From positions 1 to 35,126 of IMG/VR virus record IMGVR_UViG_3300015360_000114: a stretch of DNA of 35,126 nt; one strand, written 5' to 3'. Shown here one piece after another: positions 1 to 35,126 of the stretch (position 1 is the first letter of the stretch; each line of letters begins with the position of its first letter). The notes beneath the pieces are model-generated. The model had not been told where the DNA came from and made no database searches. It worked only from the letters and a program-made list of their open reading frames with translations. Origin of the DNA: a virus. The translations under genes were made by a program, and so were the position numbers.

Positions 1-158
1 AGTTGCTCTAGTTGCTGTAGTTGCTGTATTCGCTCTAGTTGCTGTAGTTGCTGTAGTTGCTGTAGTTGCTGTATTCGCTCTAGTTGCTGTAGTTGCTGTA
101 GTTGCTGTAGTTGCTGTATTCGCTCTAGTTGCTGTAGTTGCTGTAGTTTCTCTATCTC
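1..158. repeat. 9-bp tandem repeat (left copy of the circular overlap)
   Basis: Seventeen 9-bp units, mostly agttgctgt with attcgctct at every fifth place, making a 45-bp higher-order period (attcgctct plus four agttgctgt). Read on the minus strand in the methyltransferase frame they encode Gln-Gln-Leu and Glu-Arg-Ile triplets. The same tract, one 45-bp unit shorter, ends the window at 35014-35126, so the two ends are the same place on a circular map. Confidence 0.95.
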
Positions 159-680
159 ACCAGCACGTTTATCACTATGCAAAAACTTAACCCTGCTTCT
201 CAATAGAAGTCTTTTGTCGTAGATTGAATATCCATCCTTAAATTTATCCATGCCAAACAATTCTTTAGCTGTGCTGTCAAAATCATTAAAAACAACAGCG
301 TTATGCATTGATCTCTTATGATTCTCAATATCTTTTCCGAAAATATAAGATTTTCCATTGTTACCAAAGGACCAGATTATTTTTACATACTGATCATTTT
401 CTTTTGCCCGATTAAACTCTTCCCTAGATATAAACTTTGGCTTGAAGTTTTCGTATGAATACTTTCCCGCCATTGCGTCTTTTATTAATTCACAAATGCC
501 TGGCTTGATCTCATTGAAGTGAAAGTTCTTATAATCTTTTCTTCTGTGCATTAGCATGAAATGAGATATTGAGAATCCCCCACCAAAAACATCGTAGAAG
601 TTATCAGCAGCGGGGAATGCTCGGCAAACCTTTTCCGCTATTGAACTCTTTGATCCCATGTATGGAATACCGTAGTTCAT
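1..680 (-). CDS. Dam-type DNA adenine methyltransferase, N-terminal part (split by window ends)
   Basis: N-terminal 226 codons of a D12-class N6-adenine methyltransferase that would methylate adenine in phage or host DNA. The protein starts MNYGIPYMGSKSSIAEK and has the SAM-binding DVFGGGFS motif near residue 40. After about 180 residues it enters a Leu/Gln-rich tract of LQQ and ERI triplets encoded by the 9-bp repeat, then runs off the window and resumes at 35126, where the catalytic DPPY motif lies. Joined across the repeat the protein would be about 327 or 342 aa, depending on how many 45-bp units are real. The start codon overlaps the stop of the ParB-like gene (ATGA). Motif order and the fold-back repeat fit Dam-like phage methylases; the target site is unknown. 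Confidence 0.88.
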   Translation of the reverse strand, partial: MNYGIPYMGSKSSIAEKVCRAFPAADNFYDVFGGGFSISHFMLMHRRKDYKNFHFNEIKPGICELIKDAMAGKYSYENFKPKFISREEFNRAKENDQYVKIIWSFGNNGKSYIFGKDIENHKRSMHNAVVFNDFDSTAKELFGMDKFKDGYSIYDKRLLLRSRVKFLHSDKRAGEIEKLQQLQQLERIQQLQQLQQLQQLERIQQLQQLQQLQQLERIQQLQQLEQ

Positions 681-1213
681 TTTACCCTAACGATATAACC
701 ACGACTTACTAGATCATCGTGTATATCTCGCAGCTCCATATCGTTTGGAAATATAACCTCTAGAACGTGCTTTTCTTCTTCTTCTTTATTTAATTCATCT
801 AGGGTTACTGGTTCGATATCTAAACTAAAGTTCTTTATACCAAGTAGTTCGATATCAAAAGCTGGGTCAAAGTCTGCGATATCGTTATTAATCTGCCCTA
901 GGTCTAGTGCGCTCCATGATGCGACTGCATTATCTGCTTGTAGATCTGCATATTCCTGCTGCGTTGAATCATAGTCTTGGAAGTTAACCGGAACTTCTGC
1001 CCAGCCGTTTGCGATTGCTGCGGCTAGTCTTCCGTGGCCGCTCGTGATAAAGCCTGTCTGTTTTGATACTTTAATCGGATAGCGCCATCCTTGATAGTTG
1101 AGTATTTTAGCCAGGCGCTCTATTTGTTCTTTGGGGTGTGAGTTCGCGTTATTTGGATGCGGATTTAGTTCTTGAACTGAAACTAATTTATCGAACAAGC
1201 AATTAATTTTCAT
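677..1213 (-). CDS. ParB/Srx-like domain protein
   Basis: 178 aa. The N-terminal half matches the ParB-like nuclease (ParB/sulfiredoxin) fold as seen in phages: a proline-rich NPHPNN segment near residue 17, helix IERLAKIL, and the signature SGHGRLAAA at residues 58-66 (GHGR is the usual nucleotide-binding core). Phage copies of this family often sit next to DNA methyltransferases and terminase genes, as here, and many are thought to be DNA-modifying or nuclease proteins rather than partition factors. No HTH for parS binding is evident. I chose ATG at 1213, which has GGGGA five bases upstream, over the ATG two codons earlier, which abuts that sequence. Its stop overlaps the methyltransferase start. 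A perfect 8-bp inverted repeat lies 13 bp upstream of this start. Confidence 0.75.
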   Translation of the reverse strand: MKINCLFDKLVSVQELNPHPNNANSHPKEQIERLAKILNYQGWRYPIKVSKQTGFITSGHGRLAAAIANGWAEVPVNFQDYDSTQQEYADLQADNAVASWSALDLGQINNDIADFDPAFDIELLGIKNFSLDIEPVTLDELNKEEEEKHVLEVIFPNDMELRDIHDDLVSRGYIVRVK

Positions 1214-1225
1214 TATCATCCCCTG

Positions 1226-1242
1226 AGGTTTAGACTAAACCT
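1226..1242. promoter_or_regulatory. Perfect inverted repeat upstream of the ParB-like gene
   Basis: AGGTTTAG-A-CTAAACCT, an 8-bp perfect palindrome around one base, lies just before the ribosome binding site of the ParB-like gene. It could be a protein operator, including a site for the ParB-like protein itself, or a leader hairpin in the mRNA. No poly-U follows, so a terminator is unlikely. Confidence 0.5.
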
Positions 1243-1291
1243 AGAAGAATGGTAACGTGTGTTATTTGATATTGTCTATAAATCTTAACAA

Positions 1292-1756
1292 TTAATCATT
1301 AGAATCTTCATATTCTTCTAAAATACTTTTAATAGTTCCCATAATTTCTCTGTTGAACTTTCCATCTCCCTGCGGCATGAATTCCCTTTTGTATTCCTTT
1401 TTGGCGTTTTCTCCATACAATCCTGTTAAGAAACCCTCGGCCTTACCAACTTGATCTTTTCCAACATTTACAACCAAGTCGTTCCCTGAAATGGATACTT
1501 TTAGGGAGTCTAGAAAATCACCCTCTTTTTCCAGGTTGGCAAATATCGAAGATGAAAATTCTCTTTTTTGATCTTTATATCCCTTTGTTAAGCCCCTAAC
1601 CCATTTACCGCCTGAAACTGGAGATGATCCCTCGCCGATATAGTCCAACATTGCCTCTTTTAAATAAGATGCTGCGGCTTGAAGCGCCTGTTTTTGTTTA
1701 TTTTTTGGGATATTTAAATCTAGGTCTTCTATTGGATTAAATTTAAATGGTTTCAT
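1292..1756 (-). CDS. Putative neck / head-completion protein
   Basis: 154 aa, soluble, charged. It contains EGSSPVSGGKW near residue 45, then KGYKDQK, then GDFLDSLKVSISGN near residue 80 and REFMPQG near residue 125. This order (GxSPV, YK, a G-D-F-L-x-S-L segment, a short beta segment) resembles virion morphogenesis or HK97 gp10-type neck proteins, and it is echoed by the gene at 26538-27152 (GISPVG, EYKG, SGDFLSNL). On the circular map it lies just upstream of the terminase genes, which suits a head or neck role, but the match is by eye and weak. ATG at 1756 has AAGGA five bases upstream. It overlaps the 3' end of the preceding ORF. Confidence 0.55.
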   Translation of the reverse strand: MKPFKFNPIEDLDLNIPKNKQKQALQAAASYLKEAMLDYIGEGSSPVSGGKWVRGLTKGYKDQKREFSSSIFANLEKEGDFLDSLKVSISGNDLVVNVGKDQVGKAEGFLTGLYGENAKKEYKREFMPQGDGKFNREIMGTIKSILEEYEDSND

Positions 1757-1928
1757 CCTCATCCTTTTTCTTTAGCCTGATAGGGGTCTTAAGAGCCTCG
1801 TAGTCCAAGAGTACGCTACATACACAATTTGGGCTTTGATACGATCCCGATTTAAATCCCTCTTTTAGGCAAAAAATATTACATTCGATGGATTTAACCT
1901 GTAACAGTGTAAGGCATAGCAGCAACAT
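1743..1928 (-). CDS. Small putative exported Cys-rich protein
   Basis: 61 aa. The first 12 residues are strongly hydrophobic (MLLLCLTLLQV), followed by cysteines at 5, 16, 20, 33 and 35 and a very basic then acidic tail (RLKKKDEDET). This could be a short signal sequence or a lipoprotein-like signal ending near Cys16, but no canonical lipobox is present. No clear Shine-Dalgarno precedes it. It lies downstream of the endolysin, so an outer spanin-like (Rz1-like) role is possible but unproven. Its last codons overlap the start of the neck-like gene. Confidence 0.4.
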   Translation of the reverse strand: MLLLCLTLLQVKSIECNIFCLKEGFKSGSYQSPNCVCSVLLDYEALKTPIRLKKKDEDETI

Positions 1929-1952
1929 TTCATATTATAGCTCGCGGATTCA

Positions 1953-2051
1953 TCATAGCTCAATGCGTCTTTTTAATTTAATCCTAATCCTGATGATGGT
2001 GGCGATTATAGAAAATACTAAATTAATAACTTGGTGCTCTTTGCTAATCAT
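1953..2051 (-). CDS. Tiny one-TM basic protein
   Basis: 32 aa. MISKEHQV is followed by a hydrophobic stretch (INLVFSIIATII) and a strongly basic tail (RIRIKLKRRIEL). Its ATG overlaps the stop of the preceding ORF (TGATG), typical of the translational coupling used throughout this genome. It looks like a small inner-membrane peptide with a cytoplasmic positive tail. No family recognised; it may belong to the lysis group around the endolysin, or be spurious given its size. Confidence 0.4.
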   Translation of the reverse strand: MISKEHQVINLVFSIIATIIRIRIKLKRRIEL

Positions 2052-2380
2052 CACTTGTTTTTAACCACCCTATATTTTGAGCTAACTGTTCTGATTAATA
2101 ACACATTCCCAATTGAATCAATTTCTACTACCTTGGTTGTTCTCAAGGTTTTAATTTCTCCGTTTGATTCTTGAGAATACCAAACAAACATCTCATTTAA
2201 AATCGGCAGCCTAAAGCAATAGCCATCTATTTTAGGGTTTTCCTGATTCAATAATAGTTCTTCGATTGTCACACTTATCGGATTTTGCCCGCCTGATCTC
2301 GTTTCTAATAATTTGCGAAATATCATCCATGGCTTTGTTATAATGCCTCCATTTATTTTCGGCTTCAGCAGAGCGCACAA
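2051..2380 (-). CDS. Hypothetical protein, start uncertain
   Basis: Up to 109 aa. The C-terminal two thirds (from about IEELLLNQENPKIDGYCFRLP onward) has the look of a real beta-rich protein with WYSQESNGEIKTL and EIDSIGNVLLI. The open frame begins at a TTG inside the upstream gene, which overlaps it in another frame down to 2232, so the true start is probably later; a TTG before NQENPK is one option. Its stop overlaps the ATG of the next tiny ORF, which supports the 3' end. Function unknown. Confidence 0.5.
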   Translation of the reverse strand: MCALLKPKINGGIITKPWMIFRKLLETRSGGQNPISVTIEELLLNQENPKIDGYCFRLPILNEMFVWYSQESNGEIKTLRTTKVVEIDSIGNVLLIRTVSSKYRVVKNK

Positions 2381-2462
2381 CCCTAAGATCGGTTATCCTT
2401 CTAAGCAACCACTGCCCATTAAATAATACCTGCCTTGATTTTATCTTAATAAAACTCTTCAT
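2232..2462 (-). CDS. Small basic hypothetical protein
   Basis: 76 aa, rich in Arg and Lys, with a segment LFNGQWLLRRITDLR and a helical RRAKSDKCDNRR tail. ATG at 2462 shares a base with the TGA of the endolysin (TGATG), so it is probably translated by coupling. The neighbouring frame (to 2380) is also open over its 3' half. It follows the endolysin, but nothing in the sequence identifies a lysis function. Confidence 0.5.
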   Translation of the reverse strand: MKSFIKIKSRQVLFNGQWLLRRITDLRVVRSAEAENKWRHYNKAMDDISQIIRNEIRRAKSDKCDNRRTIIESGKP

Positions 2463-3391
2463 CAAACCCCTCGATAGCCCAGCAATCTAGTGCGTGGGTA
2501 AGCGCTAATATTTGTGCTGTTGGATTGATTGCCGCCTAAAACGTAAATATTATTTGCGTCCTCGCTGTGATAAAAACCAACGTGACCGCCACCTGTCCTA
2601 GTAAAAACAACAACACAACCCCTGATTGGCTTCTTAAGTTCCACGCCCCATTTAATCCATGATCTAGCCGATGCGGAATTAGTGCCCTTAAGATTACACT
2701 CGATAACTACCCAATTTACAAAACTTGCACACCATGGCGTTTCATCAGTTAGCGCTTTGAGCGTTGTTGTTTTATGATATTGCAATATTCTTTTTTCCTG
2801 CGCGCTGCCAGGTTTTTCCTTAACGCCCATTTCTGCCTTTGCTGTTGCGTAAAGTTTTTCATAAATACCCATAGTATCCACCTCGGTAGTAAATTTAAGC
2901 GCCATTGTTTTTTTTGAGATAACAGATTTTCTAGCTTCTTTGCGAAATGGCGACCAGTATCGGCTCATGCCCTTCCATGGAGCTGCGTCACTTGCAATGC
3001 ACTTGTCTTTAATAATCCATCTGCTCGCCACAACCAGCATGGCTTTTATATTTGTCTGCGCGTCCAGTAGTTGTTCTGGAGTAACTTTTATTCCGTAGCC
3101 CCCCAAGGATTCAACAGACACTTGAAATAATCCTGTGCTAATTACTTTTTTACCCTTTGCATCAGTAAAGCCCTCGATAAATGTAGCCCGTGGATTGAAG
3201 CTACTTTCAAATTTAGCGAGCGCAGAAAATAAAACTATGTAAAAGCGCTTTCTCTGATCTGTATTTAATTCTCTGAATTCTGCGCAGTATTTTTCTATAT
3301 CTGCTGGAATAACTTCCAACATCTTTGGATCGATGTTGTCGTAAATAATCTGGCTCCAATTATCATTTATCCACTCGCTTTGAAATTTCAT
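2462..3391 (-). CDS. Modular endolysin: SLT-like lytic domain plus CHAP/NlpC-like amidase
   Basis: 309 aa. Residues about 45-165 resemble a lytic transglycosylase/lysozyme-like domain: the putative catalytic Glu62 in AKFESSFNP, then STGLFQVS at 85-92 and a late SRYW. Residues about 178-309 match the TIGR02594/CHAP-type cysteine peptidase pattern: YATAKAEMGVKE, then catalytic Cys221 in DETPWCASFVNW, SARSW, and His270 in TGGGHVGFY, followed by GGNQ. It would cut both the glycan and the peptide bonds of peptidoglycan. No signal peptide is visible, so release would need a holin. ATG at 3391 has AAGGAG five bases upstream; the GTG two codons earlier lies inside the ribosome binding site and is less likely. 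Its start overlaps a tiny upstream ORF (ATGA). Confidence 0.85.
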   Translation of the reverse strand: MKFQSEWINDNWSQIIYDNIDPKMLEVIPADIEKYCAEFRELNTDQRKRFYIVLFSALAKFESSFNPRATFIEGFTDAKGKKVISTGLFQVSVESLGGYGIKVTPEQLLDAQTNIKAMLVVASRWIIKDKCIASDAAPWKGMSRYWSPFRKEARKSVISKKTMALKFTTEVDTMGIYEKLYATAKAEMGVKEKPGSAQEKRILQYHKTTTLKALTDETPWCASFVNWVVIECNLKGTNSASARSWIKWGVELKKPIRGCVVVFTRTGGGHVGFYHSEDANNIYVLGGNQSNSTNISAYPRTRLLGYRGV

Positions 3392-3516
3392 TTGCACTCC
3401 TTAGTTAAGTCTATATTTTGTTTATACATGCAGGTTCTGGCTATCACTAATTCCTTGTGCATTATTTTATTACTAGAAGGATTTAAGAGCAGCGGGAATA
3501 ATAATAAATAAATCAT
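3388..3516 (-). CDS. Tiny ORF with hydrophobic N-terminus, upstream of endolysin
   Basis: 42 aa. It begins MIYLLLFPLLLNPSSNK, a short hydrophobic segment, followed by a polar basic tail with two cysteines. It is joined by ATGA overlaps both to the gene before it and to the endolysin after it. The ORF also carries the endolysin ribosome binding site. It may be a small membrane or exported peptide of the lysis group, or a leader ORF coupling translation into the endolysin. Confidence 0.45.
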   Translation of the reverse strand: MIYLLLFPLLLNPSSNKIMHKELVIARTCMYKQNIDLTKECK

Positions 3517-3914
3517 TTCTCCCCATCACGCTCGCCAAGCTTGGCGAGAGTTTCTCGGACTATCTCTAGCCAAGATTTTCCCTTGTTTGGTCCTCTAGTT
3601 CTTTCTCCATTAATCCATCCGTTATCGTCGCAGATTTCCTGCAAAGTAGCCTTAGCCACCGACAATGCCGCCTCTCGCGCTGCTGCTTCGGTCCGTTCTG
3701 TTTTTAGTTCTTTGAGAACGTGGTTTGCTCCTGCGATAAATCCTGCTTTGTATTCAAGATTTAAATGAACTTTTTTCTCGTACCGTTGGATTGCTCCCAA
3801 GTGCAGGTCAACCGTAAAACATTTAACCCATTCAGGTATCCCATATATCCCTGCCGCCAACTTCTCGGCTTCGGCTTCTATTTCGTCCAGCTTCGTTTGC
3901 ATATCGTCGTTCAT
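3513..3914 (-). CDS. Hypothetical coiled-coil protein
   Basis: 133 aa starting MNDDMQTKLDEIEAEAEKL. The N-terminal helix is acidic. The middle has YKAGFIAGANHVLKELK and an Ala-rich EAAAREAALSVAKATLQEI helix. It ends with NKGKSWLEIVRETLAKL and the charged ERDGEK tail, whose DNA forms the next gene's ribosome binding site. The open frame continues upstream to 3983, but ATG 3914 overlaps the stop of the 53-aa membrane ORF (ATGA) and is preceded by GGGAAG, so I take it as the start. No known family. Confidence 0.65.
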   Translation of the reverse strand: MNDDMQTKLDEIEAEAEKLAAGIYGIPEWVKCFTVDLHLGAIQRYEKKVHLNLEYKAGFIAGANHVLKELKTERTEAAAREAALSVAKATLQEICDDNGWINGERTRGPNKGKSWLEIVRETLAKLGERDGEK

Positions 3915-4072
3915 AGCTTCCCATTTAAATAAATAAGCGCCGCGCCCAATAGAAGAGCAAGGGCCAGCCTTGGTATAAACCACCGCATAAGCGCCTTGCG
4001 ACGTGACTTCATGCGGGCAATTTCAATCTTCATCAGATCACTCATCTCTTCCCAGTCACTCTTGTCGTTCAT
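3911..4072 (-). CDS. Small one-TM membrane protein
   Basis: 53 aa: an acidic start (MNDKSDWEEMSDLMKIEIARMK), basic SRRKALMR, then a transmembrane segment (WFIPRLALALLLGAALIYL) near the C-terminus. It is linked by ATGA to the 68-aa membrane protein upstream and the coiled-coil gene downstream. Cytoplasmic N-terminus and one TM near the C-end are inferred from the positive charges before the helix. With the 68-aa protein it is a candidate holin or antiholin, since both lie just before the endolysin. The DNA encoding WEEMSD contains GGGAAGAGATG, a buried ribosome-binding-site/start sequence. Confidence 0.6.
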   Translation of the reverse strand: MNDKSDWEEMSDLMKIEIARMKSRRKALMRWFIPRLALALLLGAALIYLNGKL

Positions 4073-4275
4073 TTTCCCCTCCAAATTTCATAAGTAAAAA
4101 ATCTTTGAAACATTCGGCTCTCTGCTAAAAGCCCCATTACCAATAGCGGCCCGAATAAAATAAATAACGGTAATGCAAACAACATCCACACCGGGAGGCT
4201 CTTTTGATTTAGATTTATCATCGCCCATAGAATCGTGCCGGGTATTACCCAGGCTAGAATCAGTAAATAAATCAT
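4069..4275 (-). CDS. Small two-TM membrane protein, holin candidate
   Basis: 68 aa with two hydrophobic helices: about residues 2-20 (IYLLILAWVIPGTILWAMI) and 30-50 (WMLFALPLFILFGPLLVMG), separated by a short polar loop NLNQKSL. It ends in a basic FFTYEIWRGK tail. Size and topology fit a class II holin, and the endolysin is four genes downstream, but nothing distinguishes it from other small phage membrane proteins. ATGA overlaps at both ends. Confidence 0.6.
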   Translation of the reverse strand: MIYLLILAWVIPGTILWAMINLNQKSLPVWMLFALPLFILFGPLLVMGLLAESRMFQRFFTYEIWRGK

Positions 4276-4718
4276 AGCCTCCCCCTCAAATACTCGTCGA
4301 TCTTGGCCAAGGCTTCGCGGGCTATTTCTGACTGTTGATTATAAGATGGCTCGCGCTCAAATGTTGTAATGCTAATGTTTACGATCTTATCCAAGGCATC
4401 TCTCGCCATTGCAAGCTGCTCCTCAACCTTCCGCTCTGCAAGATACCTATCGCCAGCGGCGTCCATTCTTTTAATTCGTTCCTCGTGCTCCTGCAAATCG
4501 TCGGTCGGCACTACATGTATATGCTGATCACTCATCTCTTCCCCCTCCAAGCGCGCAGCATTAGACGCAGCCTCCGCCGCGTCCAACTTCACCCTCGCAT
4601 CTTCTTCATCAGCCCACGCAGCAGCACATGCATTGCCCAAAGCAATGGCTGCATCATACGCTACACCCCACGCCGCCTCTGCCTCCTCCAGCCTCATTTC
4701 AAGTTCTGCTTTGTTCAT
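4272..4718 (-). CDS. Ala/Glu-rich coiled-coil protein, possible in-frame fusion
   Basis: 148 aa. Residues 1-60 are an Ala-rich helix (MNKAELEMRLEEAEAAWG and onward), nearly identical at its start to the gene at 5422. At residue 61 the sequence EGEEMSDQ is encoded by DNA containing GGAGGGGGAAGAGATG, a ribosome binding site and ATG (4535) inside the frame. An 87-aa second product (MSDQHIHVVPTDDLQEHEER onward) could therefore start there, or two genes have fused. The second part is an acidic-basic coiled coil. The ribosome binding site for the main start is GGGGGAGAG, shared with several neighbours. Function unknown. Confidence 0.6.
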   Translation of the reverse strand: MNKAELEMRLEEAEAAWGVAYDAAIALGNACAAAWADEEDARVKLDAAEAASNAARLEGEEMSDQHIHVVPTDDLQEHEERIKRMDAAGDRYLAERKVEEQLAMARDALDKIVNISITTFEREPSYNQQSEIAREALAKIDEYLRGRL

Positions 4719-4725
4719 CTCTCCC
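4652..4725. repeat. 74-bp direct repeat, copy 1
   Basis: Identical over 74 bp to 5529-5602. It covers the gene-start region (ribosome binding site plus the first 22 or so codons) of two Ala-rich genes, so the 5' ends of 4272-4718 and 5422-5595 are a recent duplication or recombination product. Confidence 0.95.
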
Positions 4726-5158
4726 CCTCATGCCTGGATCCCTTAAGCACAAAACAGGCAATGTGTTGACCGATGCCTTTTCCTGGTTTCCCATCCTCGG
4801 TAGCGCACCATTTTATATCTCCTAGGTTTCTGATCTCAGAAGTGTGTTTAATTAGAAGCAGTATCCACTTAGGAACGGGGTAAACTAGAACCACGTTGTT
4901 TCCTTTGGCCTGTTCCGCTAATGCTTTGCGAACCCACGCGGTCGGGCCTTTCTTTTTGCCATCCATGATAATGGAACCAAAAGGAGGGTTAACATAATTT
5001 GCTTTACCCCAATCCATAGATAGGCCATCGAAGCCATTGGGCAAAGGATACGGGCAAGGATCGAAGTCAAAGTTAAATTCATTTGTAAGCGTCTCCATTA
5101 ATTCAGGCGGTGTTAGCCAGTAATGTTTTCCGTCTTTCGCTCCATTAATAAAGCTCAT
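4715..5158 (-). CDS. Phage DNA N6-adenine methyltransferase (second MTase)
   Basis: 147 aa, matching the phage DNA N-6-adenine-methyltransferase family (PF05869-like): WLTPPELMETL at 14-24, FDFDPCPYP at 30-38, and the catalytic NPPF at 57-60 (YVNPPFG), then VVLVYPVPKW near 105 and a conserved IACFVLKG end. Members modify adenine in phage DNA, commonly to evade restriction. This is a different family from the Dam-type enzyme spanning the window ends. It is at the short end for the family but all motifs are present. Stop and start overlap its neighbours (ATGA), and its C-terminal EGER is encoded by the next gene's ribosome binding site. Confidence 0.88.
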   Translation of the reverse strand: MSFINGAKDGKHYWLTPPELMETLTNEFNFDFDPCPYPLPNGFDGLSMDWGKANYVNPPFGSIIMDGKKKGPTAWVRKALAEQAKGNNVVLVYPVPKWILLLIKHTSEIRNLGDIKWCATEDGKPGKGIGQHIACFVLKGSRHEGER

Positions 5159-5406
5159 CTCTCCCCCTCGTTCTCACCAAAGATTTGCTTCCATAACCGC
5201 TTTGCCGAACCGGTTCTGGGAACAAGCACTACCTTCGAAAAGTCTCTTCCGCATTCGTGAATTTTACTTTGCAATCCCGCGCTATCCTTTAAAAGAACCG
5301 GCACGTTAGTTGGGAAGTCGTTTTGGCATTTGGGGCAATGGTAATTTACTACCAGCAGCTTGTGTCGTTCGATCCATTCGTCCAAATTTACTTCAGGGTA
5401 GATCAT
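5155..5406 (-). CDS. Hypothetical zinc-ribbon-like protein
   Basis: 83 aa. It has CPKC at residues 24-27 and one later Cys (HECGRDF near 52), suggesting a partial zinc-binding knuckle. It starts MIYPEVNLDEWIERHK and ends ENEGER, the last residues being encoded by the GAGGGGGAGAGATGA junction that starts the methyltransferase. No known function. Confidence 0.6.
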   Translation of the reverse strand: MIYPEVNLDEWIERHKLLVVNYHCPKCQNDFPTNVPVLLKDSAGLQSKIHECGRDFSKVVLVPRTGSAKRLWKQIFGENEGER

Positions 5407-5421
5407 TTTTACACTCGTCGT

Positions 5422-5595
5422 TCATCGTTTCCCAATCCGCCTCCGCCAGGCCAGAATCAACGCATCCCATTTCGCCATCGCATCCCGCTCATCAGACCAC
5501 GCAGACTCCGTACCCGCAAAGCGCGCTACATCATACGCTACACCCCACGCCGCCTCTGCCTCCTCCAGCCTCATTTCAAGTTCTGCTTTGTTCAT
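5422..5595 (-). CDS. Short Ala-rich paralogue of the 4272-4718 gene
   Basis: 57 aa. The first 22 residues (MNKAELEMRLEEAEAAWGVA) repeat the start of the gene at 4272-4718, and the DNA is identical for 74 bp. It then diverges into RFAGTESAWSDERDAMAKW and a basic IGKR end. ATG 5595 is used rather than the GTG three codons earlier. Just upstream a nine-codon mini-ORF (MSNKREWER) ends at this start, and looks like the scar of a joined gene. Probably a truncated or rearranged duplicate. Confidence 0.5.
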   Translation of the reverse strand: MNKAELEMRLEEAEAAWGVAYDVARFAGTESAWSDERDAMAKWDALILAWRRRIGKR

Positions 5596-5602
5596 CTCTC
5601 CC
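5529..5602. repeat. 74-bp direct repeat, copy 2
   Basis: Identical to 4652-4725; see that entry. The identity breaks within the poly-purine ribosome binding site (GGGGGAGAG in copy 1, GTGGGAGAG here). Confidence 0.95.
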
Positions 5603-5617
5603 ACTCACGCTTGTTGC

Positions 5618-5869
5618 TCATCGCTTATACCAATCCGGTTCCGGCTTTGGGAATCTCTCGCTGAAAATAATTTCATTCTCTTCGATATCCTCATATTCGA
5701 TATCCTCGGCTTCGGGCCAGAATTCCAGAATCTGCTTTTCTGAATCGGCGTAAGCTATGACGATGCTGTGCTCTTCAGAACACCCCGAACACCAGTATGG
5801 GTAAGGCGTCGGAAATTTTACTGGCCGATAGTCATCTAAATTTGCCTTAAATCTTGCTCTAATCATCAT
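5618..5869 (-). CDS. Conserved phage hypothetical protein
   Basis: 83 aa. The order RARFKANLDDYRPVKFP, PYPYWCSGCSEEHSIVIAYAD, ILEFWPEAEDIEYED, FSERFPKPEPDW recalls a small phage protein family I have seen without a function. Two cysteines in CSGC. Acidic C-terminal half. ATG 5869 overlaps the previous stop (ATGA); a second ATG follows directly. Confidence 0.65.
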   Translation of the reverse strand: MMIRARFKANLDDYRPVKFPTPYPYWCSGCSEEHSIVIAYADSEKQILEFWPEAEDIEYEDIEENEIIFSERFPKPEPDWYKR

Positions 5870-6288
5870 TTTTCCTCATTTGTAGTTAAAAAATCAATTA
5901 CGTTTTCTATATGTTGTTTCATATACCGCAGATCGTAAATGTCGTGCTTTCCATCATTAAAAATGTGTTGGAAGTCGTCACCCATACGATACCAGCCCCC
6001 ATCAAATTTTGCTTTTAAGTTTAGTGGTAGCCAAAAATCGAGAAACTCCTGCGAGTGTTTGCGATAATATGTTTGCCCACAATTCCACGGAGCATTATTA
6101 ATTTTGGCCTTAAACTCCTCGTGTTGCACTTCGGATAATAAAATATAAGTTGCCCACGCCTTGTCGTATTCCATGTGCGGCGACGGGGTGCGCACTGTGC
6201 AGGCTATTAAATATTTAATCCCATTGTGTTCGCCTGGCCATTCTATGAGAGCGTCAAGAAGCTCTTCGTCAGTAAATAGAGTTTTCAT
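5866..6288 (-). CDS. Hypothetical protein
   Basis: 140 aa, soluble, rich in aromatic residues (WPGEHNGIKYL, APWNCGQTYYRKH, FLDFWLPLNLKAKFDGGWYR). ATG 6288 overlaps the upstream stop (ATGA) and its own stop overlaps the downstream start. No family recognised. Codon use and coupling mark it as a genuine member of this accessory operon. Confidence 0.6.
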   Translation of the reverse strand: MKTLFTDEELLDALIEWPGEHNGIKYLIACTVRTPSPHMEYDKAWATYILLSEVQHEEFKAKINNAPWNCGQTYYRKHSQEFLDFWLPLNLKAKFDGGWYRMGDDFQHIFNDGKHDIYDLRYMKQHIENVIDFLTTNEEK

Positions 6289-6548
6289 TTTCTTGCTCTT
6301 TCTTGTTGTCGGTCATACAGCCTTTCCAGCTTCGCATGCATCTCGAGCTTGCTTTCCAGCTCTGCGCGTAGCGCAGCCAGGATAGCCTCGTGCTCCCGCG
6401 TTGAGATGTATTCACTCCAAACCCCATTCGGTGGAAACGAAAAGTGATTTGCTATTATTACTTGAACGCCGTAGGAGGATTTCTTATAGTAATCTTCGAT
6501 TTGATTAAACTTGATGAAAACTTTTTCCGGCAATTTTTTATCTGTCAT
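6285..6548 (-). CDS. Hypothetical protein
   Basis: 87 aa. It begins MTDKKLPEKVFIKFNQIEDYY and has a helical second half (HEAILAALRAELESKLEMHAKLERL), probably a coiled coil. A GGGGAAGTTAA ribosome binding site precedes ATG 6548. The start overlaps the stop of the Ala-rich gene above, the end overlaps the next gene. Function unknown. Confidence 0.6.
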   Translation of the reverse strand: MTDKKLPEKVFIKFNQIEDYYKKSSYGVQVIIANHFSFPPNGVWSEYISTREHEAILAALRAELESKLEMHAKLERLYDRQQERARK

Positions 6549-7075
6549 TTAACTTCCCCTGTTTCAATTCCCGCTGTGATCATCTCGCGCAGCCTGTTTT
6601 CTTGCGCATCCATCGCGGCATCCCACGCAGCACTTGCATCATCACTCGCAGCCCATAACGCAGCCTTCGCGGCATCATTCGCCGCATCCCTCGCATCCCA
6701 CGCCGTAGCCCATAACGCAGCTTTCGCAGCCTTCGGCGCATCCCACGATGCAGCCCTCGCCGCATCATTTGCCGCCCACAATTCGGCCCTAGTTACGGTT
6801 CCGTTTGCAAATGCTTCGGCTACGTCAAGCGCCCTTATGCTTCTCTCATCCTGCATTAAATGCTGCACCTGCCGGGCACACCACACAGCATAAAGGCGGA
6901 TGAATTTCTCAGAGAAAAAACCAGCGTACATTAACATCCAAAGCCGATCAGGAAACGGAGCAGCTTTCACGTCTAAAATATCAAGCGCGGTTCCGCACCA
7001 GGTTTCCGATAAATACCGGCCCGGATCGTAGCATGGACCAAGTTTTCGTAAATCACTTAGAGTGAATTGTTTCAT
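6545..7075 (-). CDS. Phage protein with Ala-rich repeat domain
   Basis: 176 aa. The N-terminal about 95 residues are globular (TLSDLRKLGPCYDPGRYL, FPDRLWMLMYA, FIRLYAVWCARQVQHLM, RALDVAEAFANG). Residues about 100-160 are degenerate repeats around AAWDA/AAKAALWA, an alanine-rich helical tract with regularly placed Trp and Asp. It closes with ENRLREMI. The layout is familiar from phage proteins of unknown function. AAGGATTTTAT precedes ATG 7075. Confidence 0.65.
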   Translation of the reverse strand: MKQFTLSDLRKLGPCYDPGRYLSETWCGTALDILDVKAAPFPDRLWMLMYAGFFSEKFIRLYAVWCARQVQHLMQDERSIRALDVAEAFANGTVTRAELWAANDAARAASWDAPKAAKAALWATAWDARDAANDAAKAALWAASDDASAAWDAAMDAQENRLREMITAGIETGEVK

Positions 7076-7341
7076 ATAAAATCCTTAGCCATCTCCGCTG
7101 CGAATAAAAGCATCAAACATCTTTGGCCTTGTGTTTTATTATTGTGAGTTCGCTTATTCCATAACCCCATAGCCTCGTGTTTTCGCGGCTCAAATACGGC
7201 TTTATAGTAAAAAATCACACAGCTTATATCTTTATAATTGGTGGCCATGATTATTGCGCAGCAGGAATAATGATAAACAGCCTTATTTTCTAAAACTAAA
7301 CTTGCTGCCTCTCTAAAGGCTTTTTCGTATTCTTTTCTCAT
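7072..7341 (-). CDS. Hypothetical protein
   Basis: 89 aa, starting MRKEYEKAFREAASL. Four cysteines (SCCA, SCVIF, RCLM) and a basic middle (EPRKHEAMGLWNKRTHNN). I chose ATG 7341 because AAAGGA lies four bases upstream, rather than the ATG five codons earlier, which lacks one. Its stop overlaps the start of the Ala-rich gene. No family recognised. Confidence 0.5.
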   Translation of the reverse strand: MRKEYEKAFREAASLVLENKAVYHYSCCAIIMATNYKDISCVIFYYKAVFEPRKHEAMGLWNKRTHNNKTQGQRCLMLLFAAEMAKDFI

Positions 7342-7403
7342 AAATTCCTTTGGCATTATTCATGCACATATTGCTTTATAATCGGCAGAAGCGATCAAGG
7401 GAT

Positions 7404-7649
7404 TCACGATACGGATATCCCCTTCTTCGCTGAGCCCCATTGGGGAGATATGCCCACTAGTTTAGTTTTAAGGCATGGCTTTGGTTTATCTAATAGCGCT
7501 TGTCCATCAAACCTCACCATACAAACTTTATGTTTTATCTCTTCGATAACGCCTAAATAGTCCCTGGATTTATATCTATTGTTGTCTTTATTTTTAATAG
7601 AATAATTATTCACTTTGTATGAAACCCTTTGGCCTATTGTAAATTCCAT
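7404..7649 (-). CDS. Hypothetical small protein with an SH3-like start
   Basis: 81 aa from MEFTIGQRVSYKVNN. The opening G-Q-R-V-x-Y followed by YLGVIEEIKHKVCMVRFDG suggests a KOW/SH3-like beta-barrel, as in many small nucleic-acid-associated phage proteins. The open frame extends to a TTG at 7682, but no start there has a ribosome binding site either. Stop near 7404. Confidence 0.45.
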   Translation of the reverse strand: MEFTIGQRVSYKVNNYSIKNKDNNRYKSRDYLGVIEEIKHKVCMVRFDGQALLDKPKPCLKTKLVGISPQWGSAKKGISVS

Positions 7650-7685
7650 AACTTTTTTATACAGCACATTAAAACGAAACAATAG

Positions 7686-7961
7686 TTAATTAATTTTAAC
7701 GCCTTTTAATTGATTAATTATCTCTGACGCATACTTATCGGATATTTTCTCAGACTTAATTGTTTCTTGAGAAGGAATCATTTCATAGCGAAAATCATCA
7801 CGCTTGGCATTCCATAAAAAAGCGAACTCATCAAGGGATAGGTTTTTATCTTTTAACCAACTAAATTCTTCTGGGGAAAAAGTTACAGTGTTTTCTTTAA
7901 ATGGTGCGGGAATTCCAATATGAAATAATAACCCTGCCTTACTCTTATAAGTTCTATTCAT
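7686..7961 (-). CDS. Hypothetical protein
   Basis: 91 aa. It has a Phe-rich middle (FSPEEFSWLKDKNLSLDEFAFLWNAKRDDFRYEM) and a Lys/Glu-rich C-terminus. It is the first gene after the 700-bp noncoding region, and no good ribosome binding site precedes ATG 7961. Function unknown. Confidence 0.5.
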   Translation of the reverse strand: MNRTYKSKAGLLFHIGIPAPFKENTVTFSPEEFSWLKDKNLSLDEFAFLWNAKRDDFRYEMIPSQETIKSEKISDKYASEIINQLKGVKIN

Positions 7962-8089
7962 AGTTATTTATTCTAATTCAAAGAACTGAGTTCCATCTTT
8001 CTCAGTAATCCTAGTTATGAATTATTTGTTTTCTCTACTCAGGATCTTTAGATCAATACTTGGTAATCTTTTGAGTTCTGTTTTTTTTT

Positions 8090-8125
8090 AGTTCAGAGAT
8101 CATACTCCAGTTCAGAGATTATAAT
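8090..8125 (+). promoter_or_regulatory. Two direct repeats overlapping a TATAAT box
   Basis: AGTTCAGAGAT occurs at 8090-8100 and 8109-8119, 19 bp apart (near two helical turns), and is extended to 14 of 15 matching bases. The second copy runs directly into TATAAT at 8120-8125, a perfect -10 hexamer. No good -35 is present, so an activator or a repressor bound to the repeats is plausible. The -10 is nearly palindromic and could also act leftward. Confidence 0.4.
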
Positions 8126-8155
8126 ACCCTACCGAATTACTTCCTTGAGTGAGCG

Positions 8156-8186
8156 AAGCAGAGCCTAATAAGGCTGCTTTTTATTT
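8156..8186 (+). terminator. Plus-strand intrinsic terminator-like hairpin
   Basis: AAGCAG-ag-CC, loop taataa, GG-CTGCTT, followed by TTTATTT. Eight pairs with a two-base bulge and a U-rich tail. It is oriented to stop plus-strand transcription, opposite to the phage operons. Confidence 0.55.
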
Positions 8187-8507
8187 CTACATAAGACTTC
8201 TTGGTTGAGAGGCTTATAGCTCATTAGTGTGGAGCCTTCCCGTTCTCGCTTAAATCTTGAACCCAGACTATCCCCAGCGTCTTATTGCCAAGTAGATCCC
8301 TGCACCAGTGCCAGTCCGGATTGCTGCAGAAACGTATAATCTAAATGTCCTTGCATCACTTCCTCTCGGTCGCTTTGCTTTCACCTGTTAATCTCATAGC
8401 GCAATTAGATGCCTATTCGTGTGCTACTACTCTTTCGAGCAGGATACCGCCAAGCAGTACAGCCACCTCATTATCTCTAATGAAGAGATGGCCTTTAGGA
8501 AGTTAAC

Positions 8508-8549
8508 AGCTCCCCCAGTGCGATTTTTTGATTGTTTATGAGCTTTTTT
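8508..8549 (+). terminator. Plus-strand weak terminator-like hairpin
   Basis: AGCTC (8508-8512) pairs with GAGCT (8540-8544) across a long loop and is followed by a run of T. Weak because the stem is five pairs with a 27-base loop. Confidence 0.3.
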
Positions 8550-8624
8550 GATGTATGCTCTTAGACAATCTTTTGTCGCAAACGAAGACTATCTTATCCT
8601 TTTAGATTAATAAAGAGGAATTTT

Positions 8625-8665
8625 AATGCCGGTCGGAAATAAACCTCTGGCCGGTATTTTTATTT
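8625..8665 (+). terminator. Plus-strand terminator-like hairpin overlapping the ERF stop
   Basis: AATGCCGG (8625-8632) pairs with CCGGTATT (8651-8658), one G-T pair, followed by TTTATTT. It overlaps the end of the convergent erf-like gene and is a plausible 3' end for a plus-strand RNA from the region. Confidence 0.5.
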
Positions 8666-9328
8666 GCCGTTTTGAATCCAATCAATCAATTCCTCATACT
8701 GCTGCATATTTAAATATTGGGACGATTTAACCCCCAAAACATGAAGCCTGGCTTTAATTACATCACTGGGCATTCCAACTGATTCACTAATTGCGAATAA
8801 CCGCTTTAGCTGCGCCTCCGTAACGAGTTTAGATGCTTTGCCGGTCACACCATCATACCTATTAATATTTATTGAACCTGGTGGATTGTGGTGGCTAGAT
8901 TGTGGCTCGTGATTCTGATACTCGGTGTCTTTTTCATCCTCGGTTGGAATACAAAATAACTCAAGTAATGCATACTTAAGCGCCGCGCTCATCGCTTTAT
9001 TTGCGCTTTTATCAGATGTATCCATAGCCTCGCCAACGGTTGAAACTTCAACAGAAGATCCATCCTCGGCGTAAAACGTGTAAAGCATCTTTAAAACTGT
9101 AATAGTTAACGCACCGCCTGATTTTGATTGTCTTTCTTCCCGAGTTATTTCTAAAACCTTGGGAGTAAAAAAAACGCCATGCTCAGATAATAAACCTTGT
9201 AACGCCGAGGTTAAATCATCAATGCCTCGAAATTTATAGTTGATCCCTGCGCCTTGGCGGTTTTTCTCAACCGCGCCGACCTTGCACATTATTTTTGGTA
9301 TCTGTTTATAAATTAATCCTTCACTCAT
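8660..9328 (-). CDS. erf: ERF-family single-strand annealing protein
   Basis: 222 aa. It matches the ERF superfamily of phage recombinases, which anneal complementary single strands. Residues about 27-55 carry INYKFRGIDDLTSALQGLL, then HGVFFTPKV, and the hallmark VGEAMDTSDKSANKAMSAALKYALLE run near 100-125, followed by FCIPT. The C-terminal region after 150 is a linker and a small helical part with SVGMPSDVI. It probably works with the 3'-5' exonuclease, RusA-like resolvase and HNH protein nearby in recombination-dependent replication or repair. ATG 9328 has AGGGG upstream and overlaps the previous stop. Confidence 0.9.
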   Translation of the reverse strand: MSEGLIYKQIPKIMCKVGAVEKNRQGAGINYKFRGIDDLTSALQGLLSEHGVFFTPKVLEITREERQSKSGGALTITVLKMLYTFYAEDGSSVEVSTVGEAMDTSDKSANKAMSAALKYALLELFCIPTEDEKDTEYQNHEPQSSHHNPPGSININRYDGVTGKASKLVTEAQLKRLFAISESVGMPSDVIKARLHVLGVKSSQYLNMQQYEELIDWIQNGK

Positions 9329-9543
9329 TTTTTGCCCCTAGTTTTATTATTTGTTTTAATTTTATCCGCCAATGCATACGCCCATCTAGTCGTTATATCA
9401 ACCCAATCAAGCACATTATTTATCGGCATTCCATTTTTTCGCATAACTTCATGCTTGCAAACCTCACACCCAATAGGGGCGTCAAAGTTTTTCCAGTAAA
9501 TTAAATTATCTGTATGCGAGCAAAACGGGCAGCGCGGAATCAT
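9325..9543 (-). CDS. Small zinc-ribbon protein (Lar-like)
   Basis: 72 aa. Two CxxC knuckles (CPFC at 5-8 and CEVC near 26) make a likely zinc ribbon, followed by VMRKNG and a helix ending NNKTRGKK. The N-terminus IPRCPFCSH resembles the Lar/restriction-alleviation-like zinc ribbons of phages, but anti-restriction function is not shown. AAAGGA precedes ATG 9543; the start and stop overlap both neighbours. Confidence 0.6.
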   Translation of the reverse strand: MIPRCPFCSHTDNLIYWKNFDAPIGCEVCKHEVMRKNGMPINNVLDWVDITTRWAYALADKIKTNNKTRGKK

Positions 9544-9815
9544 TCCAATCCTTTCAACAGCGTTTTAATTTTTAACTTAATATCAATTAATAATTCATTA
9601 TCCAGTCTATCTAAAACCTCATTTGCGGATATCAATAGGGCAAGCATTTCCTTTGAAGCCGAAAATATCTTAGCGTTATTAAGTCGCTCTAAAGTTCGCT
9701 GATCAAAATCAGCTAAATACCTTCCGCCAACCCCGTGAGCCAATATTATTCCCGCGTCTGTAAAAACGACTTCACCCTTAGAACCCCATTTACCAGGTGT
9801 TAATTTTTCTTGCAC
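9540..9815 (-). CDS. Conserved phage hypothetical protein
   Basis: 91 aa. LTPGKWGSKGEVVFTDAGIILAH, LNNAKIFSASKEMLALL and a helical end form a pattern (TPGxW ... NAxLIAAApELL) common in phage genomes without known function. GTG start with GGAGGAG five bases upstream, inside the end of the 52-aa gene. The stop overlaps the zinc-ribbon gene. Confidence 0.7.
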   Translation of the reverse strand: MQEKLTPGKWGSKGEVVFTDAGIILAHGVGGRYLADFDQRTLERLNNAKIFSASKEMLALLISANEVLDRLDNELLIDIKLKIKTLLKGLE

Positions 9816-9958
9816 TTTTTCTCCTCCGAAAGAATATAAGCATCAAGCATTATATTGATTAAATGCGGCCATTTAATACCGCTCTTTTTCCGTAGTTTAT
9901 TAGCTAAATCCATCTTTGATTTAATTACACCTCTCACTGCCAACTGTGCTGTTTTCAT
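9800..9958 (-). CDS. Small basic helical protein
   Basis: 52 aa: MKTAQLAVRGVIKSKMDLANKL followed by RKKSGIKWPHLINIMLDAYIL and a Lys-rich tail. The helix-turn-helix-like spacing (SKMDLANKLRKKSGIKWPHLINIML) could be a small DNA-binding or ribbon-helix-helix-like regulator, but this is only suggestive. GGAGG lies nine bases before ATG 9958. Its end contains the next gene's ribosome binding site. Confidence 0.6.
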   Translation of the reverse strand: MKTAQLAVRGVIKSKMDLANKLRKKSGIKWPHLINIMLDAYILSEEKKCKKN

Positions 9959-10005
9959 TTCATTTTTCCTCCCCAGTTTTTTTGTATAATCATTTCCATT
10001 TAGTT

Positions 10006-10230
10006 TTAGTTTTCATTTTCTCTCTTTAGTGCGGACGTAATTAATTTCATGAATCGATCATGCAACAAATCAAATTGAGCATCGCATTCCCGCTTCTCAC
10101 GCTCAGTCATATTGGCGCACTCATCGGAGTGGCGTTCATCGTAGCCGACCGTTGTAGCGTGGATATCATTTACGAGCTTATTTAATACCCACTGTTTCGG
10201 CGAAACTTTTTTACCGTTGTGCTTAATCAT
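10006..10230 (-). CDS. Hypothetical protein
   Basis: 74 aa: MIKHNGKKVSPKQWVLNKLVNDIH, then an acidic-basic helical half (NMTEREKRECDAQFDLLHDRF). ATG 10230 overlaps the stop of the pentapeptide gene (ATGA). Function unknown. Confidence 0.6.
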   Translation of the reverse strand: MIKHNGKKVSPKQWVLNKLVNDIHATTVGYDERHSDECANMTEREKRECDAQFDLLHDRFMKLITSALKRENEN

Positions 10231-10904
10231 TTTATCGCCCGCTCCTTCGCCTCTTCCAATGCCTTAAACGCCTTTATATACTCCAAACGTTTTTTGTTCT
10301 CTTTTTTACCCGCATCCCTCGCCGCGATTTCCGCCGCTTCCACCGCCTCCAACGCAGCATCCCACGCCTCCAACCTCGCGGCAGCCCGCGCCTCCAACGT
10401 ATCATCCGCTTTAGCCTTTTTAATTTCTTCACGTTTTGTCATTTTCATTTTGCATTCCTCCTCATTTTTTTCAGCCAAAATAGTTCCGGAAATATTTACC
10501 CCGTCTAGGTCAACGCCGCTCAGGTCAGCATCAGATAGGTTCGCGTCGCGCAGGTTTGCGCCCAGCAGGTTTGCACCCCGCAGGTTTGCACCCCGCAGGT
10601 CTGCACAACTAAGGTCGGCGCCACGCAGGTTTGCGTCAGTCAGGTCGGCGTCGCTCAGGTTTGCGCCCCGCAGGTACGCGTCGCGCAGGTCGGCACCCGA
10701 TAGGTCTGCACTAGGCAGGCTTGCGCCACTCAGGTACGCGTCGCGCAGGTCGGCATCAGGTAGGTCTGCACAAATAAGGTTTGCGCCCCGCAGGTACGCG
10801 TCGCGCAGGTCTGCGCTAGACAGATCGGCCTTTTTGCCAGCATCATTTTCACTCAAAAACAAAGCGTGTAACTCTAAGATTTTATCCAATTCTAGTTTTT
10901 TCAT
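10227..10904 (-). CDS. Pentapeptide-repeat protein with Ala-rich C-terminal module
   Basis: 225 aa. Residues about 25-140 are some two dozen A(D/N)LxxA pentapeptide repeats (ADLRD AYLRG ANL and variants), which fold as a right-handed quadrilateral beta-helix. Known members such as MfpA and Qnr mimic DNA and bind gyrase; whether this one does is unknown. Residues after about 152 switch to a charged Ala-rich helix (ARLEAWDAALEAVEAAEIAA). Between the parts, the frame contains GAGGAGG eight bases before an ATG at 10448, so a separate 73-aa product is possible and two genes may have fused. ATG 10904 follows the shared leader TTCACACGGAGATAAA. Confidence 0.85.
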   Translation of the reverse strand: MKKLELDKILELHALFLSENDAGKKADLSSADLRDAYLRGANLICADLPDADLRDAYLSGASLPSADLSGADLRDAYLRGANLSDADLTDANLRGADLSCADLRGANLRGANLLGANLRDANLSDADLSGVDLDGVNISGTILAEKNEEECKMKMTKREEIKKAKADDTLEARAAARLEAWDAALEAVEAAEIAARDAGKKENKKRLEYIKAFKALEEAKERAIK

Positions 10905-10909
10905 ATGTT

Positions 10910-10925
10910 TTTATCTCCGTGTGAA
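10910..10925 (-). promoter_or_regulatory. 16-bp leader box, copy 2
   Basis: TTCACACGGAGATAAA on the minus strand, containing the GGAG ribosome binding site of the pentapeptide gene. The same 16 bases occur at 11702-11717 before another gene. Confidence 0.7.
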
Positions 10926-10933
10926 TGGTTTAT

Positions 10934-11461
10934 TTATTCTACGACAGACGAGTCGCCGGATACCCGAGCATTGCCGGATACCCGAGCATAGCCGAGCACA
11001 TGCGCATTGCCGGACACATGAGCATCGCCATACACCTGCGCGTCGCCGGACACCCATGCATAGCCGAGCACGCGAGCATTACCGAACACCTGAGCATTGC
11101 CGGACACGTGAGCATTGCCGAGCACATGCGCATTGCCGGACACATGAGCATCGCTATACACCCGAGCATAGCCGGACACCCATGCATAGCCGAGCACGCG
11201 AGCATTACCGAACACCTGCGCATTGCCCGCCACCCGCGCATCGCCATACACCTGCGCATTGCCGTACACGTGAGCATTTCCATACACCTGCGCATTGTCC
11301 GCAATCCACGCATTGCCTGTGAGGTTAGATTTACTTTCTACCCAGCCTCCACGGTCCCCTGCTTTAACGCCATTTTGTGGAAGGTCTATTAGAGCCTCAA
11401 TGCGGTGGAGCGTAGTTGTTCCACAAATTTTTGTTTCGCTGATTAGTTTGAAATGTTTCAT
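10934..11461 (-). CDS. Left-handed beta-helix (hexapeptide-like repeat) phage protein
   Basis: 175 aa. The N-terminal head (KHFKLISETKICGTTTLHRIEAL, GVKAGDRGGWVES) is followed from about residue 45 by about twenty hexapeptide-like units of the form GNAxVxG/SGDAxVYG. This matches a phage family with a conserved RIEAL/GGWVE head and (D/N)A(R/H/Q)V repeats, predicted to form a left-handed beta-helix. Role unknown. It lies directly upstream of the pentapeptide gene, so two different beta-solenoid proteins are made in tandem. ATG 11461 overlaps the previous stop. The DNA repeats here are codon-level, not CRISPR. Confidence 0.85.
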   Translation of the reverse strand: MKHFKLISETKICGTTTLHRIEALIDLPQNGVKAGDRGGWVESKSNLTGNAWIADNAQVYGNAHVYGNAQVYGDARVAGNAQVFGNARVLGYAWVSGYARVYSDAHVSGNAHVLGNAHVSGNAQVFGNARVLGYAWVSGDAQVYGDAHVSGNAHVLGYARVSGNARVSGDSSVVE

Positions 11462-11760
11462 CTTATCGCCCGCTCAGCTTCCCATTCGGCATTCCCTTCG
11501 ATCAGATCGTAGAATTCAACCCGATTATCAAAGTGCCCGATCGTGACTGAGCAGTTTGAATCAAGCCAGCGAGCGGCGTGGTGGCTGTTATTATTGTATG
11601 GATCTCTGCCTATATATCTTAAGCCGTTTTCTTCGCACAATTTTTCTGCCTCTTCGCTGTTCACTTCTTCATAGTGAGCTTCATCTAAATTTTCCATAGT
11701 GTTTATCTCCGTGTGAAACGGGGCTTTCGCCCCGGTTTGGCCGATGTATAAGTTTTTCAT
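11458..11760 (-). CDS. Hypothetical acidic protein, two possible starts
   Basis: 100 aa from ATG 11760 (AGAGG seven bases upstream), or 79 aa from ATG 11697 (GGAG nine bases upstream), beginning MENLDEAHYEEVNSEEAEKL. The first 20 residues are encoded across a perfect CGGGGC-GAAA-GCCCCG hairpin (11722-11737), which suggests they are a leader and the shorter form is the conserved one. The later part has NSHHAARWLDSNC and VEFYDLIEGNAEWEAERAI. Function unknown. Confidence 0.6.
   Translation of the reverse strand: MKNLYIGQTGAKAPFHTEINTMENLDEAHYEEVNSEEAEKLCEENGLRYIGRDPYNNNSHHAARWLDSNCSVTIGHFDNRVEFYDLIEGNAEWEAERAIR
11702..11737 (-). promoter_or_regulatory. GAAA-tetraloop hairpin plus leader box, copy 1
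   Basis: On the minus strand, CGGGGC-GAAA-GCCCCG (six G-C-rich pairs, GNRA loop, 11722-11737) is followed by TTTCACACGGAGATAAAC, whose 16-base core repeats at 10910-10925. The hairpin lies a few bases before the ribosome binding site of the shorter start, so it could modulate translation or act as an attenuator. Confidence 0.55.
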
Positions 11761-11801
11761 TTTCATTCCTCTTATTTGTTAAATAGATAATACTACTAAA
11801 T

Positions 11802-11817
11802 ACTAGCAAATGCTAGT
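11802..11817. promoter_or_regulatory. Perfect 16-bp palindrome, candidate operator
   Basis: ACTAGCA-AA-TGCTAGT in the AT-rich gap (11767-11866) between the exonuclease stop and the next gene. The gap also holds a TATTAT -10-like box downstream on the minus strand. Position and perfect symmetry suit a dimeric repressor site controlling the 11.8-8.7 kb gene block. Confidence 0.45.
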
Positions 11818-11866
11818 TAATAAGCGCATAAATCGGGCTAAGTCGTATTAAGATTGTTAAGGAATG

Positions 11867-12847
11867 TTAACGTGTATAGTGGCGTAGTGCCTTTTTCTTT
11901 GATTTGGTGAGTAGATTATCTCTTCCGCGCATCTCACTCCCGCATATATTGCATCTGTAACGCTGAAAACGTGAGGTGTTCGAGTGTGAAAAACCGTTTG
12001 CAGCGTACCGCCCACCACACTTGCATGGCGTATCAAGCGTATTATTATAGGTGGAAAAATTGATACTGCCGCCCCACGGTATTAATTTATTATATACAGC
12101 TTCAAGCGTTGAGATATCCTGCTTGTTGTATTTTTCCATAGCATCCCAAGCCGCTTTATTGCCTTTTAAAACCTCGCTCCACATCTCAAACCCTGGGAAA
12201 TTTTCGTGCTTTGATTTTTTACTTTCTGGGCACAATTGCGATGCGATATATTCAAGCTTATTTGATGTAAATTTAAAATGCTTTTTAGCTATCTCGAGAG
12301 TGTCAATTTGGCGGTAAGAAGATGGCGGCTGAAACCCATTTAATATAAATCGAGCGTTTAGTTTTTTTGTATCAAACATTTTAATATTGTGACCAATGGT
12401 GATATCAGCTTTATCCAGCAGCTCCCACATGCCCTTTAATAAACTTTTATCATCCTCAACATTTTTGGAATTCCTGTTGTCCTGATAAATAATTTCCTTA
12501 GATCCCATCCATTTTGCTGCCCAGGACAATATAGACCAGTCTTCTTTTATTTGATTTAACCCCACGTTTTGGTCCCACATACCCCAAACGTAAGAAAGCA
12601 AGGGAGAGGTTTCAATATCTAAAAACAAAACATTAAGCGGCTCTGGTTCTATAACCTCATCAACAACTGAGCGGCTAACCGCCATTGTAAATTCGGTCCA
12701 GGAATTGAAGGCTTCCTCGATCTCTTTTCTCTCATATTTTGAATCCGGGTGTGATAGGTATTCATTGCGGCTTGGCATCCTGCCCAGCTCACGGCGAACC
12801 TTTAAAAAGTTCTGAAATATTTCATGTGCTAATCCTTTAGCTGCCAT
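11867..12847 (-). CDS. DnaQ/RNase H-like 3'-5' exonuclease with C-terminal zinc ribbon
   Basis: 326 aa. Residues about 70-255 form a DEDD exonuclease domain of the YprB/RNase_H_2 type: Exo I FLDIETSP with D77 and E79, Exo II IGHNIKMFD with D159, and Exo III YNKQD with Y240 and D244, plus SWAAKWMG typical of phage members. Residues about 275-302 carry four Cys (CKC and CNIC), a zinc ribbon probably for nucleic-acid binding. The first 65 residues are a helical extension with MPSRNEY. Likely trims 3' ends in phage recombination or replication alongside the ERF-like and RusA-like proteins. Confidence 0.85.
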   Translation of the reverse strand: MAAKGLAHEIFQNFLKVRRELGRMPSRNEYLSHPDSKYERKEIEEAFNSWTEFTMAVSRSVVDEVIEPEPLNVLFLDIETSPLLSYVWGMWDQNVGLNQIKEDWSILSWAAKWMGSKEIIYQDNRNSKNVEDDKSLLKGMWELLDKADITIGHNIKMFDTKKLNARFILNGFQPPSSYRQIDTLEIAKKHFKFTSNKLEYIASQLCPESKKSKHENFPGFEMWSEVLKGNKAAWDAMEKYNKQDISTLEAVYNKLIPWGGSINFSTYNNTLDTPCKCGGRYAANGFSHSNTSRFQRYRCNICGSEMRGRDNLLTKSKKKALRHYTR

Positions 12848-12880
12848 TCTTTAAATACTGCTTTATATATCATACCGCGT

Positions 12881-12979
12881 CTATTTATATTTCTTTCTTA
12901 GGATTTTGCGCTTACGACGGTATTTTTGTTTTTTCATATCGGCTTTTGTTTGCCCGCATAGATGTTCTTCGTCTTTCAT
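12881..12979 (-). CDS. Tiny basic ORF
   Basis: 32 aa: MKDEEHLCGQTKADMKKQKYRRKRKILRKKYK. The second half is almost entirely Lys and Arg. It sits in the 150-bp gap between the HNH and exonuclease genes, preceded by ATAT and TATAAT-like sequence but no ribosome binding site. Could be a nucleic-acid-binding peptide, or chance. Confidence 0.35.
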   Translation of the reverse strand: MKDEEHLCGQTKADMKKQKYRRKRKILRKKYK

Positions 12980-12996
12980 GCAAATTATTATATCAA

Positions 12997-13251
12997 TCAA
13001 ACAATCTTACGCATCTTTTTTACGCCTAATTCATCGACTAATGCATACCCTTTAGCGCGTAAAACAGAATGCAAGTGTGGATATTTTACAAGAAATCTTG
13101 ACCATGATAGGTGCCCTTGTATCGTGTGACAGATCCTGCACATGTGAATCCAATACCTATCCTCGAAGCCCTGTCCGCTGCTTGCTCTTGTGACAATATG
13201 GCAGCGATCTAATTGCTCAAACCATTTTTTACAAGCCACGCATTCCTGCAT
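12997..13251 (-). CDS. HNH-type zinc protein, probable endonuclease
   Basis: 84 aa. Zinc knuckles CVAC (4-7) and CRIC-H (38-42) flank RCHIVTRASSGQGFEDRYWIH, an HNH-like beta-beta-alpha core with the Cys-His pair at 17-18. A C-terminal WSRFLVKYPHL segment is typical of small phage HNH proteins found in recombination regions. It starts 16 bp from the divergent rusA-like gene, with GAGGT about ten bases upstream. Cleavage activity is inferred, not shown. Confidence 0.7.
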   Translation of the reverse strand: MQECVACKKWFEQLDRCHIVTRASSGQGFEDRYWIHMCRICHTIQGHLSWSRFLVKYPHLHSVLRAKGYALVDELGVKKMRKIV

Positions 13252-13267
13252 ATGCTTATATTACCTC

Positions 13268-13750
13268 ATGAGCGAAGCCTTATTAATACAAAACTTTCCC
13301 CTGCCACCGTCGGAAAATGCCCTATTTGCCACCAACTTCAAAACAAAAAGAAGGTTCCCCACAAAGGATTATGGGCTTTATAAAGAGGGTTGCAGACAAT
13401 GGGGGATAGTTAACTCAAAATATTCCGCGCTGTTTCGTAAGATGCAAAAAGAAAACCCAGGTAAAATGGTCAAGGTTGATGTTTATTACGTTTTAAAATA
13501 TGAGAGAATTTTTACTAAAGATGGCAGACCAAAAAGACTAGATGCGTCTAATCGGAATAAAGCATTTCAAGACGAACTATCAAAGTTCCTCAATATAGAC
13601 GATTGCACAATATTTAATCTGGCTTGTGAGAAAGTATCTGGAGAAAAAGAATGTTGCGTGGTGATGATCTCTTTTATTAAGCCAATGACTTCTGTTGATC
13701 TTTTAAATTCTTTTAGTTATTCAAACGATGAGCCGTCAACAATCCAATAA
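13268..13750 (+). CDS. rusA: RusA-family Holliday junction resolvase
   Basis: 160 aa. LPLPPSENALF-like N-terminus (NFPLPPSENALF at 9-20) and the catalytic cluster LDASNRNKAFQDEL (D92, N95, K98, D102) followed by NIDD (111-112), as in RusA. It would resolve four-way junctions during phage recombination. It is the only confident gene on the plus strand. ATG 13268 aligns with family starts; no clear ribosome binding site is present. Its start is divergent from the HNH gene with 16 bp between. Its stop directly abuts the 3' CCA of the tRNA-like gene on the opposite strand. Confidence 0.8.
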   Translation: MSEALLIQNFPLPPSENALFATNFKTKRRFPTKDYGLYKEGCRQWGIVNSKYSALFRKMQKENPGKMVKVDVYYVLKYERIFTKDGRPKRLDASNRNKAFQDELSKFLNIDDCTIFNLACEKVSGEKECCVVMISFIKPMTSVDLLNSFSYSNDEPSTIQ

Positions 13751-13828
13751 TGGATCCCTTGGATGGCGTCGAACCATCATCTCAAACCACTAGGATAGTT
13801 TGCGCTCTACCATTTGAGCTACAAGGGC
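13751..13828 (-). tRNA. tRNA-like gene with enlarged anticodon loop
   Basis: 78 nt with encoded CCA. Acceptor GCCCTTG/CAAGGGA (six of seven pairs, G1-A72 mismatch), D arm GCTC-AAATGGTA-GAGC, T arm GATGG-TTCGACG-CCATC (perfect), four-base variable loop, U at 73. The anticodon stem CAAAC/GTTTG encloses ten bases, TATCCTAGTG, instead of seven. Pairing T-G gives six stem pairs and an eight-base loop ATCCTAGT; pairing one more leaves six. U33 followed by CCU or CCUA is possible, so Arg-CCU or an extended-loop tRNA, or a decayed gene. It overlaps the last codons of the lipoprotein gene. Confidence 0.6.
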
Positions 13829-14190
13829 AAAAATGAAACTTTTTTATACGCTCGAGCGGCTTTTTTTTGAATCACAGCAGCACCCTTTACAGCGTCTTTA
13901 ATAATATCTTTTTGCTCTGCTGTGCATTTATTTGAGCCAGCGCACAGTTTTTCCAGCGCGTTTTTAATATTCATAAAGCCCTTGGAAGGCTCCACCGTAG
14001 CGCTGCAAGTTTGACCTATTCTTAAGCGGTTCCACTCGTAGCTGTCTAGGGATTTTTCCCCATTGGATAAAGTATAAAAGCACTCCGCGCCAAACCTGCC
14101 CGCATCCACGCACCATAAATCATCGGATATTTTAATCCTAGAGCATGAACTAAGAACGAAGAGTAATATTAATAAGCTTTTTAGCTGCAC
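13819..14190 (-). CDS. Putative lipoprotein
   Basis: 123 aa. GTG start (14190) with GGGAGGAG seven bases upstream is far better than the longer open frame. The N-terminus QLKSLLILLFVLSSC is a lipoprotein signal: hydrophobic helix then lipobox LSSC with Cys16, followed by SRIKISDD. The mature part has Cys residues (CVDAG, ECFYT, TCSAT, LCAGSNKCT), likely disulfides, and an Ala/Lys helix at the C-end. In a lysis region this could be an outer-membrane spanin or a superinfection-exclusion lipoprotein; neither is shown. The last codons lie inside the tRNA-like gene. Confidence 0.65.
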   Translation of the reverse strand: MQLKSLLILLFVLSSCSRIKISDDLWCVDAGRFGAECFYTLSNGEKSLDSYEWNRLRIGQTCSATVEPSKGFMNIKNALEKLCAGSNKCTAEQKDIIKDAVKGAAVIQKKAARAYKKVSFLPL

Positions 14191-14509
14191 GTCTAAACTC
14201 CTCCCTATCGATTGGATTCCACACACCCGATTCCTGTGCGCCAATCATTTTCCTGGCTTCTAAACCGTAAGCTTTATATGCCTCAGCATTTATACTATCG
14301 ATATTTAAATTTACCCCAAGAGTAACCATAAATAATAACAGGGGTTCAACAAGGTACTTATCCGCCAAGTATAAAACAACATCGCGAATAACTGGCCAAC
14401 CTAAAACAGGTACGGTTATCATCAATTTAGCTATGTATTTTTCAATTACATTATTCCAAATTAATTGATGAACTGTATCGGTAAGTCTTTGATTATAACT
14501 TTGAGACAC
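14150..14509 (-). CDS. Putative membrane-associated protein of the lysis region
   Basis: 119 aa. Two hydrophobic stretches (AKLMITVPVLGWPVI near 28-42 and LVEPLLLFMVTLGVNL near 53-68) flank VLYLADKY, so one or two membrane segments, with a charged C-terminal helix. GTG start at 14509 with AGGTGG upstream. Position beside other small membrane proteins suggests a lysis role; no family recognised. Confidence 0.5.
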   Translation of the reverse strand: MSQSYNQRLTDTVHQLIWNNVIEKYIAKLMITVPVLGWPVIRDVVLYLADKYLVEPLLLFMVTLGVNLNIDSINAEAYKAYGLEARKMIGAQESGVWNPIDREEFRRAAKKLINITLRS

Positions 14510-14527
14510 AGCCCACCTCTATTTAAT

Positions 14528-14905
14528 TTAAAGAGCCTTAAGAGCAGCTTTAACGATATCAAAAATTACATCATCAACCTGGCCAGGAATTTTGGCCTTA
14601 AGTTCATCGATAAAATAATCAACGGAAATACCAGCGGAAAGACTTGCAGCGCCACCCGATCCAACATAATCACCAACGATCTTAATCAGACCGCCAGAAA
14701 TTACCAACTTCATATCAAATTCTTTACCATCTACAATTACTTTTTCCATAACGCCCCCTATATTTTGTTGCACTTGAATAGATTCGTTTGAACCTCTACG
14801 CAGTTTTCCACGAATACTTGCGACGAACAAGAGGATAAAAAAGCTACCAATATCGAAAATGTAAGGCCGCAAATAATCCAATAAATGCCTAAGCTTTTCA
14901 TTCAT
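14528..14905 (-). CDS. TM-anchored protein, possible fusion of two genes
   Basis: 125 aa. Residues 1-45 carry one membrane helix (FDIGSFFILLFVASI) followed by basic RGKLRRGS. From residue 53 a separate soluble domain begins (MEKVIVDGKEFDMKLVISGG, then KIPGQVDDVIFDIVKAAL), familiar from phage lysis-region proteins. Its ATG at 14749 has GGGGG four bases upstream in the same frame, so a 73-aa product may also be made. Either a membrane-anchored fusion or two overlapping products. The main ATG overlaps the previous stop. Confidence 0.55.
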   Translation of the reverse strand: MNEKLRHLLDYLRPYIFDIGSFFILLFVASIRGKLRRGSNESIQVQQNIGGVMEKVIVDGKEFDMKLVISGGLIKIVGDYVGSGGAASLSAGISVDYFIDELKAKIPGQVDDVIFDIVKAALKAL

Positions 14906-15096
14906 TTCCTCCCTAACTCTCTATTTTTTATCTCCCTAATATCCGTTCTTATCTCTGATAAAATATCAATCACGTTTTCGTGTTTTAACTCCACATATTC
15001 TTTTGTGGCAAATGCCTGGAACATAAACATTAGACAAGCTAAAGCGATTGTTGCCGCCCAGATCAAAGCTTCAAATTGTTTGAACCAATTACCCAT
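14902..15096 (-). CDS. Small one-TM coiled-coil protein, holin or inner-spanin-like
   Basis: 64 aa. One membrane helix (LIWAATIALACLMFMFQAF, about 10-28) followed by a helical, heptad-like tail (YVELKHENVIDILSEIRTDIREIK). This is the layout of a short inner-membrane spanin or an XhlA-like holin partner. AAGGT precedes ATG 15096. Coupled to the next gene (ATGA). Confidence 0.6.
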   Translation of the reverse strand: MGNWFKQFEALIWAATIALACLMFMFQAFATKEYVELKHENVIDILSEIRTDIREIKNRELGRK

Positions 15097-15105
15097 AAAA
15101 TTACC

Positions 15106-15423
15106 TTATGCCACGACTATTGCCCCAACCAGGTCGGCGCACCCCTTATGCGTACCAACTCCATTTATATTTGGAATATCAGAATTAGCAAAAGCTAATA
15201 CCTTAGTATGAAGCCACTGGATTAGATTGCCTTGAATCTCTTGTGGCGTGATTGTAAATGTAAAACTATGGCCGCGATCTAGTGGAATGGTTTTTGTGTT
15301 ATCTTTATAAAGTGAAAGCACTACATCCACGCGCATGGAATCAGAATTGAATTGAAGCTTGGATGCCTTCCAATAATCTCCGACTGATCCATTTGCTAAT
15401 ATCTTTTCTTTTTGAAATGGCAC
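15106..15423 (-). CDS. Hypothetical protein after the tail module
   Basis: 105 aa, beta-rich (FTFTITPQEIQGNLIQWLHTKVLAF, GTHKGCADLVGAIVVA). GTG start with AGGA upstream. Similar small proteins are often found between fibre and lysis genes. Function unknown. Confidence 0.5.
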   Translation of the reverse strand: MPFQKEKILANGSVGDYWKASKLQFNSDSMRVDVVLSLYKDNTKTIPLDRGHSFTFTITPQEIQGNLIQWLHTKVLAFANSDIPNINGVGTHKGCADLVGAIVVA

Positions 15424-15436
15424 TTGTAATCCTAGT

Positions 15437-16801
15437 TTATTGACACGTTAAATAGACTTCTCCATCCGTTGCTACTCCACCAACTGCACGAATCATCGAA
15501 ACAGCGGTTGTTGAAGAACCAGAAGAAAAATTACAAGCACCAATACTTGCACCAATATTACTGCATTGGCAGTTTGGTGCGCTACCAAACGGAGTAGTAA
15601 AATTAGCTGTGCATTTTCCCGCATCTGTAATCACACTAGAGGTTGCAGCAAGCCAAGTTCCAGGATTGGATGTTATCGTGGGAGCTACGCTATAAGCCGA
15701 AGCCGCAACTGTAAAGTTTGATGTAAATCGGGCATTATTAGAAAGTCTAAATTCATCTATATGACCGGAAAACCCGGTCGTATTTGTGGCGGAATATCCG
15801 ATTCTTACTTGTTGCTGGCTATAATCATAAGAGTCCGTTGCAGTAGCTACGCTCACACCGTCTATATACAAAGCAAACGCGGTTCCATTTCTTACAAATG
15901 CGTAGTGATGCCAAGCGTTCGCCGTGGGAGTAGCGGCAACAACAACATCAGTACCGCCACCGTTTGAACTTTGCCAGCGGATATTGGCACCAACTATTTG
16001 AACCTGCCAAGTATTACCGCCACCATCTCGGCTGGAAGCTATAACGTGCCCGCTTGTAAAAACCGTAGCGTAAGCCCAAAAATCAACCGTAAAGCTTCCG
16101 GTTCCAAAAGCTGTTGGGGAATATTGCCAACCGGCATTCAATGCATTTTGAAAATATGATCCAGCTCCAAATTTAATCTGCCCAACATCTCCAGATGTTG
16201 CCGATCCGTAAGAAGATTGAGAAACTTTATTTGGGCTATAATCATAAGCAACAGATTGATCAAAGGTCACAAGCAATAATGTATTAGCATCGGCAGAAGG
16301 CCGTGAGCATGCAAGTCGTGCTGCGTATGAGGTTGTGCCGCCACCGGTTCCGTTTGCAGCAGAAGTTAACCTGCCCTTAGCATCTACGGTGATATTTGCA
16401 TTTGTATAAGCACCAGCGGTAACGGCGGTATTTGCAAGCGTAGCCGCAAACGATCCAGTTCCAGAACCCGTCACATCTCCCGTTAGGGTTATCGTTTGAT
16501 CTCCGGTATTAGTTCCAGATAAAGCAACGGCGCTCCAATCAACAACCCCTGCGTTAACTGTTAAATAACGTCCGTTCGCCCCAACAGGTAATCTAGTCGG
16601 CAATCCGCTTGCTCCACCCTTTATAATATCCTCAGCCGTGGTCATCGGGTTATTTCCAAGAGTTCCACCAGCCCCCGGCATCGTCCATGTTTTAGTCCTA
16701 TCACTAGACCTAACCTGATCACCGATCAGAACAGTAGCGGCCACGGCATAACCAGAAAAGATAAGCGCTAAAATAGTAACCGGCAAAATCTTTTTCATCA
16801 T
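15437..16801 (-). CDS. Fibre/receptor-binding-like protein with LamG domain and signal peptide
   Basis: 454 aa. The first 22 residues ([21 protein letters not shown] plus A) are a textbook Sec signal with AVA-A cleavage, very unusual for a virion protein. Residues about 95-155 carry the tail-fibre motif [17 protein letters not shown] and [15 protein letters not shown]. Residues about 165-365 form a concanavalin A-like/LamG sugar-binding fold ([37 protein letters not shown]). The C-terminus has several cysteines (GKCTANF, NCQCSN, GACNF, LTCQ). Either a fibre that binds the cell surface or a secreted lectin. ATGA overlap with the gene above. Confidence 0.75.
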
Positions 16802-17247
16802 AAATTATTCCTCGAAACTTCAACCCATTTAGCCTGTGCGGCATCCCAATTATAAATAGTTATAGAATTATCCACCATCACATCAAGGCCATTTTTAATT
16901 AGCCCGTTGCCCGTGTCTATGGATACAGTATTTGTATCAGAGCACCCGATTAGCATAATTTGCTGGCCTTCAAATGTTCCGGCCTGAATCCTTGGGTTTG
17001 CTGTAAGAGTAACGGGGCCAGCTGAGCCTTGAATATATTTTTTGATATAGGAAGAACCAACCGCAAACGGAATTGTGGTTCCAGCAATTACGCTATAAGG
17101 GGAAGAATGCGAACCCTCGATAACATTAGAATATATAGCATCAGCATAGCCCTTAGTAATAAGATCATTTGCCAAAGTAGGAGTTCCAGCATCCGGCTGC
17201 ACTGAACTTTCTATCCCCGTAACAAATTCAAGTAATCTAGATTGCAT
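16798..17247 (-). CDS. Tail-fibre-associated protein
   Basis: 149 aa. [13 protein letters not shown] resembles the neck of phage fibre proteins; [19 protein letters not shown] and [15 protein letters not shown] are a recurrent phage fibre-domain pattern. GGAG before ATG 17247. Likely a baseplate-to-fibre linker or small fibre. Confidence 0.6.
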
Positions 17248-19398
17248 TTACCACTCCCCCGCCCTGTCTTGTATTGCTTTTTGATCTTCTAATTTAATTG
17301 TCACACCATTAGTTGACTTTTGCACCTCTATTAAACTCAATGTTCTTTGTCTGTTAACACTAAATTCAAAATCAAAGCCCGGCAGCTGTTCCTTGCTTAT
17401 CTGATAGGTAGCACTAAGATTAGTCTTATCTATAAAATCATCGCCTAGGTTGATCTCATAAAATGCCCGCCTATCGCCTAAAACGATTGCATACCTATCA
17501 GCCATTTTCTGAGCCTGAACCTTATCATATTGCAAGAGCGAGGCGGAATATTGGCTTGTTACTTGATGTAAATCCCTGGCTATATAATTTGAAGCGTTAA
17601 CAAAAACATTAGGTAATAAAAGATCAACTCGAACCGATGTGCGTTCTTTTTTAAAATAATTAAAAGACACGGTATCGTATAAATCACTATAGTCGTGGTT
17701 ATATGAATAATTGTAATACTCTTCCTCGGTAGCAGAATAACCAACGCCTGGTTGAGGTCCATTTTCTATAAGGCCAAGCTTCATATCTGCGCCAAATTGA
17801 ATAAAAGAAAGCCGCCACATCATAGAAGATAAAATAGGCAGGATGATATCTATGAACTTTGGCAGCTTTGATGCGTCGTGCATCGATGGAATAGCGTAGC
17901 CTAAATCATGAGATGAATCCCCCGCCGTGTCAAATGTTGAAATATCTATGTCTTGCAGCGGGAATGAGGAATCAGATATCGCCTGGTAAAGTAAAGAAAT
18001 AGCCTCGGCTCTTATCCCGCCATTTTCCGATACTAGGCCAACAGGACTTGCGTCTTGAAAAAGATCTATATCCTTACGCCCATAAACCCGAACGTAGATA
18101 TTATCAAAAGCTGGGTCAAATATGGAATGGGTGTAACCTATCGCGGCCTCCCAATTATTTTCCATCAATAACCCATTTGTAGAAACAGCATCGCCGATGG
18201 ATATGTAATCCCTTCCAGGGTGAAGCTGCCACGTTACGCCATCGCGATCTTCTATAATAACCCTCGCGATATCATATCTGGTCAATGTATCGGCAGCGGT
18301 AAATGTTCTCGCGCCAAGAGATGGATGATCTATGTAGTTTGATATTCTATTTACCGCATTAACAACCGTTCTATAAGTAACTCCATTATTTACAATGATT
18401 ACCCAATCGCCAACATTCAAAACTGGAACTGTGGTTAAAAATGTTCTGGTTGCTGTATTTGCCATGGCGTTATCCACCATTTGGAAAATACTTCCTGGAG
18501 TTCCGGTAAATAAAGAATGCGTTAGCCATTTTCTGTTATTACTTGTTGATGCGGCAACATTGTAATCTACATTCACGGGCCTAAACCCATCTACCATTCC
18601 ATGAACTTCTCTAATAAACCATTCTTTACCTAAACCATTTGCATATGCGGCTGGCTCTAATAGCGGGAATGTAGCAACTGTGTATCTAACATGGCTCGCG
18701 CTTGGCCTTGTTTTTAAAAAGTCATATTCACGCGAAAAGAACCTATTATAATCGACAGTAGATATGCTTAAAATATTATCCGAATCAACAAATATATTAG
18801 ACGTAAAGCCTAAGAAAACTTTTAATGATGATGCAAATTTTCCATCTATATAATTAGAAACATATGCAGACACCTCGCTAAAATTGAAAGACGTGTCGTG
18901 TAGTATCTCATTTAATAATCCATCTGCGTTGGAGTATCTAATCACTGCCTGGCTAAGAGGAACAAAACCATATAATGTATCAGATGAACCATTTTGGCTT
19001 TGTGGTAAAGATATCAATCCAGGAAGCCATTCGGCATTATAACTTGTGGAGTCTATTGGATCAGATGGCCCAACAAAATCCTTAGCAGATAGTGTCAATA
19101 AGAATTTAACTGTAACTCCAGCGTAATTATTTAGACCTGGATCGTTTGCGTCGCCGATATAAAGCAGCTTATTTTCTGAATCATAAAAATATGAATTATC
19201 GACAACAGCACTAATACTTGCGGCTTGAGTGTATTCAAGAGAGTTAACTAATGATTCAGAAACACCTAAAACAGGGTAATCCATACGCGCAGACCATATT
19301 TGTTGTGGCGGCACTGGCCCCGGACCCACAAGCGTCCATTGCAATATTCTTCTTCTGGGCTTAATAACAACCTGCCCGAATTTTTCAATCCTATGCAT
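17248..19398 (-). CDS. Putative tail tip / host-contact protein
   Basis: 716 aa, the largest protein after the fibre, tape measure and tube group in this operon, mixed alpha/beta with little repetition. By position (third gene after the tape measure) it should be a distal tail-tip or baseplate-hub protein. Segments such as PVLGVSESLVNSLEYTQA near the start and EWFIREVHGMVDGFRPVNVDYN in the middle are not diagnostic to me. Start overlaps the previous gene by eight bases. Confidence 0.55.
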   Translation of the reverse strand: MHRIEKFGQVVIKPRRRILQWTLVGPGPVPPQQIWSARMDYPVLGVSESLVNSLEYTQAASISAVVDNSYFYDSENKLLYIGDANDPGLNNYAGVTVKFLLTLSAKDFVGPSDPIDSTSYNAEWLPGLISLPQSQNGSSDTLYGFVPLSQAVIRYSNADGLLNEILHDTSFNFSEVSAYVSNYIDGKFASSLKVFLGFTSNIFVDSDNILSISTVDYNRFFSREYDFLKTRPSASHVRYTVATFPLLEPAAYANGLGKEWFIREVHGMVDGFRPVNVDYNVAASTSNNRKWLTHSLFTGTPGSIFQMVDNAMANTATRTFLTTVPVLNVGDWVIIVNNGVTYRTVVNAVNRISNYIDHPSLGARTFTAADTLTRYDIARVIIEDRDGVTWQLHPGRDYISIGDAVSTNGLLMENNWEAAIGYTHSIFDPAFDNIYVRVYGRKDIDLFQDASPVGLVSENGGIRAEAISLLYQAISDSSFPLQDIDISTFDTAGDSSHDLGYAIPSMHDASKLPKFIDIILPILSSMMWRLSFIQFGADMKLGLIENGPQPGVGYSATEEEYYNYSYNHDYSDLYDTVSFNYFKKERTSVRVDLLLPNVFVNASNYIARDLHQVTSQYSASLLQYDKVQAQKMADRYAIVLGDRRAFYEINLGDDFIDKTNLSATYQISKEQLPGFDFEFSVNRQRTLSLIEVQKSTNGVTIKLEDQKAIQDRAGEW

Positions 19399-19885
19399 TA
19401 TATTGCTCCGAACCTAAAATACTTATTTCAAACGGCGTATTATCTCCAGACTTTGCAGACGTATCTAGTCCATATAAATATTGAGGATCGGGATAACCTT
19501 GGCGCATACCGATATATGAGGAATCATTCCCAGTGTATCCGGTTATCCTCAATGTGAGGTTATAGTGTGAATTGTATTTCAAGAATAAATCGTTAAATGA
19601 AAACCCAGCTATTTTGTACGCATGATTTTCGATAAGAAGCATGGATGCTTTTGTATACGAATTAGTGCTTGTTGCGATTAATTTTGTTGGCCCAGATAAG
19701 TCACTCCATAGCTCAAGAGATATATCAGTAAATATGGGGTTATTATAAAAAACCAAACCAACACTGGCCCCGCTAAATATTAAATACTTTCCAAAGGTTT
19801 TTGGCTTGAACTTCTGATACACGGTGGGAATTGCAGCGGCATTGTCTGCTGTTGAAATTGGCTTTACAATCATTCTCCAGCTCAT
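19391..19885 (-). CDS. Putative minor tail protein
   Basis: 164 aa, beta-rich (FKPKTFGKYLIFSGASVGLVF, TLRITGYTGND). ATG 19885 overlaps the stop of the distal-tail-like gene. Assigned to the tail by position only. Confidence 0.5.
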   Translation of the reverse strand: MSWRMIVKPISTADNAAAIPTVYQKFKPKTFGKYLIFSGASVGLVFYNNPIFTDISLELWSDLSGPTKLIATSTNSYTKASMLLIENHAYKIAGFSFNDLFLKYNSHYNLTLRITGYTGNDSSYIGMRQGYPDPQYLYGLDTSAKSGDNTPFEISILGSEQYNA

Positions 19886-21024
19886 AATTCCTCTCTAAGT
19901 GACCATTTCATGGACCAGTTTTTAGGAGAAACTAAGGCGGCACTTGGGTTTTCAGTGAACCTCAATAATCTGTTCCACGTAGCGCCATCACTAGAAAAAA
20001 CACCATTGGGGTCAAGGGATAGAAAAAACGCGCTGTGCTGCCCAAAATAATTATAGTGATTCTCCAGCGCCTCCAAAGAAGCAACGTCAAGCAGCTCCCA
20101 GGATAATTGGAATACTTGAGTTTTTGTTTTCCTTCCGGATATGGTTTGCCCACCCTCAGAGAAAACTAAATTAGTCCTGTCTTGTAGCTCGGTCTCGAAT
20201 GGAAATGCCGGGCACCCTCTTGTAATCTGCGCATGGTTACAAAGCGCAACGGCCCCAAGTTCTATGTATGAATTAGGATTAGATGAATCATCTATAGATA
20301 ATCTCCAGTATCTATACCCATTAGTAATATCAGACAATCCAAGCGGGTTAACTTTGGATAATATAAAATCTTGCATAACAAGAGCATATTCTACGGCCGG
20401 AGTGTCAAAGTTATTAGTCCAGTTTGCTTGCAGCTTAATTGTTGCGCTTGGTGAAATATTTAGCGCTGCGTTTCTGTTGGCAACCGCAAAAAAACCTGTC
20501 GGATTAGTGGGAACACCAAGGTCCCACATGAGAAACTCTCCAGTGTGAATTTTTAACAAGTCTGCTTGATGGGTTAAGGCTCCAGTTCTGTTTGACGCGG
20601 TGGAGTAACCCATAATATCAAACATTGCCGCCGATGGCCCATTTGTGCAAATAAGTTCAAATATCCCCCCGCCACCAGCAGCGTTAGATAGAATTTTAAT
20701 CCTTGCGGTAGTCGCATCTCTGGATACTGTATATACGGAATCCCCAGCGGCCTCGAGCGCGGTTTTTATTGCCGCCATGAATAGCGCGTCGGTTATATAC
20801 TCATCAACGGTTACAGACGCGGTGAGGTCTATCCCGATTGATTCTCTAAAAACAAACGTATTTAGTCCGGTTTTTATATTGAAATAGCCAGCGCTGCGCC
20901 AGGTCTTAGTCCTGCGCTCTAAATTATATGCATTGCTTGAATTGAATAAAGCAGTCTGCGACGAATGAAACTCATTGGCTACAAATGTTGGATCTGTATA
21001 AATATCTGAAAATACTAATATCAT
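19882..21024 (-). CDS. Putative distal tail protein with inserted tube-like domain
   Basis: 380 aa. It follows the tape measure directly, the usual place of the distal tail protein. Residues about 63-165 resemble a module in the tail tube protein: YTVSRDATTARIKILS, then ELICTNGPSAAMFD and GYSTASNRTGAL, against VTFKSIGANAGKFLVTS and GFSTASNSTGTV in the tube. The C-terminal part (YWRLSIDDSSNPNSYIELG, LSWELLDVASLEALE) is otherwise unique. ATGA overlaps at both ends. Confidence 0.6.
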   Translation of the reverse strand: MILVFSDIYTDPTFVANEFHSSQTALFNSSNAYNLERRTKTWRSAGYFNIKTGLNTFVFRESIGIDLTASVTVDEYITDALFMAAIKTALEAAGDSVYTVSRDATTARIKILSNAAGGGGIFELICTNGPSAAMFDIMGYSTASNRTGALTHQADLLKIHTGEFLMWDLGVPTNPTGFFAVANRNAALNISPSATIKLQANWTNNFDTPAVEYALVMQDFILSKVNPLGLSDITNGYRYWRLSIDDSSNPNSYIELGAVALCNHAQITRGCPAFPFETELQDRTNLVFSEGGQTISGRKTKTQVFQLSWELLDVASLEALENHYNYFGQHSAFFLSLDPNGVFSSDGATWNRLLRFTENPSAALVSPKNWSMKWSLREEL

Positions 21025-23147
21025 GCTAATCTAAATCCTCCGCGATTAAGCTCTAATATAGTTCTAGATAATTCCTGTTGGCCCACCTGCAAAACAACGG
21101 TCATATTCTGCGGCCTAGACTCCCCGCTTAAAAAAGACTCCAGCTTATTAGTTAAATCACCGCTGAAAACTTGCTCACCCCTATCAAGCCTAACTAATGC
21201 ACGGTCCCCTTCAAACTTAGGAGAATCAGGAACACGCCCACCATCTGCTAAACCTAAAAAACCCAGGCCAAGCAATCCCTTTTTTTTGCCATCATCACCA
21301 CCACCGCCAATGCCTAAAATACCACCGCCACCAGGTATCGCAGATAATAGTTTTTTGGCGAACTTCTCAGGGATCTTTAAAAACTCAGTAGCAAAGCCTT
21401 CTACTATTTTTGGAATATTCCTAATAATGCCAAGGGATAATTCAATAGCGACTAAAGGCATTTGCGCAGATAATGCCGCTGCTACACCAGGTATCGCCTG
21501 AACCAATCCGTTGATAATTTCAGGGATAGCATCAACAATCCCCTTTACGATCTGTGGAACAGCCTTAGCAAGTTCTTCTATCAATACAGGGATGGCTAAA
21601 ATAATATTTTGAATTAATAAAGGAAGCGCATTAGCAAACTCCTTCACCTGTTGCCGGATAACATCAGGCCCAGCAGAAAGCGCTTCTAATAGTGGCCCAG
21701 AAATTTTTTCAGGAATCCCAGCAAATGCCTGCAATGCAATAGCGCCACCCTCAACAACTAATTTCTTGGCCCCCTCCGCTCCTTTAAGTATCTGAGTAGT
21801 AAAACCAGAAGCCGCGGCCGCCACATCGTTTTTACTCTTTACGTTTCCATCTACTAAGGCCCGCAATGGGCTATCGAATATCTCTTTATTCCTTTTTAAA
21901 TCAGCCTCTTTTAAAGCCCTTTGTTTATCTAGGGATTCTTTTAATATGCGCTCTTGTTCTTTTTGAACTTTTTTAGCCGTATCCTGTTGAAGGAAAAATA
22001 TCTGGTTCTGTATCTTAGTAGTGTTTTCTAGTGCGCCAGTATTAATGGCGGCCCTGATTATTTTTATTTTATCAGCGGAATCCTTTTCCAATTTTTGTAT
22101 TTCACTAAGGCCGGCAGACTCTAATCCCTTACGGATAGCGTTAAATTCATCTAGAGCCGCTGCCCGCGCAATATTTAATTCTCTTGCTGCTCGGATGGCT
22201 TCTTCTTTATTTGGCCCAACAGAAGCAAGCTTTAACTTCTCCAGCTTACTAAGTGTATCCTCTATTTTAACTTCATTAAGCGCCTTGATAGAATCCACTA
22301 CGTTATTTACAGCACCAGCTATATTTCCAAATGAAATGTTAGCAATAAACTTCGAAACCGTAATAAACTTTCCAAGATTAGCTGTAAAAAATATTACAGA
22401 ATCGGTGGCTGATTTTATCCCAGAAATAAACTCAGGGTTCTGAGTTATAATGTTTCCAAACCCTTCCTTAAATGAATCTATCTGCTTGGTTAGATTAGAT
22501 AGTGCGCCGCCGAATGTATTATTTAACTCAGCAGCAGAGCCGGAAAACTTAGCGGCGACGATATCAACCGCCTCACCATTAGCTAATTGCGATTTTGTAA
22601 GAGTGTTCAACTGTGGGATTAATTGCTTAATACCTTTATCAATAAAGCCATTATAAGACTTTGTGAGCTTTTCCACTGATACGATAAGAGAATCACCAGT
22701 CACGGCGGATAAGTCTTTTGCCGCGTTAATTACGTTTTTTGTTTCTTTATTTGTTAAGCTATAACTCTTGGCGAGCGCAGCAGCAGCGATCACCTGGCCA
22801 TCTGTTAACGTAGTAGTTTGAGCCAGCTGGCCAGCAAACTCTTTAAATGAAGAAAGCGCTTCATCTGAAAAATCACCAACCAAGCGCATTGCATTTGATA
22901 GCTGCTTTAGGCTTTTTTCTGCCTCAATTGATTCATTTATTGATTCACCAACAAATGCAGATATTTTAGAGAATGCCGCTCCAGCAGTGTTGGATATAAG
23001 ACTAAAGCCGGAAGCAATCGCCGTGACTGAGGAACTGATATTTAATGAATCCAATGATGACTGTGAATCTTTAGCAAACTTTTCGATGGATTGCCTGGCC
23101 TTAGCAATCTCAGCGACGATCTCAAAGCTATATGTTTCCCTGGCCAT
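21021..23147 (-). CDS. Tape measure protein
   Basis: 708 aa starting MARETYSFEIVAEIAKA. A long helical protein with coiled-coil segments (SLDSLNISSSVTAI, QKEQERILKESLDKQRALKEADL) and a hydrophobic stretch with periodic IPEII/AIPxLI repeats near 490-590, as in tape measure proteins, which set tail length and may enter the membrane. The C-terminus (LGLADGGRVPDSPKFEG, LVRLDRGEQVFS) is a common tape-measure ending. ATG 23147 has AAGGAAG upstream and lies one base after the stop of the tail chaperone. The longer frame start is not supported. Confidence 0.9.
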   Translation of the reverse strand: MARETYSFEIVAEIAKARQSIEKFAKDSQSSLDSLNISSSVTAIASGFSLISNTAGAAFSKISAFVGESINESIEAEKSLKQLSNAMRLVGDFSDEALSSFKEFAGQLAQTTTLTDGQVIAAAALAKSYSLTNKETKNVINAAKDLSAVTGDSLIVSVEKLTKSYNGFIDKGIKQLIPQLNTLTKSQLANGEAVDIVAAKFSGSAAELNNTFGGALSNLTKQIDSFKEGFGNIITQNPEFISGIKSATDSVIFFTANLGKFITVSKFIANISFGNIAGAVNNVVDSIKALNEVKIEDTLSKLEKLKLASVGPNKEEAIRAARELNIARAAALDEFNAIRKGLESAGLSEIQKLEKDSADKIKIIRAAINTGALENTTKIQNQIFFLQQDTAKKVQKEQERILKESLDKQRALKEADLKRNKEIFDSPLRALVDGNVKSKNDVAAAASGFTTQILKGAEGAKKLVVEGGAIALQAFAGIPEKISGPLLEALSAGPDVIRQQVKEFANALPLLIQNIILAIPVLIEELAKAVPQIVKGIVDAIPEIINGLVQAIPGVAAALSAQMPLVAIELSLGIIRNIPKIVEGFATEFLKIPEKFAKKLLSAIPGGGGILGIGGGGDDGKKKGLLGLGFLGLADGGRVPDSPKFEGDRALVRLDRGEQVFSGDLTNKLESFLSGESRPQNMTVVLQVGQQELSRTILELNRGGFRLA

Positions 23148-23148
23148 C

Positions 23149-23376
23149 CTATTTCTTCCTTGATTTAGACTCAATCCACATAGAATTTATGCTTATTAAA
23201 TCATTCGTATCATCAGAAAACATCCGATTCTCTGAGACCATCACACCTAAATCAGCAAGTGACTTTCTCTTAAGCCACTTTAAAACAGCCTCGCTTTTTG
23301 GAGCATAATCATCTGATCTAGATAAATTAGCTATATCCAATCTGGCTACTGCTCGTTCCCGTTTCCCATCGCCCAA
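23149..23376 (-). CDS. Tail chaperone T segment, made by -1 frameshift
   Basis: Open frame of 75 codons in the -1 frame relative to the upstream chaperone gene, which has no ribosome binding site of its own (it begins at a TTG). It encodes a basic helical segment (RERAVARLDIANLSRSDDY, VLKWLKRKSLADLGVM). With the slippery GGGAAAC at 23361-23367 it is expressed as the C-terminal 70 residues of a 181-aa G-T fusion, the classical long tail assembly chaperone. Confidence 0.8.
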   Translation of the reverse strand: MGDGKRERAVARLDIANLSRSDDYAPKSEAVLKWLKRKSLADLGVMVSENRMFSDDTNDLISINSMWIESKSRKK

Positions 23377-23693
23377 CCGCGTAAAAATGATGTTGCTATC
23401 TCGGCGCGCAATGCCTGCAGCTCTGTCTCATAATCCATATCTTCAAGGTTAAGCATCTCCCCATCTTCTACTCGAAGAACCTCAGCGCTTTGTAAATATG
23501 GCTTGGCCATATCCCAAACTCGGCGCATAAAATCATAATTTTCTTTTACTGTTCGATCTTTTTTAGCATCAAAATCGATAAGGCCCAAATCCTCACGCGC
23601 CTTCTCAAGCTCATCATTGGTCATTCTCTTAACCAAAATAAAACCCTGATACTTATCACCGAAACATTCTGGAACTATTTTCTTAACTCGCAT
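23346..23693 (-). CDS. Tail assembly chaperone G, with programmed frameshift
   Basis: 115 aa, acidic-helical (RMTNDELEKAREDLGLIDFDAKKDR, YETELQALRAEIATSFLRGW), between tail tube and tape measure, where siphophage chaperones G and GT sit. Near its end the mRNA reads ATG GGA AAC GGG, so G-GGA-AAC is an in-phase X-XXY-YYZ heptamer; slipping back by one enters the 23149-23376 frame. Strong ribosome binding site AGGAGGT before ATG 23693, but partly in a hairpin (23695-23722). Confidence 0.85.
   Translation of the reverse strand: MRVKKIVPECFGDKYQGFILVKRMTNDELEKAREDLGLIDFDAKKDRTVKENYDFMRRVWDMAKPYLQSAEVLRVEDGEMLNLEDMDYETELQALRAEIATSFLRGWAMGNGNEQ
23361..23367 (-). promoter_or_regulatory. GGGAAAC -1 frameshift site
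   Basis: Slippery heptamer G-GGA-AAC in the zero frame of the chaperone gene, four codons before its stop. After slipping, reading continues CGG GAA CGA into the downstream frame. Lambda uses the related GGGAAAG at the same place. Confidence 0.85.
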
Positions 23694-23694
23694 G

Positions 23695-23722
23695 GATACC
23701 TCCTAGTTTTTAAAAAGGTATC
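23695..23722 (-). promoter_or_regulatory. Hairpin over the chaperone ribosome binding site
   Basis: Minus-strand GATACCT pairs with AGGTATC (seven pairs, 14-base loop), covering part of the AGGAGGT ribosome binding site of the chaperone gene and the stop of the tail tube gene. It may lower chaperone translation relative to the tube. No U-run follows, so it is not a terminator. Confidence 0.5.
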
Positions 23723-25241
23723 ATAGGAAGTTAAAATAAACCTCTGGATTAGCGGCAGCATCAACGTAAGGGAAGATTGTATATTCCATCGTTACCAGAC
23801 CATCATCATCCCCGTGGCTATACTCTGTAAATTTAACATTCGGGCAGTATACACAGCCAGACTTTCCAGCCACCCAATTGCCGCCAGTTTTAGTTCCAAA
23901 ATTAAATAAGAACTTACTGTCAACCGATCCGATAAAACGCTGGAACTTATCAGCATCGTGCCTCTTCAACTGAGAAACAACAGTGATTTGCGTATTTCTG
24001 TTTTGGATAACCTTACCCTCTAATCCCGATTCAGCAGCGATACATTCAACGTTTTTAACTGAATTGGTAACACTAATGCTCATCGTTTGAATGCAAGCAC
24101 TCTCATAATCGGACTTGGTCCCGATTAAAACTTCCATATGCTTTGCCGCCATCGGGTCAACAGAATCATAAGCGGGAGTCAATGAAGAGGCGTAGCTCTG
24201 CACTGTTGTTGAAAAATAACCGGTTGTGGCAACGGTCCCAGTAGAATTGGAAGCCGTAGAGAACCCGATTTTAGCCGCAATGCTGTTTGCTGTGTTCGCT
24301 CCAGAATTCCACAAAAGAGATAAAACGGTTCCCGTGGAAGTAACTAAAAACTTTCCAGCATTAGCGCCAATAGATTTAAAAGTAACAGCGTGTGTCTCTC
24401 CAGGGTTTGCCGAATTCATCGCAGAAGCAATGGCAACAGCCAGCGCGTGAGGATGTTTATACACGGATACAGGAATCGTGGCGGCAAATGTTCCATCGTC
24501 GTCGGTAAAGTCTAAACGATTCGTGCTTGATGTAATGCGGATAGGATTCATGAAAAATGAAGTTCCTTCTAGGGAAAAATTCATATTAATCAATTCACCA
24601 ACAGAGAGACTCATAGTCATCTCGGTTACTCGCGCCCCAGCTATTGCCTCAACCGCCCCGCCATTCGCCCGATACATCCATGCAGACATAGTGGGATGCC
24701 CAGTATCAGCAGGCGTATAGTTAACGCACTTACCAACACCAAGGCCAGCAGCAGGAGCAACGGCAACATCAAAACCGATAGATAAATCATTGCCAGAAAC
24801 CGAATCAACCGGCCGGATCGAATAACCATTAGTTCCATCCTTTAAAACAATCGCCTTACCAAGCGCAAAATCACCGCCACCAGCAGCTAATTTTATAACT
24901 CCAACGGTAGAAGCAGCAGCAGTCAAGCGCTCTGTAGCATTTACGGAAGTAGAACCCATCGAAGACTCAATCAATAATCCCCAATTTGGCGCTTGTCCCT
25001 CTACCCCTGAGTGTTTCAAGTATTCACTAAATGTAGCGGAGGGGTTTTCTAGACCAGGGATAGATGGCGACTGCCCAATGGATCCCCTAATTTCCTCGTT
25101 ATTAATTGATTCGAGGTTTGGAACAAAAGCAAACCCAGGTTGCAGGGGAATGAAGTTACTTGCAGCAGACGGGTCCAGCAAGGTTCCTTCAGTTACTTCC
25201 TCAATGATTGCCAACCGCGATGATCTAGTGTTTTCTGCCAT
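23721..25241 (-). CDS. Major tail tube protein
   Basis: 506 aa. N-terminus SRLAIIEEVTEGTLLDPSAASNFIPLQPGFAF is typical of phage tail tube proteins (a gift for monomer packing in the tube). The C-terminal tube part resumes at KHMEVLIGTKSDYESACIQTMSISVTNS with TVVSQLKRHDADKF. Between about 243 and 345 a separate beta-module is inserted (see the distal tail protein). Long for a tube protein because of that insert. AGGAG precedes ATG 25241. By position and fold pattern this is the main tail subunit. Confidence 0.85.
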   Translation of the reverse strand: MAENTRSSRLAIIEEVTEGTLLDPSAASNFIPLQPGFAFVPNLESINNEEIRGSIGQSPSIPGLENPSATFSEYLKHSGVEGQAPNWGLLIESSMGSTSVNATERLTAAASTVGVIKLAAGGGDFALGKAIVLKDGTNGYSIRPVDSVSGNDLSIGFDVAVAPAAGLGVGKCVNYTPADTGHPTMSAWMYRANGGAVEAIAGARVTEMTMSLSVGELINMNFSLEGTSFFMNPIRITSSTNRLDFTDDDGTFAATIPVSVYKHPHALAVAIASAMNSANPGETHAVTFKSIGANAGKFLVTSTGTVLSLLWNSGANTANSIAAKIGFSTASNSTGTVATTGYFSTTVQSYASSLTPAYDSVDPMAAKHMEVLIGTKSDYESACIQTMSISVTNSVKNVECIAAESGLEGKVIQNRNTQITVVSQLKRHDADKFQRFIGSVDSKFLFNFGTKTGGNWVAGKSGCVYCPNVKFTEYSHGDDDGLVTMEYTIFPYVDAAANPEVYFNFL

Positions 25242-25243
25242 TT

Positions 25244-25702
25244 TTATGCTCCTGGTATTACTTGTGAATATTCAACTAAAAAACTGGCCTCAATATAATT
25301 ATAAGGCTTATCTCTTACAAAAACCTCTTGTATGCCGCCGTCGGATATATATTTAAAATTGATAGCGGATTGATATAGCGTGTTCTCTGCCACTGCTTCA
25401 GATATAAGTATATGCAAATCCTCTAATAAATCCAGCTTAGATAATTCACGGCGGATAGGATCTGAGTCTTTAGCCAAGGATTCCCTTACGACAATTAAGG
25501 TAAATGTTCTTCCAAGGTAATATTCTGGAGAAAGGCAGCGGTTTGTGTCCACGCCATCGTCAATCTGGATTCCCCAACCGCTTCTTAAAAGCTGTTCAGG
25601 GTTATCGTCAAGGCTATACGGATCATTTAATCGCCTATGATTCGGTAGCTGCGCGCCCATAAATATTACTAGGTTATTAAAAACGTCGGTTATTACACTC
25701 AT
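25244..25702 (-). CDS. Putative tail terminator protein
   Basis: 152 aa. MSVITDVFNNLVIFMGAQLPNHRRLNDPYSL, RTFTLIVVRESLAKDSD, LEDLHILISEAVAENTL, and a beta-rich end (YIEASFLVEYSQ). Size, position before the tube gene and the mixed helix/strand order fit a tail terminator. Overlaps the gene above by ATGA. Confidence 0.6.
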   Translation of the reverse strand: MSVITDVFNNLVIFMGAQLPNHRRLNDPYSLDDNPEQLLRSGWGIQIDDGVDTNRCLSPEYYLGRTFTLIVVRESLAKDSDPIRRELSKLDLLEDLHILISEAVAENTLYQSAINFKYISDGGIQEVFVRDKPYNYIEASFLVEYSQVIPGA

Positions 25703-26535
25703 CCGCGCCTCAACCTAAACTCTCTGATTTTCTCAGAAAATTCTAATTTCCCATCCATATTTTTATCAACGTTAAAAACTACCTTATTCATGGCCTCTTT
25801 ATACTTTTTCACAGCGTAATCCAGCCGATCTGCATGCGATGGCCCAAAGGATGAATAAACAATTTCAGCCAACTTGTGACAGGCCGCATCTCTAAACGTG
25901 TCTGGGTCAAGTATCTGGTTTGGAGAAATAACAATCTGTGAGGCTCGTAAGTCTCTGATGAGCTCCTCAGCAGCACTAATATGAACAACATTCCAATTAG
26001 CCGTTACCGCCTCGAAAAACGCCTCACGTACGGCGGCGCGGTTTAGATCACCATAGTAAGATGATAGGTCTGCATCTTTAGCAAACTTATGGCCAAGATA
26101 ATTAATCGTAAAAGCAGCGTTAGAGCTAAAGGTAAGTTTCACCCAATAGGAATTATATATTTTAAAAGAAGCGAGTTCTGCGATGTTCTCCGTTGTTCCT
26201 TCTTTAGCCCAACCGTAGCTTTTATCAGTGCTCCACATGATAAGCCCATCCTGAGCAAATGGAACACCGCCCGTTGAGGTTAAATTAATAACATCAACCG
26301 CAGGAATAAAAGAAGTTCCATTCCATATCGAAACGCTTACCGTTCCCGCAACAGCGTTGACAACAGAAGGGCTAAAATACCTATGATTAAATGGAAGGTC
26401 TGATCCAATATATAAAGCATCTTCAGCGGCAACAATCGAAAGAGGCAACGTGCCCGCATTGATATCTGATAACTCTCTTGAATAATCCGTATAAACTGTA
26501 TCATTTTTATAAATCACTCTATTTAGTAAAAGCAT
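25699..26535 (-). CDS. Putative neck/head-tail connector with EF-hand-like end
   Basis: 278 aa. A beta-rich first half (TVSVSIWNGTSFIPAVDVINL, YWVKLTFSSNAAFTINYLGH) and a helical second half (FRDAACHKLAEIVYSSFG, DRLDYAVKKYKEAM). Near the C-end, DKNMDGKLEFSE (about residues 257-268) has the ligands of an EF-hand loop (D1, N3, D5, G6, L8, E12), then a basic FRLRRG tail. Similar acidic loops occur in phage neck proteins. ATG 26535; next gene overlaps by ATGA. Confidence 0.55.
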   Translation of the reverse strand: MLLLNRVIYKNDTVYTDYSRELSDINAGTLPLSIVAAEDALYIGSDLPFNHRYFSPSVVNAVAGTVSVSIWNGTSFIPAVDVINLTSTGGVPFAQDGLIMWSTDKSYGWAKEGTTENIAELASFKIYNSYWVKLTFSSNAAFTINYLGHKFAKDADLSSYYGDLNRAAVREAFFEAVTANWNVVHISAAEELIRDLRASQIVISPNQILDPDTFRDAACHKLAEIVYSSFGPSHADRLDYAVKKYKEAMNKVVFNVDKNMDGKLEFSEKIREFRLRRG

Positions 26536-26537
26536 GG

Positions 26538-27152
26538 TTACAACTTTCTAAAATAATTAGCCAGCGCGGCTTTAACTATTTTGGCTACATCTTGCACAAT
26601 AATGGTAGAGAAACTTTCGTTACCTGTTGGGATAGTTGGCCTTTTTGGTTGACCATTGACACCCTCCCTATGGCCGGATTCTTTCTTAGCACTAAGATCG
26701 TCAATATAGCCGATCTCAATCACCGCCTTTTTTCCTATCCCAGAAATTAGATAAGTAAGATTAGATAAAAAATCTCCGCTTAGAAACAGATTAACCGGCC
26801 TTGGCCGCTTACTTGGAAAATCTTTCTGAACGGAGAATGGATAGGCTTTTTTAGATTTATCTAGGCTGCGGCGAAGCTGAGCCTTTTTCCTTTGCACCTG
26901 CGCCGGGTTTGCAGACTTAAGGCGATTAATAACGCGCAAACTTTGGCGCAGCTTTTTACTCTGCGTCACTCCCTTATATTCAGGAAACCGGCCCCTATTG
27001 CCCACGGGTGATATGCCTTTTGATATTAAAGATAACATTCGGCTTCTAATAGAGAATCCAATAGCGGAAGAAACACGGTCATCAATAGCACCATGCGCAC
27101 CATTGATTACTTTAATTAAATCATCTCTTAATTTACTTATCTTATTAGACAA
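26538..27152 (-). CDS. Putative neck / minor head-tail protein (HK97 gp10-like)
   Basis: 204 aa, basic. VSSAIGFSIRSRMLSLISKGISPVGNRGRFPEYKG, VNLFLSGDFLSNLTYLI and KKAVIEIGYIDDLSAKKESGH follow the pattern of phage neck/completion proteins. The start is a TTG at 27152, ten bases after AGG; a later ATG (residue 39) is less likely because the conserved N-terminal helix would be lost. Related in pattern to the gene at 1292-1756. Confidence 0.6.
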   Translation of the reverse strand: MSNKISKLRDDLIKVINGAHGAIDDRVSSAIGFSIRSRMLSLISKGISPVGNRGRFPEYKGVTQSKKLRQSLRVINRLKSANPAQVQRKKAQLRRSLDKSKKAYPFSVQKDFPSKRPRPVNLFLSGDFLSNLTYLISGIGKKAVIEIGYIDDLSAKKESGHREGVNGQPKRPTIPTGNESFSTIIVQDVAKIVKAALANYFRKL

Positions 27153-27154
27153 AA

Positions 27155-29557
27155 TTAATACCTATATTTAAAAGATATGGTTTCTGGAACTGTCAAAATA
27201 ACCGTTGTCGTTATCGTAGCGCCTGCGATTGTATAATCAACTATATTTGTTCCAACGGCTCCATTTATAATCACAAAAACAGAAGCCGCCGAAATTGGAG
27301 CATTCGCTAAAACATAAGTCACATTTACGCCATCGATCAATCCGGTTAAATCTTCTTCTGCATCTGTTGGCCCCGTACCAGAAGAAAGGCTTACCCACGC
27401 CCCGTTCTCATAGCATTGTAATTTTAATAAATTCGTATCGTATACAATAGCACCCGCTACTGCTGCCAGTGCATTTTTGGTTGCAGTGCTCATGCTTGCT
27501 GGAACAAATTGCTTTACCCCGATCTCAAGAGCCACGTCGGAGTTTGAAACCTTATTCGATACTGTTCCTATGGCTATCTTATTAAAATAATTATCACTTG
27601 TCGTCTCATCGTAAAAGGCCCAGCTATTTGCAGCAATCGCACTAATCGGCGAGGAAGCATGAAAGCCATACATATTTGTTATAGCAAGCGCCCCTCCGGA
27701 TGGTAAAACTCCAATAGATCGATATCCATAAAAATTAGTTACGGTTCCAGATCCCAATGTATTGCTTACACCGGAAAGATGCTGCGTGCATGCATATGCA
27801 ACTTTACCAGCGGCTCCTTGTATCTCTCCGACACAACCCAGACCAACAAAACCAAGCCCAAGCCCAGTAAAATCAGGCCCCCAATCATCTGCGAAGTTTA
27901 GCCCCTGGCCAAAATTATTAGCAATCATCAGAGCGTTGACTACCGGATCACCAGCCGCTACTAAAGTAACGCCACCAATAGCATGAACATTTGCAAAGAA
28001 TGCAGAGCCAGGAATTGTGTAGTTATAACTGGCATTGACCGCGCCACCTTGAATATCTAACCCAATCTTTTGCGTGCTATTTGCCATTGCAACAGCCGAT
28101 AAAGTAGCCGTATTCATGTTTACTTCAATACCCTTAACGTATAATTCACCAGCAGTAGAAGAAACCTGAACCCTCAAGCCAGTGATTCCATTTGTTGTTG
28201 GAATCGTGCTTGTAGTTTGAGCGTGTATCTGAGCACCTAGGAGATTATCAGTAACCGCATTTGCAGAAATAACAGGGTTAACATTTATGCCCGTCACGTT
28301 TTGCGTAACGGCATTCCCTTTTATCTGCCCGTATAGTCCCGCAATAGTCACGTTATCTACGACAGAATTACCTTCTACCTCTGGACTCGCATTAACCATT
28401 GTAAGACTAGATAGGTCTGCTGAGCCAAATGTTCTAGCGTATAAATTAACCGCATTTACACCCTGAGCCGTAGATGTTCCTGAATATTGCAGGTTAGTAT
28501 TAAATCCATTTGTTCCCGTTGAGGTTGATGCATTCTCTTGGTTTAGGCTAAAAGAGACACCATTTATTCCACCAACTGAAGCAGCATTTCGTGCGTTCAA
28601 ATAAACATTGGAACCATTTACTGAGTTAACCGTGGCGGTATTATTAATATCAATGCCAACGCTTTGACCTGCGGCTCCATTCGTAAGCGTCGCACTATCA
28701 TTTACCTGAATATATGGAGATAAGGCGTTGACGGTATTGGTTATCGTAGAGGTGCCTGAAACAAAAACCTGAGTTATGCCAGCATTCACATTTGTAGAAG
28801 TAACATCGGTAAGATTTATTGAATTAGCATCTCCCGTTAGGTTTGTTATCGTGCCGCCGGCAGATGTAGCGTTGTTGCTTCTGCCTTGAAAATTTGTAAC
28901 TGTTTGGCCCGCACCCACGTTATTGCCAACCCTTAAGCCCGTATAGTTAGCAATCAATCCCGTTCCGGCCAGGTTTGAATAGTGATCTTGAAGATATATA
29001 CTTCCGGTAGTTCCGGATCCGCTATATCCAAGTGTGGAACTTACAACTCCGACCGATTGAGAAAGATTAAATCCGCCAGTGTCAAAGCTAACTAATTTAG
29101 AATCATGAAGGAATGAAGCGCTGGCTGTATTAGCCGAACCAGTAAGATTAGTTTGCTGGCTCCATTGCTTGAATCCAATACCATTAGTGGGAACAACGTT
29201 TTGGATCGTGGCAAAGCTGCCATCCGCATTGACCGTCAATCTACTCGCATTGCTTGTTACTATATTAAAAGGCTGCGCGTCTGATGTTCCAATTTTTGCC
29301 GCTCCAGCGGTTCCAGTGTTACCGTCAAGCAACCAAACATCAGGATACGCCATCTGCGTCCATAGAGCAGGAAAGCTGCCTGGTGGGCCTCCGTGGTTTG
29401 CAGCGATACAGATATAAGCAATACTATCGTAGATCACTACATCATTTAAAACGTAGTTTATTAAATTATCCCAATAACCGAGGAAGCGCATATTTCCAGC
29501 TGTTGCTGAACCAGTGAGGTCAAACGCTCCAGTAAATGGATTAAATTTTATTCCCAT
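27155..29557 (-). CDS. Large fibre-like protein in the head/neck module
   Basis: 800 aa. N-terminus MGIKFNPFTGAFDLTG is the usual start of many phage fibre proteins, followed by GYWDNLINYVLNDVVIYDSIAYICIAA, a carbohydrate-binding-like (ChtBD3-type) module near 30-60. The long middle is Asn/Thr/Ser/Gly/Ala-rich with repeated GxNVxL and TNVTGINVNP-like strands, likely a beta-solenoid shaft. The C-end (GLIDGVNVTYVLANAPISAASVFVIING) is beta-rich. Its place between capsid and neck genes suggests a capsid- or neck-attached fibre. Confidence 0.65.
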   Translation of the reverse strand: MGIKFNPFTGAFDLTGSATAGNMRFLGYWDNLINYVLNDVVIYDSIAYICIAANHGGPPGSFPALWTQMAYPDVWLLDGNTGTAGAAKIGTSDAQPFNIVTSNASRLTVNADGSFATIQNVVPTNGIGFKQWSQQTNLTGSANTASASFLHDSKLVSFDTGGFNLSQSVGVVSSTLGYSGSGTTGSIYLQDHYSNLAGTGLIANYTGLRVGNNVGAGQTVTNFQGRSNNATSAGGTITNLTGDANSINLTDVTSTNVNAGITQVFVSGTSTITNTVNALSPYIQVNDSATLTNGAAGQSVGIDINNTATVNSVNGSNVYLNARNAASVGGINGVSFSLNQENASTSTGTNGFNTNLQYSGTSTAQGVNAVNLYARTFGSADLSSLTMVNASPEVEGNSVVDNVTIAGLYGQIKGNAVTQNVTGINVNPVISANAVTDNLLGAQIHAQTTSTIPTTNGITGLRVQVSSTAGELYVKGIEVNMNTATLSAVAMANSTQKIGLDIQGGAVNASYNYTIPGSAFFANVHAIGGVTLVAAGDPVVNALMIANNFGQGLNFADDWGPDFTGLGLGFVGLGCVGEIQGAAGKVAYACTQHLSGVSNTLGSGTVTNFYGYRSIGVLPSGGALAITNMYGFHASSPISAIAANSWAFYDETTSDNYFNKIAIGTVSNKVSNSDVALEIGVKQFVPASMSTATKNALAAVAGAIVYDTNLLKLQCYENGAWVSLSSGTGPTDAEEDLTGLIDGVNVTYVLANAPISAASVFVIINGAVGTNIVDYTIAGATITTTVILTVPETISFKYRY

Positions 29558-29804
29558 TTAGTAAAAATTCCTTAGTGGCGTCTGTATAATTTAAAGTAAC
29601 AACGGCAACGGTTACTGTGGCCAGCTTGAAGGTATATACCTCTTGAGTAGCAATCGGATATGTAACGGCAAATTCATCGAACTTCGGAACAGCAAAGCCG
29701 CTTATAGAATCATTATCTAAGGTGATAAGAACGGAAGTTTCCCCGCCTGTAGTTTGGCGGAACTTGTCCCGTTCCCTGTCTATAACTGATGAGCTAAATG
29801 GCAT
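29541..29804 (-). CDS. Conserved small structural-region protein
   Basis: 87 aa beginning MPFSSSVIDRERDKFRQTTGG, a start recurrent next to phage fibre genes. Beta-rich end (TVTVAVVTLNYTDATKEFL). The fibre start lies inside its last codons. Probably a connector or small structural protein. Confidence 0.6.
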   Translation of the reverse strand: MPFSSSVIDRERDKFRQTTGGETSVLITLDNDSISGFAVPKFDEFAVTYPIATQEVYTFKLATVTVAVVTLNYTDATKEFLLNGNKI

Positions 29805-30003
29805 CTGATAAAATTTCTTTTATCTCTTGGTTGTAAGCACCGCCGAGGTCGACGTAGTACCAGGCAAACCATTCTTTTCCATCGTGCAAAATTGTGTATG
29901 TATGAAGGCTAGAGCGCTTGATATTGTTTTTGAGCATGGCTATTTCTAAACCCTTTGGGCTTTTTGCTTTCAAAAACCGTGGTGCCGTTAGCGCTCTAGT
30001 CAT
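29794..30003 (-). CDS. Small hypothetical protein downstream of the capsid gene
   Basis: 69 aa: basic N-terminal segment (APRFLKAKSPKGLEIAMLKNNIKRSS) and an aromatic core (KEWFAWYYVDLGGAY). It is the first gene after the capsid terminator. Function unknown. Confidence 0.5.
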   Translation of the reverse strand: MTRALTAPRFLKAKSPKGLEIAMLKNNIKRSSLHTYTILHDGKEWFAWYYVDLGGAYNQEIKEILSDAI

Positions 30004-30036
30004 AAATAAAAGTAGTGCGCGGCTGTTACACCGCGC
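30001..30036 (-). terminator. Intrinsic terminator after the major capsid gene
   Basis: On the minus strand GCGCGG-TGTAACAG-CCGCGC (six pairs) followed after five bases by TTTTATTT. It lies between the capsid stop and the next gene, so it should end or reduce transcription from the head operon, a common way to raise capsid expression over downstream genes. Confidence 0.7.
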
Positions 30037-30045
30037 CCACCTTAA

Positions 30046-30903
30046 TTAGTCGTTCAATCCGAGGATCAAAGGGGATTTGCCAGAAGCCGCGCCCTTTAAG
30101 CCAGTTTGAAGAGCCTTGATTCCAAACAACTGGTCAACAGCTACGCGGGTAGCGCCAACGCCGTACTCATTCGCTTTCTGCTCGTCCATTGCTGGAGCAG
30201 ATTGGAAACCGTAAGCGAGGGATTCTTTAGCAGCGAGAAACATCTGCTTACCTGCAAGGCCGTTATGCAGAACAACAGGCATTCCCAAAAGGCGGTTGAT
30301 GTAACCTTCACGGATTACCATCTCACCAAAAGCAGACACATCCTTAAATTCAGAGAGGCCGATTAGTTCCTTGTTCTGCTGAATAGAAACCAACCAAACG
30401 CCTTCTTCTGTCTGGCCATCGGCAGTCAAGTAACTCTCTTGCATAGTTGTGAGGTTTGCATAGGTTACATTTACATCTGCGCCCACGTTGATGAAGCTGG
30501 CAGCTCCACCGGCGAGTGCTACGATGATCTGCGCGTCAAGGTAACGGGCGTGAGCAGCAGCAGCAGCTTTTGCAAATGCCATCTCAACGTTGATGTTGCT
30601 CTGTTTCTTAGTCATGGAATCAATGATATAGGAGATATATGCATTGAAATTAAGGTCCATGGTATCTAGGGTCGAAGTCAAAGCGGTTGCATCTCCAGCG
30701 GCGGCTTCTACGCGGTCAACAACGGTAAAGCTTGTCAACTTAGGGAAGCCGATAGACTTCGAACCAGGAACAGCGAACGAAGAAACATCAGTGAAGTAAG
30801 GCAGTAGCTTTGCCTTGAAAGCCAGCTCGCGCTGAATAAGAGCGGTGATAAGGTCTTGCTTAGTCGCCCCAAGTTCGGTGTTTCCAGTTATTACATCAGC
30901 CAT
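30046..30903 (-). CDS. Major capsid protein
   Basis: 285 aa. N-terminus TKQDLITALIQRELAFKAKLLPYFTDVSSFAVPGSKSIGFPK and the middle MAFAKAAAAAHARYLDAQIIVAL, then GVWLVSIQQNKELIGLSEFKD and INRLLGMPVVLHNGL, ending with a beta-strand tail, match an HK97-fold phage capsid protein of the smaller type. It follows a scaffold gene. No maturation protease is seen, so cleavage is not implied. GGGGAAT before ATG 30903. Confidence 0.9.
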   Translation of the reverse strand: MADVITGNTELGATKQDLITALIQRELAFKAKLLPYFTDVSSFAVPGSKSIGFPKLTSFTVVDRVEAAAGDATALTSTLDTMDLNFNAYISYIIDSMTKKQSNINVEMAFAKAAAAAHARYLDAQIIVALAGGAASFINVGADVNVTYANLTTMQESYLTADGQTEEGVWLVSIQQNKELIGLSEFKDVSAFGEMVIREGYINRLLGMPVVLHNGLAGKQMFLAAKESLAYGFQSAPAMDEQKANEYGVGATRVAVDQLFGIKALQTGLKGAASGKSPLILGLND

Positions 30904-31539
30904 TTAATTCCCCTTTTTTTTAAAATTACTCAGCAAAGTTTTTTCGATCTCAGCCGTTGTCATTGTTTCTATATTTTTTTCTACAAACCCTGGTGCCTTC
31001 CCTGGCACCGCATCGGCAATCTTCGGAGCTGGCTTACTAAAAAAATAAGCTTTATTTTTTTTAAAGTCTTCCAGCATCACTCGAACAGAAGCTTTATCAA
31101 CGTCGAATGTGTCCGTGATTGGAACTTGATCTAAAGGTAAAAGAGAAGTTAGAGAATCAACATCAATACAACCCATTTTCATAGCTTCCATTGCTATCGC
31201 GTCCGATACCGTCTTATAGGCAAAAGCCTGTTTCAGCTTTACTGTCTGCGCCTCAGTATCATTGGCCTTCCTTTGCCAAACGTCTGCGAGTTCTTTATAT
31301 TGACCGTTCTCTTGTAGCCTTGATTTCTCTGTTTCTTCACGCTTACGCTTTTCCTCAGAATACTTCTGACGACTAGTTTTAGCTTCTAATGAAACCTCTT
31401 TTAACCTTCGGGTTAATTCATTATTCGTTCGTTGTGCTACTACTTCGTTTTGTTCTTTTTGATCATCGCTCGACTGAGCGGATTCGTCGTTCAACTGAAC
31501 TATTTCTTCGTCCGACTGGACTTCTGTTGCTTTTATCAT
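30904..31539 (-). CDS. Scaffolding protein
   Basis: 211 aa between portal and capsid. Acidic N-terminal region (EVQSDEEIVQLNDESAQSSDD), a long charged coiled coil (RLKEVSLEAKTSRQKYSEEKRKREETEKS), and a C-terminal helical part (TTAEIEKTLLSNFKKKGN). Typical of capsid scaffolds, which guide shell assembly and leave before packaging. Starts inside the portal stop (TAATG). Confidence 0.8.
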   Translation of the reverse strand: MIKATEVQSDEEIVQLNDESAQSSDDQKEQNEVVAQRTNNELTRRLKEVSLEAKTSRQKYSEEKRKREETEKSRLQENGQYKELADVWQRKANDTEAQTVKLKQAFAYKTVSDAIAMEAMKMGCIDVDSLTSLLPLDQVPITDTFDVDKASVRVMLEDFKKNKAYFFSKPAPKIADAVPGKAPGFVEKNIETMTTAEIEKTLLSNFKKKGN

Positions 31540-33032
31540 TATGCCCCCTGTTTATTCGTTTGGTCAATTAATTGTGGTTGATTATTTTCATCAATCTTTA
31601 AAAGTATCTCTTGGGCTTTCTCTTCGCTAACCCCTCGTAGCTCCATAATTCCCTCAACCTGAGAAATTAATCCGCTCTCTATCCGCTTAATAACAGAGTC
31701 TTCCTTGTCCGATTGCGTGTTGATAAGTTCTGGCCCAATAAAGTTAACACTCACTTCTGATTCTTCAGGCCACACACCAAAACTATACTTATCTTTCAAT
31801 AGTGGAGTGCCAACAATGGCCCCATACCAAGCGCGGATCAAAATATAAAGCTCATCTTCTACAGCATCGAACATATCAAGATCATCCTGAGATGCTTCAA
31901 ATCGCTCCACCATAGCAAGCAATCGCTCCAATCCTGATGCATACTTATTGGCATCACCGCTGGCTGTTATGGTTTTAGGGTCCACGCCCTGAGATGTTAG
32001 GAAGTAAGAAATTAGTCTATCCTGTAAATCAAGTGACGCCTTCATATCCGGCTGTGGGCTAACAAACTCGAAGGACGGTTTTATTTCCGGCCTGGTTGGG
32101 TCGATGGGAAGAAAAAGAATGTGCTGTGGCCCAACGGTTACGCTTTCTGGCACCTTTTCCGCTACGATAACTCCTTGAGAATAAGATTGGAGCCTATTTG
32201 TATTGCATGTGTCTGATAGGATAACGGCAAAATCCAGGGAAAACGATACTACGCCAGATCCCTTTCTTACCCAGAATTCAAAATCTTTCTCTGAGCTAAC
32301 ATCAATAAAAGGAATCATCCCGATAGGGTTATCATTGGCTTCAAGTATCTGCCCGTTCCCATTGCAAACTATGTTCGCGTCTTTTGTCCAGATAACGTAT
32401 CTATCTAATGCCGCTTTATAATCATCCCTATCCGCGATTGCCTCATTCTTATTATTTGATTTAGGTATATTTTTAGAACCATAATTTGAGCCGTCAATAT
32501 CAGAATTTATGGAAGCGGAATCAACAGAAGATTTATCTAAGGCGGATATAATATAAGCAATCGCGGTTTCCGGATCCTGCGGGTCGGGAATTACATCATA
32601 TTGTTGGGGAGCAAGAAGCTTTAACGATATCTTACCGTTCTTAGGGATAACCTGGATGGCGCACTGATCATGCAATTTGTATTTCTGATTAGCCTTCTTT
32701 AGCTTTACGTTTGCGCGGCTATCGTCATAGATCAACTTTACAGCAGCTTCCTGCTCTTCACTAAGTTCAGAAAAAACTCTATCTGGTGTTCGCTTATATA
32801 CAGAGGACATTTCTGTAATGATACGCCTTGATAGGTTTATGCTCGTGCATGTTCGCATCTCCGATACTGTCTTTGATGAAAACTCTTTAACAAGCATCTC
32901 CATAACATATTCACGCTGATGATCATTGAACACATGGGAGCGTTTTTGATGATCTGCCTTCCTTGATTTATTCTCATCAGAGTTTATCTCTTCGATAATA
33001 TTCTTTAGGTTAGATTGATTTAAAAAATCCAT
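31539..33032 (-). CDS. Portal protein
   Basis: 497 aa. The order SSVYKRTPDRVFSELSEEQE, LKKANQKYKLHDQCAIQVIPKNGKISLKLLAPQQYDVIPD, IPFIDVSSEKDFEFWVRKG and a helical C-terminus matches phage portals of the SPP1 gp6-like kind. It forms the twelve-fold DNA-entry ring. AGAGG six bases before ATG 33032, three bases after the large terminase stop. The last third is acidic. Confidence 0.88.
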   Translation of the reverse strand: MDFLNQSNLKNIIEEINSDENKSRKADHQKRSHVFNDHQREYVMEMLVKEFSSKTVSEMRTCTSINLSRRIITEMSSVYKRTPDRVFSELSEEQEAAVKLIYDDSRANVKLKKANQKYKLHDQCAIQVIPKNGKISLKLLAPQQYDVIPDPQDPETAIAYIISALDKSSVDSASINSDIDGSNYGSKNIPKSNNKNEAIADRDDYKAALDRYVIWTKDANIVCNGNGQILEANDNPIGMIPFIDVSSEKDFEFWVRKGSGVVSFSLDFAVILSDTCNTNRLQSYSQGVIVAEKVPESVTVGPQHILFLPIDPTRPEIKPSFEFVSPQPDMKASLDLQDRLISYFLTSQGVDPKTITASGDANKYASGLERLLAMVERFEASQDDLDMFDAVEDELYILIRAWYGAIVGTPLLKDKYSFGVWPEESEVSVNFIGPELINTQSDKEDSVIKRIESGLISQVEGIMELRGVSEEKAQEILLKIDENNQPQLIDQTNKQGA

Positions 33033-33035
33033 TAT

Positions 33036-34304
33036 TTACCTCTTAATCATTTGAACAGGGTTAGGCTCTAGTGAATTGTCGTGCTTATTTACAATGTAGT
33101 ATCTTAGCGCGTCTACTGCATCATCGTTTTTTTTAAGCGGGTTCTCACTTGTCACTATTCCAGCCTTTTCAGGGTAAGAGTAGTTGTAGAGATTGTCTAT
33201 TGTTTTTGGGCAGTTCATTCTGTTGACAAAGAATCGAGATATCCCTTTTGTGTTTCTGATATACGACCTTAGTATGCTAACGCCGTGGGTTATTGCTGAT
33301 GTTCTATATTTAAATTTTATTCCCTTACCCTTGAACCACTCGACGTTAGAAATGCCGGTCTGCTCACGCTCTTGGTTTCCTGCGATATCGCATATCCATT
33401 CATTTATTCTATATGGCTTATTTATAATTAAATTATACATCTGCTCTATTTTCATTTTGGATTTAATAATTTCATCAAAGCAATAAACATTGTCCCTTAT
33501 TGGGTCGTATTGAATAAACAGGCAGGCCATTGGATGCGTCCAGCCCCAATCGATTACGCAATATGTTTCAAGCCGTGGGTTATATGCGTAGTTTTCTAAG
33601 ATGTTCGCATCATCGAATTCGTCGTAGACAAGAGCGGTTCCAGGAACAGACCAGTCTATTTCAAACATCTGCCTAAATGTTCTAGGGTCTAGTGTATCCT
33701 TTAGCCGCTCTATTTCCTCACGGGGAAAGTATGGGTTTTGAGCTGTTGACCATTCGAAGCATTCTGAATCGGCAAGCGGTTTCTCTTTAAAGTGTTTATA
33801 TACCCAGTGCGATTTTGGATTGGTGTATTGAGTTCCAAGCGATCCCGTACACCATATGTAACCCTGGGTATCGGCTACGCGAGCCATAGACTCTAGAAAT
33901 ATTTGTTCGCTCATTTGAAAAACTTCATCCAACCAAATGAATGAGGCTTTTATTCCTTCTAGTCTTTGAGGCTTGTCGGCTGAAATTCCGTATATGATTG
34001 TTCCATTATGCCAGTGAAACTCTTGGTGGGTTTGATGATGATTAGAAATAAAGTGTGAGCCATATGATAAAATCTTTTGCAGCGTTAGCCGCCTGAGCAT
34101 ATCCGAGGTGGGAGAAATTACCACGCCGATGAAAGGATCTATCGAGCCTTCTTTGTATCCTTTTTTTTCTTCTGCGTGAATAATTGTTTCAATCGCACCG
34201 GCCTCAGTTTTACCTCCGCGCTTTCCTGCGAACCCACCCCTAATTTTAGCATTAGATCTGTGAAATCTTTGCTGTATTGGAAACGGTTTATATCTTATCG
34301 TCAC
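33036..34304 (-). CDS. terL: Terminase large subunit
   Basis: 422 aa. Walker A GGFAGKRGGKT at 23-33, Walker B SFIWLDE with D126 E127, then the nuclease domain with CVIDWGWTHP near 240 and DDAVDALRYYIV near 395. It packages DNA with the ATPase and cuts it with the RNase H-like nuclease. GTG start inside the end of the small subunit gene, as usual for these pairs. Confidence 0.95.
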   Translation of the reverse strand: MTIRYKPFPIQQRFHRSNAKIRGGFAGKRGGKTEAGAIETIIHAEEKKGYKEGSIDPFIGVVISPTSDMLRRLTLQKILSYGSHFISNHHQTHQEFHWHNGTIIYGISADKPQRLEGIKASFIWLDEVFQMSEQIFLESMARVADTQGYIWCTGSLGTQYTNPKSHWVYKHFKEKPLADSECFEWSTAQNPYFPREEIERLKDTLDPRTFRQMFEIDWSVPGTALVYDEFDDANILENYAYNPRLETYCVIDWGWTHPMACLFIQYDPIRDNVYCFDEIIKSKMKIEQMYNLIINKPYRINEWICDIAGNQEREQTGISNVEWFKGKGIKFKYRTSAITHGVSILRSYIRNTKGISRFFVNRMNCPKTIDNLYNYSYPEKAGIVTSENPLKKNDDAVDALRYYIVNKHDNSLEPNPVQMIKR

Positions 34305-34665
34305 TTGGTTGTTCTAAAGTAAATTCGATTACCAATTTCTTTTCTGGATCCTTAGAAGATTGGATTGTGTTCTCAACCCTGTCTGCCATGCCTAAATAAT
34401 TCTTAGCTAAAAAAATAAGTAGTGCAGGATTCCCATCGTTCGCTTTTTGTAACATTGTTCTTCTAAGAGATATGCGTCCGAACTGTTTCTTTTCGACGAA
34501 TACCTCCGCAAATGTTCTTTTGTATTTAAATTTTACAGCTCTGTGGATTGTATCTATTGAGCAATTGAACCATGCGGCTACTTCAATTTCTGTGCATTGC
34601 ATTTGGCATAGTTTTTCAAACTCAATCCAGTTAATTGGTTTTTTTGGTCTGCCCATCCTGGCCAT
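34288..34665 (-). CDS. terS: Terminase small subunit
   Basis: 125 aa. GRPKKPINWIEFEKLCQMQCTEIEVAAWFNCSIDTIHRAV is the helix-turn-helix DNA-binding region, followed by SLRRTMLQKANDGNPALLIFLAKNYLGM, the conserved TerS oligomer core. It recognises the packaging site. ATG 34665 overlaps the methyltransferase stop (TAATG). Confidence 0.9.
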   Translation of the reverse strand: MARMGRPKKPINWIEFEKLCQMQCTEIEVAAWFNCSIDTIHRAVKFKYKRTFAEVFVEKKQFGRISLRRTMLQKANDGNPALLIFLAKNYLGMADRVENTIQSSKDPEKKLVIEFTLEQPSDDKI

Positions 34666-35126
34666 TACTTGCTCCTTTGTGCTTTCATAGAATGCATTAC
34701 TTTATTATATGCAATGTCGTTTACGTAAACGCATTCCTGATTGTGCGTTGTATTTTCAATTGTTTTTTTAGATAATAGCGATCTTTTTTTAATAGATAAT
34801 ATTTGTTTGAACCTTTTATCGCTTATATTATATTCTGAGATAAACACTGGATGATTTAATTCTGCTGCCCAGTTTAGAAATTTCTTTGTATCAAATGAGC
34901 CTGAGTATTCTGCGGTTCCAGCATAGGGAGGATCGCAGTAGACAACAGAGTTTTCTTTTATTTCTAGTTGCTCATATGATTTATTATAAAATGATAACTT
35001 ATCTAGTCGCTCTAGTTGCTCTAGTTGCTGTAGTTGCTGTATTCGCTCTAGTTGCTGTAGTTGCTGTAGTTGCTGTAGTTGCTGTATTCGCTCTAGTTGC
35101 TGTAGTTGCTGTAGTTTCTCTATCTC
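34665..35126 (-). CDS. Dam-type DNA adenine methyltransferase, C-terminal part (split by window ends)
   Basis: The last 153 codons of the methyltransferase begun at 680. The tract starts with the repeat-encoded QLQQLERIQQL region, then LDKLSFYNKSYEQLEI and the catalytic DPPY at 34928-34939 (VYCDPPYAGTAEYSG). It closes with a C-terminal helix ending KAQRSK at a TAA that overlaps the terS start. The N-terminal part at 1-680 has the SAM-binding motif, so the enzyme is complete only when the ends are joined. Confidence 0.88.
   Translation of the reverse strand, partial: EIEKLQQLQQLERIQQLQQLQQLQQLERIQQLQQLEQLERLDKLSFYNKSYEQLEIKENSVVYCDPPYAGTAEYSGSFDTKKFLNWAAELNHPVFISEYNISDKRFKQILSIKKRSLLSKKTIENTTHNQECVYVNDIAYNKVMHSMKAQRSK
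35005..35112. repeat. 9-bp tandem repeat (right copy of the circular overlap)
   Basis: Twelve 9-bp units (agtcgctct, agttgctct, then agttgctgt with attcgctct every fifth). From 35014 on, the tract matches the start of the window but with one 45-bp unit fewer. Confidence 0.95.

What the first reader, a model, noticed from the sequence alone, without database searches (positions are those of the whole stretch)
7962..8666. Candidate large structured noncoding RNA in the only gene-free region
Seen: 700 bp with no convincing ORF, in a genome that otherwise overlaps its genes. At least eight local hairpins, including a ten-pair bulged stem at 8191-8217 and a long-range GCATC/GATGC at 8353-8412. Several stems have G-T pairs on the plus strand, and three have plus-strand T-tails. 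Known: large ornate RNAs (ROOL, GOLLD) of 500-800 nt occur in phages. Inference: an RNA of about 540 nt from near 8130 to 8665, convergent with the erf-like operon, or a minus-strand RNA.
Basis: partly seen in the sequence, partly recalled or inferred. Interest (0 to 1): 0.78.

Follow-up and report, generated by a model that had tools for sequence, protein, structure and literature searches.

The report
Noncoding phage gap with convergent terminator
A 700-base stretch of this phage genome really has no gene and ends in one of the clearest transcription stop signals in the genome, pointing against the neighbouring genes; it probably makes a noncoding RNA, but nothing found here shows that it is a new giant structured RNA.

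Summary
The gap is real: 7962-8659 is the longest gene-free stretch of a 35 kb phage coded almost wholly on the minus strand, with no coding signal and no protein-family match in any frame. Two elements far exceed chance: a 62-nt stem-loop at 8519-8580 and a 13-bp intrinsic terminator at 8625-8658, with U-tail on the plus strand only, abutting the erf stop codon. A 15-nt tandem repeat (8090, 8109) overlaps a perfect TATAAT. The other hairpins, in the proposed body 8131-8518, fold no better than shuffled sequence on either strand. A longer plus-strand fold, 8030-8518, is unusually well defined (2 of 200 shuffles), but its limits were chosen afterwards and a coding control gave a similar signal. 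No homologue was found, so covariation could not be tested; Rfam, ROOL included, gave nothing. A distant relative has the same layout: a strong plus-strand terminator after its erf operon, with a promoter-like site upstream. Best reading: a convergent plus-strand noncoding transcript of about 150-540 nt, placed like lambda OOP RNA. Transcription itself is inferred. A new large ornate RNA is possible but weakly supported.

The parts
7962..8659 (.). Gene-free interval between erf and the gene 7686-7961
   Evidence: longest gap; no coding signal
8625..8665 (+). Intrinsic terminator: 13-pair stem, 8-nt loop, U-rich tail, overlapping the last bases of erf on the other strand
   Evidence: z -4.84
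8519..8580 (+). 62-nt two-tier stem-loop, -23 kcal/mol
   Evidence: z -7.37; also stable on the minus strand
8581..8624 (+). A/U-rich linker between stem-loop and terminator
   Evidence: sequence, unpaired in fold
8090..8123 (+). Tandem 15-nt repeat AGTTCAGAGATYATA, 19-nt spacing: possible operator
   Evidence: 0 of 300 shuffles; nowhere else in window without 3 mismatches
8120..8125 (+). TATAAT, possible -10 box (start near 8132); -35 poor
   Evidence: sequence; weak matrix score
8041..8351 (+). Possible domain of nested long-range helices 8041-8053/8339-8351, 8057-8067/8284-8294, 8110-8120/8253-8262
   Evidence: suggestive only
8158..8185 (+). Weak terminator-like hairpin with U-tail
   Evidence: z -0.93, not above chance
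8660..9328 (-). erf, Erf-like single-strand annealing protein; convergent neighbour
   Evidence: PHROG 155, PF04404
7686..7961 (-). Unknown 91-aa gene on the other side of the gap

Best explanation
The interval holds a plus-strand noncoding transcription unit that runs toward the minus-strand erf operon and stops at the intrinsic terminator 8625-8665, at the erf stop codon. Its 3' end would be a stem-loop, an A/U-rich linker and a terminator, the anatomy of a bacterial small RNA. It starts either near 8131 (TATAAT under the tandem repeats, about 535 nt) or closer to 8510 (about 150 nt). Most likely action: a convergent antisense transcript that pairs with RNA reading through from erf, or collides with its polymerases, and so limits expression across the erf to 7961 junction; a trans-acting small RNA is the alternative. 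Shown: noncoding gap, terminator, stem-loop, tandem repeat. Inferred: transcription, ends, function.
For: Plus-strand-only terminator with the most stem pairs of all terminator-like sites in the window (z -4.84), useless to any minus-strand gene and with no plus-strand gene before it. Stem-loop 8519-8580 at z -7.37. Tandem repeat over TATAAT. Distant relative G001 repeats the layout: plus-strand terminator of -30 kcal/mol at L037:5124-5176 after its minus-strand erf operon, with TTGACG-19-TATAGT upstream.
Against: No good promoter in the gap by an E. coli matrix, though the host's promoters are unknown. The plus strand is only 43% purine, like the antisense of neighbouring genes. Four larger hairpins in the window, most of them inside genes, have lower energies with T-rich tails. 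No transcript data. The G001 resemblance is in layout, not sequence.
Confidence: 0.5

Rival explanations
1. A large structured plus-strand RNA from about 8030 to 8665, closed by nested long-range helices, that works as a folded molecule in the manner of ornate phage RNAs.
For: Plus-strand fold of 8030-8518 is unusually well defined: ensemble diversity 57 against 118 +- 27, 2 of 200 shuffles as low, lowest against 174 genome windows; minus strand ordinary. Six helices of 9 or more pairs against 2.65 expected (9 of 200). G-U pairs in the long helices fit the plus strand. G018 also has a 700-nt gap with one strand folding at z -4.55.
Against: Limits chosen after seeing the helices; energy ordinary (24 of 200). 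A gene-bearing control stretch gave the same statistic at z -3.4. The body from 8131 on shows nothing. If the TATAAT at 8120 is the promoter, the 5' arms are not in the RNA. No homologue, no Rfam match.
Confidence: 0.15
2. A leftover or untranslated part of the minus-strand operon: erf 3' region and leader of gene 7961, perhaps the remains of lost genes.
For: Minus strand is purine-rich like the neighbouring genes; no minus-strand terminator between erf and 7961. In relative G002 an SSB-like gene follows erf (read by eye), so genes come and go here; erf proteins of relatives are only 18-35% identical.
Against: No family trace in any frame and no codon bias; no reading with UAGG as a four-base codon opens it. 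Leaves the plus-strand terminator, the stem-loop and the tandem repeat unexplained.
Confidence: 0.2
3. A DNA-level control region: replication origin, operator or packaging site, in which the stem-loop and tandem repeats are protein-binding sites or cruciforms.
For: Tandem 15-nt repeat unique in the genome; long stem-loop stable on either strand; lies beside recombination genes; the only large noncoding gap.
Against: Only two repeat copies, no recognised replication initiator in the proteins scanned, no switch of GC skew at the gap. Does not explain a one-sided terminator.
Confidence: 0.15

Closest known systems
lambda OOP RNA and other convergent phage antisense RNAs (aQ, P22 sar)
   Same: Noncoding, opposite in direction to the early genes, ends in an intrinsic terminator at the 3' end of an early gene (PMC5869508, PMC12197685).
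   Different: OOP is 77 nt and overlaps cII by 52 bases; here the overlap with erf is a few bases, the unit may be longer, and neither promoter, transcript nor target is shown.
ROOL (RF03087)
   Same: Possible phage-borne noncoding RNA of about 550-640 nt.
   Different: No model match, no tRNA island, no conservation, most of the fold at chance level.
GOLLD
   Same: Possible large phage noncoding RNA.
   Different: No match in the Rfam scans; GOLLD often exceeds 800 nt and has a universally conserved 3' region (PMC12286853).
Hfq-type trans-acting small RNA (general anatomy)
   Same: Stem-loop, A/U-rich linker and U-tailed terminator at 8519-8665.
   Different: No known family match, target or promoter.

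Membership tests
ROOL | match to the covariance model RF03087 | tested here: not met
   no match at E up to 10. The control genomes held no ROOL either, so sensitivity was not shown
ROOL | often near tRNA islands | tested here: not met
   one tRNA-like gene, 5 kb away
ROOL | covarying multi-stem structure with pseudoknots | not testable with these tools
   no homologues found
GOLLD | match to the Rfam model with its conserved 3' region | tested here: not met
   Rfam-wide scans, gathering and E up to 10; a separate search by accession used a wrong number
OOP-like convergent antisense RNA | intrinsic terminator facing the 3' end of an oppositely transcribed early gene | tested here: met
   8625-8665 plus strand against erf
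OOP-like convergent antisense RNA | promoter for the opposite-strand transcript | tested here: inconclusive
   TATAAT at 8120 with poor -35; best matrix sites rank 92nd or lower in the genome
OOP-like convergent antisense RNA | no protein product | tested here: met
OOP-like convergent antisense RNA | antisense pairing and RNase III cleavage of target mRNA | not testable with these tools
   needs RNA work

The most novel reading that the evidence does not exclude
A previously undescribed class of large (about 600 nt) structured phage RNA beside the recombination operon, carried in strongly diverged forms by several members of this phage group (window 8030-8665 plus strand; G018 L089:6305-6960 minus strand).
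Probability: 0.1. Interest if true: 0.65.

Novelty: new member of a known kind. Interest (0 to 1): 0.27.

Why it matters
If transcribed, it would be a noncoding RNA of a poorly known group of small tailed phages, one of whose distant relatives lies in a Halobacteriovoraceae (predatory bacteria) assembly, and it would suggest that convergent RNAs against recombination operons recur there. If it proved to be a conserved ornate RNA it would add to a very short list. As it stands it is a candidate, not a discovery.

Tried and rejected
1) Rfam scans of window and relatives: nothing at gathering score; the best weak hit (anti-hemB, 20.3 bits against a cut-off of 49.5, at 8592-8664) is read as resemblance to a terminator. 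2) DNA similarity in phages and plasmids: one 32-nt match in MT838310 that lies inside an open reading frame there; rejected as chance. 3) Pattern scans for homologues in IMG/VR and GTDB, including degenerate 24-mers made by back-translating open stretches of the gap: none, nor with neighbouring genes. Sensitivity is limited; homologues near 80% identity could be missed. 4) Hidden gene, also with UAGG read as a four-base codon because of the odd tRNA: no open frame. 5) Energy z-scores of other genome windows reach -3.8, so a z near -2 for the whole gap is weak evidence. 6) G001 L037:3653-4378 looked like a second 700-nt gap but holds short genes; it became a warning control. 7) Short matches to 8530-8552 in AT-rich genomes: low complexity.

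Full report
What was checked. The window is a single viral record of 35,126 bases. Its two ends share a 9-nt repeat array, so it probably closes on itself (inference). Nearly all genes are on the minus strand; a RusA-like gene at about 13190-13750 is the clear exception (PF05866). The interval 7962-8659 lies between erf (8660-9328, PF04404) and an unknown gene (7686-7961). It is the longest gap (698 bp; next 342 bp). Its ORFs are 53 aa or less. Codon-usage scores trained on this phage stay near zero there in all six frames, against 0.2-0.3 in flanking genes. Read-through translations of all six frames match nothing convincing in PHROGs or Pfam. The gap is noncoding as far as can be told.

What exceeds chance. 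First, the terminator-like hairpin at 8625-8658 has 13 pairs followed by TTTATTT on the plus strand. It has the most pairs of all terminator-like sites in the window, z -4.84. With a looser definition it is fifth by energy, behind four larger and less compact hairpins. On the minus strand the stem is followed by AAAATTCC, so it can serve only plus-strand transcripts. Its tail runs over the last bases of erf. Second, the stem-loop 8519-8580 reaches -23 kcal/mol, z -7.37. Third, a 15-nt direct repeat at 8090 and 8109 is not matched in 300 shuffles of the gap and has no other close copy in the window; its second copy overlaps TATAAT at 8120-8125. The -35 is poor and no site in the gap scores well on an E. 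coli promoter matrix, but the host's promoters are unknown.

What does not. Extending the start to 8030 adds three nested long-range helices (8041-8053/8339-8351, 8057-8067/8284-8294, 8110-8120/8253-8262). The plus-strand fold of 8030-8518 then becomes unusually well defined: ensemble diversity 57 against 118 +- 27 (2 of 200 shuffles as low) and lower than 174 windows of this genome, with the minus strand ordinary. Two cautions apply. The limits were chosen after seeing the helices, and the energy itself is unremarkable (24 of 200). A stretch of relative G001 that turned out to hold short genes gave the same statistic at z -3.4. This is a hint, not evidence of an ornate RNA.

Relatives. Terminase relatives were found in IMG/VR (44-67% identity, apart from a set of remote ones) and one in a Halobacteriovoraceae assembly; that one gives the same alignment statistics as IMG/VR record G006, so the two are probably the same contig. 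None holds DNA similar to the gap, nor do 129 genomes of that family or 369 of that phylum. Scans of IMG/VR and GTDB with many short patterns found nothing. The erf proteins of these relatives are only 18-35% identical to this one, so this part of the genome is exchanged or diverges fast. Covariation could not be tested.

Two relatives are informative on layout. G001 (L037) has its strongest terminator, -30 kcal/mol, on the plus strand at 5124-5176, in the gap after its own minus-strand erf operon, with TTGACG-19-TATAGT about 100 nt upstream (rank 7 in that locus): a candidate RNA of about 150 nt with the same orientation and place. G018 (L089) has a 700-nt gap between its plus-strand erf operon and the opposite operon; its minus strand folds with z -4.55 and ends in a terminator some 8 nt before the next gene, which reads as a leader. 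These share arrangement, not sequence.

Interpretation. The best account is a convergent plus-strand noncoding transcript ending at 8665. What it works like: lambda OOP RNA, a short RNA that ends in an intrinsic terminator against the 3' end of an early gene and promotes RNase III cleavage of the paired mRNA (PMC5869508, PMC12197685). Whether it belongs to that kind is open: terminator position met, promoter inconclusive, antisense action untested. On this reading it limits transcription or stability of RNA running from erf into the genes after 7961. Shown: the gap, terminator, stem-loop and repeat. Inferred: that it is transcribed, where it starts, what it does. Against it stand the missing promoter and the pyrimidine-rich plus strand (43% purine, the same as the antisense of neighbouring genes).

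Comparison with ornate RNAs. ROOL and GOLLD are encoded by phages and prophages, often beside tRNA islands, and are defined by covarying structure (PMC12286853). Here no model matches, the only tRNA-like gene is 5 kb away, and no conservation is known. It should not be filed with them.

Noticed in passing
window 13751-13828 (-): tRNA-like gene with an enlarged anticodon loop; ARAGORN reads a four-base anticodon CCTA, which would decode UAGG. It folds as a tRNA and ends in CCA. The phage relatives searched lack it.
   Followed up: partly
window 19385-19400 (-): The only listed gene that ends in TAG followed by G (19391-19885); reading UAGG as one codon would lead into the frame of the next gene, 17248-19398. 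May be chance.
   Followed up: partly
L089:6306-7005 (relative G018): Another 700-nt gene-free region beside erf, minus strand folding at z -4.55, with terminator-like hairpins just before the first gene of the flanking operons, suggesting leaders or antitermination.
   Followed up: partly
L037:4995-5176 (relative G001): Candidate plus-strand small RNA of about 150 nt: TTGACG-19-TATAGT and a -30 kcal/mol terminator, convergent with the erf operon.
   Followed up: partly
L076: A terminase relative (47% identity) lies in a 127-kb contig of a Halobacteriovoraceae assembly, a hint that this phage group includes prophages of predatory bacteria; mis-binning not excluded.
   Followed up: partly
window 4648-4736 and 5525-5613: 89-nt direct repeat, 96% identical, across neighbouring early genes: recent partial duplication.
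   Followed up: no
window 1-203 and 34948-35126: 9-nt tandem repeat array shared by both ends of the record; the contig was probably cut inside the array.
   Followed up: partly
window 10227-11461: Two neighbouring repeat proteins, pentapeptide repeats and a YdcK-like beta-solenoid, with 15-nt and 18-nt DNA periods.
   Followed up: no
window 677-1219 (-): ParB-like/methyltransferase-like gene, 68% identical in relative G002, one of the best conserved genes of the group.
   Followed up: no
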